Assembly: GCF_019343455.1 (NCBI RefSeq)
Contig: NZ_CP049362.1
Span: 372,001 to 436,000 of the forward strand
Direction: 5' to 3'
DNA length: 64,000 bases
Source: Alcaligenes ammonioxydans
GTDB lineage: Bacteria; Pseudomonadota; Gammaproteobacteria; Burkholderiales; Burkholderiaceae_B
Positions 1 through 64,000 of the stretch are shown here, piece after piece (position 1 is the first letter of the stretch; the number at the start of each line of letters is the position of its first letter). The position numbers were made by a program, and so were the translations under genes. Under the pieces are notes generated by a model, which made no database searches, was not told where the DNA came from, and saw nothing but the letters and a program-made list of their open reading frames with translations.

Positions 1-1
1 G

Positions 2-1402
2 TATCAGGACACCAATCTTTGTCAGTATCAGTTGGTGCGCTCCCTGACAGGGCAGCGCAACATGTTTACAGTGGTCGGCGATGACGATCAGGCGATCTAT
101 GCCTGGCGCGGCGCTACCGTGGAGAATCTGGCGCAGTTGCCTAAGGATTATCCCGAGCTGAAAGTCATCAAACTGGAGCAGAACTATCGCTCCGTGCAGC
201 GAATCTTACAGGCAGCCAATAATGTCATTGGCAACAATCCGGTCGTGTTCGGAAAAAAACTGTGGTCCGATCTGGGTTTTGGTGAGCCCATTCAGGTTCA
301 TGTCACAGACGACGAGCAGCATGAGGCCGACTCGGTGGCCATGCGTATCTCGGCAGAGCGCTTCGAGCGTCAGGCCGAATGGCGTGATTTTGCGGTGCTG
401 TACCGCGGCAACCACCAGGCCCGGATCTTTGAGCAGGCGCTGCGTAATTTGCGTATTCCTTACACCATCTCCGGCGGGCAAAGCTTTTTCGACAAGGCCG
501 AGATTCGCGACATTCTGTCGTACTTGCGCATTGTGGCTAACGAGGATGATGACCCGGCATTCATCCGGGCGGCCACCACTCCGCGTCGGGGGATAGGGCA
601 AGCCACGTTGCAGGTGCTGGGTCAGTTTGCGGCAGAACAAAAGCTGTCTTTGTTTGCGGCCGTCTCACCACTTGCGCTGACAGATCGCTTGCCCGAGCGG
701 CAGTTGGAGCCTTTACGCGTGTTTGCGCAGTTTATTGGGCGTATTCAGCAACGAGCTGATCGGGTAGAAAGCGAGCAGGAAGGACATGACACGGCTGTCA
801 GCGAGCTGCTGGACGAACTGCTGCGAGCCATCGATTACGAGCGCTATCTCTACGATATGTTCGACGAACGCCCTGCGCAGACCCGTTGGGAAAACGTGCT
901 GGAGCTGATTACCTGGTTGAAGTCCAAAGCGGCAGACGATGAGCTTAGTTTGAATGATCTGGTGCAGCGAGTCGCCCTGATCACCATGCTGGAACGCGGT
1001 GAGGACGATGACCCGGATGCGGTCAAATTGTCCACGCTTCATGCTTCCAAGGGGCTGGAGTATCCGCATGTGTTCTTGGTGGGGGTGGAAGAAGGGCTGT
1101 TGCCGCACATCGGGCGCGATGACGAGGATATAGACCCGGATCAAGAAGCAGATATTCTGGCCCAGCGTATTCAGGAAGAACGGCGTCTGATGTATGTGGG
1201 CATTACCCGTGCACAGCGTAGCTTGCGCTTGAGCTGGTGCAAGAAACGTAGACGTGCGCGTGAGAATCTGGTGCGCGAGCGCTCCCGCTTTATTGATGAG
1301 ATGAAGATCGAAGACCCCGGTGCGCAGGAAGATCCGGCGCAGGCGGCCTTGAGTCCCAAGCAGCGCCTGGATATGTTGAAGAACTTGTTGAACAAGTCTT
1401 GA
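2..1402 (+). CDS. rep: ATP-dependent DNA helicase Rep (UvrD/Rep family), C-terminal part
   Basis: Superfamily 1 helicase that moves 3' to 5' on single-stranded DNA and helps replication forks past obstacles. The open frame enters from the left edge, so the N-terminus with Walker A is missing and only about 466 residues are present. Seen in order: end of motif II (YQDTN), motif III (VVGDDDQAIYAWRGA), motif IV (LEQNYRS), motif V (LSTLHASKGLEYPHV) and motif VI (EERRLMYVGITRAQ). The tail after motif VI is short and basic, without the long C-terminal extension usual in UvrD, which favours Rep; UvrD remains the alternative. A hairpin terminator follows about 65 bases after the stop. Confidence 0.88.
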   Translation, partial: YQDTNLCQYQLVRSLTGQRNMFTVVGDDDQAIYAWRGATVENLAQLPKDYPELKVIKLEQNYRSVQRILQAANNVIGNNPVVFGKKLWSDLGFGEPIQVHVTDDEQHEADSVAMRISAERFERQAEWRDFAVLYRGNHQARIFEQALRNLRIPYTISGGQSFFDKAEIRDILSYLRIVANEDDDPAFIRAATTPRRGIGQATLQVLGQFAAEQKLSLFAAVSPLALTDRLPERQLEPLRVFAQFIGRIQQRADRVESEQEGHDTAVSELLDELLRAIDYERYLYDMFDERPAQTRWENVLELITWLKSKAADDELSLNDLVQRVALITMLERGEDDDPDAVKLSTLHASKGLEYPHVFLVGVEEGLLPHIGRDDEDIDPDQEADILAQRIQEERRLMYVGITRAQRSLRLSWCKKRRRARENLVRERSRFIDEMKIEDPGAQEDPAQAALSPKQRLDMLKNLLNKS

Positions 1403-1466
1403 GCGCTTTGCCTTGATTGAGAACGCTTGGGTTCTCGGTCTGGACTTGGGGGCTGGGTTGTCCTGC

Positions 1467-1489
1467 AGGCCCGCTTTTGCGGGCCTTTT
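1467..1489 (+). terminator. rho-independent terminator of rep
   Basis: Perfect 8-bp stem AGGCCCGC / GCGGGCCT with a TTTT loop, followed by TTT. It lies 65 bases downstream of the helicase stop codon. Confidence 0.75.
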
Positions 1490-1640
1490 GCATGGTTTAC
1501 ATCATCAGAAGTGGTATTGCCTTTGTAAAAGCCAGTCTCTTTCTTGGGGGACAAGTCGTGAGGTGCTGACGCCCGTTGATCTAAGATCTTGGGCTGTGCG
1601 TCAGGGTGCGCTGTCGGAAACGCGGGTTTGGCAGGCGCAG

Positions 1641-1675
1641 AAAAAACAAAAGCCTGCTAAATCAGCAGGCTTTTC
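1641..1675 (-). terminator. terminator of the small gene at 1723-1959, probably bidirectional
   Basis: Stem AGCCTGCT / AGCAGGCT with a 5-base loop. It is flanked by an A-rich run on the left (a T run on the minus strand) and TTTT on the right, so it can act in both directions. Confidence 0.75.
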
Positions 1676-1722
1676 AACATCAAGCGGTGTTTTGCTTGAG
1701 CGGTACGACGGTGATGCGTGGC

Positions 1723-1959
1723 TTACCAGTAGCTGGCCGACATGCGGGAATCACGGATGCGGGCTTCGTTCAAGGCGCGGGTCAGTTCGACCATGTACTT
1801 GAACACCACGTTTGCGGCTTTGGAAACTTGTTTGGCCGCTGCTTTGGTCAGTGCAGTTAAAGACACGGATTCACCATTTTCCAGGGCGTGCTGCATTACC
1901 CCACGCTCAACAGCATCACTCCAGTGGATGTAGTGCGAGTAAGTGGTCATGGTAGACAT
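1723..1959 (-). CDS. small conserved-looking hypothetical protein (78 aa)
   Basis: I do not recognise this family. The product is a soluble, largely helical 78-residue protein with an aromatic N-terminus (MTTYSHYIHW) and a Lys/Ala-rich amphipathic middle (TKAAAKQVSKAANVV). The gene is likely real: a purine-rich AAAGGGAAAG sits just before the ATG, a TATAAT -10 lies about 42 bases upstream, and a terminator follows the stop. ATG at 1959 is the chosen start; an internal ATG three codons on is possible. Its promoter is covered by palindromes with the pattern AGGG-N4-CCCT, so it is probably tightly regulated. Weak size and composition resemblance to small phasin- or stress-type proteins is only a guess. 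Confidence 0.65.
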   Translation of the reverse strand: MSTMTTYSHYIHWSDAVERGVMQHALENGESVSLTALTKAAAKQVSKAANVVFKYMVELTRALNEARIRDSRMSASYW

Positions 1960-2000
1960 TTGCTTTCCCTTTAAGGTGAAGGTCTAAGTTACGAATCCTC

Positions 2001-2030
2001 ATTATAGGGTTTTCCCTAGTTTTTAAGCAA
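2001..2030 (-). promoter_or_regulatory. sigma70-type promoter of the 78-aa gene
   Basis: On the minus strand, TTGCTT (2025-2030) and TATAAT (2001-2006) are 18 bases apart, placing the start of transcription near 1994, about 35 bases before the start codon. Confidence 0.6.
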
Positions 2031-2080
2031 GGGTAAACCCTAGGGGGTGGGGTGGCTTGTGGTTTTTAAGGGAAAACCCT
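2006..2080. promoter_or_regulatory. three AGGG-N4-CCCT palindromic operator candidates
   Basis: AGGGTTTTCCCT at 2006-2017, AGGGTAAACCCT at 2030-2041 and AGGGAAAACCCT at 2069-2080, each flanked by A or T. The first lies in the spacer beside the -10 box, the second abuts the -35 box and the third is further upstream. The regulator is unknown. Confidence 0.6.
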
Positions 2081-2173
2081 AGATTTCTGATGAATGTTGT
2101 TTGGAATCAGAGGGTTGTGGTGGCTTGGTTTGGGTTGGTTTGGATCGTTTTCGTTGGGGGCTTCCTTGCGGCA

Positions 2174-2400
2174 GTCCTTGCTGGCGGGGGACGGGGGTGG
2201 AGCGGAAGCCTGCCGGTGCTGCGCACCGGTACCCTTGTCTGAGCCTGTCGTAGGGCGCTCCTTGAACTCGTTCGGTGGTTTGTCCCCCGGACAAACCACA
2301 AGCGCCGAACTCAAACAGCAAGGCGCTTGCATCCCTACGACAGCCTCAGACGGCGGCAAGCTCCCTGATTGCTCCAATCCCGTCCCCCGCCAGCAAGGAC
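2174..2400. repeat. 227-bp nested palindromic element
   Basis: Three concentric inverted repeats: an outer perfect 22-bp arm (2174-2195 with 2379-2400), a middle 19-bp arm with one mismatch (2237-2255 with 2333-2351) and an inner perfect 11-bp hairpin with a CCC loop (2275-2285 with 2289-2299). A side hairpin (CCGGTGC / GCACCGG, 2213-2229) sits in the left arm. No coding frame is credible here. It could be a palindromic dispersed repeat, a MITE-like relic or a structured RNA. Confidence 0.65.
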
Positions 2401-2413
2401 TTCAGAATGGTGG

Positions 2414-2441
2414 CCGCCAACCGCCAACCGCCAACCGCCAA
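2414..2441. repeat. heptamer array CCGCCAA x4
   Basis: Four perfect tandem copies of a 7-bp unit, directly right of the nested palindrome. Confidence 0.85.
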
Positions 2442-2523
2442 TAAGCTCCCGCGGTGTTGTCTTTAATCTGCCGTTTCACGGCTAGAGCTAGTGACTGTGG
2501 ATCGATAGCCTGTAGGCTGATTG

Positions 2524-2579
2524 CAAACGGCAAACGGCAAACGGCAAACGGCAAACGGCAAACGGCAAACGGCAAACGG
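2524..2579. repeat. heptamer array CAAACGG x8
   Basis: Eight perfect tandem copies of a 7-bp unit (56 bp). It is intergenic; open frames reading through it are repeat artefacts. Perfect copies suggest a length-variable locus. Confidence 0.9.
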
Positions 2580-2597
2580 CACATAAGATCCTGTAAC

Positions 2598-3215
2598 GTC
2601 GCTTTGCGTTGTTAACGGGCAGGGCCCATTCGCTCAAAGACAAACAGCCAACCGTTTCTCGCGGCTGGCTGTTTGCTTGCTGGCGCTGCCAAGAGGACTT
2701 AGCGGTGCAGTGTCGAACTTCCCATCAGGAACTCGTCTACGGAACGGGCACACTGGCGACGTTCGCGGATGGCCCAGATGATCAGGGGCTGGCCGCGTTG
2801 CATGTCGCTTCGCATTGTTAACGAGCAGGGCTCATTCGCTCAAAGGCAAACAGCCAACCGTTTCTCGCGGCTGGCTGTTTGCTTGCTGGCGCTGCCACGA
2901 GGACTTAGCGGGGCAGTGTGGAACTTCCCATCAGGAACTCATCGACGGAACGGGCACACTGGCGACGTTCGCGGATGGCCCAGATGATCAGGGGCTGGCC
3001 GCGTCGCATGTCGCTTCGCGTTGTTAACGGGCAGGGCCCATTCGCTCAAAGACAAACAGCCAACCGTTTTTCGCGGCTGGCTGTTTGCTTGCTGGCGCTG
3101 CCACGAGGACTTAGCGGGGCAGTGTGGAACTTCCCATCAGGAACTCGTCTACGGAACGGGCACACTGGCGACCTTCGCGGATGGCCCAGACGATCAGGGA
3201 CTGGCCGCGTCGCAT
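2598..3215. repeat. 206-bp tandem repeat x3 copying the gltD 3' end and terminator
   Basis: Three head-to-tail units at 2598-2803, 2804-3009 and 3010-3215 with an exact 206-base period and few substitutions. The third unit includes the true end of gltD (3111-3215). Units 1 and 2 carry copies of the last 34 or so codons with their stop, plus the downstream hairpin. The two left copies are non-functional gltD fragments. Confidence 0.9.
3047..3087 (-). terminator. gltD terminator hairpin (present in all three 206-bp units)
   Basis: Stem CAAACAGCCA / TGGCTGTTTG with extra CCG/CGG pairs inside, followed on the minus strand by a T-rich GTCTTT. The same hairpin recurs at about 2641 and 2847. Confidence 0.6.
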
Positions 3216-4583
3216 GTCGCCGGCGGCAAAGACTTTGGCGCGGCTGGTTTGGTAGTTGTCGGTGTTGGCCGCAACATTACCGCGCTGGTCGGCTTCTACG
3301 GCGAAGGCGTCCAGCACTTGCCGCACGGGCGCGGTAAAGCCCATGGCCAGCAAGACCAGATCGGCTGGGAAGGTCATTTCGGAGCCAGCGATAGGGTTCA
3401 TGCTCATGCGGCCTGTCGATGGATCGGTTTTCCATTCCACGCGCACGGCGCGCAGTTCTTTGACATGGCCGTTTTTGCCTTGCAACTCGACGGTGTTGAT
3501 GGCCCAGTCGCGCTCGCAGCCTTCCTCGTGAGAGGAGGAGGTACGCAGCTTCATGGGCCAGTAGGGCCAGGTCAGTTCCGTGTTTTCCTGCTCGGGCGGG
3601 CGGGGCATCAGTTCAAATTGGGTGACGGATTTTGCGCCCTGTCGTGTGCTGGTGCCGACGCAGTCCGAGCCGGTATCGCCACCACCAATGACCACCACAT
3701 GCTTTCCTTGGGCACTGATGGCAGGTGCGCCGCGCGAACCGGCCACCTGCTGGTTCTGGATGCGCAGAAAGTCCATGGCAGGATGCACACCTTGCAGTTG
3801 GCTGCCGGGTGCGTCCAGTAGGCGCGGGGTTTCCGAGCCGCCTGCCAGGACAATGGCATCAAATCGCTGTTCCAGTTCGGAGGGTGATAGCACGGTCAGG
3901 CCGGGCTCCTGGGCAGCTTGGTCCTGCGCCTGGCCAATGTAGGTAGAGGGGGAAAATTGCACGCCCTCGGCCTGCATTTGTGCGATACGACGATCCAGCA
4001 GGTATTTCTCCAGCTTGAAATCGGGAATGCCGTAGCGCATCAGGCCTCCAATCCGGTCGCTTTTTTCGTACACCGTCACGTCGTGGCCTACGCGCGCCAA
4101 TTGTTGGGCACAGGCCAGCCCCGCTGGGCCGGAACCGATGACAGCGACGCGTTTGCCGGTTTTTTGGGTGGGCACTTGGGGAACCACCCAGCCTTCTGCC
4201 CAGCCTTTGTCGATAATGGCGTGTTCAATGGATTTGATACCGACCGGGACGCGGTCAATATTCAAGGTACAGGCGGCCTCGCAGGGAGCGGGGCAGATGC
4301 GGCCGGTAATTTCCGGAAAGTTGTTGGTGGAGTGCAGCACGTCCAGCGCTTCTTTCCACTGCTGGCGGTACACCAGATCATTCCAGTCGGGAATGATGTT
4401 GTTGACCGGGCAGCCGTTGTGGCAGAAGGGCACACCGCAATCCATGCAGCGGGCCGCCTGCTGGCCGGCCTGCTCGTCATTCAATACCTGGACAAACTCT
4501 TTCCAGTGCTTGACCCGCTTTAAAGGAGCTTCCACGGCTTCTTGCAGACGTTGAAACTCAAGAAATCCAGTCGTCTTTCCCAT
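3111..4583 (-). CDS. gltD: glutamate synthase [NADPH] small (beta) subunit
   Basis: Passes electrons from NADPH through FAD and iron-sulfur clusters to GltB for glutamate formation from glutamine and 2-oxoglutarate. The 490 residues match the family length. The N-terminal Fe-S region shows the cysteine sets [13 protein letters not shown] and [10 protein letters not shown] first dinucleotide fold ([16 protein letters not shown], near 150) and a second ([11 protein letters not shown], near 300) bind FAD and NADPH. The end carries the [17 protein letters not shown] motif. An AGGAA lies about 12 bases before the ATG. The start is 33 bases after the gltB stop, so the two are one operon with gltB first. 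The last 34 codons are duplicated twice downstream in a 206-bp tandem repeat. Confidence 0.95.
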
Positions 4584-4616
4584 GATGTGTCGTTTCCTGA
4601 TGGTGATGGGAAGGGT

Positions 4617-7600
4617 TCAGGCCGAAGCCGAACGGCGGGTTTTACTGCTTTTGGGGGTCGCCTTGCCCGTTGACGGGCTTTGCCACAATTCGCTCAGGGC
4701 ACGACGGTATTCGCGTGGAATGACCTTGACGAACTGTGCGCGGGCGCTGTCCCAGTCTTTCAGCAATTCGCGGGCCTGGAAGCTGCCCGTGGCCTTGAAG
4801 TGTTCCTGGACCAGCGTTTGCAAGATGGCATCGTCGGTCTGACGCTCGCTCTGGGCGCTGCGGCTGTGCCATTGGGCCATGCTGCTGTTCATTTCTTGCT
4901 CGGCCTTGCTCAGGACTGGCTCCAGATCCACCATGCCCGGGTTGCAGCGTAGTTGCAGACGACGTTGCGGGTCCCACACATAGGCCACGCCCCCGGACAT
5001 GCCGGCAGCAAAGTTGCGTCCCACTTCGCCCAGCACCACCACGGTGCCGCCGGTCATGTATTCGCAGCCGTGATCGCCTACCCCTTCCACGACGGCACTG
5101 GCACCGGAATTGCGGACGGCAAAGCGCTCGCCAGCGACGCCATTAAAGTAAGCCGTACCGGCCAGGGCGCCGTACAGGACGGTGTTGCCCACGATGATGT
5201 GATCCGGACCGTAACCACGAAAGTCGTTGGGCGAGCGCACGATAATGCGTCCACCGGACAAGCCCTTGCCTACGTAGTCATTGGCCTCGCCCACCAGATC
5301 CAGGGTGATGCCCTGTGCCAGGAAAGCGCCAAAGCTCTGGCCCGCCGTGCCTTTGCACTGAATGTGCAGGCTGTCGTCAGGCAGGCCCTGATGGCCGTAC
5401 TTCTTGGTGAACACGCCCGAGAGCATGGCGCCCACACTGCGGTTGCGGTTGCGTACCGGGGTAATGAAGGACAGTGGCGTACCGTGGTTCAGGGTGACGG
5501 CGCTGCGCTCGATCAGTTGGCGATCCAGCGTGTGTTCCAGGTCATGATCCTGGGTGGCGATCTGACGGGGCGACTCCTCGTTTTCAACTTTGTGCAGCAG
5601 ACGCGAGAAGTCCAGACCCTGGGCTTTCCAGTGCTCGATGCCGCTGCGCATATCCAGCCAGTCGCTGCGACCGATCAGATCGTCAAAGCGGCGCACACCC
5701 AGCTTGGCCATCAGTTCACGCACTTCTTCGGCAACGAAGAAAAAGTAGTTCACCACGTGCTCGGGCTTGCCTTTGAATTTGCGGCGCAAAACGGGGTCTT
5801 GGGTGGCCACACCTACCGGACAGGTATTCAGGTGGCATTTGCGCATCATGATGCAGCCTTCCACCACCAGCGGAGCCGTGGCAAAGCCAAACTCGTCAGC
5901 CCCCAGCAGCGCGCCGATTACCACATCGCGGCCGGTCTTCATCTGGCCGTCGGCTTGCACGCGGATGCGGCTGCGCAAGCGGTTCAGCAGCAGAGTCTGC
6001 TGGGTTTCAGCCAGGCCCAGTTCCCAAGGGGTGCCGGCATGTTTGATGGAGGACAGCGGCGAGGCACCGGTGCCGCCGTCGTGACCGGCAATCACAATGT
6101 GATCGGCCTTGGCTTTGGCAACCCCGGCCGCCACCGTGCCCACGCCGACCTTGGATACCAGCTTCACGGAGATGTCTGCCTGCGGGTTCACGTTTTTCAG
6201 GTCGTGAATCAGCTGGGCCAAATCTTCAATGGAGTAAATATCGTGATGAGGTGGAGGCGAAATCAGGCCGACACCGGGTACCGAGTAACGTAGCTTGGCG
6301 ATGTACTCGGACACTTTATGGCCAGGCAACTGCCCGCCTTCACCGGGCTTGGCCCCTTGGGCCATTTTGATCTGGATCTGATCGGCGCTGCACAGATACT
6401 GGGCTGATACGCCAAAACGGCCAGACGCAACCTGCTTGATGCGTGAGCGTAGCGAATCGTTTTCCTGCAGTTCGATATCGGCATAGACCCGGTCCTGGCC
6501 CAATACGCTGGCCAGCGTGTCACCTTGGCGGATGCCACTTTTGCCATGCTGCATTTCGTGTTGATAGCGCAGTTCATCCTCGCCACCTTCACCCGTATTG
6601 GATTTGCCGCCGATCCGGTTCATGGCCACGGCCAGCACGGCGTGGGCCTCGGTGGAGATCGAGCCCAGCGACATGGCCCCGGTTGCAAAACGTTTGACGA
6701 TTTCACTGGCGGGCTCGACTTCGTCCAGGGGAATGGCCTTGGCCGGGTCCAGACGCAGCTCGAACAAGCCGCGCAGTGTCATGTGACGGCGGCTTTGCTC
6801 GTTGATGAGCTGGGCGTATTCCTTGTAGGTGCTGTAGTTCTGGCTGCGGGTGGCGTGTTGCAGCTTGGCGATGGTGTCGGCCGTCCACATATGGGCTTCG
6901 CCCCGCACACGCACGGCATACTCGCCACCGGCTTCCAGCTGGTTTTCCAGCACGGGGTCTTTGCTGTAGGCGGCGCGATGCTGGCGCAGCGCTTCTTCGG
7001 CGACCGTGAAAATATCAATCCCTTCTACCGGACAGGAGGTGCCCACAAAGTATTTGTCTACCAGTGTCCGCGACAGACCGATAGTCTCGAAAATCTGGGC
7101 TCCGGTGTAGGACATGTAGGTGGAGATGCCCATTTTGGACATGACCTTGTACAGCCCCTTGTTGATCGCCTTGATGTAGTAGCTCTCGGCTTGAGAAGCA
7201 TCAATCTGGTTGACTGGGTCCTGGGCCAGATGTTGCAGGCTTTCAAAAGCCAGCCAGGGGTGCATGGCTTCGGCGCCATAGGCACCCAGCAGCGCAAAGT
7301 GATGTACTTCGCGGGCCGAGCCGGTTTCCACGACCAGACCGGTGCGGGTACGCAGACCGATACGGATCAGGTGTTGATGGATGGCCGAGGTCGCCAGCAG
7401 GGCAGGGATGGCCACATGTTCGGCGTCGCAGCGGCGATCCGTCAGAATCAGGATGTTGTAGCCGTCACGCACGGCATCGGCTGCCCGGGCGCACAGCGCA
7501 GCCACACTGGCTTCAATGCCCTCTGGTCCCCAGGCGCTGGGGTAGATGATATCCAGCTCCTGACTACGGAACTTGCCATTGCTGGCCGCTTCAATGCGCC

Positions 7601-9350
7601 GGATCTGGTTCATGTCAGCCGGACTGAGCACGGGCTGGGATACTTCCAGACGCAGCGGCGGGTTGACGTTGTTGATGTCCAGCAAATTGGGTTTGGGGCC
7701 AATGAAGGAGACCAGCGACATCACCATTTGCTCACGAATCGGGTCGATCGGTGGATTGGTGACCTGGGCAAATAGTTGCCGGAAGTAGTTGTAGAAGGGT
7801 TTGGCCTTGTCCGATAACACGGCCAGGGGCGCATCGTTGCCCATGGAGCCGGTTGCCTCTTCGCCCTTGCTGGCCATGGGCAACAACACGACTTTGATGT
7901 CCTCCTGAGTCCAGCCAAAGGCCTGTTGCTGATCCAGCAGGTCGCGGGTCGCCAGTTGGGGACGCACGCCGGGCACGTTGGGCAGGGAATCCAGGCGCAG
8001 TCGCAGTCGTTCAATCCACTGCTTGTAGGGGTGCGTATTGGCTAACTGGGACTTGATTTCGGCATCGTCAATAATGCGGCCCTGCTCCAGATCGATCAGC
8101 AGCATTTTGCCCGGCTGCAGGCGCCATTTCTTGACAATGCGATGCTCGGGAATAGGCAGCGTACCGGCTTCGGAGGCCAGCACAATCATGTCGTCATCCG
8201 TGATGACGTAGCGGGCTGGACGCAGGCCATTGCGATCGAGCAGCGCGCCGATTTGCAGACCGTCGGTAAAGGCAATGGCCGCAGGGCCATCCCACGGTTC
8301 CATCTGGGCGGCGTAGTACTCGTAAAAGGCACGACGGCTCTCGTCCATCTCGGCATGCTGCTCCCAGGCCTCGGGCATCATGATCATCATGGCGTGCGGC
8401 AGGGAGTAGCCAGCCATGACCAGCAGCTCCAGACAGTTGTCGAAGGTGGCGGTATCCGACTGGCCTTCGTAGACGATGGGGTAGAGTTTTTGCAGATCCG
8501 AGCCCAGCACGGCCGATTCCATGGCACCTTCACGGGCACGCAGCCAGTTGAAGTTGCCTTGAACCGTGTTGATCTCGCCATTGTGGGCGATCAGGCGGTA
8601 CGGGTGAGCCAGAGGCCAGGCCGGGAAGGTATTGGTGGAAAAGCGCTGGTGTACCAGGGCCAGGGCGGAGCAGGCACGAGGGTCGGCCAGATCGCGATAA
8701 TAGCGGCCCACCTGGTCGGCGAGCAGCAAGCCTTTGTAGACGATGGTACGCACCGAGGCGGAGGCCACAAAATATTCCTGGCCGTGGGCCAGGGCCATGC
8801 GGTAGATGGCATGGCTGGCGGTCTTGCGGATCACATACAGCTTGCGCTCCAGTGCGTCCGGCACCATCACATCCGGACCGCGGCCGATAAACAACTGGCG
8901 AATCACCGGCTCGTTAGCCTTGACGGTCGGCGACATGGGCATGGTGCTGTCCACCGGGACATCGCGCCAGCCCAGCATGTGTTGGCCTTCAGCACGTACG
9001 GCTCGCTCCAACTCCTGCTCACAGGCCAGACGGGACGCGGTTTCCTTGGGTAGAAACACCATGGCAACGCCATATTCGCCGGGGGGCGGCAGGGTCACGC
9101 CCTGGGCGGCCATTTCTTCGCGGTACAACTGGTCGGGGATCTGGATCAGAATGCCTGCACCGTCGCCCATCAGAGGGTCAGCGCCGACTGCGCCGCGGTG
9201 ATCAAGGTTTTCCAGGATTTTGAGGCCTTGGGTGATGATGGCGTGGCTCGCCTGGCCTTTGATGTGTGCGATAAATCCGACGCCGCAGGCGTCGTGTTCA
9301 TTAGCGGGAAGGTACAAGCCTTGGGCTTGGGGGGGACAGGAGTGTGTCAT
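4617..9350 (-). CDS. gltB: glutamate synthase large (alpha) subunit
   Basis: Hydrolyses glutamine and transfers the ammonia to 2-oxoglutarate; the central nitrogen-assimilation enzyme with GltD. 1577 residues. With the ATG at 9350 the catalytic N-terminal nucleophile cysteine is Cys22 ([11 protein letters not shown]), so a 21-residue propeptide would be removed. The glutaminase domain is followed by the FMN synthase domain, with the 3Fe-4S motif C-x5-C-x4-C in [12 protein letters not shown], and a C-terminal glycine-rich beta-helix ([20 protein letters not shown]). An in-frame ATG at 9386 would add 12 residues; neither start has a good ribosome site, and 9350 fits the family better. An AT-rich promoter region with a ten-T run lies upstream. 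Confidence 0.95.
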
Positions 9351-9455
9351 GGGCGTATCCGCAAAGAACGTGTTAAAGCGGTGCATTTGTTGCAGCGCAA
9401 AAAATAAAATACAGCGATTTTTTTTTTATGCGCAAGAATTTTTTGCGAATACGGT

Positions 9456-9489
9456 AAAAAAAATTAGGGACCTGCGCTTGCAGGCCCCT
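9456..9489 (-). terminator. terminator of the enoyl-CoA hydratase gene
   Basis: Stem AGGGACCTGC / GCAGGCCCCT with a GCTT loop. On the minus strand it is followed by TAATTTTTTTT. It lies between this gene and the gltB promoter. Confidence 0.75.
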
Positions 9490-9570
9490 TATCACCCCTT
9501 TTGAATCGGGGTCAGTGTGGCAAGATCGCTGCACATGCGGGTTTGCGCAGAAATCAGGCTACCGGTGCAG

Positions 9571-10314
9571 CTACTTTTCGCTGCGGTTCTGGCGCATTTG
9601 CCCCAGGATGTGCAAGGCCTCCTCGCCTTCCAGCAGTTGGGAAAACAGTTTGCGTTCCCGCTCCAGCACGTCCAGCAAAATCTCGCGCTGGGGCTCGCGC
9701 AACAAGCGTTTGCTGGTGCGCAAGGCAATGGGCGGCTGCTCGGCCAGTGCATGGGCGCAGGCACGGGCAGCTTCCAGGCTGTTGCCGTGGTCGGTCAGCT
9801 CGGTGAGCAGGCCGTCTTGCAGGGCCTGCTCGGCACTGAAGCCTTGCGATAGCAGCAGCCATTCATTGGCACGGCGCTGTCCTACGTATTGGGCCAGCAG
9901 GTGGCTGGACGCCCCTTCCGGGCATAGTCCCAGGGCGGTAAACGGCATGCGCAAGCGAGCGTCGCGGGCCGCATAGACAAAGTCCGCGTGCAGCAGCAAG
10001 GTGACCCCAATGCCCACGGCATGACCTTCCACGGCCACAATCAGAGGAATATCGGCCTTGACCAGACTGCGCAAGAAGGTGATCGGCGGCGGCTCGGTGG
10101 TGTTGCGTACCGTGGCCAGATCGGAAATGTCGTTGCCCGCGCAGAAATGTTCGCCCGCGCCGGTCAGAATCAGGGCGCGATATTGTCGGTTCTGATCGGC
10201 CTGGTCGATGATCTCGGCCAGCTCTTCGTACATGGGGCCGGTCAGGGCATTGCGTCGCTCCGGTCGGTCCAGAATGACTTCCAGCCAAGGACCGGCGTCA
10301 TGAGTGCGTATCAT
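9571..10314 (-). CDS. enoyl-CoA hydratase/isomerase family protein
   Basis: Crotonase-fold enzyme of 247 residues, likely acting on an acyl-CoA double bond in the cytoplasm. The oxyanion-hole motifs are visible: DRPERRNALTGPMYEEL near the start, EHFCAGNDISDL (about 60-70) and EGHAVGIGVTLLLHADFVYA (about 100-120). Start ATG 10314 has AGGAG 8 bases upstream; the longer frame to 10422 has no such site. The gene is 13 bases downstream of the nitronate monooxygenase-like gene, so the two are co-transcribed. The substrate cannot be told from sequence. Confidence 0.88.
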   Translation of the reverse strand: MIRTHDAGPWLEVILDRPERRNALTGPMYEELAEIIDQADQNRQYRALILTGAGEHFCAGNDISDLATVRNTTEPPPITFLRSLVKADIPLIVAVEGHAVGIGVTLLLHADFVYAARDARLRMPFTALGLCPEGASSHLLAQYVGQRRANEWLLLSQGFSAEQALQDGLLTELTDHGNSLEAARACAHALAEQPPIALRTSKRLLREPQREILLDVLERERKLFSQLLEGEEALHILGQMRQNRSEK

Positions 10315-10327
10315 GGCGTGCTCCTGT

Positions 10328-11299
10328 TCAGGCGAAGGGGGAGGCCAGCAGCGCAGCCTTGGCCTGCTGATATTCGCGATGCAAACGGGCCACAATCTGG
10401 GCAGTCGACTCGACCGAATCAATGCCGCCGATGCCTTGGCCGGCTCCCCAGATATCGCGCCAGGCCTTGCTCATGCCCGAGCCAAAGGCGGTATCGGCCA
10501 CTTTCTCGGCATCGAGCTTGTCCGGGTCCAGCCCAGCCGCCCGGATGCTGTCCTTCAGGTAGTTGCCCGGGATGCCGGTAAACAGCGGGGTGTAGACGAT
10601 ATCGGCGGCGCGGCCTTTGACGATCATGTTCTTGTAGTCGTCCGAGGCATTGGCTTCGGTGCTGGCAATAAAGCGCGTGCCAATGTAGGCCAGGTCGGCA
10701 CCCATGGCCTGGGCGGCCAGAATATCGCTGCCCCGGCTCATGGCGCCGGACAGCGCAATCGGACCGTCAAAAATCTGCCGGATCTCGTTGACCAGTACAA
10801 AAGGGCTCAGGGTGCCGGCATGGCCGCCTGCGCCCGCCGCCACCACAATCAGACCGTCCACCCCGGCCTCCAACGCTTTCTCGGCGTGACGCAAGGTGGT
10901 CACGTCATGAAAAACCTTCCCTCCCCAGGCATGTACGTGCGGCACGATCTCCTGCGGGGCGCGCAAGCTGGTGATGACCAAGGGCACTTTGTGGTCGGCG
11001 CATACCCTCAGATCCTGCTCCAGCCGGTCATTGGATTGATGAATGATGTGATTGATGGCGTAGGGGGCAATGCGGCGCTCGGGATGGCGCTCGCGCAGCT
11101 CGGCCAGGGTGTCCTCGATTTCGTTCAGCCAGTCCTTGAGCTTTTCCTGGGGACGGGCATTGAGGGCCGGCACGGAACCAATGATGCCGCTGGCGCATTG
11201 AGCAATCACCAGGGCGGGGTTCGAGACGATGAACATGGGCGCTGCCATCACAGGCAGGGTCATAGATTGATAAAGCTGCTGCGTTAATGCCGAAGGCAT
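10328..11299 (-). CDS. nitronate monooxygenase / 2-nitropropane dioxygenase family FMN oxidoreductase
   Basis: TIM-barrel flavoprotein of the NPD family (323 residues), expected to bind FMN and oxidise nitronates or act as an NAD(P)H-dependent flavin oxidoreductase. Visible motifs: PVMAAPMFIVSNP at the start, the VVAAGAGGHAG FMN and active-site loop, GPIALSGAMSRGSDILAAQAMGADLAYIGT (shown here in part by GAMSRG and QAMGADLAYIGT) and a KGRAADIVYTPLFTG segment. A GGAG site lies 9 bases before the ATG. It is followed closely by an enoyl-CoA hydratase and faces a CoA-transferase gene across a 245-base divergent region, suggesting a role in acyl or nitro-acid catabolism. Confidence 0.85.
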   Translation of the reverse strand: MPSALTQQLYQSMTLPVMAAPMFIVSNPALVIAQCASGIIGSVPALNARPQEKLKDWLNEIEDTLAELRERHPERRIAPYAINHIIHQSNDRLEQDLRVCADHKVPLVITSLRAPQEIVPHVHAWGGKVFHDVTTLRHAEKALEAGVDGLIVVAAGAGGHAGTLSPFVLVNEIRQIFDGPIALSGAMSRGSDILAAQAMGADLAYIGTRFIASTEANASDDYKNMIVKGRAADIVYTPLFTGIPGNYLKDSIRAAGLDPDKLDAEKVADTAFGSGMSKAWRDIWGAGQGIGGIDSVESTAQIVARLHREYQQAKAALLASPFA

Positions 11300-11544
11300 A
11301 AGGTCGGTCTCCTATTATCGAATGATGTGCCCCGCCTCTTGATGGGGTGGGGTCCTGCAAGGAAGATCTGCCGCTGATAATCTATCGTCACCTATTCTAG
11401 GATGCTTTATCGTAGCCGGACGTGGTGCGCTGCACAAATGTCCTCCGGCTCGAAAATGACCATTGTTTGAGCACTTTTTCTGTCCGTAGACCGGACTAAG
11501 AAGACCTGGTGCACAATAAGCAACTTGAAGGATTTTTGTCTGCT

Positions 11545-12777
11545 ATGACCACGACTGAACGAAAAGCGCCTTTGGCCGGATTGCGTGTTCTGGACTTGAC
11601 GCGCGTGCTGGCAGGTCCCTGGTGTACCCAAAATCTGGCCGATTTAGGTGCAGAGGTCATCAAGGTTGAACGCCCCGGTACCGGGGATGACACCCGGGGC
11701 TGGGGGCCTCCCTATCTAAAGGGTGGTCACAGGTCGGACACAGAGGACGCGGCCTATTTTGGAGCGGCCAATCGCAATAAAGAGTCTATCGTGCTGGATA
11801 TTGGCACTGCACAAGGTGCGGATCTGGTGCGCCAGTTGGTCAGACGCTGCGATATTCTGGTGGAAAACTTCAAGGTGGGTGGCCTGAAGAAGTACGGTCT
11901 GGACTACGAAAGCCTGCAAGCCATCAACCCGGCCCTGATTTATTGTTCGATTACCGGCTTTGGGCAGACCGGCCCCTATGCAAGCCGCCCGGGATATGAC
12001 TTCATGATCCAGGGGCTGGGTGGTTTGATGTCCCTGACCGGAGAGCCAAGGGGGGAGCCGCAAAAAGCGGGGGTGGCGGTGGCCGATGTCATGACGGGCA
12101 TGTACGCCACGGTAGCCGTTCTGGCGGCTGTGGTGGAGCGTCATCGCAGCGGCCTGGGGCAGCACCTGGATATTGCCTTGCTGGATTGTCAGGTGGCCAT
12201 GATGGCCAACCAGAATATGAATTACTTATGTACCGGACAGGCCCCGCAGCGGCCCGGCAATGCCCATCAGAATCTGGTGCCCTATCAGGTCTTTGAGGCC
12301 AGTGACGGGCACTTGATTGTGGCGGTGGGCAATGACGCCCAGTTTCGCAGCTTTGCGCAGGAGCTGGGGCATCCCGAATGGGCCGATGATCCCCGTTTTT
12401 CGCGCAATGCCGGGCGGGTCATGCACAGGGATGAACTGGTGCCCATGTTGGCGCAGGTCATGCTGAGCCGGACGCGCGATAGCTGGTTGCAGGCGCTGGA
12501 AGCCGTGGGTATTCCCGCCGGGCCCATCAATACGATGGAGCAGGTGTATCAGGACCCACAGGTGTTGGCGCGTGGTTTGCGCCTGGACTTGCCGACCGGG
12601 CAGGGGGGCAGTGTACCTTCGGTGGCCAGCCCCTTGCGTTTGTCAGTCACGCCGGTGCAGTACCGCAGTGCGCCGCCACGCCTGGGCGAACATACCCGCG
12701 AGGTCCTGGCGCGTGTGTTGGAGCTTACGCCCGACAAGGTCGAGGCCCTGGTGACCGGCTCGGCTGAGCAGGCTTAA
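11545..12777 (+). CDS. CaiB/BaiF family (family III) CoA-transferase
   Basis: Transfers CoA between carboxylic acids. 410 residues from ATG 11545. The N-terminal signature LAGLRVLDLTRVLAGPWCTQ is followed by LADLGAEVIKVERPGTGDDTR, and the catalytic Asp is expected in the DVMTGMYATVAVLAAV helix (about 180). IPAGPINTMEQVYQDPQV near the C-terminus is typical of the family. An upstream GTG at 11509 is possible; the ATG puts the conserved LRVLDLTRVLAGPW at the usual distance. Thirty-one bases downstream begins a 3-hydroxyacyl-CoA dehydrogenase, so they probably form one operon. The acid substrate is unknown. Confidence 0.9.
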   Translation: MTTTERKAPLAGLRVLDLTRVLAGPWCTQNLADLGAEVIKVERPGTGDDTRGWGPPYLKGGHRSDTEDAAYFGAANRNKESIVLDIGTAQGADLVRQLVRRCDILVENFKVGGLKKYGLDYESLQAINPALIYCSITGFGQTGPYASRPGYDFMIQGLGGLMSLTGEPRGEPQKAGVAVADVMTGMYATVAVLAAVVERHRSGLGQHLDIALLDCQVAMMANQNMNYLCTGQAPQRPGNAHQNLVPYQVFEASDGHLIVAVGNDAQFRSFAQELGHPEWADDPRFSRNAGRVMHRDELVPMLAQVMLSRTRDSWLQALEAVGIPAGPINTMEQVYQDPQVLARGLRLDLPTGQGGSVPSVASPLRLSVTPVQYRSAPPRLGEHTREVLARVLELTPDKVEALVTGSAEQA

Positions 12778-12808
12778 TTTTTATTGCTTTTCGATCAGGT
12801 TGTGAATC

Positions 12809-14344
12809 ATGAAACAGATACAAACCATCGCTATTGTTGGCGCAGGTGCCATGGGACGGGGCATTGCTCAGATTGCCGCCCAGGCTGGCAAGCAGGTCCT
12901 GCTCTATGACCTGAATGCGGACTCGCTCAAGGCCGCTTTGGCCGATGTGCATGCCGTCTGGAGCCGTTTGCAGGAGAAAGGTCGCATGACGGCTGAGCAG
13001 GTGCAGTCGGCCACAGCATGTTTGCAGACGGCCAGCGATTTGCAAGGCCTGGCCTCTGCCGATCTGGTCGTTGAGGCCATCGTGGAGCGTCTCGATGTCA
13101 AGCAGGGCTTGTTGCAGCAATTGGAAGAGATTGTCTCGGCCGATTGCGTGCTGGCCTCCAATACCTCCTCGCTGTCCATTACCGCGATTGCGCAAGCCTG
13201 CCGCCACCCTGAGCGTGTGGCGGGCTACCATTTCTTTAACCCTGTTCCCTTGATGAAAGTGGTTGAAGTCATTGATGGTTTGCGCACCTCTCCTGACGTG
13301 GGCGATGCTCTGATGCAGGTGTCGCGCGAGATGGGCCATACGCCTGTACGCGCCAAGGATATGCCCGGCTTTATCGTCAACCACGCTGGTCGCGGCATGA
13401 ACATCGAGGGTTTGAAGATTGCCCAGGAGTGCGTCGCGCCTTTCTACCAGATTGACGTCATCATGCGCGAGCAGGCTGGTTTCCGCATGGGGCCTTTTGA
13501 ACTGCTGGATCTGACCGCGCTGGATGTGTCGCACCCGGTGATGGAGTCCATCTATCGCCAGTTCTACGACGAGCCGCGCTTTCGTCCTTCGCCCATTACA
13601 GCGGTGCGTCACGCCGGCAAGCTGTTCGGCCGCAAAAATGGCGAAGGTTTTTACAAGTATGAGGATGGCAAGAAGCAGGTTCCGCAAGAGCCTGCCGTGC
13701 CTGTCGTGACCTCTTTCGCGCCCGTGTGGGTCTCACCCTACCACGAACAAGGCCAGGCTCGTGCGCTGCAATTGCTCAATGAGTTGGGTATGACGGTAGT
13801 CGATGGCGATCAGCCTCCTGCCGATGCCTTGATCTTGCTGACTCCTTACGGTGAGGATGTGGCCAGCCTGGTGTCCCTGCATGGCCTGGACCCGGCCCGC
13901 AGCGTGGCGCTGGATACCTTGTTCGGTCTGGAAAAAGGCCGTCGACGTGTGTTGATGTGCTCGGCGGCGACAACGCCAGAGTGGCGTGATCAGGCCTGGG
14001 CCATGCTGGCCAGCGATGGGACTGCCGTTAGTGTGATTGAGGACTCGGCTGGCTTTGTGGCGCAGCGTCTGGTGGCCACCATTGTGAATATTGCCAGTGA
14101 TATTGCTCAGCAGCAGATTGCCACCCCGTCGGATATCGATGCCGCAGTACGCCTGGGTTTGGGTTATCCGCACAATGGCCCATTGTCCATGGGGGACGCC
14201 GTCGGTTCGCGCGATCTGCTCGATGTGCTCAATACCCTTCAGGCCGTGACCGGTGATATGCGCTACCGCGCCAGCCCCTGGCTGCAACGGCGTGTGCAAT
14301 TGGGCTTGTCCTTGACGGCATTGCCTTTGTGCAAGGCGCAGTAA
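12809..14344 (+). CDS. 3-hydroxyacyl-CoA dehydrogenase (PaaH/PaaC-like, long form)
   Basis: NAD-dependent oxidation of 3-hydroxyacyl-CoA. 511 residues: an N-terminal Rossmann domain with IAIVGAGAMGRGIAQIAA, catalytic regions SNTSSLSI and GYHFFNPVPLMKVVEV, then two C-terminal dimerisation-type domains (GFIVNHAGRGMNIEGL at about 188; GFVAQRLVATIVNIASDIA and LGLGYPHNGPLSMGDAVG near 420-460). The doubled C-terminus is typical of the phenylacetate-pathway type, but the usual paa neighbours are missing, so the pathway stays open. A long perfect terminator follows. Confidence 0.88.
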   Translation: MKQIQTIAIVGAGAMGRGIAQIAAQAGKQVLLYDLNADSLKAALADVHAVWSRLQEKGRMTAEQVQSATACLQTASDLQGLASADLVVEAIVERLDVKQGLLQQLEEIVSADCVLASNTSSLSITAIAQACRHPERVAGYHFFNPVPLMKVVEVIDGLRTSPDVGDALMQVSREMGHTPVRAKDMPGFIVNHAGRGMNIEGLKIAQECVAPFYQIDVIMREQAGFRMGPFELLDLTALDVSHPVMESIYRQFYDEPRFRPSPITAVRHAGKLFGRKNGEGFYKYEDGKKQVPQEPAVPVVTSFAPVWVSPYHEQGQARALQLLNELGMTVVDGDQPPADALILLTPYGEDVASLVSLHGLDPARSVALDTLFGLEKGRRRVLMCSAATTPEWRDQAWAMLASDGTAVSVIEDSAGFVAQRLVATIVNIASDIAQQQIATPSDIDAAVRLGLGYPHNGPLSMGDAVGSRDLLDVLNTLQAVTGDMRYRASPWLQRRVQLGLSLTALPLCKAQ

Positions 14345-14428
14345 AGCGGAGCTGGCGCGATGGTCAGACTGCGCTGCCTGCTCGTTGGCAGGTTTGATCC
14401 GGTCTGACCCATAGCTTGCGCTTGCTAA

Positions 14429-14466
14429 AGCCTGAATCCGCATGATCGCCGGATTCAGGCTTTTTT
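14429..14466 (+). terminator. terminator of the CoA-transferase/dehydrogenase operon
   Basis: Stem AAGCCTGAATCCG / CGGATTCAGGCTT (13 bp) with a 9-base loop and TTTTTT after it. Confidence 0.85.
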
Positions 14467-14530
14467 ATACACGCCACTTTTGTGTCGACTGCCTCCGTGC
14501 CGGTCAGCAGTACGATAGCCAGCGCAAAGA

Positions 14531-14561
14531 AAAAGCCCGATGAATATTCATCGGGCTTTTT
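14531..14561. terminator. bidirectional terminator, perfect palindrome
   Basis: AAAAGCCCGATGAA / TTCATCGGGCTTTT around a central TAT, with T runs readable in both directions. It separates the convergent dehydrogenase and cytochrome genes. Confidence 0.85.
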
Positions 14562-14601
14562 ATGCAGAGGCACTGTGCGATGACAGGGCCTTGGCGCAGT
14601 C

Positions 14602-15495
14602 TTATTTGGCCGCGTTGACCATGTGCTGGATGGCTGCACGAAGTTCTTCGTCAGAGGCTTGCGAACCACCGCGTGGGGGCATGGCGCCCACACCGTGAAT
14701 AGCCTTTTGAAGCATCGTGTCCATACCGGTTTCGATATAAGGTTTCCAGGCGGCCTGATCACCAAACTTGGGCGCACCGGCTACACCGGCCGCGTGACAG
14801 GCGAAACAAATGGTGTCGTACAGCTTGATGCCAGCAGGGTCGACCTTGCTATCGTCAGCGGCAGCGACTTGGCTGGCCTCAGGGGCAGCGGCAGCAGCAG
14901 GAGCCTGGGCAGGCTTGCTGTCCTCGGCCGCTGCCGCTTCAGGCTTGGCATCGGCCTTCTCGCCTTCTGGAGCAGGGGCTTCGGGTTCTTTAAAGTCGGC
15001 GCCGGCAGCGTTGGCCATGTAGACAACGGCACGAGCCACTTCTACGTCATCCAGCGAGGGGTTGCCGCCTTTGGCGGGCATGCCGCGAATACCATGAATG
15101 GCATTTTTGACCAGTTCGTCCTGACCCAGCTTGAGCAACTCGCCCCAAGCACCCTTGTCGCCAAACTTGGGCGCGCCGGCTACACCGGCACCGTGACAGG
15201 CAGTACAGGTGGTTTCGTATACTTGCTGACCGGTTTTCAGTTCTTTGACTGCGTTGGCGTCCACCAGCTTGAAACCGGCCACAGGCTGGATACGTGCGGC
15301 AATGGCCTCTGGAGACAGGGCGGCCGAACCAGCGCCTGTGCTCATGGTGGAGGTGACCAGACTGACCAGCATGACAATAATCGCGATGGGCACCAAGAAA
15401 GCCAGAGCCACGGTCACAAGCAATTGTTTAGGGGTTTTGATCATGGCTGAGTGACCCTCGTTGTGTTCTTCGGGTTTTTGTTCCGTGTTGCTCAT
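14602..15495 (-). CDS. membrane-anchored two-haem cytochrome c (c5/c555-like domains)
   Basis: Periplasmic electron carrier tethered by an N-terminal membrane helix (about residues 23-49, LLVTVALAFLVPIAIIVMLV). Two similar cytochrome c domains follow: haem site CTACH near 96 with its MPAKGG methionine loop, and CFACH near 232 with AMPPRGG. Both keep AGVAGAPKFGD, so the domains arose by internal duplication. They are joined by an Ala/Pro/Glu-rich, low-complexity linker of about 60 residues. An AGGA precedes the ATG. It probably feeds a terminal oxidase or another periplasmic acceptor; the partner is not encoded here. Confidence 0.88.
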   Translation of the reverse strand: MSNTEQKPEEHNEGHSAMIKTPKQLLVTVALAFLVPIAIIVMLVSLVTSTMSTGAGSAALSPEAIAARIQPVAGFKLVDANAVKELKTGQQVYETTCTACHGAGVAGAPKFGDKGAWGELLKLGQDELVKNAIHGIRGMPAKGGNPSLDDVEVARAVVYMANAAGADFKEPEAPAPEGEKADAKPEAAAAEDSKPAQAPAAAAAPEASQVAAADDSKVDPAGIKLYDTICFACHAAGVAGAPKFGDQAAWKPYIETGMDTMLQKAIHGVGAMPPRGGSQASDEELRAAIQHMVNAAK

Positions 15496-15700
15496 TATCG
15501 GATCCTGCGAGTTCGTACAAGAAATGACGGGAGGGCCTTATACAGGCCACCAATAAAGGCTTGCGCCTACCTAAGGGGTGTGCGCAAGGACGTGTCTAGC
15601 AAGCCACCGACCCAGATCGCGCAACCATGGATTATAGCGGACTGTATCGCTCTTGTATCCGACTCTTGATCTGGCATACATATAATTGCCGTATAGATAC

Positions 15701-15729
15701 TGAAAAAAAGTTCAAAGTCGCGCTACAAT
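15701..15729 (+). promoter_or_regulatory. promoter of tRNA-Arg
   Basis: TACAAT at 15724-15729, about 7 bases before the expected start at 15736, with a weak TGAAAA -35 at 15701-15706 (spacer 17). Confidence 0.45.
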
Positions 15730-15739
15730 AGCGAGCTTG

Positions 15740-15814
15740 GCGTCCGTAGTTCAATGGATAGAATTAGGGTTTCCGAAGCCCTCGATACAGGTTCGATTCC
15801 TGTCGGACGCGCCA
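15740..15814 (+). tRNA. tRNA-Arg (anticodon CCG)
   Basis: 75 nt including an encoded CCA end. Acceptor GCGTCCG pairs with CGGACGC (15804-15810), discriminator G. D arm GTTC/GAAT; anticodon stem AGGGT/GCCCT with loop TTCCGAA, giving anticodon CCG (reads CGG); T arm ACAGG-TTCGATT-CCTGT. A terminator with seven Ts follows at 15893. Confidence 0.96.
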
Positions 15815-15892
15815 GAATTCCTTGTTGATGCGGCTCTTTACGGGCTTGCTTCCTGCCTGTCGGGGTGTTTTCCTCGTCTGAGCGTGACTGTA

Positions 15893-15918
15893 AAAAGCAG
15901 CCTGTGGCTGCTTTTTTT
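15893..15918 (+). terminator. terminator of tRNA-Arg
   Basis: Perfect stem AAAAGCAGCC / GGCTGCTTTT with a TGT loop and a run of seven Ts. Confidence 0.85.
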
Positions 15919-15977
15919 GCGTCTGTTGCTTGCGCCTCTGTGGCGCTCGACATGAATAGCTGGAAGTGGCCTAAGGT

Positions 15978-15991
15978 TTGATATCAATCAT
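15978..15991. promoter_or_regulatory. FNR/ANR-type box candidate
   Basis: TTGATATCAATCAT matches the FNR consensus TTGAT-N4-ATCAA in 9 of 10 fixed positions. A TAGAAT -10-like element follows at 16008-16013. The spacing (box centre about 35 bases before the predicted start) is not the classic 41.5, so oxygen control is only a possibility. The nearest downstream transcript would be the structured region at 16014-16207. Confidence 0.45.
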
Positions 15992-16013
15992 TTGATCTAG
16001 GACAAAATAGAAT

Positions 16014-16210
16014 TGCTCCTTGTGTTTGGAGCGCGGATGGTATCCCTGGCTTTCAAGGAGCACCGATTGTCCGGGCAAGAAGCAGGGCCGTGATCTGAAC
16101 GGGCAGGGGCATAGCCCGGACATCGGTTCGGTTAACCAGGGTCTCGATAAAGCGACCTGTCCGTGCAGCGTTTTTAAGACATAAAGGGGCCGTAGCCCCT
16201 TTGTGTCTTT
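16014..16210 (+). ncRNA. candidate structured small RNA
   Basis: No protein gene is supported between tRNA-Arg and the methyltransferase. The plus strand folds into strong hairpins: TGCTCCTTG / CAAGGAGCA (16014-16022 with 16054-16062), then TGTCCGGGC / GCCCGGACA (16068-16076 with 16114-16122, extended by CCGA/TCGG around one bulged T). Finally comes a 13-bp terminator-like hairpin (16178-16190 with 16195-16207) followed by a pyrimidine-rich stretch. A -10-like box and an FNR-like box lie just upstream. A 17-codon open frame at 16037 is present but unsupported. Confidence 0.4.
16178..16210. terminator. hairpin terminator between candidate RNA and methyltransferase gene
   Basis: 13-bp stem GACATAAAGGGGC / GCCCCTTTGTGTC with a CGTA loop. 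It may end the minus-strand methyltransferase transcript, the plus-strand candidate RNA, or both. Confidence 0.6.
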
Positions 16211-16228
16211 CCTGTGCTGCTTTCTTTC

Positions 16229-17005
16229 TTAAGCTAGTTCGGCGCAAATCACATAGTCATGACCATGACGCAGGCCACCCAGGGTGTGATTCAGGGCCAG
16301 GGCGCGCCGACGCAAGGCTTGAACATGCTCGGACAAGGCGACCGCCAGTGTGCGATCCTGCAGGCGACGCAAACGTCCGTCACACATATCCAATTGGCTG
16401 TGGATAAAGCTGTCTCCATAACGGATGGCAAAGCGCTGCGCATCCACACAGCGGTATCCCGCCTGTCGCAAATGGCGCAGCACCCAGTCCATCGGATACT
16501 CGCGATACGGGCGCTCACCGGCCAGTAGCAGGCAGGCATCGCGCAAGCGGCCGATCTCCACGATCAGCTTGCCGGCCGGATCGGTACTGCTGTAGGGCAC
16601 GTAAGGTTCCAGCCCAATGAGGTAGAGACGCTGGCCGGTCAGGGGTCGCAGGCGGCTGAACAGTTGATCCTGGGTGTAAGGGGCAAAGCCCTCAATGGCG
16701 CCCAGTAAATAGTCCGCCAGCACCGTGTCAAAGCGTTCACCTTGCAGGAACGACGGGTCGCTCCAGTTACCGACCAGCAGCCGGTCCTGGGGGCGCTTCT
16801 GATCCCCCAGTTCGCGTGTCACCTGCTCGGCCATGCTGGGCGAGGCGGTAATGGCCGTCCAGCGTGCCGTGTCCAGGGTCAGCAGCCAACGCAGCGAACC
16901 CTTGCCGGTGCCGGCATCCAGAAAGTCGCCCCAGGGACGCTCGCCCTGCATGTCGGCCACGATCTGGTAGAGCCGGCTACCCGTGTGGATGGCGGTCTTG
17001 CTCAA
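16229..17005 (-). CDS. class I SAM-dependent methyltransferase
   Basis: 258-residue Rossmann-fold methyltransferase. Motif I is FLDAGTGKGSLRW (about 28-40) and an acidic post-I/II stretch (RFDTVLADYLLGAIEGF) follows. The substrate is unknown. The start appears to be TTG at 17005, overlapping the receptor stop by 4 bases (TTGA), with GGTGGAG just upstream; no better in-frame ATG exists near. This implies translational coupling to the zinc-type TonB receptor and hence co-regulation by Zur. Methylation of a metallophore, a lipid or a protein linked to zinc uptake is possible but is inference only. Confidence 0.8.
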   Translation of the reverse strand: MSKTAIHTGSRLYQIVADMQGERPWGDFLDAGTGKGSLRWLLTLDTARWTAITASPSMAEQVTRELGDQKRPQDRLLVGNWSDPSFLQGERFDTVLADYLLGAIEGFAPYTQDQLFSRLRPLTGQRLYLIGLEPYVPYSSTDPAGKLIVEIGRLRDACLLLAGERPYREYPMDWVLRHLRQAGYRCVDAQRFAIRYGDSFIHSQLDMCDGRLRRLQDRTLAVALSEHVQALRRRALALNHTLGGLRHGHDYVICAELA

Positions 17006-19050
17006 AACTCCACCTGTATTCCAGCCAGGATGTTGCGTCCCATCAGCGGCGCCTGACGGGCAATGAAAGAGGTATGGCGGTAGGCCAACTTGTTCAGCAG
17101 GTTATTTCCCCTTAGGTAAAAGGTGTAGGTGTTCTGAGCGCTATGCAGGCGGTAGCTTAAACCCATGCTGAGCAAACCGTAAGAGGGTGACCGTAGCTCA
17201 TGGTCAGCCAGTCGGTTTTGGGCAAAGGTGTGGGTGTAGCCGACAAAACCCGACCAGTTCTGCCAGTTCAGATCGGTGCGAATACCCAGACGGGCGGCCG
17301 GTATGCGTGGCAGGTTGCGGCCAGGGTCTTGCAGTTTGCCACGCACCAGATCGCCATGGACGCTGAACGAAGCCCAGGAGGTGACCGGGTAGGAGGCCTG
17401 CGCTTCCAGGCCCCAGAACTGCGCTTTGCCCTGACTGTACTGGATCAGTTGAAAGTCTTCGTGGCGGTCCAGACTGTGGCCGTAAATGTAGTTGGCGCTG
17501 CGCGTGTAGAAGGTGCGCAGATCAAAACGCAGATCGCCCAGATGCTTTTGCAGCCCCAGATCCAGAGTGTGGCTGGTTTCCCGATCCAGATTGGGATCGC
17601 CGCGCTCATAGCTCAGCGTGGCAAAGTGCACGCCTTTGGCAAACAGTTCCTGTGCCGTGGGCAGGCGTTGCGAACGCGACAGGGACACGGTGGCGGCATA
17701 CTCGGGGGCAAAGTCCCAGACAGCGCCCAGGGAGAAGGAGGTGGCAGTGCCTGTGCGGCGCTCCAGGGTGTTCGAGTCCGGCGTGATGCTTTGCCATTCC
17801 TGGCGTGCGCCCAGTTCCAGCCGCCAGTTGTCCCAGTTCAGGCTCTCGAGCAGGAACAAGCCCTGGCTGCGAGTACGGGTGGGCGGGATGAAGTTTTCCG
17901 TGCCGTCGCGCGAGGCAAAATCAGACTGGCTGGTTTGCAGGCCAATGACGCCTTCAAAAGGCCCCCAGGGCTGGTGCTCCAGTTCCAGCCGCGTGTCGTA
18001 GCCGCGATTGGTGAAGCGGGTGCCAACCTTATCGCCGTCTTTTTCCACATGCCGGTAGTTGGTGGAACCGGCGCGCAGGCGAGCCCGTTTGAAACCGGGC
18101 AAAGGATCACGCAGTTCGCCGCGCAGGTCAACGCGCTCGGTGCGCAGATGCGCTGTCGCAGCGTGCTCATGGTCCTGGTCGTAGCCATGGTCGTGATCGT
18201 GGCCGTGATCGTGGCCGTGGCCACCGCAATGCAAGGTGGCACCGTGCGGGTGGCAGTCTTCGTATTCATGGCTGTGGCCGGGCAAGCCATAACTGCCTTC
18301 CCGATAGGAGTACGCGGCCCCGATGTAACCGCGCTCGCCAATAAAGGACAGGCCGACACTGCCAGTGTCCGTACGGGAGTCGGAGTCTTTGACGCGGCTG
18401 TCGGTCCAGTTGGGCACGCGATAGTCACGGCTGCGGTGCGAGGCCCCTTCTACGTGCAAGGCGATATTGCCCTGACCGGCTGTCATGTCGAATGCGCCGA
18501 CCCGGCCTCGATCGGCTGTGGAGCCTTGGGCGCGGACTGAGCCTTCAAACCCTTTTTCGGGGATCGCCGTGGGAATCTTGCGGTCCAGCACGTTGACCAC
18601 GCCCCCGATCGCACCGCCGCCATACAGCAGGGCGGAGGGCCCGCGCAGTACTTCAATGCGTTCTGCTTGCCAGGTGTCGACCGTAATCGTGTGGTCGGGG
18701 GAGATGGCAGAGGCATCCATCACTTCGGCGCCGTCGCTGAGCACTTTGACGCGAGGCGCAGTCTGGCCACGAATGACCGGTCGGCTGGCACCGCTGCCAA
18801 AGCTGTCGACGTGGATGCCCACTTCCCCATCGAGCAGTTCACCCAAAGTGCTGCTACGGCGCAAATCCAGCTGGGGGCCTTGCAGCACCGTGCTGGCTGT
18901 GGCCAGTTCTGTCTGTTGCAAGGCCAGGGGGCTGGCGGAGATTCGGATCGGGGCCAACTGAGAGACAGGGGGTTCAAGCTCATTGGCTTGTGCTGAGGCG
19001 CAAAGCGCGAGGGCCAGCGTCAATGGCAAGGGGCGGGGACTGAAGTGCAT
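17002..19050 (-). CDS. znuD: TonB-dependent outer-membrane receptor, ZnuD-like zinc receptor
   Basis: Imports zinc (free or bound) across the outer membrane using TonB energy. 682 residues from the ATG at 19050, which has GGAAG 8 bases upstream and opens a signal peptide (PLPLTLALALCASAQA). The plug domain shows APIRISASPL (TonB-box region) and IRGQTAPRVKVLSDG, with ERIEVLRGPSALLYGGGAIGG at its end; the barrel ends in Phe (GIQVEF). A His/Asp-rich external loop near residues 262-300 (CGGHGHDHGHDHDHGYDQDH) is characteristic of zinc receptors. A Zur box overlaps the promoter. The in-frame extension to 19098 runs into that box and is rejected. It is followed by an overlapping methyltransferase gene. 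Confidence 0.88.
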   Translation of the reverse strand: MHFSPRPLPLTLALALCASAQANELEPPVSQLAPIRISASPLALQQTELATASTVLQGPQLDLRRSSTLGELLDGEVGIHVDSFGSGASRPVIRGQTAPRVKVLSDGAEVMDASAISPDHTITVDTWQAERIEVLRGPSALLYGGGAIGGVVNVLDRKIPTAIPEKGFEGSVRAQGSTADRGRVGAFDMTAGQGNIALHVEGASHRSRDYRVPNWTDSRVKDSDSRTDTGSVGLSFIGERGYIGAAYSYREGSYGLPGHSHEYEDCHPHGATLHCGGHGHDHGHDHDHGYDQDHEHAATAHLRTERVDLRGELRDPLPGFKRARLRAGSTNYRHVEKDGDKVGTRFTNRGYDTRLELEHQPWGPFEGVIGLQTSQSDFASRDGTENFIPPTRTRSQGLFLLESLNWDNWRLELGARQEWQSITPDSNTLERRTGTATSFSLGAVWDFAPEYAATVSLSRSQRLPTAQELFAKGVHFATLSYERGDPNLDRETSHTLDLGLQKHLGDLRFDLRTFYTRSANYIYGHSLDRHEDFQLIQYSQGKAQFWGLEAQASYPVTSWASFSVHGDLVRGKLQDPGRNLPRIPAARLGIRTDLNWQNWSGFVGYTHTFAQNRLADHELRSPSYGLLSMGLSYRLHSAQNTYTFYLRGNNLLNKLAYRHTSFIARQAPLMGRNILAGIQVEF

Positions 19051-19079
19051 CTCATCTTCCGGAAAAGTTAATTTTTTTG

Positions 19080-19098
19080 AGATGTTATAACATAACAA
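19080..19098. promoter_or_regulatory. Zur box upstream of the TonB receptor gene
   Basis: Read on the minus strand, TTGTTATGTTATAACATCT. It contains the palindrome ATGTTATAACAT and is identical over 19 bp to the site between zur and the znu operon (46505-46523). It overlaps the likely -10 (TATAAC), consistent with repression when zinc is plentiful. Confidence 0.85.
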
Positions 19099-19212
19099 TA
19101 ACTGATTGAAACAGTCGGAAAACCAGGCTTGGTCGTGGGGGAAATGGGGGTGGGTAACGTATAGGACACGGGGCCGTGCGGCTGACCAACTCGGCCCCTG
19201 GTTGTTGCCAGG

Positions 19213-19240
19213 TAAAAAAATGCCGCCTTCAGGAGGCGGC
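19213..19240 (-). terminator. terminator of gshA
   Basis: Stem GCCGCCT / AGGCGGC, 5-base loop, then ATTTTTTT on the minus strand. Confidence 0.85.
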
Positions 19241-19259
19241 TCGGCAAGCGATGAATAAC

Positions 19260-20843
19260 TTAACGGTTCTGAATTTCCGGGGGAATGAGGTTGCGCTCGT
19301 AGCGCTGGACATAATCTTCAAAGGACTCTTGATCCTGGGCTTCAATATCCAGCTGGGCCTGCAAAGAGTCGGCGGCCTGCTGTTCGAAAGCGGCTTGCTT
19401 GTCAGCCGGCAAAGGATGGGCCAGCAGGCTGGCGTGGTGTTCGCGGCTGCGCTGTAGGGCGTAGTCATGAAAGCTCAGGCCCGTCTCGTGTAAACGTTTC
19501 AGTAACTGGGCCGACGGTGTCCGTTCCGGATCGTCCAGTTTACGCATTTGTGCCTGCACGGCTTGGGTATGGCCGTCTGTATCCAGGGCGTGATCCAGCA
19601 AGTGTGCGTAGGGTAAGAGGGACTGGAGAATCTCCCGTCCCCATTGTTGCAAGCTGACCGCTTGTTTTTGCTGGTTGGTCAACATCAGGCCGGGGCGACG
19701 GCCTTCACGCACGACGGTGGCAAAGTTGTTCTTGCTGTCCTGACAGTAGCCACCGTCCGGGAAAAAGGGGCTGTCTTGCACGGCACAGAACAGCAGGAAG
19801 GTATCCAGAAAGCGACAGGTTTGCTCGGATATGCCAGTAGGGGATTCGGGGTCGATATCCAGGCAGCGTACTTCGATGTACTCCACACCGCGCTGAGCCA
19901 GGGCGGTGGCCGGGCGTTCGCTGCGCTGGGTTGTGCGCTTGGGGCGGATGCTGGAGTAGTACTCGTTTTCAATCTGCAGGATGTGGGTGTTGAGCTGAAT
20001 CCACTCGCCATCACGGTGCGTGCCCAGCTTTTCGTAATCCGGCCAAGGGGTCACGGCAGCGTGATACATGCGCATCACAAAGGTGTCCAGGTCGTTGTAG
20101 CAAAGCTGAAGCTCGGCTTGGGCTTCCTTGTTGTGATAGCCCAGGTCGCTCATGCGCAGGCTGGTTGCCCAGGGCATGGTCAGCGTGTCGTCGTCGATCT
20201 TGTCCAGATTGTTGCTGCGACCTTGCAGGAAGTTCGCATCCAGCACGGGCGAGGCGCCAAACAGATACATCAGCAACCAGGAGTAGCGTGTGAAATTGCG
20301 AATCAGCGCCAGGTAGCCATTGGAGCGTTGGTCTTGCAGATTGTCACCGCAGACGTTCAGCAAGGGCCAGATGCCGTCGGGCAGGGAGAAGTTGTAATGC
20401 ACCCCGGCAATACACTGCATGGGTTTTCCATAGCGTTCGGCCAGGCCGCGACGGTAAACATGCTTGAGCATGCCCGTGTTGGAGGTGCCGTACCAGGCAA
20501 TGGCAATCTCCTTTTCGGCGGGCAGCAAGGCGGGCATGGACTGGTTCCAGATGATTTCCTGATCCAGTTTGCCGGCGACAAAGGTATGAATATCGGCCAG
20601 CTCTTGCAGCACGTCCTCAACCCGGGCTTGCGGCTCGGTAATCAGCTCCAGCAGGGCCTCGGCGTAATCGGTGGTGATGTGGGCATTGGTAAGGGCAGAA
20701 CCAATGGCGCGGGGGTGGGGAGTCTTTGCCAGCTGGCCCAGCGCATCAACGCGCAGTCCTTCTTTCTCGATGCCTCGCAAGATCCCCTTCAAGATATCGG
20801 GGTTCTGTTGCAGGGCAAGGCGGCGTTCGTGGCTGGTGTTCAT
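19260..20843 (-). CDS. gshA: glutamate-cysteine ligase
   Basis: First step of glutathione synthesis: ATP-dependent joining of glutamate and cysteine. 527 residues, close to the 518 of the E. coli enzyme and the same (proteobacterial) subfamily. Seen: GIEKEGLRVDALGQLAKTPHP (ATP/Glu site, shown by IEKEGLRV), LTNAHITTDYAEALLELIT, GVHYNFSLPDG, RNFTRYSWLLMYLFGASP and the late YIEVRCLDIDP. Start ATG 20843 matches the MNTSHERRLALQQNP beginning; the frame extends to 20954 without a ribosome site. Monocistronic, with its own terminator. Confidence 0.93.
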   Translation of the reverse strand: MNTSHERRLALQQNPDILKGILRGIEKEGLRVDALGQLAKTPHPRAIGSALTNAHITTDYAEALLELITEPQARVEDVLQELADIHTFVAGKLDQEIIWNQSMPALLPAEKEIAIAWYGTSNTGMLKHVYRRGLAERYGKPMQCIAGVHYNFSLPDGIWPLLNVCGDNLQDQRSNGYLALIRNFTRYSWLLMYLFGASPVLDANFLQGRSNNLDKIDDDTLTMPWATSLRMSDLGYHNKEAQAELQLCYNDLDTFVMRMYHAAVTPWPDYEKLGTHRDGEWIQLNTHILQIENEYYSSIRPKRTTQRSERPATALAQRGVEYIEVRCLDIDPESPTGISEQTCRFLDTFLLFCAVQDSPFFPDGGYCQDSKNNFATVVREGRRPGLMLTNQQKQAVSLQQWGREILQSLLPYAHLLDHALDTDGHTQAVQAQMRKLDDPERTPSAQLLKRLHETGLSFHDYALQRSREHHASLLAHPLPADKQAAFEQQAADSLQAQLDIEAQDQESFEDYVQRYERNLIPPEIQNR

Positions 20844-21036
20844 GGTGGTGTTTCCCACTTTCGAAATCGGATGCAAGATACGGGACTGTTCAAGGGGCCT
20901 GGGGCCGTCTATAAATAGTAGTCCGACCAAACTTGCTTTGTTAAGTTGCGCCAAAAGGCGAATCGGGCAGGGCGAGTATAAGGCGGCTGTTCAGGCAGCT
21001 GATGAAAAGCATGAAACGGGATATGGGATTAGCACC

Positions 21037-21567
21037 ATGATAATCAGGCGCATGACCGCCGTACTGGCGGCCTTATGGATGTTGGCGGCCTGCAGTCCGG
21101 AGTTTAACTGGCGCAAGGTTCAACTTGAGCAAACGGGCTTGTCAGCCATGTTGCCCGGCAAGCCAAGCACCAGTCACCGCGTGTTGGATTTCGAGCAGTA
21201 CCCGCTGGATTTTTACCTGACGACGGCGACCGCGGGTGGGCAGATCTATACCGTGGGTCATGTGATTCTTCCCGCGCAATTGCAACAGGACCCAGCCGCC
21301 CGTGAGCGCCTGTACGAGGCGCTGCATGAGTCCTTGCGTGCAAAATTCGTCCCGGATGGGCAGGCCAGTCAGAAAAGCGCCGTGCAGATCCCGCCACCAG
21401 GCCAGATTTTTTACATGACACGCGATGTGGGCGGCGTGGCGTTGCGCCTGGAGGCGATGATCCGTATGGAGCCGGGCTGGCTGGTGCAGGGCTTTGTTAT
21501 GACGGATTCCGGTAAGGCGCCGGATGCGGCTCAGGCAAAGATTTTCTTTGACGGCTTAGCTCGCTAG
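21037..21567 (+). CDS. hypothetical lipoprotein
   Basis: 176 residues with a lipoprotein signal: hydrophobic MTAVLAALWMLAA then Cys19 in the lipobox LAAC, followed by SPEFNWRKVQ. The mature part is a compact domain with a MLPGKPSTSHR segment (often seen in small uncharacterised proteobacterial proteins) and alternating strands. I do not recognise a named family. ATG 21037 follows GGGAT; the ATG at 21052 is also possible. Its last 71 bases overlap the 3' end of a LuxR-type gene on the other strand. Confidence 0.75.
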   Translation: MIIRRMTAVLAALWMLAACSPEFNWRKVQLEQTGLSAMLPGKPSTSHRVLDFEQYPLDFYLTTATAGGQIYTVGHVILPAQLQQDPAARERLYEALHESLRAKFVPDGQASQKSAVQIPPPGQIFYMTRDVGGVALRLEAMIRMEPGWLVQGFVMTDSGKAPDAAQAKIFFDGLAR

Positions 21568-21790
21568 CGGGGTCGCCGCTGATCAGGCGCTGTTGCAAGG
21601 CCAGGGTAATGGCGGCCTGGCGGCTGTAAACCCCCAGTTTGGCGTAAGCGTTCTGGAAATGAAAGTTGATCGTGCGCTCAGTAATGCCCAGGATGATGCT
21701 GATTTCCCAGCTGGTCTTGCCATGGGCAGCCCAGTTCAGGCAGGACTGTTCGCGTGAAGTTAAATACGTCACGGTAAAGCCATTCCTCAT
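21497..21790 (-). CDS. small stand-alone LuxR/GerE-type HTH protein
   Basis: 97 residues that are almost only the LuxR-family DNA-binding domain: LTSREQSCLNWAAHGKTSWEIS, then ILGITERTINFHFQNAYAKLGVYSRQAA. The invariant Glu of SREQ, Gly of HGK and the recognition helix are intact. There is no autoinducer or receiver domain, and the frame stops just upstream of the ATG. The start has no clear ribosome site. It could be an independent regulator or the surviving half of a broken one. The 3' end overlaps the convergent lipoprotein gene by 71 bases. Confidence 0.65.
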   Translation of the reverse strand: MRNGFTVTYLTSREQSCLNWAAHGKTSWEISIILGITERTINFHFQNAYAKLGVYSRQAAITLALQQRLISGDPASELSRQRKSLPEPHPAPYRNPS

Positions 21791-21938
21791 GCATTCGTGG
21801 TAAACGTCGCGCCAATGTACTCAAATTTAGCTTAGCTGGCAGACCGATGAACATGGAAATAATGATGCAAATCAAAGCATTGTCTGTTTCCCGAACGGAT
21901 CTTTAGGCACAGTGGCGAAGGGAGGCGGCCTGCCTGGT

Positions 21939-21968
21939 TTGGACGACGCGCTGCAGCGATGCTAGAAT
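21939..21968 (+). promoter_or_regulatory. promoter of metX
   Basis: TTGGAC (21939-21944) and TAGAAT (21963-21968), spacer 18. Predicted start near 21975, about 10 bases before the SAM-II riboswitch. Confidence 0.6.
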
Positions 21969-21983
21969 TTTGTCTTATACGTT

Positions 21984-22040
21984 TTGCGCCGATTTGCCTG
22001 ATCCGCTTGCGGGCGCTCCATAAATCCAGCTAAAGAGGTC
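21984..22040 (+). promoter_or_regulatory. SAM-II (SAM-alpha) riboswitch of metX
   Basis: All conserved elements are present in order: P1 GCGCC (21986-21990) with GGCGC (22012-22016), GATTT (21991-21995), CTTGC (22006-22010), ATAAA (22020-22024) and AGCTAAAGAGG (22028-22038). The pseudoknot pairs CCT (21997-21999) with AGG (22036-22038). That AGAGG is also the Shine-Dalgarno sequence, 5 bases before the metX ATG, so SAM binding should block translation directly. Confidence 0.85.
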
Positions 22041-22043
22041 CAG

Positions 22044-23288
22044 ATGGCCACTGATTCCGTCCCCTGCGCCAACGTTGGCGCCCCTAGCCCATCCTGCGGA
22101 TTGATCCCCGAAGGTTCTGTGGGCCCTGTACAAGCCGAACTCATTGCGTTTGATGAACCGCTGCACCTGCGCAGCGGGCAAGTGCTGCCCAGCTACGAGC
22201 TGGCCGTCGAGACGTACGGCACCCTGAATAAAGAGCGCAGCAACGCGGTCCTGGTGTGTCATGCGCTCAATGCCTCGCATCACGTTGCCGGCTATTACGA
22301 TGACGATCCCAAAAGCGTAGGCTGGTGGGACAATATGGTCGGTCCCGGCAAGGCCGTGGATACGGATCGGTTTTTTGTCATTGGCGTCAACAATATTGGC
22401 TCCTGTTTTGGTTCTACGGGGCCGTCCAGCATCAATCCCGCTACCGGCAAGCCCTGGGGCTCCGAGTTTCCCGTTCTGACCGTGGAGGACTGGGTACGTG
22501 CCCAGGCGCGTCTGGCCGACTATTTTGGCATTCGCAAGTTCGCGGCCGTCATGGGAGGATCGCTGGGGGGCATGCAAGCCTTGAGCTGGGCGATCAGTTG
22601 CCCCGATCGCGTCGAGAACTGCGTGGTTATTGCCAGCACACCGCGCCTGTCAGCGCAGAATATTGCGTTTAACGAAGTGGCCCGCAGTGCCATTTTGTCT
22701 GACCCGCAGTTTCATGGCGGCAATTATTACGAGCATGGCGTGGTACCCAAGGCCGGACTGGGCGTGGCCCGCATGGTGGGCCATATCACCTACCTGTCTG
22801 ATACCGTCATGGCCGAGAAGTTTGGCCGCACCCAGCGTGCGCCGGCGCAAGGTGGCGAATACCACTACAACTATGGCGTGGAATTCGAGGTCGAATCCTA
22901 TCTGCGTTATCAGGGAGAGAAGTTCTCACGCTACTTTGACGCCAATACCTACCTGATCATTACGCGGGCCCTGGATTACTTTGATCCGTCCCGTCCGTAT
23001 CAGGGGGATCTGAGCAAAGCCCTGGAAAACGTGATGGCCAAGTTCCTGCTTGTTTCCTTCACCACGGACTGGCGTTTTTCGCCCGAGCGCTCGCGTGAAA
23101 TTGTGCAGGCCCTGCTCCGTAACCAGCGTCAGGTGACCTACGCTGAAATCGATGCTCCGCATGGACATGATGCTTTCTTGCTGGAAGACCCCCGCTACCA
23201 TGCGGTCGTACAGGGATACTATGATCAGATCGCCGTTAATTTGGGCTTGCCTGCGCGCACGCGCACGACGGGGGTGCTGGCAAAATGA
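22044..23288 (+). CDS. metX: homoserine O-acyltransferase MetX
   Basis: Activates homoserine for methionine synthesis. 414 residues, alpha/beta hydrolase fold. The nucleophile elbow is [13 protein letters not shown] (catalytic Ser near 170), with the Asp of [12 protein letters not shown] and the His of [12 protein letters not shown] completing the triad. [21 protein letters not shown] and [14 protein letters not shown] are family signatures. Betaproteobacterial members often use succinyl-CoA rather than acetyl-CoA, which cannot be decided by eye here. It is controlled by the SAM-II riboswitch immediately upstream and overlaps metW by 4 bases (ATGA). Confidence 0.95.
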
Positions 23289-23920
23289 CTAAGCCGCAAA
23301 CACAAGTGGCCGCCGCCATGTTAAGACCGGATTTGCTGCGCATTGCGCAGTGGATCGAGCCCGGCTCGCGAGTGCTGGACCTGGGCTGTAACGATGGGAC
23401 CTTGCTGGCACATCTGCGTGATACGCGTCAGGTCGTTGGCACAGGGGTGGAGCTCAATGATCAGTTCGTCATTGCGTCGGTCCGCCGGGGTGTCAACGTC
23501 ATTCAGCAAGATCTGGAAAAAGGTCTGGCCCTGTTTAGCGATCAGCAGTTCGATACCGTGGTTCTGTCCAAGACCTTGCAGTCCATGCACCATACGGAGC
23601 ACATCTTGCGTGAGATGGCGCGGGTGGCGCGGTATGGTATCGTCTCGTTTCCCAACTTCGGTTACTGGCCGCACGGCTGGAGCATTTTGCGTGGCCGCAT
23701 GCCGGTGACCGGTGAAATGCCTTACCAGTGGTACAACACGCCCAACATTCATTTGTGCACCATGAAAGATTTTCAGGATCTGGCTCAGGCAGTGGGCGTA
23801 CGTATTCTTGATCGTGTTGCATTCAATGGCGGTCATACGGTTCGTTTTTTACCGGGCTGGCGCAGTACCCTGGCTGTCTACCGTTTCGAATCCCCCCATT
23901 TTCTTGGTGCTTCGCGCTAA
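23285..23920 (+). CDS. metW: methionine biosynthesis protein MetW
   Basis: 211-residue methyltransferase-fold protein found as the partner of MetX in many Proteobacteria and needed for efficient MetX activity. Motif I is [15 protein letters not shown] (about 30-44), with [15 protein letters not shown] and the strongly conserved [19 protein letters not shown] further on. The start overlaps the metX stop. It is the second gene of the metX operon. Confidence 0.93.
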
Positions 23921-23931
23921 CAAGGCCTGAC

Positions 23932-25161
23932 GTGTCACGTGTCTATACCAGTCCCCGAGTCTTGCCTTTGCTGATTCTGGGGTTCGCCAGTGGCCTGCCC
24001 CTGGCCCTGGTGTCAGGCACTTTGCAGGCCTGGGCCACCGTGGAACAGGTCTCGCTGACCGAAATCGGCTTCTTGACCCTGGTGGGCTCGGCGTACACGC
24101 TGAAGTTTCTCTGGGCTCCCCTGATTGACCGTTATGCTCCCCCCTTCATGGGGCGTCGACGTGGCTGGATACTGCTGACCCAATTATTGCTGGCGGGCTC
24201 GATTGCCGCGATGGGCCTGTTTTCCCCTTCCGTGAATCTGACCGCACTGGCTTTGCTGGCCGTGTGGGTGGCTTTTTTGTCCGCCACACAGGACATTGCT
24301 TTTGATGCCTATTGCACGGACGTGCTGCAGGCCCACGAGCGTGCGGCGGGAGCGGCCGTCAAAGTCATGGGGTACCGCATCGCCATGATTGTTTCCGGTG
24401 GCCTGGCGCTGATCCTGGCCGATCGCTGGTTGGGCTGGGCCAATACCTATTTTCTGATGGGTGCCTTCATGGCACTGTGCGCGCTGGTGACCTTGGTGTC
24501 CCCCGACCCTCAGGAACAAAGCCGCCCGCCGCGCAGCCTGTCCGAGGCGGTGGTCGCGCCTTTGGCGGATTTTTTCTCTCGTCCAGGCGCCTGGAGCGTG
24601 CTGGCCCTGATTGTGCTCTACAAATTGGGGGACGCCTTTGCCGGCGCCTTGTCCACTACGTTTCTGATTCGTGCGGCCGGCTTTACCTTGTCGGAAGTCG
24701 GCACGATCAACAAGGTGTTTGGTCTGGCGGCCACAGTGGTCGGGGCCTTGATGGGGGGAGCGATCATGGCCCGCCTCGGGCTTTACCGGGCCTTGATGAT
24801 TTTCGGGCTGCTGCAGGCCGTCTCCAACCTGGGTTATTGGCTGATCGCGATTGAAACCGCGCCGTCCATGTGGCTGATGGGCATGGTGGTGGGTCTGGAA
24901 AATCTGTGTGGTGGCCTGGGGACAGCGGCCTTTGTCGCCTTGCTGATGGCCTTGTGCAACCGAACCTATTCAGCGACTCAATTTGCCTTGCTGTCGGCCT
25001 TGTCGGCAGTGGGCCGCACCTATCTGGCCGGCCCGTTGACACCGCTGCTGGTTCAGACCCTGGGATGGCCAGGCTTTTTTATCTGTACGGTGTTTATTGC
25101 CGTGCCCGGTTTACTGATGCTGCGGTGTTATCGCGGCCTTATTCAACAGCTTGATGCGTAA
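23932..25161 (+). CDS. AmpG-like MFS permease
   Basis: 409-residue inner-membrane transporter with about 12 hydrophobic segments. It resembles AmpG-type permeases, which import cell-wall muropeptides: LPLLILGFASGLPLALVSGTLQAW at the N-terminus (see GFASGLPLAL), then SAYTLKFLWAPLIDRY, GRRRGWI and SATQDIAFDAYCTDVL, all hallmark segments. GTG start with AAGG 8 bases upstream, 11 bases after metW. It lies in the metX operon by position, though the link to methionine is not obvious. Confidence 0.85.
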   Translation: MSRVYTSPRVLPLLILGFASGLPLALVSGTLQAWATVEQVSLTEIGFLTLVGSAYTLKFLWAPLIDRYAPPFMGRRRGWILLTQLLLAGSIAAMGLFSPSVNLTALALLAVWVAFLSATQDIAFDAYCTDVLQAHERAAGAAVKVMGYRIAMIVSGGLALILADRWLGWANTYFLMGAFMALCALVTLVSPDPQEQSRPPRSLSEAVVAPLADFFSRPGAWSVLALIVLYKLGDAFAGALSTTFLIRAAGFTLSEVGTINKVFGLAATVVGALMGGAIMARLGLYRALMIFGLLQAVSNLGYWLIAIETAPSMWLMGMVVGLENLCGGLGTAAFVALLMALCNRTYSATQFALLSALSAVGRTYLAGPLTPLLVQTLGWPGFFICTVFIAVPGLLMLRCYRGLIQQLDA

Positions 25162-25169
25162 AAAATATC

Positions 25170-25787
25170 ATGCTCTTACTTGTTCTCTACATTATTGCCA
25201 TTACTGCAGAGGCGATGACCGCCGCCCTGGCGGCAGGCCGTCGTGACATGGACTGGGTTGGCGTGTGTACCATCGCCTGCGTCACGGCCTTGGGGGGCGG
25301 TTCCGTGCGGGACGTGCTTCTGGGGCATTATCCGCTGACCTGGGTGCAGCATCCCGAGTATTTGTGGATTACGGCAGGCGCGGCCATCTTGACGGCCTTG
25401 ATCGCTCCGATCATGCGGCGTTTGCACAGTCTGTTCCTGCTGCTTGATGCCATGGGGCTGGTGGTCTTTACCGTGATCGGCTGTCAGATCGCGCTGGAGA
25501 TGCAGTTACCCATTACGGTGGTGCTGCTCAGCGGCATGATTACCGGCTGTGCCGGAGGTGTTTTACGCGACATTCTCTGTAATGACATCCCCTTGCTGTT
25601 GCGCAAGGAGATGTATGCCAGCGTATCCATGCTGACCGGTGCTTTATATCTGGGTGCTCAGCACCTGGACTGGGACCCCTACGTAACCTTGCTGGGGCCC
25701 ATGATTATCGGCTTGAGTTTCCGCATGCTGGCCCTGCATCGTAATTGGCAGATGCCCCGCTTCGTCTATCGAGACGAGTGGCGTTAA
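25170..25787 (+). CDS. TRIC-type cation channel family protein (YicG/UPF0126)
   Basis: 205-residue membrane protein with about 7 helices and two internally repeated halves, each with the glycine signature: ALGGGSVRDVLLGHYPL (about 40-57) and TGCAGGVLRDILCNDIPLLL (about 127-146). Prokaryotic TRIC homologues form trimeric potassium-permeable channels. It starts 8 bases after the AmpG-like gene, as the last gene of the metX transcript, and converges on lrgB-like with only 21 bases between. Confidence 0.88.
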   Translation: MLLLVLYIIAITAEAMTAALAAGRRDMDWVGVCTIACVTALGGGSVRDVLLGHYPLTWVQHPEYLWITAGAAILTALIAPIMRRLHSLFLLLDAMGLVVFTVIGCQIALEMQLPITVVLLSGMITGCAGGVLRDILCNDIPLLLRKEMYASVSMLTGALYLGAQHLDWDPYVTLLGPMIIGLSFRMLALHRNWQMPRFVYRDEWR

Positions 25788-25808
25788 GCTCAGCCTGCCT
25801 GAGTGGGC

Positions 25809-26543
25809 TCAGACCATGCCCAGCCAGCGCAAGATCAGGGGCACGAAGGGCACCAGTATGGCAGTCATGATTCCATTGAGGCTCAGGCCAATGGCGGAGA
25901 AGGCCCCGATTGTTTCATGGACCTGCAAGGCGCGAGCGGTGCCAATCGCGTGTGCCGTCACGCCCACGGCAAAGCCGCGGGCTTCGGGGCGGTCAATGCG
26001 CAGCAGGTTCAGCAGGGGGCGTGCCATGATGGTGCCGGCGATGCCGGTAATCGCGACAGCCACGGCTGCCAAGGAAGGCTGGCCATCAAACTGCTCTGCC
26101 AATGCCATGGCAATGGGCATGGTGGCCGACCGAGGGGCGACCGACATGATGGTTTCCATCGATCCACCCAAGGCCCAGGCAATCAGAACCGTACTGAAAA
26201 TAGCGGTGACTGAACCGATCAGCAGCGCAATCGTCAAGGGTTTCCAGATTTTGCGCAGCTGACGCAACTGGCTGTAGAGTGGCACGGCCAGGGCGACGGT
26301 CGCCGGGCCAATCAGAAAGTGAATGAATTTGGCGCCCTCGAAATAGACTGGGTAGGGCGTGCGGGTCAGCATAAGCAGAGCGACGATGACCAGTACGGAG
26401 ACCAGAATCGGCAGCAAAAAGGGGCTGCTCCCCGATTGACGATACATCCAGACCGAGCCCGCGTAGACCGAGCAGGTCAGGGTGAGCCACAGCAAGGGGG
26501 AGCTGGACAAAAAGACCCAGATTTGAAACAGTCCGTCGGTCAT
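25809..26543 (-). CDS. LrgB/CidB family membrane protein
   Basis: 244 residues with about 7 membrane segments; partner of the holin-like LrgA/CidA protein. GAKFIHFLIGPATVALAVPLY and APRSATMPIAMALAEQFDG are typical (the second as SATMPIAMALAEQ). Pairs of this type affect murein hydrolase activity or export small metabolites such as pyruvate. Overlaps the upstream lrgA-like gene by 4 bases. Confidence 0.88.
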   Translation of the reverse strand: MTDGLFQIWVFLSSSPLLWLTLTCSVYAGSVWMYRQSGSSPFLLPILVSVLVIVALLMLTRTPYPVYFEGAKFIHFLIGPATVALAVPLYSQLRQLRKIWKPLTIALLIGSVTAIFSTVLIAWALGGSMETIMSVAPRSATMPIAMALAEQFDGQPSLAAVAVAITGIAGTIMARPLLNLLRIDRPEARGFAVGVTAHAIGTARALQVHETIGAFSAIGLSLNGIMTAILVPFVPLILRWLGMV

Positions 26544-26893
26544 TTTTCTTCTTCCCGACGGTTTTTGAGCAAGCGGTTAAGCACCAGAGCCGTCACCACC
26601 ATCGTGATGACGGTGCCACCCAGGGTGGCAATCAGAAAGGGCTGCCATTCATCGGCCACCCGATCAAAATACAGCATCACGCCGGTGACGGCGGGAATGA
26701 ATAGCAGCATCAGGTTCTGCAGCATGACACTGGCCGTGCTCTCGAGGGCGGCCGGAACCCCGCCACGGATCAGCAAGGCGGCCGCCAGCAAAAGCATGCC
26801 CGCCAAGGGGCCGGGCAGCGGTAAAGACAGAGTCTGCACCAGGACTTCGCCGAGTAACTGAAAGGCGAACAGGGCAGTAATCGCGTAGATCAT
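26540..26893 (-). CDS. LrgA/CidA family holin-like membrane protein
   Basis: 117 residues with four hydrophobic helices. ALFAFQLLGEVLVQTLSLPLPG and PGPLAGMLLLAAALL are the family signature (PGPLAGMLLL), and LLFIPAVTGVMLYFD follows. Start ATG 26893 was chosen because it opens directly into the first helix; the frame extends to 26980 without support. Forms an operon with the LrgB-like gene (ATGA overlap). Confidence 0.87.
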   Translation of the reverse strand: MIYAITALFAFQLLGEVLVQTLSLPLPGPLAGMLLLAAALLIRGGVPAALESTASVMLQNLMLLFIPAVTGVMLYFDRVADEWQPFLIATLGGTVITMVVTALVLNRLLKNRREEEK

Positions 26894-27038
26894 GACAATA
26901 TCCGTAAAGCACGAAAACGCCAGGCGGCAAGCCTGGCGCAGGTAACAAGGTCTGGCTGAGGGTGCTAGTGTGCCATACAAGCCAGTCAGGCAGTAGACGT
27001 GCTGCTTATATGGAATTGGCTATGGCAAGTTCGTCGTA

Positions 27039-27533
27039 TCAATGCTTGGCGGCAGGGGGTTTGGCGCCTGTCCAGGCCTGGACTTCGATTTCAACATCCA
27101 CCCCGCCTGCCAGTTTGGCTTGTACCAGAGAACGGGCCGGGAAGTTGCTGCCCAGGCGTTCCTTATAGACTTTGTTGAACTGGTCGTACAAGGCAATATC
27201 GGACAGATAGACGGTGGCTTTGACCAGCTGGTTCAGGTCGGCGCCGGCCAGGGCCAAGGCCTCCTCAATCCGGTCCAAGGTGGCATTGGTTTGATCCTCA
27301 ATGCTGCCCCGCACGATCTCGCCTTTCTCGTTCAGCGGAATTTGCCCGGACAGAAACAGAAAATCACCGGCCTGCACGGCGCGGGAAAAGGGCATGTCCG
27401 CATCCGCCAGAAAGCGTTTGATTGCCGTCGGTTCTGTGCTCTTGCCTGTGCTTGCGGCATAAGCGGTGCTGATGCCCAGTCCTGCGACCGAGCAAACCAG
27501 CAAAGTGTGACGGGCCAAAGCAAATAAACGCAT
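27039..27533 (-). CDS. RidA family protein with a signal peptide
   Basis: RidA/YjgF/UK114 proteins hydrolyse reactive enamine/imine intermediates. 164 residues: about 28 form a Sec-type signal (MRLFALARHTLLVCSVAGLG, cleavage after AYA), then the RidA fold with GDFLFLSGQIPLNEKGE, VKATVYLSDIALYDQFNKVY and FPARSLVQAKLAGGVDVEIE. The Arg of PARS and the Glu of EIE, key substrate residues in RidA, are kept. Start ATG 27533 has AAGGAG 7 bases upstream. A periplasmic location is unusual for this family. Confidence 0.85.
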   Translation of the reverse strand: MRLFALARHTLLVCSVAGLGISTAYAASTGKSTEPTAIKRFLADADMPFSRAVQAGDFLFLSGQIPLNEKGEIVRGSIEDQTNATLDRIEEALALAGADLNQLVKATVYLSDIALYDQFNKVYKERLGSNFPARSLVQAKLAGGVDVEIEVQAWTGAKPPAAKH

Positions 27534-27626
27534 CAGAATTCTCCTTGGACAAGGGGGAATCCAGTGTGCCACAGTCGAGGCCGGGCAGCGTTAATTAATG
27601 TGACGGCCCGTCGGCCTCAAGGTTGC

Positions 27627-28004
27627 TTAAGCGCGATCGCCCAACCAGGCCTGGACTTCGATTTCCACGTCCACATTCTTGGCCAGCTTGGCTTCAACCA
27701 GCGAGCGGGTGGGCAAGGTGTCGCCAAAACGTTCGGCATAGACCTTGTTGAAGTCAGCAAACAGGGCCATATCGGACAGCCAGACTGTGGCTTTGACCAC
27801 GTCGGCTAAGGTGGCGTTGGCCAGTGCCAGGCCTTCGATCAGGCGATCAAAGACGGCGTGGGTCTGGTCCTGGATGGAGCCACGTACCACTTCGCCCTGG
27901 GCGTCGTAAGGGATCTGACCGGACAGGAACAGAAAACCGCCAGCGATGGTCGCACGCGAAAAAGGCAGTGGCAGTGGGCTGGCAATACGGCGGATACCGG
28001 ACAT
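27627..28004 (-). CDS. RidA family protein (cytosolic)
   Basis: 125 residues, no signal peptide: GGFLFLSGQIPYDAQGEVVRG, VKATVWLSDMALFADFNKVYAE and PTRSLVEAKLAKNVDVEIEVQAW (shown in part by SLVEAKLAKNVDVEIE). Catalytic Arg and Glu are kept. It is a close paralogue of the gene 93 bases downstream, from which it differs mainly by lacking the leader. Likely a tandem duplication with later relocation of one product. Divergent from the Ap4A phosphorylase-like gene. Confidence 0.9.
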   Translation of the reverse strand: MSGIRRIASPLPLPFSRATIAGGFLFLSGQIPYDAQGEVVRGSIQDQTHAVFDRLIEGLALANATLADVVKATVWLSDMALFADFNKVYAERFGDTLPTRSLVEAKLAKNVDVEIEVQAWLGDRA

Positions 28005-28121
28005 GGAGTACTCCTGATAGGGATGGTGGAAAAGTCGGTCAAGGCAGCAATGCGTGTTTGTTCACGTCTCTTGCCTACAATAAGGCGTCACTATACAACT
28101 TCAAATGAGGAGCGAGACGAC

Positions 28122-29003
28122 GTGAGCAAGGAAATTTTGCAACGCCTGGACCAACTCAGCCAGGCTGCGCTGGCCAGCGGGGATTTGTTGCCTGTGCAAG
28201 CTCAAGAAGAGCTGATGCACGATCAGGGGCTGACGTTTTTTGTGCGTTGGGTGTCCACTCTGGCGGCCAAGGATGCAGCCAGCGTCTCGATCCCGGGCGG
28301 GCCGCGCGACCCCAATTTCAATCCTTTCCTGCCCCCAGCACCGGCATTGACCGTAGCCGATGCCAGCCCCACCCACAATATAGTGCTGAACAAGTTCGCG
28401 GTCTGTGATTTGCATCTGGTGCTGGCTGACAAGGTGTTTAGCGAGCAGCTGAGTCCTTTGCGCGACATTGATTTTCAGGTTCTGGCGAATTTTTTGGCCC
28501 TGCAGGGCGGGCTGGGGTTTTACAACGGCGGCGGACCGGCCGGAGCCAGTCAGCGGCATAAACATACACAATGGGTCCCCCCGGCAGAGAGCAACGGCTC
28601 TTTGGCTTTGTATCTGGATGAGCTTCCTGCTCAGGCCCCGGTTGGCAGCGTGCATCGGCACCCGGCATTGGCCTTTGAACACCGCTTTGTGCGCCTGCTG
28701 GAGACGCAGGACCCGACCACTTTGAGCAGCAGCTTGTTGAGCGCTTACCAGCTTGCGTGCAAGGAATTGGGTCTGGTCATGGACGAACAGGGTTTGTTGC
28801 CGCCCCATAATATGCTGGCCGGTCAGGGCTGGCTGCTGGTGGTGCCGCGTAGCGTGGAGCTGGTGGATGGCATCTCGGTCAATGCCCTGTCGTATGCAGG
28901 CTGCATTTATGTCCGCACTCCCGAGCAAATCGAGCGAGTGCGGCAGATAGGCCCTTTAGCTGTTCTGGCTCAGGCTGCCTACACCAGCACGCGTCAGGCT
29001 TGA
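28122..29003 (+). CDS. Ap4A phosphorylase (ATP adenylyltransferase) family protein
   Basis: Expected to split diadenosine tetraphosphate with phosphate into ATP and ADP, or the reverse. 293 residues. The HIT-superfamily active site is RHKHTQWVP near 150, preceded by HNIVLNKFAVCDLHLVL and LALQGGLGFYNGGGPAG. The C-terminal domain has PPHNMLAGQGWLLVVPRS and the NALSYAGCIYVRTPEQ end seen in these enzymes. GTG start with AGGAG 9 bases upstream; a longer frame to 27858 runs back over the RidA promoter and is rejected. Followed by a strong terminator. Confidence 0.85.
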   Translation: MSKEILQRLDQLSQAALASGDLLPVQAQEELMHDQGLTFFVRWVSTLAAKDAASVSIPGGPRDPNFNPFLPPAPALTVADASPTHNIVLNKFAVCDLHLVLADKVFSEQLSPLRDIDFQVLANFLALQGGLGFYNGGGPAGASQRHKHTQWVPPAESNGSLALYLDELPAQAPVGSVHRHPALAFEHRFVRLLETQDPTTLSSSLLSAYQLACKELGLVMDEQGLLPPHNMLAGQGWLLVVPRSVELVDGISVNALSYAGCIYVRTPEQIERVRQIGPLAVLAQAAYTSTRQA

Positions 29004-29030
29004 GTTCCCTGGTCGCTGAGCAGGATGAGC

Positions 29031-29053
29031 CCCGCTGCGGCGGGGTTTTTTTC
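29031..29053 (+). terminator. terminator of the Ap4A phosphorylase-like gene
   Basis: Stem CCCCGC / GCGGGG with a TGCG loop and seven Ts. Confidence 0.85.
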
Positions 29054-29328
29054 TGCTCTGTTGTCACATTTTGAATCTCTATTTATTGTTAAGAAACATA
29101 AGGCAAATTCGGGGGAGTTAATACAAATTGAATTTCGCTTTATTTCATTCTGGTGAGCAATTAAGTAATGTAAATAGATAATTATTGAAATAATGTAACT
29201 TTGTTTGTAAAAAATAAGGGGAATAAGACGTTTCGAAAAAATGAAGCATTCATGTATAAGCCTAATAACTATTAAAACCGTCACTGGTTTGAACAATGCA
29301 GGCTTGATTGACCAAAGGTGAATGGCTT
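29054..29328. other. AT-rich upstream region of the REC-AraC gene
   Basis: About 275 bases of markedly lower GC than the rest of the window, with poly-A/T tracts and several TATAAT-like words. No gene is supported. It probably holds the promoter of the next gene and could bind an H-NS-like silencer. Confidence 0.55.
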
Positions 29329-30108
29329 ATGCATGTTTCGTCGGATGCTCATATTCTTTTCATTGCTCCCGAACCTTTCGGTGCAACAGATCTGTTGGTG
29401 TTATTGCGCACCAGTTTTGGCCGCGTCAGCTTTGCGCTTGATGCGCAGCAAGGCTTGGCGCGCTGTCTGTCATTGCGGCCCGACTTTGTGCTGAGTGATT
29501 ACCATCTGCCTCGTTTGAGAGGGGATGTCTTTATGCGATTGCTGCGCGCCAACCCGCAAACAGCCGCCATACCGGTTGTGTTCTTGTCGGCCCGTTCCTG
29601 TGCCGACAGTCAGTTAATGGCCTTGCGTAGCGGGGCGCGCGATTTCATCGATTACCGAACGAACGTGCAACTGGTGCTGGAACGTATTCGTCTGCATCTG
29701 AGTCTGAGAGAAGTACAACAAGAGAAGGCGAGCAGGGAATATTGGCGCTTGTTGGAACGTGGCAAGGAGTCGTCCCCACGCACTCCCTTGGTAGAGGCAG
29801 TGCAGCAGCATGTACGCGACAATCTATCGGAGCCGCTCAGTGCCGAGAATCTGGCGGCCTTGTTTGGCACAAGTGCCCGGCGTCTGAATGCACTTTTCAA
29901 AACAGCCTGTGGCGTGACGGTGCACGATTACGTGCGCTCCACCCGGATGGGCTATGCCATGCACCTGTTAACGCATACCGACATGGCCATCATCAATGTG
30001 GCTGTGGAGTCTGGCTATGTGAATCCGGCCAATTTTGCCACTGCGTTCAGACAATATAGCGGCCTGTCTCCTTCGGTTTATAGACAGTGCAATAGATCTA
30101 ATATTTAA
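29329..30108 (+). CDS. response regulator with receiver and AraC-type DNA-binding domain
   Basis: 259 residues. The N-terminal receiver (about 8-120) has the phosphoacceptor Asp in PDFVLSDYHLPRLRGD, the PVVFLSARS Thr/Ser strand and a Lys-position region that reads GARDFIDYRT, so the usual KP pair is not evident. The C-terminal AraC domain shows two helix-turn-helix units (PLSAENLAALFGTSARRLNALF and INVAVESGYVNPANFATAF, the latter GYVNPANFATAFRQYSGLSP in part). ATG 29329 has AAAGGTG 8 bases upstream; an earlier TTG is less likely. No sensor kinase lies nearby. The promoter region is AT-rich. Confidence 0.85.
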   Translation: MHVSSDAHILFIAPEPFGATDLLVLLRTSFGRVSFALDAQQGLARCLSLRPDFVLSDYHLPRLRGDVFMRLLRANPQTAAIPVVFLSARSCADSQLMALRSGARDFIDYRTNVQLVLERIRLHLSLREVQQEKASREYWRLLERGKESSPRTPLVEAVQQHVRDNLSEPLSAENLAALFGTSARRLNALFKTACGVTVHDYVRSTRMGYAMHLLTHTDMAIINVAVESGYVNPANFATAFRQYSGLSPSVYRQCNRSNI

Positions 30109-30674
30109 ATCGACTTTGAAATAGACAAAATTAATAAATTTCTATGTTGTGCAATGATTCAAATGGGTTTAGTGGAAATTCAAAAGTAATTATTAAAAAG
30201 CAGTAAGAGAATAAACACAGCCGGTTGGGTTAGGGGTTCGGTAAGATTTTTCTGAGTATCCAGATTCAATCAATCGCCATAACGGTGTGAGGGGCGGTTT
30301 TGCGCCGTGAAACCGGCATGCATCAGCGCGTACGGGGGCTGCTTCTTGAACTTTGGCAGCAATATGGTGCTGACACACATTGGTCAGCGTGTTGCGGTGG
30401 CGATGAGTACCGAACTTAATGTGGAGCCTGTCACAGCAAGTGGCGCGATCAAGGGGACGTCGAGAAAGTTCTCTGCTCAGTTAAACGGCGGCTCTGAACT
30501 TATCCAGGGCTGTTTGCAGGCAAATTCTGCCACTATCACGAATGCCGTGGCGGCTGGCTGTGTTAGTGCCGGGAATACTTGATCTTGCGGTCCCTGACGC
30601 GGCTGCGGCACAGCGCTTTCTAAGCCAGGTTCAAGGGTAAAAAAAACATAAAGAGCCTGAAGAGGCCAGCAAGG
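30109..30674. other. intergenic region between two orphan regulators
   Basis: 566 bases. The first 190 are AT-rich; the remainder has normal GC. A 91-codon open frame at 30307-30582 lacks a ribosome site and any recognisable feature. Otherwise I see nothing coding. Confidence 0.55.
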
Positions 30675-31481
30675 ATGGGGACGGTGACGGTGGAGCAGAT
30701 ATTTCTGTTGTATGACGAGCTGACGGGCCTGCAGCATATCGCACGGGAGGCGGAGCAGTGGGGCGTACGGGTTCAGATAGTTGGAACGATAGGGCAGTGC
30801 TTGTCATTGGCATCGGCAGCAGGTGTGCAGGCGGCCTTTGCCTTGTCGTGTCAGGCAGACAAGGTTTTTCTGCATATCAATCGTCTGCGCGTGGTCTTTC
30901 CTGCAGCGGGCATTATTGTCGTGCGAAGAGACAAGATGGCCGGTATGGAGCGGGGGCATCTGATGCTGGCAGGGGCCGATGCCTGCTTTGATCGTGAGGC
31001 CCTGCCGGTCGAGGTGGTGGCCTGCGTTCAAGCCTTGCGTCGACGCGGCTATGCCTTGCGGCAAAGCGTGGCACTGGCTGAACCCAATTGCTCCAAGCAG
31101 GTGCCGACCATCCCACAAACGGAGCCCGAAGCCGACGCCTCTTTATGGGAGTTGATGGAAGACGGGTGGACCATGCTTACCCCGCGCGGACAGGCCGTAT
31201 TGTTAACGCGAGGTGAGCGCCGTATTGTCCTGGTTTTGTTCGCCCTCAGTCCGCAAACCGTAGCACGTGATCGCCTGTTTCCGATGGAGGAAAAGGGTGG
31301 GGCACAGGTGCGTTCTGTGGATGTTGTCATCAGCCGTTTGAAACGCAAATTGTGGGCTCTCGGCGAGGAGCTGCCGATTCGCTCCGTGCGTGGTCAAGGC
31401 TACGCGTTTGTGGGCAGCGTCCCGGCAGTCTGTCAGGAGCTGGCGCGTGAAAGCCTCCGTAAAGACGGGGTTTACGACTGA
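30675..31481 (+). CDS. atypical OmpR-type regulator with degenerate receiver
   Basis: 268 residues. The C-terminal half (about 160-250) is a winged-helix Trans_reg_C domain: LTRGERRIVLVLFALSPQ, SVDVVISRLKRKLWALG and PIRSVRGQGYAFVG are hallmark pieces. The N-terminal 120 residues have receiver-like alternation (IFLLYDELTGLQHIAREAE, VVACVQALRRRGY) but no Asp in the phosphorylation position, so the protein probably works without phosphorylation. No kinase partner is present. Upstream lies another unusual regulator. The start at 30675 has GGAtgGGG-like purines before it. Targets are unknown. Confidence 0.8.
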   Translation: MGTVTVEQIFLLYDELTGLQHIAREAEQWGVRVQIVGTIGQCLSLASAAGVQAAFALSCQADKVFLHINRLRVVFPAAGIIVVRRDKMAGMERGHLMLAGADACFDREALPVEVVACVQALRRRGYALRQSVALAEPNCSKQVPTIPQTEPEADASLWELMEDGWTMLTPRGQAVLLTRGERRIVLVLFALSPQTVARDRLFPMEEKGGAQVRSVDVVISRLKRKLWALGEELPIRSVRGQGYAFVGSVPAVCQELARESLRKDGVYD

Positions 31482-32007
31482 CGGGGACAGGACGGAGAGG
31501 GGCTTTTTCGATGCTGAAACGGCATGATATAGACCCTAAAATTTTAAATATGTATAATTAGTCGCTCTGGTTCATGGAACCAGCTTCTCGAACTGACCGC
31601 TCAGGTGCGACAAAATCGCATAAAAATAGCGGTCTGTTCTTCAACAGGTTGTTGCACAACAACCCGGCTTTTTAGTCCGAAACACCTTGCCCGACCTTCT
31701 GGTCGCGGAACAACCAGCCGACTGTCCTGGCGGACATCGGCCTGCAACAGAGCGGCTTGTCTCTGGCCATATTGTTTTTTGTCCGGCCCGCAGACTTGCC
31801 GTAATGTGAGGCACTTTGCGTTGTGTCTTGCTTTTTCTCGCTTCGGCTTGTGCCGAGGGCGGGAGCGTGTGTGCGCGCGTTCGGTTTGGGTGCTTCGGTT
31901 CAGGTCCTGGGATCTGTGCCGCCCAGCGCGTTATGGCGGAATCGGCACGCATGCGAGCGGGGAAGGCTTGGCCAGACTTCCCGCCGCAGAAGAGAAAGGG
32001 AAAAGAC
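31482..32007. other. long leader region upstream of the sodium:solute symporter
   Basis: 526 bases without a supported gene. It holds a TATAAT at 31553-31558 and a palindrome CTGGTTC-ATG-GAACCAG at 31567-31583 around the predicted start, then a roughly 420-base untranslated leader. Open frames reading into the transporter (from 31816) are rejected for lack of a ribosome site. Confidence 0.5.
31530..31583 (+). promoter_or_regulatory. promoter with palindromic operator, symporter operon
   Basis: Weak TAGACC -35 (31530-31535), TATAAT -10 (31553-31558) and a perfect 7-bp inverted repeat CTGGTTC / GAACCAG at 31567-31583 covering positions about +3 to +19. The placement suits a repressor. Confidence 0.45.
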
Positions 32008-33711
32008 ATGCAAGAGGCGGAGTTTTTTACACTTTCAAGCACCACGGCAATCTTGCTGCTGCTTGGTTTTTATGGCGCGACATTCTTGATGTCGCTCATG
32101 ATTGGTCAGAAGAAAGAAAATGTGGACGGATACATGGTATCCAATAGTGCAGTGGGCTTTGGCCTAGCGGCGGCCAGCATGATTGCCACCTGGGTATGGG
32201 CCGCGTCGTTTTATGCCAGTGCGACCTCAGGCTACAAGTATGGCTTGTCCGGGCCTTTGCATTACGGGCTGTGGGGCGCCTTGATGATTCTGTTCATCTA
32301 TCCCTTTGGGAGGCGGTTTCGCCAGTTGGCGCCGCAGGCGCATACCTTGGCCGAGGTGCTGCACGCGCGGCACGGCTCGTCCAGTCAGATGATTATGGCG
32401 ATTTCCAACGTGGTGGGAAGTGGCATCAGCCTGATGGTGAACTTCACGGCCGCTGGTGCGTTGGTCTCGATCCTTAGCCCTCTGACATTCATTCAAGGTG
32501 TGCTGATCGCCGGGTTAGGTGTGTTGTCCTACACCTTGTGGTCGGGATTTCGCGCCTCGGTCATGACCGATTTTGCGCAACTGGTGGCCATGATCCTGTC
32601 GGCTGTCGTTATTATTCCGCTGATTTTTTTCAATGCTGGTGGTCCAGAGATGGTTCAGGCCAACTGGTGGCGCCTGGACTCCGAACAAGCGAATTTCTAT
32701 TCGACCAAAGCGATTTTGGAGCAAGGGGCTCCCTACTTTGTCGCGGTACTGGCCTATGCGATTGGCAACCAGACCATCGCGCAGCGCCTGTTTGCCGTGC
32801 GTGAAGATCTGATCAAGCCTACCTTTCTGACCGCCACCATTGGCTATGGCGCGGTGGTGATTGGTCTGGGCATGTTGGGACTGCTGGCCCTGTTCACCGG
32901 TCTACAGCCTGTAGACGGCAATATGAACAACATCATTCCACAGATGGCATCCACGTATTTGCCACCCTTTGGCATTGCCCTGTTTTTTATTCTGGTTATC
33001 GGCTCCCTGTCCTCCACCGCGGACTCGGACCTGGCGGCCCTGTCGGCCATCATGATGACGGATATCTATGCCAAGAACATTGCTCGCGGTCGACCCAACC
33101 CCACTCGCATGTTGTGGTGGGGCCGTATCACCATGGTGGTCGCCACGATGGTGGGGGTGATCTTTGCCAGCTTGCGTCTGGATATTCTGGTCATGCTGGT
33201 GTTTGTGGGCGCACTGTGGGGGGCAATCGTCTTTCCGGTCATCGTCAGTTTCTACTGGGACCGAGTCACCAACAAGGCGTTTAGCTGGTCGGTCCTGTGT
33301 GCCGTGGTGCTGTTTACGATTGTGCGCTTTGAGCTGATCCCCATTGAGGGTGTGGTAGCCGTGTTCTACGAAATAAGCGCTTCGATTGGGGGAGGCGTGG
33401 TGGCCGGTCTGATGGCGTTCGCTTTTTTCAACAGCCGTATTGCGATTGCGGTGGGGGTGATTGCGACCGCGGTTCTCTTGCCCAACTTTATCGGTTTCTT
33501 GCGTGAGTACATCGTGCTGCTGGGTTCCTTGACCGCTTACGGAGTCAGCGCGGTGGTGTGTGTGGCATTGAGTCTGCGCAGCCAGGAGCGTTTTGATTTT
33601 TCCGTGCTGGCCGAGCGTGTGCAGTCGTTTCACTATGACGACACTCCCGCGCCGGGAAAGCAGAAAACGCGGCAGTCACAACAAGGCGAACCCGCCTCGG
33701 CCCGCGCCTGA
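32008..33711 (+). CDS. sodium:solute symporter family (SSS) transporter
   Basis: 567-residue inner-membrane secondary transporter with about 13 helices. SSS features include ATWVWAASFYASATSGYKYGL near the N-terminus (WVWAASFYASATSGYKYG), SGFRASVMTDFAQLVAMI, GNQTIAQRLFAVR and the conserved SLSSTADSDLAALSAIMMTDIY helix (see SSTADSDLAALSAI). The substrate could be urea, a purine, an organic acid or an amino acid. Start ATG 32008 has AAAGGG 8 bases upstream. The hydrophilic C-terminus ends at a gene for a 40-residue membrane peptide, which looks like a dedicated small subunit. Confidence 0.87.
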   Translation: MQEAEFFTLSSTTAILLLLGFYGATFLMSLMIGQKKENVDGYMVSNSAVGFGLAAASMIATWVWAASFYASATSGYKYGLSGPLHYGLWGALMILFIYPFGRRFRQLAPQAHTLAEVLHARHGSSSQMIMAISNVVGSGISLMVNFTAAGALVSILSPLTFIQGVLIAGLGVLSYTLWSGFRASVMTDFAQLVAMILSAVVIIPLIFFNAGGPEMVQANWWRLDSEQANFYSTKAILEQGAPYFVAVLAYAIGNQTIAQRLFAVREDLIKPTFLTATIGYGAVVIGLGMLGLLALFTGLQPVDGNMNNIIPQMASTYLPPFGIALFFILVIGSLSSTADSDLAALSAIMMTDIYAKNIARGRPNPTRMLWWGRITMVVATMVGVIFASLRLDILVMLVFVGALWGAIVFPVIVSFYWDRVTNKAFSWSVLCAVVLFTIVRFELIPIEGVVAVFYEISASIGGGVVAGLMAFAFFNSRIAIAVGVIATAVLLPNFIGFLREYIVLLGSLTAYGVSAVVCVALSLRSQERFDFSVLAERVQSFHYDDTPAPGKQKTRQSQQGEPASARA

Positions 33712-33745
33712 GGGCAGGTTTAAACGACGTAGAAAGGAGAACACG

Positions 33746-33868
33746 ATGCTGATGACAATTTACTTTTTGGTCTGGCCTGTGATGTCGGCCATCATTCTGG
33801 TCTTGCTGTTGGGTAATCTGATTCGTGATTGGCGCATGGCCCGCAAGACGGGTCAGTCCATGGTCTAA
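33746..33868 (+). CDS. putative transporter small subunit (40-aa membrane peptide)
   Basis: One hydrophobic helix (IYFLVWPVMSAIILVLLLGN) followed by a basic tail (RDWRMARKTG). Excellent AAAGGAGA 7 bases before the ATG, 34 bases after the symporter stop, then a strong terminator: clearly the last gene of the operon. Small single-helix partners are known next to several sodium-coupled transporters. Confidence 0.75.
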   Translation: MLMTIYFLVWPVMSAIILVLLLGNLIRDWRMARKTGQSMV

Positions 33869-33878
33869 AAGCAGCAAC

Positions 33879-33910
33879 CCCGTCCTCAGTTGCAGGACGG
33901 GATTTTTTTT
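33879..33910 (+). terminator. terminator of the symporter operon
   Basis: Stem CCCGTCCT / AGGACGGG, 7-base loop, then A and eight Ts. Confidence 0.88.
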
Positions 33911-34389
33911 GAGGGGGGCCGGGGCAAGGCCGGAGGACAGACCAGAGTGCAGACTCCGGACGCTGTTCATGTACACCCTCGACGACGGATTGCCGGCGTG
34001 CCCCGCCGCCCGCCGCTGCGTTGTAGGCCGGTTCTGGCAATGCATCCCCGGATGGCTGATACCTTGCTCCGCTTTGTCCGTCTGACGCAGAGGGGCTGCT
34101 CGCCGGGCCTGCAAAAGCTAAAGCCGATATTCCTGTCACTTGGCATCTGTCGATGATGAATAAGGCCATGGATCTGGGTTTTGTGAAGCGTAAGCATCAA
34201 TAGGCGGTGCCAGTCTCAGATGCGGACTTGCTCATCGAGTGGTATCCGTCTGCGCACAGTGTGCCAAGGCGCTGGCCCTATAGGCTGGGTTTGGCTGTCG
34301 TGTGCCGATAAAGAATAAAGATGTTTACTTTTTTTGATGCTTTCTGCTGATGGTCGGAAATAATCAATAGACTAAATTTTGATTATTCA
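33911..34389. other. intergenic region, no supported gene
   Basis: About 480 bases between the symporter terminator and the convergent AlaX gene. The right 80 bases are AT-rich. A frame ending at 34203 (KADIPVTWHLSMMNKAMDL) has no start or family match and may be a decayed gene remnant or chance. Confidence 0.45.
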
Positions 34390-35055
34390 TTAATCGAGTA
34401 TTTCATAATGAATGCTCAATTCATCTTTTTTATTTTTGATACGGGTTATGGTCAATCCATTTAATTCTGCCGTATTTTCAACATGCGTTCCGCCGCAGGG
34501 ATACTGGCCCAGCTTGCCAATTGCAATCTGACGGTGCCCCTGATGAATGTGGATGGAAATGGGGTGGGCCAACTGAATTTGTTCCCTGCAGCGGGCCGAT
34601 AAGTCTTCCAGGCTAGGAGGCAGCGCATTGTTGGACTGACGAAACACGAGCCGCGCCTCGCCCGGCCAGTGATGCGCCTTGATCGCTTGCCAGCCAGTCT
34701 GCTCAAGCAGATGGCCGATCAGGTGGCCGGCAGTATGCAAACGTGCATGCGCAAGCCTGTGCATCTGATCGATTTTCATTTCTACCGGCCCCAAGGGCAG
34801 GCTCACCGGTAGATAGTGCAAAACCTGTCCGTCGCGGTTTTGGGTCACATGCAGAACTTCGTGTCCGTTTAATGTGCCTTTGTCGCAAGGCTGGCCACCA
34901 CCTTGGGGATGGAATAAAGTTTTATCCAGCCGAACGACATAGCGCTCATTTTCCGAGTGATAACACTCGAGGATTTCTGTTTTGCCAATAAGTTTATGGC
35001 TGGTCAAATATAATTTATCGTGCATTTCATAATCAATGGGTGGGTGCTCATGCAT
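34390..35055 (-). CDS. alanyl-tRNA editing protein, AlaX type
   Basis: Free-standing editing domain that hydrolyses mischarged Ser- or Gly-tRNA(Ala). 221 residues from ATG 35055 (ATG 35025, giving MHDKLYLTSHK, is equally plausible; neither has a clear ribosome site). Metal ligands are visible: HTAGHLIGHLL (HxxxH, about 106-113) and CGGTHVENTAEL (Cys and His). FHPQGGGQPCDKGTL and the KNKKDELSIHYE end are typical of the family. Divergent from a LysR regulator with only 56 bases between. Confidence 0.88.
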   Translation of the reverse strand: MHEHPPIDYEMHDKLYLTSHKLIGKTEILECYHSENERYVVRLDKTLFHPQGGGQPCDKGTLNGHEVLHVTQNRDGQVLHYLPVSLPLGPVEMKIDQMHRLAHARLHTAGHLIGHLLEQTGWQAIKAHHWPGEARLVFRQSNNALPPSLEDLSARCREQIQLAHPISIHIHQGHRQIAIGKLGQYPCGGTHVENTAELNGLTITRIKNKKDELSIHYEILD

Positions 35056-35111
35056 TGTAGGCGTAGTAGACCCCCCTGATAATTGCAATTCAACGACATA
35101 ATTTATTCCCT

Positions 35112-36053
35112 ATGAGCACAAGTAACCTCACTTCCTTGATGAGCGACATGGTGGTGTTTGTCAAAGTCGTGGAGACGGGCAGTTTTTCCGAAGCTGCTCG
35201 CCAGCTGGGCAATACACCCTCGGCAGTCAGCCGTTCCATTGCACGTTTGGAAAAAGGGCTGGGAACCCGGGTGCTGCAGCGCACCACGCGTAAACTGCGC
35301 TTGAGTGACAGCGGTCAGGCAATTTATGAACATGCGCGTGACATGTTGGTCTGCGCACAGGCAGCGATGGAAATATCGGGGCAGTTTCAGACGGAGCCGG
35401 AGGGTCTTATACGCTTGAGTGTTCCTAAAGCGGTGGGGCATTTTCTGATTCATCCGCACATGCCTGACTTCTTGACCGCGTACCCCAAAGTGAACGTGGT
35501 GATGAGTCTGGATGACCGCTATACGGACCTGATCGACGATCAACTGGATCTGGCCATTCGTATCACCGACCAGCCGCCGCCGGGTTTGATGGGGCGGCAT
35601 CTGAGCGATATTCGACATGGTCTGTATGCCAGCCCGGACTACGTGGCGGCACACCCGTTGCCCACGCATCCGCAGCAGTTGCGCGAGCACAGTTGCATCT
35701 ATTTAGGGGAAGCGCCGAGCGATTCTCGCTGGCGTTTCAGCAAGGGCGGTAAGGTTCTGAACGTGACGGTTAGCGGCCGCTATGCGGCCAACCACACCGG
35801 AGTCCGGCTCGACGCCGTAGAGCGAGGGCTGGGAATCGGCAGCCTGCCGCGCTTTGTCGCCAAGGGAGCGGAGCAGCAAGGGCGTATCGTACGCGTCCTG
35901 CCCGATTGGGAGTTCCGGACGCAATACTGTGGCGCCCTGTGGGCGCTGTATCCGCCCACTCGCCATTTACCCCCCAAACTGCGGGCGATGGTGGAGTTTC
36001 TGGCGGGGCGGCTGGGAGGGGGTAAAGGGGAGGTCTGGGGGCCGTCGCCTTAA
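35112..36053 (+). CDS. LysR family transcriptional regulator
   Basis: 313 residues. The N-terminal winged HTH is VVETGSFSEAARQLGNTPSAVSRSIARLE (about 19-47; see SFSEAARQLGNTPSAVSRSI), followed by the substrate-binding domain (PEGLIRLSVPKAVGHFLIHP, QLDLAIRITDQPP). It belongs to the DsdC/GcvA-like branch by general look. It could control the divergent alaX or the convergent AhpD-like gene, with which it overlaps by 4 bases at the 3' ends. Confidence 0.9.
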   Translation: MSTSNLTSLMSDMVVFVKVVETGSFSEAARQLGNTPSAVSRSIARLEKGLGTRVLQRTTRKLRLSDSGQAIYEHARDMLVCAQAAMEISGQFQTEPEGLIRLSVPKAVGHFLIHPHMPDFLTAYPKVNVVMSLDDRYTDLIDDQLDLAIRITDQPPPGLMGRHLSDIRHGLYASPDYVAAHPLPTHPQQLREHSCIYLGEAPSDSRWRFSKGGKVLNVTVSGRYAANHTGVRLDAVERGLGIGSLPRFVAKGAEQQGRIVRVLPDWEFRTQYCGALWALYPPTRHLPPKLRAMVEFLAGRLGGGKGEVWGPSP

Positions 36054-36574
36054 CGGGCATCATCCGAATGGATGTGCAGGGCTTCCAGAAAACGCGACAC
36101 CATATTGTAGGTGGCGATGGTGGCCGTCAGCTCAACGGTCAAGCGTTCATTGAAATGCTGCCGTATGGCCTGGAAGATGGCAGGCTCCACTTGTACCTGC
36201 AGGGTCATGGCATCGGTATAGGCCAGTACGGCACATTGAATGGGTGTGAACTGATCAGAGTCCTGCCAGTTGGATAAAGCATCGAGCTGCGCCTGACTCA
36301 GGCCCTCTGCAAGGGCGATCGGGGCGTGCTGATCGGCTTCGTAGGGAGCGCGGTTCAGCAAGGCCACGCGCATGATGACCAGTTCGCGCAAGTCGCCCGG
36401 CAGACTGCTGTGGTGGCGTATGCCGGTCAGGTGATTGAGCCAGCCCTTGGCAATGGGCGGGCTGTGCAGCAGCATCTGGTACAGGTGCAGCACGCTGCCG
36501 CGTTCGGCAATAATTTGCTCGACCAAGGGAGCCGCATCGGGGGCGCTCAGGTCTGCATAAGGTAGGCGGGCCAT
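36050..36574 (-). CDS. carboxymuconolactone decarboxylase / AhpD-like protein
   Basis: 174 residues, all-helical AhpD fold. LRELVIMRVALLNRAPYEADQHAPIALAEGLS contains the family core (ELVIMRVALLNRAPYEADQH) but there is no CxxC, so it is not a peroxiredoxin-reducing AhpD; it may be a decarboxylase or a structural member. A second typical stretch is FTPIQCAVLAYTDAMTL. It converges on the LysR gene with a 4-base overlap. Confidence 0.8.
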   Translation of the reverse strand: MARLPYADLSAPDAAPLVEQIIAERGSVLHLYQMLLHSPPIAKGWLNHLTGIRHHSSLPGDLRELVIMRVALLNRAPYEADQHAPIALAEGLSQAQLDALSNWQDSDQFTPIQCAVLAYTDAMTLQVQVEPAIFQAIRQHFNERLTVELTATIATYNMVSRFLEALHIHSDDAR

Positions 36575-36594
36575 GATTCTCCTTTCTGTGTTGA

Positions 36595-36621
36595 GGGAAA
36601 TGGCGGCATGTAGGCCGCCAG
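36595..36621 (-). terminator. probable terminator of the aminotransferase gene
   Basis: Stem TGGCGGC / GCCGCCA with a 6-base loop, followed on the minus strand by a short TTTCCC. Weak T run. Confidence 0.5.
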
Positions 36622-36684
36622 TTATAGGACAGAGCGCTGGCTCCTTGTCACCTGCTCGGGTGGTCAGGCAGACGCTCGGGACGT

Positions 36685-38016
36685 TCAGGCTTGACGAGGC
36701 AGGACGCGTTCCAGGGTGTGTGTCAGCCGCTTCACGATCTCGTGAATATCCGCTTCCGTGCAGATAAAGGGCGGTGCCAGCAAGATATGATCGCCGTGAA
36801 CCCCATCAATGGTGCCGCCCATAGGATAGAGCATCAGCCCCTGTGAAAACGCCTCTTGCTTGATCCGCGCATGCGTTTTCAGGCCGGGGTCCAATGCCTG
36901 TTTGCTGGCCTTGTCCTGTACCAGTTCAATACCAACGAACAGGCCGCGACCGCGGATATCGCCCACATTGGGATGCTCGTCCAGAGCCTGGTGCAACTCA
37001 CGACGCAGTTGTTCGCCCCGTTGGCGTACATTTTCCAGCAACTGCTCGTGTTCAATCACTTGTTGCACGGCCAGGGCGCCGGCGCAGGCCGTCGCGTGCC
37101 CCATATAGGTATGACCATGCTGGAAAAAGCCCGAGCCGTTCAGGATGGCCTGATAGATCCGGTCACTGGCCAGCATGGCGCCGATCGGTTGATAGCCGGC
37201 TCCCAGCCCCTTTGCAATGGCCATGATGTCCGGTACAACGCCATCCTCTTCACAAGCGTACAGGTAGCCGGTGCGGCCCATGCCTGACATGACCTCGTCC
37301 AGAATCAGCAAAACGCCGTGCTTGTCGCAGACCTGACGGATTTTTTTCCAGTAATCGCCCACGGGTGCCAGGGCACCGGCGGTTGCGCCAACAACGGTTT
37401 CGCCTACAAAGGCGGCCACATTTTGGGGCCCGAGACGTTCAATGGTGTCGTCCAGTTCCTGGGCCAGCCGGTCGGCGTATTGCTCGTCGCTTTCATGGCT
37501 GCCTTGATCGCGGTAGGGGTAACAGGGGGAGACATGCTGGGCAGGAGCGAGCAAGGGCAGGAAAGGCTTGCGACGCCATTCGTTGCCGCCGATCGCCAGT
37601 GCGCCCAGCGTATTGCCGTGATAGCTTTGGCGACGTGCGATAAAGATATGGCGTTCGGCTTGACCTATTTCCACGAAATATTGTCGAGCCAGCTTCAGGC
37701 TGGCTTCCACCGCCTCGGAGCCGCCGGACAGAAAATAGACATGGTCCAGATCGCCGGGCGCACGGCTGCTCAGAAAGTCCGCCAGACTCTCTGCGGCCTG
37801 GCTGCTGAAAAACGAGGTATGGGCGTAAGCAATCTGATCGAGCTGATGCTTGATGGCGTCAATCACGACAGGGTGACTGTGTCCCAGGCAGGAGACGGCT
37901 GCCCCGCCACTGGCGTCGATATAGGACTTGCCTGTGCTGTCAATGATATGGATGCCATCGCCTTTGACTGCATAGGGCAAGGTTTGTTTTGGGTTGCGAT
38001 GAAAGACGTGTGTCAT
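36685..38016 (-). CDS. class III pyridoxal-phosphate aminotransferase (omega-aminotransferase type)
   Basis: 443 residues from ATG 38016; a much longer frame running to 38832 passes through the promoter and the opposite RpiR gene and is rejected. Typical pieces: YIDASGGAAVSCLGHSHP, FLSGGSEAVEASLKLARQY, RRQSYHGNTLGALAIGG, LILDEVMSGMGRTGYLYACE and the PLP lysine in IMAIAKGLGAGYQPIGAM (near 280). It moves an amino group between an omega-amino donor and a keto acid; the substrate is unknown. It is divergent from an RpiR regulator and shares an operator region with it. Confidence 0.9.
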   Translation of the reverse strand: MTHVFHRNPKQTLPYAVKGDGIHIIDSTGKSYIDASGGAAVSCLGHSHPVVIDAIKHQLDQIAYAHTSFFSSQAAESLADFLSSRAPGDLDHVYFLSGGSEAVEASLKLARQYFVEIGQAERHIFIARRQSYHGNTLGALAIGGNEWRRKPFLPLLAPAQHVSPCYPYRDQGSHESDEQYADRLAQELDDTIERLGPQNVAAFVGETVVGATAGALAPVGDYWKKIRQVCDKHGVLLILDEVMSGMGRTGYLYACEEDGVVPDIMAIAKGLGAGYQPIGAMLASDRIYQAILNGSGFFQHGHTYMGHATACAGALAVQQVIEHEQLLENVRQRGEQLRRELHQALDEHPNVGDIRGRGLFVGIELVQDKASKQALDPGLKTHARIKQEAFSQGLMLYPMGGTIDGVHGDHILLAPPFICTEADIHEIVKRLTHTLERVLPRQA

Positions 38017-38048
38017 GGCGCAGATCCGGAAAGTAAACGCATAAGGGT

Positions 38049-38085
38049 TTTCAACGTATGTTGAAACTATAATAATACTTTCAAC
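38049..38085. promoter_or_regulatory. palindromic operator in the aminotransferase/rpiR divergent region
   Basis: TTTCAAC-GTAT-GTTGAAA (38049-38066), a palindrome with perfect 7-bp arms, and a third half-site TTTCAAC at 38079-38085. TATAATAAT lies between. TGAAA/TTTCA palindromes suit RpiR-type regulators, so the adjacent RpiR protein is the obvious candidate. Confidence 0.6.
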
Positions 38086-38196
38086 AAATAAATCATCTTT
38101 GATGAGGTGGCAGGGGTGGATAAAGACCTCACTGTTGCGTTCAGACTGCATTTGCACCCGATATATACTTGGTATCCTTTTTAAGCGTGTTGGCCC

Positions 38197-39057
38197 ATGA
38201 ACTCCTTGAGCACTTTGACCGAGCGTATTCAGGCGGCTTTTGCCTGCATGTCGCCCCAGTTTCAGCAAAGCGCGCGCTATGTGCTTGATCACGCCGATCA
38301 GGTGCCCTTGATGTCCATGCGACAGTTGGCCGTACAGGCCCAGGTGCAGCCGGCCACGCTGCTGCGCTTTGCCCGGTCTTTGGGCTTTGATGGTTGGGCG
38401 CCGTTCAAGGCCGTATTCACCCAGGCCCTGCACGGTCAGGGGGCGCGACGCTATGCCGAGCAAGCCCGCGCCGTGGTGCGCAACCGCCGCAAAGAAGACC
38501 GCCTGGCGCAGGTGCTGACCGTGCAAATGGATAATCTGGCCGTATTGCGGGAGGTCAACGAAACGCGCTTGCCTCAGGCCGTGGCGCTGCTCAGCAAAGC
38601 CAAGCGGGTGTTTGTGGCAGGGTTCAGGGCCTCTTTCGCGCCCGCGTTTTCTTTTCATTACCAGTACCGCCTGTTTCGCCCCTCGATTGCCTTGTTGCGC
38701 GGCGAGTCCGGCACCCTGGATATGGATTTGCGGGCCCTGCAAAAGGGCGATGTGCTGGTCTTGTTCGGTTTTGCTCCCTATTCCCAGGAAGCGGTGTTGG
38801 CTCATGGGGCAGCCCGGCAGGCGCAGGCACATATTCTGGCGATTTGCGACAGCTTGCTTGCCCCTATTGCGCAGCAGGCAGATGCCACATTATTGTTTGG
38901 AACCGACAGTCCGTCTTTTTTTCCTTCTCTGGTTGCCGCTCAGGCGCTGGTCGAGGTCTTGCTGGAACAGGTTCTGGCCAAGGCGGGCAGTCGTGCTGTA
39001 AGCGGTATTGAGTTGGTTGAAAATCAATTGCACCAGTCTGGTGCCTACTGGAAATAG
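38197..39057 (+). CDS. RpiR/MurR family transcriptional regulator with SIS domain
   Basis: 286 residues. The N-terminal RpiR HTH is MSMRQLAVQAQVQPATLLRFARSLGFDGW (about 46-74; see VQPATLLRFARSLGFDGW). The C-terminal SIS domain (KRVFVAGFRASFAPAFSF, GDVLVLFGFAPYSQEAVLA) should bind a phosphosugar or related effector. Five bases after its stop begins the C45-type acyltransferase gene, so they are co-transcribed, while the aminotransferase lies divergent: probably one small catabolic module. Confidence 0.88.
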   Translation: MNSLSTLTERIQAAFACMSPQFQQSARYVLDHADQVPLMSMRQLAVQAQVQPATLLRFARSLGFDGWAPFKAVFTQALHGQGARRYAEQARAVVRNRRKEDRLAQVLTVQMDNLAVLREVNETRLPQAVALLSKAKRVFVAGFRASFAPAFSFHYQYRLFRPSIALLRGESGTLDMDLRALQKGDVLVLFGFAPYSQEAVLAHGAARQAQAHILAICDSLLAPIAQQADATLLFGTDSPSFFPSLVAAQALVEVLLEQVLAKAGSRAVSGIELVENQLHQSGAYWK

Positions 39058-39062
39058 ACGCG

Positions 39063-40100
39063 ATGGCTAAGTTGTCCTATCTGGAGTTAACTGGTGGTCC
39101 CAAAGAAATTGGCCATTCTTTGGGACGTTTTGGAGCCCCCGCCGTGCATGCCTATTTGCTCAGCTCAACAGCTTGGCAAGGCATCATGCAATTTAAGGGG
39201 ACGGCTGTTGCCGCTGAGCTGGCGCAGTATACCGAGCGTTATTTTCCCCGAATATGGACCGAGCTCCAGGGCCTGGCATTGGGTCTGGAGCTCCCCTTTG
39301 AGGACGTGTTTTTGTGGAATTGCCGTGGCGATTTGTGGGCCATGGCCCCGGACGGCTGCACGACCGTGCAGTTGCCAGCCCAGGGTGAGCCTCGACTGGT
39401 GCACAACGAAGACGGTGACCCGGGTTTTGCCGGTTATTGCGGGGTGGGCAAATTCATTCCTGACAGTGGCATGTCATTTGTGTCGTTCCTGTATCCGGCC
39501 TCCTTGCCCGGGCACAGTTTTGCCGTGACGCAGGCCGGGCTGGCCATGACGGTCAATAATGTCCGCGCCCGCCATGTCACCCCTGGCGTGCCGCGTATGG
39601 TTCTGACCCGCGCCATGCTGGATCAGCCTGACCTTGATCAGGCAGTGAGCCTTTTGCAGGACCATCCCCGCTCGGGAGCGTTTCACCTGAGCCTGGCCCA
39701 GCGGGGCGATACGCGCCTGCTAAGCGTGGAGTTCAGTGCGCAGGCCGTTTCGGTCCAGACAATTGAACGCAATCAGTTGCATGCCAACCACGCTGTGCAC
39801 GAGTCCATGCAAGGGTTTGAACAGCGTATTACCCGATCCTCCGAATTGCGCCAGGAGCGCGGCGACGAGTTGCTCTTGCAAGCCGGTTCAGCCGTCGACC
39901 CCTTGAAAGTTCTAGCGGACCAGCACCACGTGCAGTTCCCAATCTGGCGTTGTGACCCTGATGACAGTGACAGGGAGAACACCTTGGCAACCGTGGATAT
40001 TCAGGTGGGCAGCCAGTCTCTGAAATGGCAGGTCTACGAAGATCCGACCGATCAACCCGTGCTGACCTTTGCGGATGTCACCCGCATCGATCAGGTCTGA
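39063..40100 (+). CDS. C45 family peptidase / acyl-CoA:6-aminopenicillanate acyltransferase-like Ntn hydrolase
   Basis: 345 residues. The nucleophile Cys is expected at DGCTTVQLP (about residue 98), where related proenzymes cut themselves to expose an N-terminal Cys. Family pieces: GGPKEIGHSLGRFG, NCRGDLWAM, RLVHNEDGDPGF and GLAMTVNNVRA. Likely hydrolyses or transfers an amide-linked acyl group. With the aminotransferase and RpiR regulator next to it, a route that frees an amine from an amide and then transaminates it is a reasonable inference. Confidence 0.82.
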   Translation: MAKLSYLELTGGPKEIGHSLGRFGAPAVHAYLLSSTAWQGIMQFKGTAVAAELAQYTERYFPRIWTELQGLALGLELPFEDVFLWNCRGDLWAMAPDGCTTVQLPAQGEPRLVHNEDGDPGFAGYCGVGKFIPDSGMSFVSFLYPASLPGHSFAVTQAGLAMTVNNVRARHVTPGVPRMVLTRAMLDQPDLDQAVSLLQDHPRSGAFHLSLAQRGDTRLLSVEFSAQAVSVQTIERNQLHANHAVHESMQGFEQRITRSSELRQERGDELLLQAGSAVDPLKVLADQHHVQFPIWRCDPDDSDRENTLATVDIQVGSQSLKWQVYEDPTDQPVLTFADVTRIDQV

Positions 40101-40102
40101 AG

Positions 40103-40140
40103 ATGAAAATAAACAGGGCCCTGTCAATGCAGGGCCCTGT
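40103..40140 (-). terminator. terminator of the adenosyltransferase/GNAT operon
   Basis: Stem ACAGGGCCCT / AGGGCCCTGT with an 8-base loop, followed on the minus strand by TTTATTTTC. It lies between convergent genes. Confidence 0.7.
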
Positions 40141-40169
40141 GCGTAACGGGGTAACGCGCTACGACGCAA

Positions 40170-40733
40170 TCAGCTTGTGGACGATTCGTGGCGCTTGGGT
40201 TCCCAGAGGACATCGGGGCGGCCCGCATGGCGGTTGAGGGTACGCGCCAGCACAAACAGCAAATCCGACAGCCGGTTCAGGTACAGGCGTGGACCATCCT
40301 GTGGCAAGGCCTCGGAGGGGACGGCCACGACACTGCGCTCGGCACGTCGTGCCACGCAACGCAGCACATGCGCCTGTGCCGCGGCCGGACTGCCGCCGGG
40401 CAGAATAAATTCCTTCAGTATGCCCAAGGGTTCGTTGTAATGGCGTATTGCCGCATCCAGGCGCTCCACATGGACTGAACCGATGACCTGATGGCCAGGA
40501 ATGCACAGCTCGGCTCCCATATCGAACAGATCGTGCTGGATATCGGAGAGCAGGGCGTCGACATCTTCGGGCAGCTCCAGGCTGCGCAGCACACCAATAT
40601 GGCTGTTCAGCTCATCCACATCGCCCAGGGCGTGAATCAGGGCTGCGGTTTTGGGCAGGCGGCTGCCATCGCCCAGGCCGGTCGTCCCGTCGTCGCCCGT
40701 GCGAGTGCTGATAATGGAAAGTCGTGTGGACAT
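40170..40733 (-). CDS. cob(I)yrinic acid a,c-diamide adenosyltransferase, PduO type
   Basis: Adds the adenosyl group to cobalamin. 187 residues. STRTGDDGTTGLGDGSRLPK (near the N-terminus) is the ATP-binding signature, with GDVDELNSHIG, FDMGAELC, FILPGGSPAAAQAHVLRCVARRAERSV (seen as ILPGGSPAAAQAHVLRCVAR) and LNRLSDLLFVLAR following. It is 3 bases downstream of a GNAT gene, forming a two-gene operon. Confidence 0.92.
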   Translation of the reverse strand: MSTRLSIISTRTGDDGTTGLGDGSRLPKTAALIHALGDVDELNSHIGVLRSLELPEDVDALLSDIQHDLFDMGAELCIPGHQVIGSVHVERLDAAIRHYNEPLGILKEFILPGGSPAAAQAHVLRCVARRAERSVVAVPSEALPQDGPRLYLNRLSDLLFVLARTLNRHAGRPDVLWEPKRHESSTS

Positions 40734-40736
40734 AAT

Positions 40737-41267
40737 TTAGCCTTGTGCTTCTGCGGGCACGGGTGTGCCATTGGCCATATTGACCAGGGCCTCTCCGGTG
40801 ACACGAACCACGCGCCAGTCTTGCAGCACCTGGGCGCCTTGATGCTGATAAAAATCAATGGCGTTCTGGTTCCAGTCCAACACCACCCATTCCAGGCGGC
40901 CGCATCCCTGAGTCACCGCCATCTGCGCTAGATGGCGCAGTGCTGCGGCACCCAGACCCTTTTTACGGTGGGCAGGATCGATGTACAAATCCTCCAGATA
41001 GATGCCGCGGCGATCCAGAAAGCTGGAGTAGTTGTAAAACCACATAATGTAAGAAATTATGGTGTCGGGCTGGCCCTCAGGGGTGATGACCAGACAGTAG
41101 GCGCTAGGCTCATCCGAGAAGAAACTGTTGCGCAGCGACTCGGCGCTGGCCTTGAAAATATGCTCCAGTTTCTCAAAGGAGGCCATATCGCGCATCAGGC
41201 CCAAAATGGCGGGAATGTCGGCGGGAGTGGCTGGACGCAGCACATACCCTTTAATAAATTCGCTCAT
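40737..41267 (-). CDS. GNAT family N-acetyltransferase
   Basis: 176 residues. It resembles spermidine/diamine-type acetyltransferases: YVLRPATPADIPAILGLM at the start, the long Y-rich strand (SYIMWFYNYSSFLDRRGIYLEDLYI; see RRGIYLEDLYI), and the acetyl-CoA P-loop RKKGLGAAALRHLAQMA, then WVVLDWNQNAIDFYQHQGAQ. The acceptor amine is not known. First gene of an operon with the cobalamin adenosyltransferase; no functional tie is evident. Confidence 0.87.
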   Translation of the reverse strand: MSEFIKGYVLRPATPADIPAILGLMRDMASFEKLEHIFKASAESLRNSFFSDEPSAYCLVITPEGQPDTIISYIMWFYNYSSFLDRRGIYLEDLYIDPAHRKKGLGAAALRHLAQMAVTQGCGRLEWVVLDWNQNAIDFYQHQGAQVLQDWRVVRVTGEALVNMANGTPVPAEAQG

Positions 41268-41378
41268 GCTTTTGCAAAGGTTTAGCGTTATGCTTGATCG
41301 GAAACAGACGCAGCAGGCGTCCGAAAGTAGGCATTATGAGCTAATTGTTCAGCTCTGCCCAATTTGCAGGAGTGAAAA

Positions 41379-41684
41379 ATGACGTGGACAAAACGGGGCG
41401 CGGCTCTGGCGCTGGGAGCCTTGGGAGTCATGGCTGGATCGGCTTATGTCGTGGTGGCCCAGGCCCAGGAAGCCAGTGCATCGGGCGAAGTTCGTCGACT
41501 GGACACGGCAGCAGGCAAAATCACCATCAAGCATGGTGAGATCAGCGAACTGGAACTGCCCGCCATGACATTGGTGTACAAAATTGATCCTGCCTTGCTG
41601 GCCGACATCAAACCGGGCGACAAGGTGAAATTCACGGCTAAGCGTGACGGCGGGGATTACGTGGTCATCAAGATCAGTAAATAA
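41379..41684 (+). CDS. periplasmic copper-binding protein, CusF-like
   Basis: 101 residues: signal peptide (about 1-29, GAALALGALGVMAGSAYVVV), then a small OB-fold domain with the CusF pattern KITIKHGEISELELPAMTLVY, in which His of IKHGE and Met of PAMTL sit at copper-ligand positions, and IKPGDKVKFTAKRDGG. The Trp of E. coli CusF that stacks on copper is not obvious. A monocistronic gene with a TTCG-loop terminator. Confidence 0.82.
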   Translation: MTWTKRGAALALGALGVMAGSAYVVVAQAQEASASGEVRRLDTAAGKITIKHGEISELELPAMTLVYKIDPALLADIKPGDKVKFTAKRDGGDYVVIKISK

Positions 41685-41704
41685 GCCGTGTCGAAAACCA
41701 TATG

Positions 41705-41730
41705 AAAAGCCGGGTTCGCCCGGCTTTTTT
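41705..41730. terminator. bidirectional terminator after the CusF-like gene
   Basis: Stem AAAAGCCGGG / CCCGGCTTTT with a stable TTCG tetraloop and six Ts. Confidence 0.88.
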
Positions 41731-41873
41731 CTGCCCCAGGCAATCAGGCGGTCGGTCACGGCATGTAAAGTCGCGTGATAAGTGTAGAGGCGGTCGACAT
41801 AGAGGGCCGACGCGTGGGGCGGGATGGGCAGCGACGCTTGGTGCTCTGGGCTTGCAGGGAAATGGGACGGGAT

Positions 41874-41906
41874 AAAAAACGGGGACAGAAGAATCTGCCC
41901 CCGTTT
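41874..41906 (-). terminator. terminator of hslVU
   Basis: Stem AAACGGGG-CAGA / TCTG-CCCCGTTT, then TTTTTATCC on the minus strand. Confidence 0.8.
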
Positions 41907-41929
41907 GTGCTACTACGACTGTCCGCCGC

Positions 41930-43267
41930 TTACAGCACGTAGCGTGCCAGATCCTGGCTAGCTGCGGTTTCCTGCAACTGCTTGTTCACATAATCGGCGT
42001 CGATGACCACACTTTGCTCACCGTGGCTGCCAGCGCTGTAGGACAGTTCTTCCAACAGTTTTTCCATGACGGTGTACAAACGACGGGCGCCGATGTTTTC
42101 GGTGCGTTCGTTCACATCGAAAGCCAGTTCGGCCAGACGCTGGATGCCGTCCGGACGGAAGTCCAGTTTTACGTCTTCGGTGCCCAGCAAGGCGGTGTAT
42201 TGCTTGGTCAGGGACGAATCGGTGGCCGACAGAATCTGCACAAAATCCTGAGCGCTGAGCGATTCCAGTTCCACACGAATAGGGAAGCGGCCTTGCAGTT
42301 CGGGAATCAGATCCGAGGGGCGGGACAAATGAAAGGCGCCCGAGGCAATGAACAGGATGTGATCGGTCCGCACCACACCGTATTTGGTGGTGACGGTGGT
42401 GCCTTCTACCAGCGGCAGCAGGTCCCGTTGCACGCCCTGGCGGGAGACGTCGCCGCCACTGCCTTGGCTTTCGCCGCGCGCGGTGATCTTGTCGATCTCA
42501 TCCAGGAATACAATCCCGTTCTGTTCGGCATTGGCTACCGCGGCCGTGCGCAAATCGTCCTCGTTCACACGACGGGCGGCCTCTTCTTCGGTCAGTTGCT
42601 TGAAGGCTTCCTTGACCGTCAGCTTGCGGGCTTTGGTCTTTTCCTGGCCTAGACCGGAGAACATGCCGCGTAATTGCTCGGTCATTTCTTCCATGCCGGG
42701 AGGGGCCATGATTTCCATGCGAGGCATGGCCTGGGCCATCTCGATTTCAATCTCGGTATCGTCCAGCTTGCCTTCACGCAGGCGCTTGCGAAACACTTGG
42801 CGTGCCGAGTTATCTTCACGCTGCGGTTGGCCGTGGGCATCACGTGAAGGCGGCACCAGCACGTCCAGAATGCGGTCTTCAGCGGCTTCCTCCGCCTGAG
42901 TGCGGACACGGCGCATCTCGATCTCGCGGGTTTGTTTGACCGAAATATCCACCAGATCGCGGATGATGGTTTCGACGTCACGGCCCACATAACCCACTTC
43001 CGTGAATTTGGTGGCCTCAACCTTGATGAAAGGGGCGTTGGCCAGCTTGGCCAGACGACGGGCGATTTCGGTTTTACCCACGCCGGTGGGTCCGATCATC
43101 AGAATGTTCTTGGGCACGATCTCGCTGCGCAGGGGCTCGGCAACCTGCTGGCGGCGCCAGCGGTTGCGCAGGGCCACGGCCACAGAGCGTTTGGCCTTGC
43201 CCTGGCCAACGATATGCTTGTCCAGTTCGGAGACGATTTCTCCGGGAGTCATATTAGGTGTAGACAT
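41930..43267 (-). CDS. hslU: ATP-dependent protease ATPase subunit HslU
   Basis: AAA+ unfoldase that feeds substrates to HslV. 445 residues (443 in E. coli). Walker [16 protein letters not shown] near 60, an I-domain in the middle (about 110-245), Walker [11 protein letters not shown], and sensor region [15 protein letters not shown]. The C-terminus ARYVL resembles the conserved RFIL-type tail that docks into HslV. ATG 43267 was chosen to give the usual [16 protein letters not shown] beginning. 17 bases downstream of hslV, one operon. Confidence 0.96.
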
Positions 43268-43284
43268 GGTGGTGTATCCGGCTG

Positions 43285-43818
43285 TCAGAGTGTTTCGACG
43301 ATATGGTTCTGGTTGGTGTAGATGCACAGATCACCTGCGATCTCCAACGATTTCTTGACGATGTCGGCAGGTGCCATATCGGTGTTTTGCAGCAAAGCCA
43401 GGGCTGCGGATTGCGCATAGGAGCCCCCCGAACCAATGGCAGCCAGGCCATGCTCGGGTTCCAGCACGTCGCCATTGCCGGTCAGCACCAGCGTGTGCTC
43501 TTTGTCCGCCACCAGCAGCATGGCTTCCAGACGGCGCAGGACGCGATCGGTACGCCAGTCGCGCGTCAGTTCGACGGCAGCGCGCAACAGGTTGCCCTGA
43601 TGCTTTTCCAGCTTGGCTTCAAAGCGTTCCTGTAGGGTGAATGCGTCGGCGGTCGCGCCGGCAAAACCGGCCAGGATGCTGTCGTTGTACAAACGGCGGA
43701 TCTTGCGGGCCGTGCCCTTGATGACAACATTCCCCAGGGTGACCTGACCGTCGCCACCGATGGCGACTTGATCTCCGCGGCGTACACAGACAATGGTAGT
43801 GGCGTGAAATTGTTCCAT
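43285..43818 (-). CDS. hslV: ATP-dependent protease proteolytic subunit HslV
   Basis: Proteasome-like threonine protease. 177 residues. The propeptide MEQFHA precedes the catalytic [17 protein letters not shown] and [17 protein letters not shown] are conserved. AAGGAAGG lies before the ATG. Upstream is a sequence closely matching the heat-shock (sigma32) consensus, so the operon is likely heat-induced as in other Proteobacteria. Confidence 0.96.
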
Positions 43819-43841
43819 GATTTCCTTCCTTTAAGTTCTCC

Positions 43842-43869
43842 ATCTGGGGGCCGGGTAAAAAATTTCAAG
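43842..43869 (-). promoter_or_regulatory. sigma32 (heat-shock) promoter of hslVU
   Basis: Minus strand: CTTGAAA (43863-43869), 13-base spacer, CCCCAGAT (43842-43849), against the consensus CTTGAAA-N13/14-CCCCATNT. Transcription would start about 20 bases before the hslV ATG. Confidence 0.75.
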
Positions 43870-44113
43870 CGCGTGACAGCAGGAAGTTTTTTCAGGGCCT
43901 GGCGGGAGTTTGTCTTTGGGCAAGACAGAGGATAAGCGGGACGGAGGGCCAGGCCGTGCATGGCGCACTCAGCACGGTTCGGGCTGTGCCGCTTGTCAGG
44001 CTGCCCGCCCGCCGCCAGTTCTGCGTGTCAATCCGCTTTAGCTGCTGCGGGTTCGCCTGGGCCTACGTGTTTCCTGGCTGATTCGCCTGGCGGGGCGCGT
44101 GAAACGCAGGGGC

Positions 44114-44150
44114 AAAAAAAAGCCCGCCAGAATGATCAGGCGGGCTTTTT
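44114..44150 (-). terminator. terminator of dksA
   Basis: Stem AAAAGCCCGCC / GGCGGGCTTTT with a 10-base loop and T runs in both directions. Confidence 0.85.
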
Positions 44151-44175
44151 GTCGGGGCATGAGCGAATCAGCCCA

Positions 44176-44613
44176 TCAGTCCCCAAACATCTTTTGACGC
44201 TTCTCGCGACGCTCCTGGGCTTCCAGCGACAGGTTGGCGGTCGGGCGGGCCAGCAAACGGGGCAGGCCGATCGGCTCGCCGGTTTCCTCACACCAGCCGT
44301 ATTCGCCCGATTCGATCAGGGCGATGGACTGTTGCACTTTCTTGAGCAGCTTGCGCTCGCGATCGCGGGTTCGCAGTTCCAGAGCGTGTTCTTCCTCGAT
44401 CGTGGCACGGTCAGCTGGGTCAGGAACGAACTGGGTCTCACGCAGGTTTTCCGTGGTGGCACCCGCATTGGCCAGAATTTCCTGCTCAAGCTGGCGCAAA
44501 CGATGCTTGAAAAACTCCAGCTGGGCGGCGTTCATGTAGTCTGACTCAGGCATCGCCAAAAGCTCCTGCTCGGTCAGCAGGGTTGTAGTACTGTCATGTG
44601 ACTTAGTTGCCAT
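44176..44613 (-). CDS. dksA: RNA polymerase-binding transcription factor DksA (single-cysteine type)
   Basis: Works with ppGpp to adjust transcription initiation. 145 residues. The coiled coil carries the acidic tip DPADRATIEEEHALELRTRDRE (tip Asp/Asp-x-x-x-Ala region DPADRA). The C-terminal zinc-finger region reads WCEETGEPIGLPRLLARP and then TANLSLEAQ: only the first of the four usual cysteines remains (C..T..S..A pattern), so structural zinc is probably not needed. One-cysteine DksA is known in some Proteobacteria. It sits beside a COG0523 zinc-chaperone gene and close to zur/znu. Confidence 0.93.
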   Translation of the reverse strand: MATKSHDSTTTLLTEQELLAMPESDYMNAAQLEFFKHRLRQLEQEILANAGATTENLRETQFVPDPADRATIEEEHALELRTRDRERKLLKKVQQSIALIESGEYGWCEETGEPIGLPRLLARPTANLSLEAQERREKRQKMFGD

Positions 44614-44695
44614 GATGCTTACCTCTTGTTGACGTCTGGGAGCCTGTAACTGTCGTCACGCGCAATCGCTCCGCATTTACTGAATAATTATTAAT

Positions 44696-45796
44696 TCAGA
44701 CCAGGCAATTCTCCAGGCCCTGGGTGAATATATCTTGGGGCAGCTTGCGGCCAATAAAGACCAGCTTGGTGCCTTTCTTATCTTTGGCCAGCCAGGCATT
44801 GCCGGGCTCGGCGCTCATCATCATGTGTACGCCTTGAAAGAGCATACGACGATTGATGCCCTTCAGATACAGAATGCCTTTATAGCGCATCAGATCTGGT
44901 CCAAATACCTGAACAATGCCCGACAGGAAATCTTCGAGGCGTTCGGGGTCAAAAGGACGATCCGAACGGAACACGAAGGCTCCGATTTCGTCATTGTGAG
45001 CGGCGTGTCCGTGGTGATGATGGTGGTGATCGTGGCCGCAGCCCGGACCGCACTCGCCTTCATCGCCGTGGGCATGATCGTGGTGATGATCATGGTCGTC
45101 AGCCGCATCGGGATGCTGCTCTGCCAGGAATTGCGGATCAATGTCCAAAATGGAGTTCAGGTTGAAACCGCTGACTTCCAGCAAATCCTTGATATCGGTT
45201 TCACCAAAGTGAACCGGCGTAATGGTGGCCCGCGGATTGATACGGATCAGACGGGCGCGCAGGGCCTCGTACTCGGCATCGTTGACCAGATCTTTTTTGG
45301 AGATCAGCAGGCGGTCCGCAAAGCCAACCTGTTTCTGGGCTTCTTCCTGCTGGTCCAGCGTGGCCATGCCATGTTTGGCGTCCACCACGGTGATGACCGC
45401 GTCCAGCCGATAGTAGTCGGCAATATCATCGTCCATGAAGAAGGTCTGACAGACCGGGCCGGGGTTGGCCATGCCGGTGGTCTCGATGATGACGCGTTCA
45501 AACTTCAGCTCGCCCGCCTCGCGACGCACACGCAAATCGTTCAGGGTGCGCATCAGGTCGCCACGTACCGTGCAGCAGACGCAACCGTTGCTCAGCTCAA
45601 CGATTTCTTCTTCGGAGTCCTGTACCAACAACTCATTGTCGATGCCTTCCGGTCCGAATTCGTTCTCGATGACGGCAATGCGTCGACCGTGATATTCGCT
45701 CAGGATGCGCTTGAGCAGCGTGGTCTTGCCAGCGCCCAAAAAACCAGTCAGCACCGTGACTGGAACCATGTTTTTCAGATCTGATGCCGCGTTCAT
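44696..45796 (-). CDS. COG0523 (CobW/ZigA/YjiA-like) GTP-binding metallochaperone
   Basis: G3E-family GTPase expected to deliver zinc to client proteins. 366 residues from ATG 45796 (GAGG 7 bases upstream; the frame continues to 45874 without support). Walker A GFLGAGKTTLLKRIL near 17, the metal-binding motif GCVCC near 67, switch ETTGMANPGPV, and GTP-specificity ISKKDLV. A long His/Asp-rich loop (DDHDHHHDHAHGDEG, then CGHDHHHHHHGH) near residues 235-270 would bind zinc. The C-terminal CobW_C domain ends the protein. The neighbours dksA and zur support a zinc role. Confidence 0.93.
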   Translation of the reverse strand: MNAASDLKNMVPVTVLTGFLGAGKTTLLKRILSEYHGRRIAVIENEFGPEGIDNELLVQDSEEEIVELSNGCVCCTVRGDLMRTLNDLRVRREAGELKFERVIIETTGMANPGPVCQTFFMDDDIADYYRLDAVITVVDAKHGMATLDQQEEAQKQVGFADRLLISKKDLVNDAEYEALRARLIRINPRATITPVHFGETDIKDLLEVSGFNLNSILDIDPQFLAEQHPDAADDHDHHHDHAHGDEGECGPGCGHDHHHHHHGHAAHNDEIGAFVFRSDRPFDPERLEDFLSGIVQVFGPDLMRYKGILYLKGINRRMLFQGVHMMMSAEPGNAWLAKDKKGTKLVFIGRKLPQDIFTQGLENCLV

Positions 45797-45947
45797 AAAC
45801 ATGCCTCGCAGTGGCGGGCGAAAGGTACAAGGCACGGCCCTTGCCGCGGCTTCCTGTACCCCCCTGCTCCGCACGAAAACAACGTGCGATTACATCACAG
45901 CCTTGCCTGTTGGGCAAACGGTGATCTGTAAAAATTCACAGAGGTTT

Positions 45948-45979
45948 GCCAATCGATCGAGGAATATATACTGATTGGC
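45948..45979. promoter_or_regulatory. inverted repeat upstream of the COG0523 gene
   Basis: GCCAATC (45948-45954) and GATTGGC (45973-45979) flank an AT-rich TATATA core. It could be an operator or a promoter-region structure. It does not resemble the Zur box. Confidence 0.35.
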
Positions 45980-45995
45980 GGCAAAATACCATGTT

Positions 45996-46487
45996 TTAGC
46001 GGGCAGATAAGGGTTTTCGCTCGTTTTTAGCCGCGACGCAACGCTGGCACAGGCCGCGCAGCTCGGTTTCGTGGCCCGACAGGGCAAAGCCGGCACCGCG
46101 TACGCAGTCAGCCAGCCTTTGGCTCAGGTCCGGTGCGCACAGTTCCACCACGGTGCCACACTGGGTGCAGACAATCAGCAAGTCGTGGGGGTGGCCGCCG
46201 GCATCCACACAGGCAGTCCAGGCATTGACGGCATCCAGACGGTGGATCAGGCCTTCCTCTGTCAGAAAGTCCAGGGCGCGGTACACGGTAGGGGGCTTGG
46301 CCCCAGGCTGGAACTCGCGAACCAGATCCAGCAGTTCGTAGGCGCGCAAACTGCGCTGGGCCTGAATCAGGATTTCCAGTACCTGACGGCGAATTGAAGT
46401 CAGCCGTTTGCCGCGCTCCAGGCAAAGCTGGTCCGCGGTAGCAAGCTGGTCTTCAATGGCGGCGGGCGTAAGAATATGTACAGGCAT
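45996..46487 (-). CDS. zur: zinc uptake regulator Zur (Fur family)
   Basis: Represses zinc import genes when zinc is bound. 163 residues. The N-terminal winged helix includes RGKRLTSIRRQVLEILIQAQ and AKPPTVYRALDFLTEEGLIHRL (recognition helix PPTVYRALDFL). The C-terminal part has GHPHDLLIVCTQCG and LCQRCVAAK, the two CxxC zinc-site pairs, as in Zur. Divergent from the znu operon with a Zur box 18 bases before its start, so it is probably self-regulated. Confidence 0.92.
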   Translation of the reverse strand: MPVHILTPAAIEDQLATADQLCLERGKRLTSIRRQVLEILIQAQRSLRAYELLDLVREFQPGAKPPTVYRALDFLTEEGLIHRLDAVNAWTACVDAGGHPHDLLIVCTQCGTVVELCAPDLSQRLADCVRGAGFALSGHETELRGLCQRCVAAKNERKPLSAR

Positions 46488-46504
46488 GGCGCTTGATGGG
46501 TTGT

Positions 46505-46523
46505 TTGTTATGTTATAACATCT
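46505..46523. promoter_or_regulatory. Zur box between zur and znuCBA
   Basis: TTGTTATGTTATAACATCT, identical over 19 bp to the site in front of the TonB receptor (there on the other strand). It can serve both divergent transcripts. Confidence 0.88.
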
Positions 46524-46568
46524 TTAGAGAAATTAAATATCCTCATCCAGCCGCATTATCCCTGTTTC

Positions 46569-46718
46569 ATGTCCTGTCCTCAATTTCCCTCGACTTTCCG
46601 CAGTCCGGCGCCGCGCCGTTCGCTCTTGCTGGCCTCGGCCGGGCAGCGCGTACTGGGCGCTTTGTGCGTGGCTGCTGCGCTGTGGCTGCTGACGGCCTGG
46701 GCCATGGGCGCGTGGTAA
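46569..46718 (+). CDS. 49-aa membrane peptide at the head of the znu operon
   Basis: ATG 46569 to TAA 46718. The product has a basic N-terminus (STFRSPAPRRSLLL) and one hydrophobic helix (GALCVAAALWLLTAWAMGAW). The stop is 4 bases before the znuC start and about 45 bases after the Zur box, so it is the first reading frame of the zinc-uptake transcript. No strong ribosome site is visible. I do not recognise a family; it may assist the ZnuB permease or be a leader peptide. Confidence 0.5.
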   Translation: MSCPQFPSTFRSPAPRRSLLLASAGQRVLGALCVAAALWLLTAWAMGAW

Positions 46719-46722
46719 GGGC

Positions 46723-47445
46723 ATGAGTTCACATCAGACCTTGATCGAGCTGGATCATGTGGCGCTGGGCTGGAAAGACAAAATTGCTCTGCGTGATATC
46801 AGCGGTTGCTTTACCCGAGGCTCCTTGACAGCCATTGTGGGGCCAAACGGGGCGGGCAAGTCCACCTTACTCAGGGGCTTGACCGGGCAGATCAATCCGC
46901 TCAAGGGGCGGATTGTTGTCGATAGTGGCTTTTTGAATGAATTGGCCCTGTTGCCGCAGATGGGGGATCTGGACAAGAGCTTTCCCGTGACGGTGCATGA
47001 CCTGGTTGCCATGGGGGCCTGGAAGCGGGTCGGAGCCTGGGGCGGTTTCCCCAGGGCGGAGCATGAGCGGATTGCCCATGCGCTCGAACAGGTCGGTCTG
47101 GCGGACTTCGCCCGGCGTTCCATTGGCACCTTGTCGGGCGGGCAGCTACAGCGTGCCTTGTTTGCGCGCATGATCATGCAGGACGCCCAGATTCTGTTGC
47201 TGGACGAACCCTTTGCCGCGGTGGATCGCGCGACATCGGATGAATTGATGAGCTTGATTCTGGATTGGCATCAACAGGGCCGTACGGTCATGGCCGTGCT
47301 GCACGACCTGGATATGGTGCGTAGCTGCTTTCCGCAAACGGTGCTGCTTGCCGGACAAGTTGTTGCCTGGGGGGAAACCGAAGCCGTGCTGACGCCGGAG
47401 AATCTGCATCTGGCCCGGCATTTGTGCGCGGGGGACTATCTGTGA
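46723..47445 (+). CDS. znuC: zinc ABC transporter ATP-binding protein ZnuC
   Basis: 240-residue ABC ATPase: Walker A GPNGAGKSTLLRGLTG near 38, Q-loop LPQMGDLDKS, signature LSGGQLQRALFAR, Walker B ILLLDEPFAAVD and H-loop AVLHDLDMV. It drives zinc import with ZnuB and ZnuA. TAAGGG precedes the ATG. The stop overlaps the znuB start (TGATG). Confidence 0.93.
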   Translation: MSSHQTLIELDHVALGWKDKIALRDISGCFTRGSLTAIVGPNGAGKSTLLRGLTGQINPLKGRIVVDSGFLNELALLPQMGDLDKSFPVTVHDLVAMGAWKRVGAWGGFPRAEHERIAHALEQVGLADFARRSIGTLSGGQLQRALFARMIMQDAQILLLDEPFAAVDRATSDELMSLILDWHQQGRTVMAVLHDLDMVRSCFPQTVLLAGQVVAWGETEAVLTPENLHLARHLCAGDYL

Positions 47446-48343
47446 TGGCACTCATTGATGTTCTGTTCGGCCCTTTCATGGACTTTGGCTTCATGAAGCG
47501 CGCTCTGGCCGGCTCCTTCGCCCTGGCCGCAGCGGCCGGGCCGTTGGGCGTGTTTCTGGTGCTGCGTCGCATGAGTCTGATGGGCGATGCCATGGCGCAT
47601 GCCATTTTGCCTGGGGTGGCGGTGGGGTTTCTGACGGCCGGCCTGTCTTTAAGTGCGATGGCCATAGGGGGCATGATTACGGGCCTGGTGGTGGCCTTGC
47701 TGGCCGGATTGGTCGCGCGCCTGACTCCACAGCGTGAGGACGCCAGTTTCGCCGCCTTTTATCTGGTGTCTCTGGGGTTGGGGGTGCTGCTGGTGTCGCT
47801 GCGCGGCTCCAATATGGATTTGATTCATGTGCTGTTTGGGACGGTACTGGGCCTGGATGATGCGTCCTTGCTGCTGGTCACCAGCAGCACGACGGTCACC
47901 TTGGTGATCCTCGCGCTGGTCTTTCGGCCCCTGGTGCTGGAGTGTATGGACCCGATTTTTTTACGCACCCAAGGGGGCCGCGGCTCGCTGGTTCATATGC
48001 TGTTTTTGTTCATGCTGGTCATTACCCTGGTGGCCGGCTTTCAGGTTCTGGGGACCTTGATGGTGGTGGGGATCATGATGCTGCCCGCTGCCTCGGCCCG
48101 GTTCTGGGTGTATTCCGTGGGCCGGCAAATGCTGGTGGCGGCCTTGCTCGGCATGATCAGCGCGTATCTGGGCTTGCTGTTTTCCTACTACTACAACGTG
48201 CCGGCCTCTCCCGCGATCATTCTGGCGGCTGGTGCGTTTTACTTTCTTTCCATCACCTTTGGCCCTCAAGGCGGTTTGCTGCGTGCGTATTCCCAATGGC
48301 GCGCGCGGCGTCGGCGCATGGCCTCTCTCTTGGAGCATGATCG

Positions 48344-48347
<4 letters not shown>
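47445..48347 (+). CDS. znuB: zinc ABC transporter permease ZnuB
   Basis: 300-residue ABC-3 family permease with 8-9 membrane helices; VFLVLRRMSLMGDAMAHAILPGVAVGF (core RRMSLMGDAMAHAILPG) is the family signature, and LGTLMVVGIMMLPAASARF another. ATG 47445 overlaps the znuC stop; its end overlaps the znuA start (ATGA). Confidence 0.93.
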
Positions 48348-49390
<1,043 letters not shown>

Positions 49391-49391
49391 T

Positions 49392-50432
49392 TCACTCCTC
49401 CGGCTTGTCACTGGCCCGGTTCTTGCGTTGTGCCCGAGGGTGGGCCTGATCGTAAGCTTGGGCCAGGTGCTGAAAGTCCAGCCGTGTATAGATCTGGGTG
49501 GTAGAGATATTGGTATGACCCAAGAGCTCCTGTACCGCCCGCAAGTCCTGGGCCGATTGCAGCAAATGGCTGGCAAAGCTGTGACGCAGGCTATGGGGAT
49601 GCACATGAACGGGCAGGCCGCTGGCGCGGGCGTAGTTTTCCAGTTCCTGCTGCACGACACGCGGGTGGATCCGCGCTCCTCGTGCCCCCAGAAACAGCGC
49701 GGCATCGGCATCTGCGTTAGGGGCCAGCGAGGCCAGAATCGGACGTTTTTTCAGCCACGCCTGCAAGGCCTGGGCGGCCTTCTCGCCAACCGGCAGGCGC
49801 CGCGTCTTGCCACCTTTACCACTCACAAGCAGTTCGCGCTCTTGCAGCAATAACCAGCTTTTGGATTGATGCTGGGGGCTTTGGTGATAATGGGTGTCCA
49901 GGCTGACCAGTTCGGCCAGGCGCAGTCCGCTGGAATAAAACAGCTCGAACATGGCCTGATTGCGCAAACTGACCGGATCGTCCTGAATAGGTGCGCTGGC
50001 GTGGTCCAGCAGTTGCTGGGTCTGGTCTACGGACAGTGCTTTGGGCAGAGGTCGGCCTATCCGGGGAGCCTTCAGGCTGGCGGCAGGATTCAAGGGCCAG
50101 CCCAGCGCTTGGGTACGCGACTGATAATAGCCGCGCCAGGCAGCCAGAATGCGGGCCAGACTGCGTGGTGCCATGCCTTGGGCATGCAAGCGGGCCGCGG
50201 CCTGCCGTAACTGGCTTTGATTCAGCGTGTCGGGGTCGGTGCCGGGATGCTGCGCCAGCAAATGACGTAAGTCGTTCCGGTACGCACTGAGTGTGTGTTC
50301 CGAATAGCGTTTTTCCTGCCTGAGTTGATTTAGCCAGTTTTGCATGGCCGGACTGAGCACCGGGTGGGCGACAGATTGCCCGGGCGAGTGGTCCTTGCTA
50401 GCGGTGCAGTCTGGTTTTTTCAGGCCGGACAT
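49392..50432 (-). CDS. xerC: tyrosine recombinase XerC
   Basis: Resolves chromosome dimers at dif with XerD. 346 residues. The N-terminal SAM-like domain (WLNQLRQEKRYSEHTLSAYR) precedes the catalytic domain with Arg in SSGLRLAELVSL, Lys in VSGKGGKTRRLPV, HSLRHSFASHLL (His..Arg), LGHTNISTTQIYTRL (His and nucleophile Tyr). The start overlaps the DUF484 stop by 13 bases. The gene order dapF-DUF484-xerC is conserved in many Proteobacteria and separates XerC from XerD. Confidence 0.93.
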   Translation of the reverse strand: MSGLKKPDCTASKDHSPGQSVAHPVLSPAMQNWLNQLRQEKRYSEHTLSAYRNDLRHLLAQHPGTDPDTLNQSQLRQAAARLHAQGMAPRSLARILAAWRGYYQSRTQALGWPLNPAASLKAPRIGRPLPKALSVDQTQQLLDHASAPIQDDPVSLRNQAMFELFYSSGLRLAELVSLDTHYHQSPQHQSKSWLLLQERELLVSGKGGKTRRLPVGEKAAQALQAWLKKRPILASLAPNADADAALFLGARGARIHPRVVQQELENYARASGLPVHVHPHSLRHSFASHLLQSAQDLRAVQELLGHTNISTTQIYTRLDFQHLAQAYDQAHPRAQRKNRASDKPEE

Positions 50433-51097
50433 TCGTTTTGATTAATACGGCTGGGTTTGTGTAAACGCTGCAAGGCCGCGCTGCACAGTTCGCCGATGCC
50501 TTCCAGAAAGTCGGTGCCCATATCGACGGTAAAGCGAGAGTCCTCGGGGGAACCCAGCACCAGCAGGCCAAACAAGGCATCGGATTCGGGGAATCTCAAG
50601 GGCACGATCGCTACTGACTGGGCATCCTGCTGCAGGTCAGCCAGAAAGTCTTGTTCACGCCGGGGACCGCAATAGGGTTTGAGCAAGGTATAGGCCCAAC
50701 TGACCAAGGGGTCATCGGCCAGTACCTCGTCCGGATTCCAGCAATGCAGGCGCACGACTGGCATCTCGAAGATGCGTTCCAAGCTGCTGCAAATCAGAGC
50801 GGGCAAGGCCGCGGGATCAGACTCGGCCAGCATCTGGCAGTTCCATTGATGCAATTGGCGCGAGATTTTTTCATTGCCCCGGGCATTGGCCACCAGCATG
50901 GCCAGTTGGCGTTCGGTTTTCTTGCCGCGTTCGCGCAGTAGCATGATCTGGCGCTCGCCCAGGGAAATGGCGCGGCTTTGATGCGGGTGGGGCACCATCA
51001 GCTTGGCAAAAACGTCGGCGTGTGCGTCGAAAAAATCAGGGTTGGCTTTCAAAAACTGGGCCACGTCCACGGCGCTAAGGCTGTTGGGGGTATCCAT
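50420..51097 (-). CDS. DUF484 family protein
   Basis: 225 residues, GAF-like domain of unknown function. AVDVAQFLKANPDFFDAHADVFAKLMVPHPH is the family start (FLKANPDFFDAHADVFAKL), with GRQIMLLRERGKK-like ERQIMLLRERGKKTERQLAML next, and the GAF-type half ending GTDFLEGIGELCSAAL. ATG 51097 was chosen, 2 bases after the dapF stop. Always found between dapF and xerC; its role is not known. Confidence 0.9.
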   Translation of the reverse strand: MDTPNSLSAVDVAQFLKANPDFFDAHADVFAKLMVPHPHQSRAISLGERQIMLLRERGKKTERQLAMLVANARGNEKISRQLHQWNCQMLAESDPAALPALICSSLERIFEMPVVRLHCWNPDEVLADDPLVSWAYTLLKPYCGPRREQDFLADLQQDAQSVAIVPLRFPESDALFGLLVLGSPEDSRFTVDMGTDFLEGIGELCSAALQRLHKPSRINQNECPA

Positions 51098-51099
51098 GT

Positions 51100-52023
51100 C
51101 TAGAAGGTTTCCTTTCTGGCTACGGATGCACACAGTGCATCAATATCGACTTGTCCGGTAAAGACGGTTTGGGCCGGGCCGCTCATGCGTAGCGCCTGTC
51201 CGTCCCATTCAATGCGTAGACTGCCTCCACGAGTATCAACGACAACCGGGCTTTGGAGCAATCCCCGGCGTATGCCTGCCACCACAGCCGCACAGGCGCC
51301 GGTCCCGCAGGCCAGCGTTTCACCCGCACCGCGTTCGTAGACGCGCAGCTTGATATGGTGGGGATCAAGAATTTGCATGAACCCGGCGTTGACCTTGTGG
51401 GCAAAACGGGGGTGGGACTCGATAAACGGGCCGACCGTGGCAACGGGAGCCTGCTTGAGGTCATCGACTACTTGCACCGCATGGGGATTGGAGATGGACA
51501 CCAGCGACAGGGAGACGGGTTCGGCTTGATCGGGCACGGGCAGCAGCCACAGCGTATCCTCGCCCTGAGCTTTCTGTTCCAGCCCGCTTGGGTCAAAAGC
51601 AACATCGGCCGGCGTAAATCGGGTGGTGCCCATCATGACCTCCACGCCGCGCTCCGGATCATCATTCAAGCTGATGATGCCGGTGCGAATTTGCGCACGC
51701 AAAGGGTTGGCCGACGACAGGCCTTGCTCATGCACGAAGCGGACAAAGCACCGCGCGCCATTGCCGCAATGTTCGACCTCGCCGCCGTCGGCGTTGAAGA
51801 TCCGGTATCGGAAGTCGGCGCCGGCTTCGGTTGCCGCCTCCACCAGCAAAATCTGATCGGCACCAATCCCGAAATGGCGATCTGCCAGAGCGCGGGCTCG
51901 TTCCGGTGTCAGTTCGATGTCCTGCGTCACACCATCCAGCATGACAAAGTCATTGCCCGCACCGTGCATTTTGCTGAAATGCCAGATTGTGGCTGCGGGT
52001 TGGGGTGCAGGAGAGCGATGCAT
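51100..52023 (-). CDS. dapF: diaminopimelate epimerase
   Basis: Converts LL- to meso-diaminopimelate for lysine and peptidoglycan. 307 residues, somewhat longer than usual by an N-terminal dozen and a mid insert. Catalytic cysteines in [13 protein letters not shown] (near 87) and [14 protein letters not shown] (near 240). [16 protein letters not shown] opens the fold. It starts the dapF-DUF484-xerC operon, 8 bases after an acyltransferase gene upstream, so the lipid A genes may be transcribed with it. Confidence 0.95.
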
Positions 52024-52031
52024 GATGGGGC

Positions 52032-52922
52032 CTAGTAGATGCCGGGTTGCCCTTCAGGGCGGGTTTTGAAGCGTCGATGTACCCAATAATACTGCGGCGG
52101 GTCCTCGCGCACATAGTTTTCGATCAGGGCATTCATGCGTTCGGTGGCCTCTTCCAGGCTGCCTTCACCCGGAAAGTCGGCCATGGGTTCCAGCACCTGA
52201 ATATGGTAGTGGCCGGTTTGTGCGTCCAGTCGCGAAATCACCGGAATGACCAGCGCGTCCTGGTTTCGGGCGATCTGCGCGGTGGACAACAGCGTGGCCG
52301 CCGGAACATTGAAAAAGGGCACGAACGCCGCGCCTTTGGTGCCGAAATCCATATCGGGCAGGTAATAAATTGGCTGACCCTTTTGCAGCGCGCGCATCAG
52401 GCCGCGAATACCGTCCTTGCGTGAGATCAGCGGCACCGAGGAAAAGCGGCTGCGGCCTTCATACATCAGGCGATCCACATGGGGGTCGCGTTGCGGAGTG
52501 TAGAACGCCACCAAGGGTGAAATGGACATGGACAGTCGTGTGCCCGCTGCGTCCATCCCCAGGAAATGCGGGACCAGCAGCATGACCTTGCGGCCTTGTT
52601 CCAGGGCTTGGGTAATGTGTTCTTCACCCGTCAGGTGCAGGGTGTTCAAAATGGTGCTGGGCAGGCCGAACCAAAGCAGGCCCCGGTCCAGATAGGATTG
52701 AGCCAGCAAGCGAAAGTGCTGCTTTTCCCATTCACGACGGGTGCTTTCGGGGGTGTCGGGAAAACACAGGTCCAGATTGGTACGCACAATATGCCGGCGG
52801 CGCGAGGCAAAGCGATGTACCAGTCCGCCCAGCACAGTGCCCCAACGCTGGCGCGTGCGTACCGGGACACGGCCAAAATAGGAAAAAACGGATTGGAGCA
52901 GCGGGTAAGAATTAAAACTCAT
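52032..52922 (-). CDS. lysophospholipid acyltransferase, LpxL/HtrB family (second copy)
   Basis: 296 residues, inner-membrane lipid A late acyltransferase. The catalytic HX4D is in [16 protein letters not shown] (about 118-125); [37 protein letters not shown] and [14 protein letters not shown] are conserved. It overlaps the preceding paralogue by 4 bases. Which acyl position it modifies cannot be told. Confidence 0.9.
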
Positions 52923-53773
52923 GGGGTGGTATCGCCAGGCAAAGGGGGCGCATCGTGAGGAATTTTGTAGCGGTTATAGCCCCACAGGTATTGGGTGGGG
53001 AAGCGCCGGATCATGGTTTCCATGGACTGGTTGATCAGGGTAGCCAGTTCTGTCGGGTCCTCGGGCAAGGGCTCGGGCAGACGCAAGGTATGGATATGCC
53101 ATCCACGACCTTTGGGCAGGCGCTCGGCAGCAGTCACAATCACAGGCACGTTGGATTGGCGTGCCAGCTTGCCCGCCAGCGTCATTGTCAGGGCAGGGCG
53201 ACCAAAGAATGGCGCCCATACACCATCTCCGCCGCTGGGAACCTGATCGGGCAACATGCCGACCGACTCGCCCCGGCGAAAAGCACGAACCAGCTCGCGC
53301 ACGCCTTTGATATTGGCCGGAACGGCATGCAAACCGGGTAGCTCGCGCGACTCGACCATCAAGGGTTCCAGAAACGCCTGACGGGGTGGGCGGAACATCA
53401 CGGTCATCGGGTCCACGCCGGAAAAATAGCGTGCAATCATTTCAAAACAGCCCAGGTGCGGAGTCAGATACAGTATGCCGCGACCCTCGGCCAGCGTTTC
53501 CTGGACCAGGGGCAGATTGTCGATTGTGCAGCGCTCCAGACAGGCTTGTGGATGCAGCCAGACGCGGGGGGTTTCCACAATCATGGCCCCTGTCTGCCCG
53601 GCCGCTTGTCGAAAAAAAGCGGGAGAGTCGTAGCCCGCTTGGCGACAGTGACTTTGCAAACGGCGGCGATAGCGTCCCGGAAAGGCGTAAATCAGGCGCC
53701 CAACCCCGTTGCCCAGAAAATGCAGGGCGGGTAAAGGCAGACGAGCCAACAAGCGCAAAAGAGCCACTAGCAT
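52919..53773 (-). CDS. lysophospholipid acyltransferase, LpxL/HtrB family (first copy)
   Basis: 284 residues. Catalytic HX4E in TPHLGCFEMIARYF (about 106), MFRPPRQAFLEPLM, GMLPDQVPSGGDGVWAPFFG and QYLWGYNRYKIP. It differs from its neighbour in having Glu instead of Asp in the active-site motif. First gene of the operon that continues through dapF to xerC; divergent from metK. Confidence 0.9.
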   Translation of the reverse strand: MLVALLRLLARLPLPALHFLGNGVGRLIYAFPGRYRRRLQSHCRQAGYDSPAFFRQAAGQTGAMIVETPRVWLHPQACLERCTIDNLPLVQETLAEGRGILYLTPHLGCFEMIARYFSGVDPMTVMFRPPRQAFLEPLMVESRELPGLHAVPANIKGVRELVRAFRRGESVGMLPDQVPSGGDGVWAPFFGRPALTMTLAGKLARQSNVPVIVTAAERLPKGRGWHIHTLRLPEPLPEDPTELATLINQSMETMIRRFPTQYLWGYNRYKIPHDAPPLPGDTTP

Positions 53774-53839
53774 GGGCCAGACAATCCTTTAAAGTGAAGT
53801 TTTGCTGAAATAAATACGTATTTTCGCTTAAAATGGAAT

Positions 53840-53914
53840 GTATCGCTGAGTTAAACGACAACTTGCGGAGCGATCAGGCAGCAATCTGCCCACTATAAAC
53901 CGCTAAAGCGTCGC
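53840..53914 (+). promoter_or_regulatory. SAM-II-like riboswitch candidate in the metK leader, with an extra hairpin
   Basis: P1 ATCGCT / AGCGAT (53842-53847 with 53869-53874), GAGTT in the GATTT position (53848-53852), CTTGC (53862-53866), ATAAA (53895-53899) and GCTAAAG (53902-53908). The pseudoknot CGAC (53856-53859) pairs with GTCG (53910-53913). Compared with the metX aptamer, a hairpin GGCAG-CAAT-CTGCC (53877-53890) is inserted between P1 and ATAAA. It begins at the predicted transcription start and ends about 95 bases before the metK GTG. Confidence 0.6.
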
Positions 53915-54010
53915 GCCCCGTCTATCGTATCCACATCGCTGGCTTCGAGGTGCAACGCAGTTTGTTCAACCTCGTGCTGATTATCAGCCCTTATCCAAGG
54001 AAGCTACGCT

Positions 54011-55174
54011 GTGAACCACAACGACTTTCTCTTTACGTCCGAATCCGTCTCTGAAGGGCACCCCGACAAGGTTGCCGACCAGATTTCCGACGCCATCCTG
54101 GACGCGATTTTCGAGCAGGACCCGCAAGCGCGTGTTGCCGCTGAAACCCTGTGCAATACCGGCCTGGTGGTGCTGGCCGGCGAGATCACGACCCACGCCA
54201 ACGTGGACTACATCCAGGTAGCCCGTGACACCATCAAGCGCATTGGCTATGACAATGGCGACTACGGCATCGATTACAAATCCTGCGCGGTTCTGGTGGC
54301 CTATGACAAGCAATCGCCCGATATCGCCCAGGGCGTGGACCGTAGCCCTGAAGAGCTGCTGAACCAGGGTGCCGGCGACCAGGGCCTGATGTTTGGCTAT
54401 GCCTGCGACGAAACCCCTGATCTGATGCCTGCTCCGATCTGGTATGCCCACCGTCTGGTGCAACGCCAAAGCGAGCTGCGCAAAGATGGTCGTCTGCCCT
54501 GGTTGCGCCCGGATGCCAAGTCCCAGGTTACCTTCCGCTATGTGGATGGCCATCCTGCCGAAGTGGACACCGTGGTGCTGTCCACCCAGCACGCGCCTGA
54601 AATGTCCCAGAAGGACATTCACGAAGCGGTCATTGAGCACATCATTCGTCCATGCTTCCCATCGGATCTGTTGACCGAGAAAACCCGCTTCCTGGTGAAC
54701 CCCACCGGCAAGTTCGTGATTGGTGGTCCTCAAGGCGATTGCGGTCTGACTGGCCGCAAGATCATTGTGGACACCTACGGCGGTGCCTGCCCGCACGGTG
54801 GCGGTGCCTTCTCCGGCAAGGACCCCTCCAAGGTGGACCGTTCCGCGGCCTACGCGGCGCGTTACGTGGCCAAGAATATTGTGGCCGCCGGTCTGGCGCG
54901 TCAGTGCCAGGTGCAGTTGAGCTACGCCATTGGCGTGGCCGAGCCAATCAACATCACCATTTACACCGAAGGCACGGGTGTGATTCCGGATACCGAAATC
55001 GCCAAGCTGGTGCGCCAGCATTTTGACCTGCGCCCACGCGGCATTATTGACATGCTGGATCTGCAGCGTCCCATCTACTCCAAGACAGCCGCCTATGGTC
55101 ACTTCGGCCGCAGCGAGCCTGAGTTCAGCTGGGAGGCCACGGACAAGGCGCAGATTTTGCGTCAGGCCATCTAA
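54011..55174 (+). CDS. metK: S-adenosylmethionine synthetase
   Basis: Makes SAM from methionine and ATP. 387 residues, normal length. [20 protein letters not shown] opens the ATP site, with [45 protein letters not shown] (P-loop-like) and [19 protein letters not shown] following. GTG start with AAGGAAG 8 bases upstream. The 237-base divergent region to the acyltransferase genes holds a SAM-II-like leader. Confidence 0.96.
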
Positions 55175-55540
55175 GCCTTTTGGGCGAACAGGCAAAGGCC
55201 GCATGAGCGGCGCTTTGCAGACGTAGTATCGCGTTGTGGGTTCCCGATCCGGGTGCCCGCAACGTGGGCTGAGGCGGGCCAGACTCGGACTCAGACAAAG
55301 AAATGATGTTTTTTACCAGTGAGGCTGTCTTCCCAAGAGGAGCCAAACAGGTACAATCACCAACAGTAAATTGCCATCCTCGAGGGGCGTTGCGACAAGA
55401 CACTGATCTTGCCAGGCTCGGGGTATGGATAGGTGGTATCCACCTTGGAGAACGACGCTCACCACGACCCGCATGGCGGGCTGCTGGTGAGATTCATTTG
55501 CTCTCCGTGCAGTCCGCGTGCCGTATAACGGAGCCCGACT
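55175..55540. other. metK-ahcY intergenic region
   Basis: 366 bases: a hairpin GCAAAG-GCCGC-ATGA-GCGGC-CTTTGC (55192-55218, no T run) after metK, a TACAAT -10-like box at 55352-55357, and the SAH riboswitch with its expression platform. No gene is supported. Confidence 0.65.
55376..55491 (+). promoter_or_regulatory. SAH riboswitch of ahcY with expression platform
   Basis: Aptamer: TCGAG (55380-55384) pairs with CTCGG (55417-55421); GGGCGT (55385-55390) pairs with ACGCTC (55455-55460); conserved TGCGAC and GCCAGG lie between; small hairpins AAGA/TCTT and GGATA/TATCC. Platform: CTCACCA (55458-55464) can instead pair with TGGTGAG (55485-55491) around CCCGC-ATG-GCGGG. It shares CTC with the aptamer, so SAH binding should break this hairpin and raise ahcY expression. 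Confidence 0.88.
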
Positions 55541-56938
55541 GTGACTTTTACCGATTACAAAATTGCCGATATTTCCTTGGCTGAATGGGGCCGCCGCGAG
55601 CTGACCATTGCCGAGACCGAAATGCCTGGCCTGATGGCCACCCGCGAGGAATTTGCCGCCTCGCAGCCCCTGAAGGGCGCACGCATTGCCGGCAGTTTGC
55701 ACATGACCATTCAAACCGGGGTGCTGATTGAAACCCTGACGGCTCTGGGCGCTGAAGTGCGCTGGGCCTCGTGCAATATCTTTTCCACGCAAGATCACGC
55801 TGCTGCGGCCATTGCCGCCTCCGGTGTGCCCGTGTTCGCCGTCAAGGGTGAAACCTTGGAAGAGTACTGGCAGTACGCCCACGACATTTTTGACTGGCCC
55901 GGCGAACAGGCCAACATGATTCTGGACGATGGTGGCGACGCCACCCTGTTGCTGCATCTGGGCGCCCGTGCTGAAAAAGATCTGTCCGTTCTGGACAATC
56001 CCGGCAGCGAAGAAGAGCGCGTCATGTTCGCCTCCATCCGCGCCCGTCTGCAAAACGACAAAACCTGGTATTCCACCCGCCTGGCCCAAATCAAGGGTGT
56101 GACTGAAGAGACCACCACAGGCGTGCACCGTCTGTACCAGATGGCCAAGAAAGGTGAGCTGGCTTTCCCTGCCATCAACGTGAACGACTCGGTGACCAAG
56201 TCCAAGTTCGACAACCTGTATGGCTGCCGCGAGTCCCTGGTGGACGGCATCAAGCGTGCCACGGACGTGATGGTTGCCGGCAAGATCGCGGTGGTGTGTG
56301 GCTTTGGCGACGTGGGCAAAGGGTGTGCGCAAGCGTTGGCTGCCTTGCGCGCCCAGGTTTGGGTCACCGAAGTGGACCCCATCTGCGCCCTGCAGGCCTC
56401 GATGGAAGGCTACCGCGTGGTAACCATGGAAGAAGCTGCCGACAAAGCAGACATCTTCGTGACCGCGACAGGCAACTACCATGTCATCGACCGCTCGCAC
56501 ATGGAACGCATGAAAGATCAGGCCATCGTGTGCAATATCGGTCACTTTGACAATGAAATCGATGTGGCCTCGGTGGAAGACCTGGAGTGGGAAGAGATCA
56601 AGCCCCAAGTCGATCACATTATTTTCCCCGACGGCAAGCGCATCATCCTGTTGGCCAAAGGTCGTTTGGTGAACCTGGGCTGCGCAACTGGGCACCCCTC
56701 GTTTGTGATGTCGGCGTCGTTCACGAACCAGACCATTGCACAAATTGAATTGTTCACCCGTGGCGAGCACTACGAAGCAGGTAAAGTATATGTACTGCCC
56801 AAGCACCTGGACGAGAAAGTAGCTCGCTTGCACCTGAAGAAACTGGGTGTGAACCTGACTACCTTATCCCAGGCGCAGGCAGATTACATCAACGTGCCTG
56901 TGCAAGGGCCCTTTAAGGCTGAGCACTACCGCTACTAA
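55541..56938 (+). CDS. ahcY: S-adenosylhomocysteine hydrolase
   Basis: Splits S-adenosylhomocysteine into adenosine and homocysteine, relieving methyltransferase inhibition. 465 residues; the size and the insert after [15 protein letters not shown] mark the long bacterial/plant form. [32 protein letters not shown] fold [16 protein letters not shown] and GHFDNEIDV are present, and the end PFKAEHYRY is invariant. GTG start with ACGGAG 9 bases upstream. Controlled by an SAH riboswitch. Confidence 0.97.
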
Positions 56939-56980
56939 AACACACCGGCGTCTTCGGACGCCTGTTCTTGGAGCCCTATC

Positions 56981-57319
56981 ATGACTTTGCTACTTGTCTG
57001 GATCCTGAATGCTGTTGCTTTGCTGGTTGTTGCCTACATCCTGCCCGGTATTACCGTGGCCTCGTTTGGCTCAGCCCTGATTGCGGCGCTGGTATTGGGC
57101 TTGCTCAATACGTTGGTCAAACCTTTGCTGATTGTGCTGACCTTACCCATTACCATTGTGACCTTGGGTTTGTTCCTTCTGGTACTGAATGCCTTGGTGT
57201 TCTGGTTTGCCGGTTCCATTCTCAAAGGGTTTCAGGTTGAAGGATTCTGGTGGGCGGTGATTGGGGCGATCGTCTACAGCCTGGTTTCCGGGCTGCTGTC
57301 GGGATTGTTAATTAAATGA
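56981..57319 (+). CDS. phage holin family (YvlD/DUF360-type) membrane protein
   Basis: 112 residues with four hydrophobic helices. LVLGLLNTLVKPLLIVLTLPITIVTLGLFLLVLNAL (core LLNTLVKPLLIVLTLPITIV) is the signature of this small family of unknown function. It lies between ahcY and metF, overlapping metF by 4 bases (ATGA), an arrangement common in betaproteobacteria, so it is co-expressed with the methyl cycle. It is not a phage gene here. Confidence 0.88.
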   Translation: MTLLLVWILNAVALLVVAYILPGITVASFGSALIAALVLGLLNTLVKPLLIVLTLPITIVTLGLFLLVLNALVFWFAGSILKGFQVEGFWWAVIGAIVYSLVSGLLSGLLIK

Positions 57320-58155
57320 GCAAGAAGCAAACCTTGAGCCTGGAGTTTTTCCCGCCGCGCGATAGCGCGGCGCAGGAAAAACTGGTGCGCACTGCCAAGA
57401 CCCTGATGGGCTTGAATCCGGCCTATGTCAGCATGACGTTTGGAGCCGGTGGCTCCACACGTGCTGGTACGGTCGATGCGGTGGCATTGCTGCAAAACCT
57501 GGGCTTGGATGTGGCACCGCACCTGTCGTGCATCGGTACGGCTCCGGCCCAGTTGGGCGAGATGCTCGATACCTACCGCGATCAGGGCATACGCCGTATT
57601 GTTGCCTTGCGCGGCGACTTGCCCTCGGGCATGGGCGGTGACACGGGTGAGCTGCGCTATGCCAGTGATCTTGTGTCCTTCATTCGAGAGCACTATGGCG
57701 AACACTTTCACATCGAAGTGGCTGCCTACCCTGAAATGCATCCGCAGGCCACCAGCCTTGAGGAAGACCTGGGTCACTTTGTGAACAAGGTCAAGGCCGG
57801 GGCGCATGGCGCGATCACCCAGTACTTCTTCAACCCGGATGCCTACTTCAGTTTTGTGGAGCGGGCCCAGGCTCAAGGTGTCACCATTCCGATCACGCCG
57901 GGCATCATGCCCATTACCAACTCGTCTCAGTTGCTGCGTTTTTCGACCATGTGCGGTGCGGAAGTGCCACGCTGGATTCGTTTGCGACTGGCCGATTTTG
58001 GTGATGATCGGGCATCGATTCGCGCTTTCGGGATCGATGTGGTGACGCGCTTGTGTCAGGATCTGCTCGATGGCGGGGCGCCGGGTATACACATGTACAC
58101 CCTGAACGGGGCCGATGCCAGCATGGCTATCTTGCCGAATCTGACTTGGCGTTAA
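57316..58155 (+). CDS. metF: methylenetetrahydrofolate reductase
   Basis: Reduces 5,10-methylene-THF to 5-methyl-THF, supplying the methyl group for methionine. 279 residues, TIM barrel with FAD. LEFFPPRDSAAQEKL (Glu at the active site), YVSMTFGAGGSTRAGT, RRIVALRGDLPSG, QYFFNPDAYF and PGIMPITNSSQLLRF are family signatures. Last gene of the ahcY-metF run; strong terminator behind. Confidence 0.95.
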   Translation: MSKKQTLSLEFFPPRDSAAQEKLVRTAKTLMGLNPAYVSMTFGAGGSTRAGTVDAVALLQNLGLDVAPHLSCIGTAPAQLGEMLDTYRDQGIRRIVALRGDLPSGMGGDTGELRYASDLVSFIREHYGEHFHIEVAAYPEMHPQATSLEEDLGHFVNKVKAGAHGAITQYFFNPDAYFSFVERAQAQGVTIPITPGIMPITNSSQLLRFSTMCGAEVPRWIRLRLADFGDDRASIRAFGIDVVTRLCQDLLDGGAPGIHMYTLNGADASMAILPNLTWR

Positions 58156-58169
58156 GTTCTCCAGCATCA

Positions 58170-58204
58170 AAAAAAACCCGCCAGATGGATTTGGCGGGTT
58201 TTTC
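58170..58204. terminator. bidirectional terminator after metF
   Basis: Stem AACCCGCCA / TGGCGGGTT, with A7 to the left and T5 to the right. Confidence 0.85.
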
Positions 58205-58294
58205 ATGACCCGGCTCAATGGCTCACACCGAGCGTTGCGTCATACGATGCGCGGCGCGGGGGGGCCGGCAAAGCCGGGTTGGCGAACCAGGTGC

Positions 58295-58924
58295 TTATAG
58301 CTGCGGTGCAGGTACGGCCCAGCCTTTGTCGGTCAGCACACTGTCCAGCCGTTGGTCGTGGGGGGCGGGCTGATAAGGCAGGCCCGACAGGTCGCCCACT
58401 GCCCAGGCAATACCAATGCTGGTAAAGGCATGGTTTTGCGCTTTTAGCGCCGCCAGGGTCCGGTCGTAGTACCCTTTTCCATACCCTAGGCGGTCGCCTT
58501 GGCGGGTGTAGCCCAAAGTAGGGACCAGGACAATGTCCGGTTGCAGGGTTTGGGAGGAGCTCGGGATTTCTATGCCGTAGCGCCCTTTTTCCATTTTCGT
58601 CTCGGGTGTCCACTGAACAAAGCTCAGGGGAGCGTCCGCTTCTTTGACGACAGGAAGACAGACATTGAGGCCTTCTTCTTCCACCCATTGAACCAGCAAA
58701 GGGCGCAGGTCCGGTTCGTCGGCCATTGGCCAGAAAGCTGCAATGGTGGTGGGTTCGGCACGGCCTTGTTCACGCAGGCGAGTGCGGTTGGTGGCCAGCC
58801 AGGTGAACAGGCGGCCCCGGATCAGCAGGGCACCCCGGTTGGTGTCAATGGAGGGCTGCCCGGCTCGCAGGTCTTTTAGTCGCGTGCGCAGCGCGGCTGC
58901 GTTATGCTCTACGTTCTGAATCAT
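58295..58924 (-). CDS. 5-formyltetrahydrofolate cyclo-ligase
   Basis: Recycles 5-formyl-THF to 5,10-methenyl-THF with ATP. 209 residues from ATG 58924; a longer frame to 59116 lies inside the divergent transglycosylase gene and is rejected. LRTRLKDLRAG, IAAFWPMADEPDLRPLL, PDIVLVPTLGYTRQGDRLGYGKGYYDR (core RLGYGKGYYDR) are typical. Divergent from slt with 25 bases between the starts. Functionally linked to the folate step of metF nearby. Confidence 0.92.
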   Translation of the reverse strand: MIQNVEHNAAALRTRLKDLRAGQPSIDTNRGALLIRGRLFTWLATNRTRLREQGRAEPTTIAAFWPMADEPDLRPLLVQWVEEEGLNVCLPVVKEADAPLSFVQWTPETKMEKGRYGIEIPSSSQTLQPDIVLVPTLGYTRQGDRLGYGKGYYDRTLAALKAQNHAFTSIGIAWAVGDLSGLPYQPAPHDQRLDSVLTDKGWAVPAPQL

Positions 58925-58949
58925 GGGTGATTTTCTAAAGGCCGTCACT

Positions 58950-61052
58950 ATGGGTATCAACCAGCTAAAGTACCAGAAAACACCAGCTTGGGGCATGGCC
59001 GGCGCGCTTCCACGTCCGTCCTTGAGCGCCCTGGTGGTGTTCGCACTGGGTTTGGTCGGCTGTGCGGGTTCGCCCTCGCCGCAGGCCCAGACCCATTCCC
59101 CCGAAGCGACAATCACGAATCAAGCCGTACTTGTGCAGCCTGCCAAAGAGGCGGTACGGCGCTGGGATCGCGTCCCGCCTGTTCCGCCGGTGGCACGCCA
59201 GGCGCTGATCGACGCGCGGCAAGCCATGCAGGCCAAGCGCTGGAGTGCGCTTGACGCCCTGGCCCCCGTGGCAGCAGACGATCCCGTCCTGGGTTCCTAT
59301 GCCCAATACTGGCGGCTGCGTCGCCTGTTACAGGACTCGACCACGCCGGTGCCAGACGAGCAAGTCCGTTTGTTTTTGGCCGGCAATCAAGACGAATACC
59401 TGGAAAATCGCCTGAAGTCTGATTGGATCGTGGCGGCAGCACGGGCAGGTAACTATGCGCTGGTGCGTGAACTGGCGCCCGTGCATGCGCCCAGCTCGGC
59501 GGTGAAGTGCGCCGTGGCGACAGCCCGGAACGTGGCCGGAGAGTCGGTCGATGTCGACGATCTGCTGGCTTCTTTTGCGCCCAGCCAGGCTTGCTGGTCC
59601 GCGCTGGATCAACTGTACGCCCGCAAAGTGATCAGCAAGAATCAGGTCCGTGACCTGATGCGGGACGCGCTTGAAAACAACCGTACTGCTCAGGCCCGAC
59701 GCCTAGCGGCAATTATTTTCACCGCGCCGCAGATGAAGGATTACACCGCCTTGATGGCCTCGCCACAAAAATGGCTCGACCGTAATGTGAACAATAGTTC
59801 GGTCAATCCCGAACTGGTGTCGCTGGCCTTGTCTCGCCTGGCCCGCGGTCAGCGGGATTCGGCAGCAGCCTATATCGATCGCACCTGGGCGGGCAAGATT
59901 CCCCAGGAAAACCTGAATTGGGTCTGGGGCCAGTTTGGTCTGGTCAGTGCCTTGCGGGTGGAGGATGATGCGGCCAAATGGTATCGCCGCTCCGGTCGTA
60001 CCCCCATGACGGATTACAACAACGCCTGGCAAGTGCGCGCCGAGTTGCGTCAGGCCACGATCGACTGGAAGCAGGTGGCTGCAGCCATCGATAAAATGAA
60101 TGATGCGCAAAAGGCGGAGCCGGTTTGGGTGTACTGGTCAGGACGTGCGCATGCGGCCTTGGGACATAAAGACAAGGCTCGTGCCCTGTTTCAGTCCATT
60201 GTGGGAGACCTGGGTTTTTATGGGCAACTGGCAACCGAGGAGTTGGGGCTGACCCCGTCCTTGCCGGCGCAACCGCAGCCTTTGACGCCTCTGGATATGC
60301 AAGATGCTCGTACCAATGCGGGTCTGTTGCGCGCGGTGGAGCTGTTCAAGCTGGGCTGGCGTCCTGAAGCGGTTCCTGAGTGGAATTTCGCTTTGCGCGG
60401 CATGAACGACAGGCAGTTGCGTGCGGCGGCCGAATTTGCTCGCGAGCAGCATATTTACGATCGGGTGGTCAACACGTCCTTGTTGACCAAGAACGAGATC
60501 GACTTCAGCCAGCGTTTTATTGCTCCTTTCGAGGGGCGCGTGACCGAGCAGGCCAAATCCATCAATCTGGACCCAGCCTGGGTGTATGGTCTGATTCGTC
60601 AGGAATCGCGCTTTATTACCGATGCCCGCTCGGGTGTGGGGGCGTCGGGCCTGATGCAATTGATGCCCGCCACCGCCAAATGGGTGGCCAACAAGATTGA
60701 TATGCACGATTTCTCGCCGGCACGGGTGAATGAGTTCGAGGTAAACACGGTATTGGGTACCAACTACCTGAACATGGTTCTGGGTCAACTGGGCGGGTCA
60801 CAGGTATTGGCCTCGGCAGGTTATAACGCGGGACCTGGCCGTCCCATTCAATGGCGTTCGCGTCTGAATGGGTCGGTTGAAGGGGCCATTTTTGCGGAAA
60901 CTATCCCCTTTACCGAGACACGCCTGTACGTGAAAAATGTGCTGTCCAACGCGAACTACTACGCCATGATGTTCAGTGGCCGGCCTCATTCGCTGAAGGA
61001 TCGCCTGGGTGTTATTGCTCCTGGCGGAACGACGACGGCGTCCTTGCCTTGA
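58950..61052 (+). CDS. slt: soluble lytic murein transglycosylase (Slt70 type)
   Basis: Cleaves peptidoglycan glycan strands to anhydro-muropeptides. 700 residues from ATG 58950 (AAGG 9 bases upstream; ATG 58923 is possible). The N-terminus has a lipoprotein-like signal (VVFALGLVGC, lipobox Cys). A long helical U-ring follows (about 80-500), then the catalytic domain with Glu in GLIRQESRFITDARSGVGASGLMQLMP (core IRQESRF.. GASGLMQLMPATA) and GYNAGPGR. The AmpG-like permease at 23932 could import its products. Its stop overlaps the cca start. Confidence 0.92.
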   Translation: MGINQLKYQKTPAWGMAGALPRPSLSALVVFALGLVGCAGSPSPQAQTHSPEATITNQAVLVQPAKEAVRRWDRVPPVPPVARQALIDARQAMQAKRWSALDALAPVAADDPVLGSYAQYWRLRRLLQDSTTPVPDEQVRLFLAGNQDEYLENRLKSDWIVAAARAGNYALVRELAPVHAPSSAVKCAVATARNVAGESVDVDDLLASFAPSQACWSALDQLYARKVISKNQVRDLMRDALENNRTAQARRLAAIIFTAPQMKDYTALMASPQKWLDRNVNNSSVNPELVSLALSRLARGQRDSAAAYIDRTWAGKIPQENLNWVWGQFGLVSALRVEDDAAKWYRRSGRTPMTDYNNAWQVRAELRQATIDWKQVAAAIDKMNDAQKAEPVWVYWSGRAHAALGHKDKARALFQSIVGDLGFYGQLATEELGLTPSLPAQPQPLTPLDMQDARTNAGLLRAVELFKLGWRPEAVPEWNFALRGMNDRQLRAAAEFAREQHIYDRVVNTSLLTKNEIDFSQRFIAPFEGRVTEQAKSINLDPAWVYGLIRQESRFITDARSGVGASGLMQLMPATAKWVANKIDMHDFSPARVNEFEVNTVLGTNYLNMVLGQLGGSQVLASAGYNAGPGRPIQWRSRLNGSVEGAIFAETIPFTETRLYVKNVLSNANYYAMMFSGRPHSLKDRLGVIAPGGTTTASLP

Positions 61053-62209
61053 TGATGGCCTGCTCCATGCTTGATGACAGACAACGTGCAGCCCTGGCGG
61101 CCCTGATGGGGCCGCCAGATCCGCTGCTGGCGGGCTTGCAGGTGTATGTAGTCGGCGGCGCGGTGCGTGACGCCTTGCTCGGTTTGCCGGCCGGCGACAA
61201 GGACTGGGTGGTGGTGGGCGCCCGACCCGAAGACATGGCTGCGCGCGGCTTTGTCCCGGTAGGCGGCGATTTTCCTGTGTTTTTGAATCCTCACAGCAAA
61301 GAAGAGTTCGCGCTGGCCCGGACTGAGCGCAAATCAGGTCGCGGCTACAAAGGCTTTACTTTCTACACGGGTACCGATGTCAGTCTGGCCGATGATTTGC
61401 GTCGTCGGGATCTGACCATCAATGCCATGGCGGTGGATGCAGCGGGCAATCTGCATGATCCTCTTAATGGGCTGGCAGATTTGCAGGCCCGCTTGTTCCG
61501 GCATGTTGGCACCGCTTTTAGTGAAGATCCCGTGCGCCTGTTACGCCTGGCACGCTTTGCTGCGCGCTTTGTCCAGTTCACGGTGGCTGATGATACCTGG
61601 GCCTTGGCGCGCGAGCTGGTGGAGCACGGCGAGGTTGACGAGCTCGTGCCCGAGCGTGTTTACCTGGAGGTGGCCAAGGGCCTGTCTGCCAGTCAGCCTG
61701 CCCGGATGTTTGAGGTGCTTCAGGAGGTGGGGGCGTTGGAGCGGATCATGCCCGCCCTGACCTACAACGAGCATGTCGGTCAGCAGGTTCAGATCGCCCG
61801 AGATCGGCAGTTGGATCTGGCAGGATGCTTTGCCGTGCTGTGCCATGTTTCCGAGACGCCCGCACAGGTTGCTGAGCAGATACGTGCACCGTCTGAATGG
61901 CGTGACCAAGCCCGTTTATTGCCCGTTCTTTTAAGTAGTCCAGCCTTGTTGCAGCCCCGCTCGCAGCCAGAGTTCGCCTTGCAGGTCATGGAGTCTTTGG
62001 ATGCTTTGCGTAAGCCTGATCGTTTCCAGCAACTGATTCAGGCCGCTGCCTGTTTGAAGGCCGTTCCCGAGCAGGATTGGGACACCTTGCGTCAGATTAT
62101 GGCCAGTGTGGATGCAGGGGCTGTTGCTGCGCAACACAAGGCTGAACCTGGCAAAATCCGGGAGGCAGTGCGCGCTGCCAGACTGGCGGCCCTGGAGCAG
62201 TCGCTTTAG
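61052..62209 (+). CDS. cca: CCA tRNA nucleotidyltransferase with degenerate HD region
   Basis: Adds or repairs the CCA end of tRNAs. 385 residues. Catalytic head: VYVVGGAVRDALLGLPAGDKDWVVVG with the metal Asp pair in GDKDW; RRRDLTINAMAVD; EDPVRLLRLARFAARF. The C-terminal HD-phosphohydrolase motif present in E. coli CCA (LCHDLGKG) reads LCHVSETP here and the following His-rich segment is deleted, so phosphatase and phosphodiesterase activities are probably absent. ATG 61052 overlaps the slt stop (TGATG). Confidence 0.92.
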   Translation: MMACSMLDDRQRAALAALMGPPDPLLAGLQVYVVGGAVRDALLGLPAGDKDWVVVGARPEDMAARGFVPVGGDFPVFLNPHSKEEFALARTERKSGRGYKGFTFYTGTDVSLADDLRRRDLTINAMAVDAAGNLHDPLNGLADLQARLFRHVGTAFSEDPVRLLRLARFAARFVQFTVADDTWALARELVEHGEVDELVPERVYLEVAKGLSASQPARMFEVLQEVGALERIMPALTYNEHVGQQVQIARDRQLDLAGCFAVLCHVSETPAQVAEQIRAPSEWRDQARLLPVLLSSPALLQPRSQPEFALQVMESLDALRKPDRFQQLIQAAACLKAVPEQDWDTLRQIMASVDAGAVAAQHKAEPGKIREAVRAARLAALEQSL

Positions 62210-62279
62210 CGTTCCTTCGCTACAGGCCGTGTGCAGGTTCCCGCATTGGCCGATGCAGCCCATCGATCGCTTAACTCGT

Positions 62280-62302
62280 CACCTTGTCTTCGCGACAAGG
62301 TG
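62280..62302. terminator. hairpin downstream of cca
   Basis: Stem CACCTTGTC / GACAAGGTG with a TTCGC loop, 70 bases after the cca stop, but no T run. The rest of the 248-base gap before the convergent methyltransferase shows nothing coding. Confidence 0.4.
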
Positions 62303-62457
62303 AAGGGTGATCCGCAGAATCACAGTCGTACTGCAGCCAAAGGACGGTTGGGCGCGCTTAACGGACGCTCAAGATGGCAGGGTCGATATCTTGCCATTTC
62401 ATGGGCAGGGGTCCCGCCCCTGGGCAAGCGGCTTTCAGGGCTCGACAGGCAATGTGT

Positions 62458-63672
62458 TTACAGGCGCTCGCGTCGATCTCCGCTCATTGTTCCTAGTACC
62501 GGGGCCGGAATATCACGCCCGATAATCAGCACTTTGAACAACTCGCCCATTTCCGCCTCAGACAGCAGCTTGTTGGCAGCACTCATGGTCTGCGCCCATT
62601 GCTGCTGGGCGGCAGGGGAGGGATCGTCGGGAGGGGAGGCCAGGTAGTGCGTAATACCGCAGTTCATCAGGAACCGGGCCTGGCTGGTATAGCCCAGCAC
62701 ATCCAGCCCTGCCTCCAGAGCGGCGTCAGCCATGGCTGTGAAGTCCACGTGGGCGGTAATGTCTTGCAGACCCGCCAGCACCAGAGGTTCGGCATGGGCA
62801 AAATGACGGAAATGGCACATCAAGGTGCCTTTATCGCGTTGTGGGTGGTAGTACTCGCGCTGTGGAAACCCGTAGTCGATCAGAATGGCAGCGCCGTGCT
62901 TTAACCAGGTGCCCATGCTACGCACCCAGGCTTCAGCCTGCAGATTGATCTCGGACAGGTAAAAAGGCTGCGCCTGAACACGTTCGGCGACCAGCAACGC
63001 CAGATGTTCAGGAGCGGGCCGGGTTGCCAGATAGAAGGGCGCGGGCAGGCCCTGGGCGGTGCTGTCGTCTGCGGCAATGACGCCCACTTCCAGCACCTTG
63101 CCCTCTACGTCAAAGGTGAACAGGCTGACGGGCATGGCGTCCAGAACTTCATTGGCAATCACGCAGCCCTTGAAGCTATCAGGCGTGCTGTCCAGCCATT
63201 GGACTTGAGCCTGCAGGCAAGCCAGACGTTCTTGCTGGCGGGCGCGCAAATCAGGGGATACTTCCAGAATGAAATACTGCGGTTCGATGCCTTGCTGGCG
63301 CAGTTCGGTAATCAGCGCGTAAGCCAGGGCGCCGCTGCCCGCGCCAAACTCCAGAATGGACAGGGACTGGCTGCCTGCCAGGACTTCTTTGACCTGATGG
63401 CTCAGGGTTTGTGCAAACAGGGGCGAGAGCTCCGGCGCAGTGGTGAAGTCTCCTGTTGGCTGATTGCTGCCGAATTTGGTGCTGCCGCCGGTGTAATACC
63501 CCAGATGCGGTGCATACAGCGCATGGTGCATCCATTGATCGAAGGGCAAAAAGCCGCCTTCATCTTCAATGCGCTCCAGCAGGTAGTGGTTGACCTGTGC
63601 AAGGTGCTTTTTCAGCTCGTCCGACAGTGGGGGCAGGCCGTGTGGCAGGGCGGGGGCGGACAGTACATTCAT
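62458..63672 (-). CDS. SAM-dependent methyltransferase, MidA/NDUFAF7-like (COG1565)
   Basis: 404 residues. DEGGFLPFDQWMHHALYAPHLGYYTGG and the FGSNQPTGDFTTAPELSPLF stretch are the family signature, followed by motif I ILEFGAGSGALAYAL (about 108), VIANEVLDAMPV and LIDYGFPQREYYHPQR. Mitochondrial relatives methylate a complex I arginine; the bacterial substrate is uncertain. Three to four bases downstream of a small membrane protein gene, with which it forms an operon. Confidence 0.9.
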   Translation of the reverse strand: MNVLSAPALPHGLPPLSDELKKHLAQVNHYLLERIEDEGGFLPFDQWMHHALYAPHLGYYTGGSTKFGSNQPTGDFTTAPELSPLFAQTLSHQVKEVLAGSQSLSILEFGAGSGALAYALITELRQQGIEPQYFILEVSPDLRARQQERLACLQAQVQWLDSTPDSFKGCVIANEVLDAMPVSLFTFDVEGKVLEVGVIAADDSTAQGLPAPFYLATRPAPEHLALLVAERVQAQPFYLSEINLQAEAWVRSMGTWLKHGAAILIDYGFPQREYYHPQRDKGTLMCHFRHFAHAEPLVLAGLQDITAHVDFTAMADAALEAGLDVLGYTSQARFLMNCGITHYLASPPDDPSPAAQQQWAQTMSAANKLLSEAEMGELFKVLIIGRDIPAPVLGTMSGDRRERL

Positions 63673-63676
63673 GGCG

Positions 63677-63898
63677 TCAGTGGGGCTTGTCGTTAGGGGT
63701 CTCGGAAGAAGCCGGGTTGGCGCTTCTTGCGCTGGCTTTTTTGGCCTGGGTCACTTGGTGCAGGGTGCGGATCATGCCCACCAGCATCCCAATCAGGATG
63801 GACGTGGCTGCAGCCAGGATGAAGTTGCCGTAGATAAACCATAGTGGCAGGCACAGAACGGCCATCAGCAATATGGGTTTTTGCAGCAGGACTTTCAT
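63677..63898 (-). CDS. small two-helix membrane protein
   Basis: 73 residues: helices PILLMAVLCLPLWFIYGNF and LAAATSILIGMLVGMIRTL, then a hydrophilic Ser/Ala/Lys-rich tail. GAGGGTG lies just before the ATG. No family recognised. First gene of the transcript with the MidA-like methyltransferase. Confidence 0.7.
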   Translation of the reverse strand: MKVLLQKPILLMAVLCLPLWFIYGNFILAAATSILIGMLVGMIRTLHQVTQAKKASARSANPASSETPNDKPH

Positions 63899-64000
63899 AC
63901 ACCCTCAAACAATAGCGTGGAATCCGGGCCAATTGTAGCCCAGGCCAGCGGGGAGCTTGAGCTTGTCCCCCGCTGCGTTACCATGAGCGTTTTGTCTGCT
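63899..64000. other. right edge, possible start of a plus-strand gene
   Basis: An ATG at 63983 opens a frame (MSVLSA) that leaves the window. There is no clear ribosome site and it is too short to judge. Confidence 0.25.

Follow-up and report, generated by a model that had tools for sequence, protein, structure and literature searches.

A SAM-II-class aptamer with a variable inserted hairpin in betaproteobacterial metK leaders and its proposed role as a translational OFF switch

The leader of metK, the SAM synthetase gene, in the window (the whole 64,000-nt stretch of Alcaligenes ammonioxydans DNA analysed here) most probably carries a SAM-II-class aptamer with a variable third stem, P3, that acts as a translational OFF switch governed by SAM; we put this reading at about 0.8. 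Comparison of leaders shows a predicted H-type pseudoknot of the SAM-II class, with P1, a short P2a and a lengthened P2b as its helices, which is conserved before metK. We infer that SAM would be the ligand, that the response would be in the OFF direction, and that events on the leader would follow the order proposed below. By alignment the element appears to be a widespread variant of the SAM-II class, not found described.

Layout of the metK leader

The promoter-like site, the aptamer and the gene are laid out as follows.

53805..53834, + strand: promoter-like site, second hexamer TAAAAT at 53829-53834 (consensus match only, 9/12; shuffles mean 0.3)
53842..53847, + strand: P1 helix, 5' strand ATCGCT (sequence inspection and covariation in alignment A5)
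53848..53854, + strand: L1, GAGTTAA, predicted third strand of a triplex (position roles from PMC3764141 and PMC6061858)
53856..53859, + strand: pseudoknot P2a, 5' strand CGAC (A5 covariation)
53862..53868, + strand: P2b, 5' strand CTTGCGG, with CTTGC at 53862-53866 followed by GG at 53867-53868 (sequence inspection and A5)
53869..53874, + strand: P1 helix, 3' strand AGCGAT (sequence inspection and A5 covariation)
53877..53890, + strand: inserted hairpin P3, GGCAG CAAT CTGCC (shuffle z=-2.4)
53895..53899, + strand: A-rich L3 stretch ATAAA (P1 minor-groove role expected by homology)
53900..53908, + strand: P2b, 3' strand CCGCTAAAG (sequence inspection and A5; homology to 2QWY numbering)
53902..53908, + strand: GCTAAAG block (sequence inspection)
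53910..53913, + strand: pseudoknot P2a, 3' strand GTCG (sequence inspection and A5 covariation)
54011..55174, + strand: metK, SAM synthetase, GTG start, 387 aa (Pfam S-AdoMet_synt N, M and C)

The original prediction, made from the letters of the window, had likened this leader to a SAM-II aptamer upstream of metX. P1, GAGTT (53848-53852), CTTGCGG, ATAAA and GCTAAAG lie where it had placed them, as do the 4-bp pseudoknot of CGAC with GTCG and the 5-bp hairpin of GGCAG (53877-53881) with CTGCC (53886-53890), closed by a CAAT loop, between P1 and ATAAA. P2 is extended in the window by two pairs beyond those it had listed, GG at 53867-53868 with CC at 53900-53901. The TAAAAT hexamer ends 7 nt ahead of P1, and a TATTTTCGCTTAAAAT-like block near the promoter-like site is common to the nearest relatives.

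Covariation of P1 and P2

Alignment A5 holds 76 of 105 non-redundant leaders, chosen by the author for spread and with mostly near relatives omitted. A regex run over 260 loci gave 184 matches labelled MetK, from which the 105 derive; 20 loci had no match. Leaders had to show CTTGC, GCTAAA then GCG, an L1 rich in U and a P1 of 4 pairs or more. This choice conditions the features named, along with the inner pairs of P1 and a single base of P2a; it leaves unconditioned the outer pairs of P1, the P2b extension and the remainder of P2a.

In A5 the 17-pair structure of P1 and P2 has standard pairs in 95.8% of pair cells, and slid control structures pair at 38-48%. Changes on both sides occur in 9/17 pairs and 128 cells (shuffle mean 40.4 cells), and 0/500 shuffles reach the observed value on any of five measures. 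The leaders share ancestry, so that p-values here and below overstate independence. Most of the change falls in P1, with 5/6 pairs changing on both sides and 96.2% of cells paired. Within P2a, pair 20-116 is GC in 62 leaders, AU in 7, GU in 4 and other in 3, while the fourth pair, 19-117, does not form in 31 of 75 leaders. Within P2b, pair 30-105, the first of the GG/CC pairs, is GC in 47 of the 76 leaders, AU in 22, GU in 5 and other in 2; it is similar to a Watson-Crick pair in the SAM-II prediction of Barrick and Breaker (PMC2258182). No variation is seen in six of the P2 pairs. Across these leaders the putative P1 stem and P2 pseudoknot covary as is characteristic of the SAM-II class. Core and covariation together support the central claim of the original prediction, that metK in a betaproteobacterium carries an aptamer of SAM-II type into which a hairpin is inserted.

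The covariation that had been proposed as a check is present in P1, P2a and P2b across the 76 leaders of many families but weak in the nearest family alone. There, 2 pairs have both-side changes, 71/500 shuffles score as high, and 9/11 pseudoknot pairs never vary; this says little because the core hardly varies in that family. Within-family covariation was too weak (71/500) to be used as support.

The inserted hairpin

Against its dinucleotide shuffles, the insert in the window has a more stable fold (z=-2.4). A long L3 (at least 17 nt) is present in 79/105 leaders and a compact L3 of 4-13 nt in 26/105. Over the 79 long forms the mean z is -2.30, with z below -1 in 65 and empirical p<=0.05 in 51, and the inserted sequences differ freely among leaders. 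The shuffle test found no hairpin beyond chance in some long-L3 leaders, e.g. L054, L062, L187 and L220. Adenine occupies L3 positions -5, -6 and -7 in 87, 84 and 70 of 104 leaders, respectively. In SAM-V a 3-bp P3 lies at the same place and is followed by stacked adenines (PMC6061858, section 12). The range from compact to inserted forms and the SAM-V precedent therefore point to a tolerated peripheral stem rather than a new core. As for the suggestion that a three-helix form may be undescribed, no description was found, but the hairpin itself, given compact relatives and the P3 of SAM-V, does not appear to define novelty; the metK type is set apart, as far as the alignments go, mostly by G10, a short P2a and a translational platform.

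The predicted binding pocket

The residues of the SAM-II pocket are U11, U12, U20, U21, G22, C23, G42, C43, U44, A45, A46 and A47 (PMC3764141). In our own residue alignment to SAM-II all of these are kept, and among the residues invariant in that pocket U10 is the sole exception. U53851 and U53852 correspond to U11 and U12, G53850 stands at U10, and CCGCTAAAG includes U and A residues matching SAM-contacting ones of SAM-II. The combination UUGC...GCUAAA is found in 72/72 metK model matches (MetK within 350 nt), CUUGC in 70/72 and GCUAAAG in 71/72, a conservation that is partly by construction, the covariance model having been trained on such leaders. U10 is described as completely conserved in SAM-II (PMC3764141), whereas the window and 60/72 metK matches have G10 and 12/72 have U10. 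In SAM-V, U8 is in contact with U47, the partner of the SAM adenine (PMC6061858); in our alignment U8 corresponds to U10 of SAM-II, and G10 would accordingly count as the one change of the predicted pocket.

Distribution before metK

A DNA search of 101 genomes gave matches in 85, many in the coding part alone, and 30 loci were obtained. The core is kept in 30/30 of these, which were picked by DNA similarity to the window region and are not an independent sample. Alignment A2 comprises 24 of the 30, six near-identical loci being omitted, and is the basis of covariance model R1. R1 matched 233/399 genomes of the order at E<=0.1. It was searched again on 80 of these matching places (87 matches) and on 29 of 30 loci from the order-wide search plus the window (36 matches), and a MetK-like frame starts within 350 nt in 72 of the 122 R1 matches examined, the window's own excluded.

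Of 150 genomes sampled from the order, 106 have a match to a broader covariance model, R2, at E<=0.01, and 148 have metK. An R2 match lies 0-400 nt upstream of metK on the same strand in at least 44 of the 147 genomes with a listed metK; matches were listed for 100 of the 106 matching genomes, and counts before metK are lower bounds. Among the matches listed, the median gap from R2 match to MetK match is 72.5 nt, and 20 of the 44 matches are at least 70 nt long. No match stands before metK in the other 103 of the 147 genomes, among the matches listed and under strict filters that miss some. Among the named genomes of the pattern scan described below, the element precedes metK in Alcaligenaceae, Oxalobacter, Cupriavidus, Duodenibacillus, Rhodocyclaceae, Roseateles and Gallionellaceae.

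In a draw at class level 83/274 genomes match at E<=0.01, and in one at phylum level 21/249 match at E<=0.001; where these loci were examined, only those of the same order stood before MetK. A pattern scan of named genomes gave at least 120 stretches, of which 80 were listed. Titles among the matches listed include Alcaligenaceae, Oxalobacteraceae, Cupriavidus, Roseateles, Rhodocyclaceae, Sutterellaceae-type genera, Gallionellaceae and Neisseriales-type genera, the families being those in which we take the genera to belong. The Neisseriales-type matches were not on metK where examined. A Bacteroidetes MAG (L192, 7060-7270) has a compact metK-type aptamer with a second SAM-II-like element about 100 nt downstream; this match is likely real because P1, GATTTAA, GACAACTTGC and GCTAAAGCGTC are present.

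Relation to described riboswitches

The expectation that strict models would miss this leader was borne out. A relaxed Rfam scan of 53600-54200 at E<=10 gave no SAM-family match and one weak sRNA match outside the leader. No Rfam family matched the metK leaders of 34/34 loci at E<=1; the loci come from this genome and its relatives, one Rfam scan contributing 14 of its 20 loci and another 20/20. SAH matches in those loci fall elsewhere, outside the leaders. Matches to RF00521 (SAM_alpha, the SAM-II model) were confined to L122 and, in the tandem arrangements of L063, L064, L066 and L090, to the aptamer lying upstream; one of these five matches is above cutoff. An Rfam scan of the whole window found tRNA, an SAH riboswitch and a SAM_alpha match, none of them on metK. 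A score above the RF00521 cutoff, tried as a mark of the class, was obtained neither for the window leader (E<=10) nor for the 34 metK loci (E<=1). The identity of the element rests on core and covariation because no curated model matches it. By these the proposed class placement is well supported, with Rfam scores below the RF00521 cutoff and U10 mostly replaced.

The metK element shares with SAM-II the H-type pseudoknot, P1, the L1 residues U11/U12, CUUGC, an A-rich L3 and GCUAAAG, as well as a promoter-like site just ahead of P1. Its gene context is also that of SAM-II, metK being a methionine/SAM gene. It differs in having no Rfam match, mostly G10, an optional P3, a place on betaproteobacterial metK and a translational-type platform. 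SAM/SAH, SAM-III and SAM-VI are likewise SAM sensors, some of them on metK; they have folds and lineages other than those of the metK element, and at E<=10 the window leader matched none of them. SAM-V, which we take to be RF01826, likewise has no Rfam match here, and the anti-Shine-Dalgarno strand of the metK leader lies downstream of the aptamer, unlike in SAM-V. The likenesses to SAM-V are that its core superposes with that of SAM-II, that P3 stands between P1 and the A-rich strand, and that control is translational (PMC6061858). An insert in the position of P3 is present in the window and in the 79 long-L3 leaders of the 105, and absent from the 26 compact ones. P2a is 3-4 bp in the metK type versus 5 bp in 60% of SAM-II, and in SAM-V it is 2 bp and includes the Shine-Dalgarno sequence (PMC6061858), whereas P2a of the window is CGAC/GTCG with the ribosome binding site about 85 nt downstream.

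The SAM-II long loops family (RF01726) is likened by name only, as SAM-II with longer loops, and is listed for Bacteroidetes and marine sequences (PMC2864571); Rfam scans of the window and metK loci gave no match to it, if that model was among those scanned. The metXZ RNA element that Leyn et al. 2014 presented as new is likewise a betaproteobacterial pseudoknot on methionine genes, but it stands on metX/metZ with terminators (PMC4239095). It is perhaps the same as the SAM-II element before metX in the window.

Open-licence PMC articles yielded no description of the metK element; a subscription paper or a supplement alignment may hold one. The 2014 survey by Leyn et al. lists metK as lacking a known methionine regulator in beta-proteobacteria, its own search having failed (PMC4239095). 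Corbino et al. reported SAM-II in alpha-proteobacteria with few cases elsewhere, and Bordetella bronchiseptica is named in a figure legend (PMC1273637), so SAM-II in this lineage is not new as such.

Expression platform and proposed switch

The following elements lie between the aptamer and the metK start.

53908..53917, + strand: GCGTCGCGCC, candidate strand for P2 (SAM bound) or for 53949-53958 (SAM free) (duplex energy)
53940..53946, + strand: anti-Shine-Dalgarno strand TGGCTTC (duplex energy and MFE)
53947..53973, + strand: hairpin GAGGT...ACCTC, between the anti-Shine-Dalgarno strand and the ribosome binding site (MFE)
53949..53958, + strand: GGTGCAACGC, competing strand for the pseudoknot strand (duplex energy; GGYN(N)ACGY motif)
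53997..54006, + strand: ribosome binding region AAGGAAGCTA, predicted as paired in the OFF state (duplex energy and MFE)

In the MFE structure of the window 53940-53945 pairs with AAGCTA at 54001-54006, AAGG at 53997-54000 pairs with CCTT at 53989-53992, and the start codon is paired. The window duplex of the anti-Shine-Dalgarno strand with 54000-54006 (GAAGCTA) has an energy of -10.1 (swapped mean -8.3, rank 0.21). A start codon was found in 175 leaders; over the 103 of these that are non-redundant downstream of the aptamer, the duplex with the leader's own ribosome binding site averages -11.65 kcal/mol versus -8.93 when swapped (Wilcoxon p 1e-12); the own partner falls in the best quartile in 72/103 and outside it in 31/103. 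A sequence like the GAGGT...ACCTC hairpin is present in many of the nearest leaders.

The duplex of GCGTCGCGCC with GGTGCAACGC in the window reaches -15.2 kcal/mol versus -10.1 with a shuffled partner. For the competing strand in the 103 leaders the corresponding values are -12.60 (own), -11.12 (swapped) and -9.78 (shuffled), with the own partner in the best quartile in 57 and outside it in 46. The motif GGYN(N)ACGY occurs in 33/103, 4.1 being expected from shuffles. That both strands fit their own partners suggests a translational OFF switch as the likely mode of control.

When SAM is scarce, the 3' strand of the pseudoknot (GCGUCGCGCC) would pair with the downstream strand (GGUGCAACGC), which would open the hairpin masking the ribosome binding site and let metK be translated. 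With SAM bound, the GCGUCGCGCC strand would be locked into P2, the downstream hairpin and the anti-Shine-Dalgarno helix could close, and translation would stop.

A clear switch was expected from equilibrium folding with a masked strand, and a small shift was obtained. Mean Shine-Dalgarno accessibility over the 103 leaders is 0.235 free, 0.209 with the pseudoknot strand masked and 0.281 with random masks; masking that strand lowers it in 43 leaders, raises it in 22 and leaves it about equal in 38 (p 0.01). The Shine-Dalgarno sequence is mostly hidden in both computed states. Because the computed effect is small, the OFF direction is weakly supported, and co-transcriptional kinetics may decide.

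Other aptamers in the window and in relatives

The aptamer that the original prediction had placed before metX is recovered as a SAM_alpha match at 21976-22054 (37.9 bits, cutoff 36). It is barely above cutoff and precedes an alpha/beta-hydrolase gene, metX according to that prediction. An SAH riboswitch at 55376-55467 precedes ahcY directly after metK, placing two different aptamers at neighbouring steps.

Tandem SAM-II riboswitches are known, some with control at the ribosome binding site (PMC9481103). In L049, L097, L237, L260 and others (families f4, f21 and f27, and Neisseriales-type records) an ordinary SAM-II aptamer is followed by one of the metK type. Such tandems precede an ORF of about 100 aa starting MYDC/MFDC, with no Pfam match in L049 and L097, and also a transporter gene (Pfam MatE in L237 and L260). 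In L231 an ordinary SAM-II and a metK-type aptamer stand in tandem upstream of metK itself.

Aptamers of the metK type also lie upstream of genes for AAA_5 (MoxR-like) ATPases in L075 and L259, and by sequence only in L209 and L266. In L100 and L101 one lies upstream of an HD_4 domain protein (Pfam on L100); a MetK-like frame of 50% identity is found 1.2 kb downstream, outside the 72 metK matches. In L269, L287, L289-L293 and L295 (family f210, of the same class) an ORF of about 105 aa follows a similar aptamer whose L3 is long, and a 90-aa piece of one such ORF had no Pfam match. L186, L209 and L259 may contain an element of yet a third type, GATTTG..ATTGC..GCTAAACAGGAG, in which the putative pseudoknot strand includes an SD-like stretch.

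Alternative readings

The same fold could serve a changed ligand or specificity, G10 altering recognition so that, for instance, SAM and SAH are bound equally or another SAM-derived compound is bound. The prevalence of G10 where SAM-II has an invariant U, and the contact of the equivalent SAM-V U8 (PMC6061858) with the adenine-pairing U47, would fit this, as would the similar aptamers before MatE, AAA_5 and HD_4 genes and the existence of a ligand-changed SAM aptamer variant, for spermidine (PMC10853860). It is nonetheless judged unlikely, since the leader retains the counterparts of U11 and U21, which serve the sulfonium, of U44, which serves the adenine, and of A47, which serves the amino acid end, the gene downstream is that of SAM synthetase, and the 12 metK matches with U10 have the same gene context. 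Control by transcription termination or Rho in place of translation has the same small chance. Most SAM-II riboswitches are said to be transcriptional (PMC6061858, PMC2258182), but a simple scan of the window leader (53760-54060) finds no intrinsic terminator-like site, and the anti-Shine-Dalgarno strand fits its own ribosome binding site across the 103 leaders.

Less probable still is a reading in which the conserved block serves as a DNA site, or as a leader bound by protein, instead of as an RNA that binds a ligand. The block does adjoin the promoter-like site and is nearly invariant within the nearest family; a DNA site, however, does not fit the compensatory changes across families in P1, P2a and P2b, and conservation falls on the residues that form the pocket in SAM-II. 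A SAM-responsive aptamer of the SAM-II class acting on translation is thus the preferred reading.

Implications for SAM synthesis in betaproteobacteria

Beyond that reading, the metK type may conceivably form a separate branch of a SAM-II/SAM-V superfamily, with its own pocket chemistry and translational control, whose relatives were recruited to other genes; this wider view is tentative and on balance doubtful. If true, the branch would supply the feedback control so far missing from betaproteobacterial SAM synthesis, and its close relatives, alone or in tandem with SAM-II, would have been recruited to MATE transporters, MoxR-type ATPases and unknown genes. The recruited genes would then belong to SAM-related physiology, or a second ligand would be implied.

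For the cell, the proposed switch would probably allow the making of SAM synthetase to stop when SAM is plentiful. The metK element is a concrete candidate for the metK regulator missing in betaproteobacteria, a gap stated in the survey of Leyn et al. (PMC4239095).
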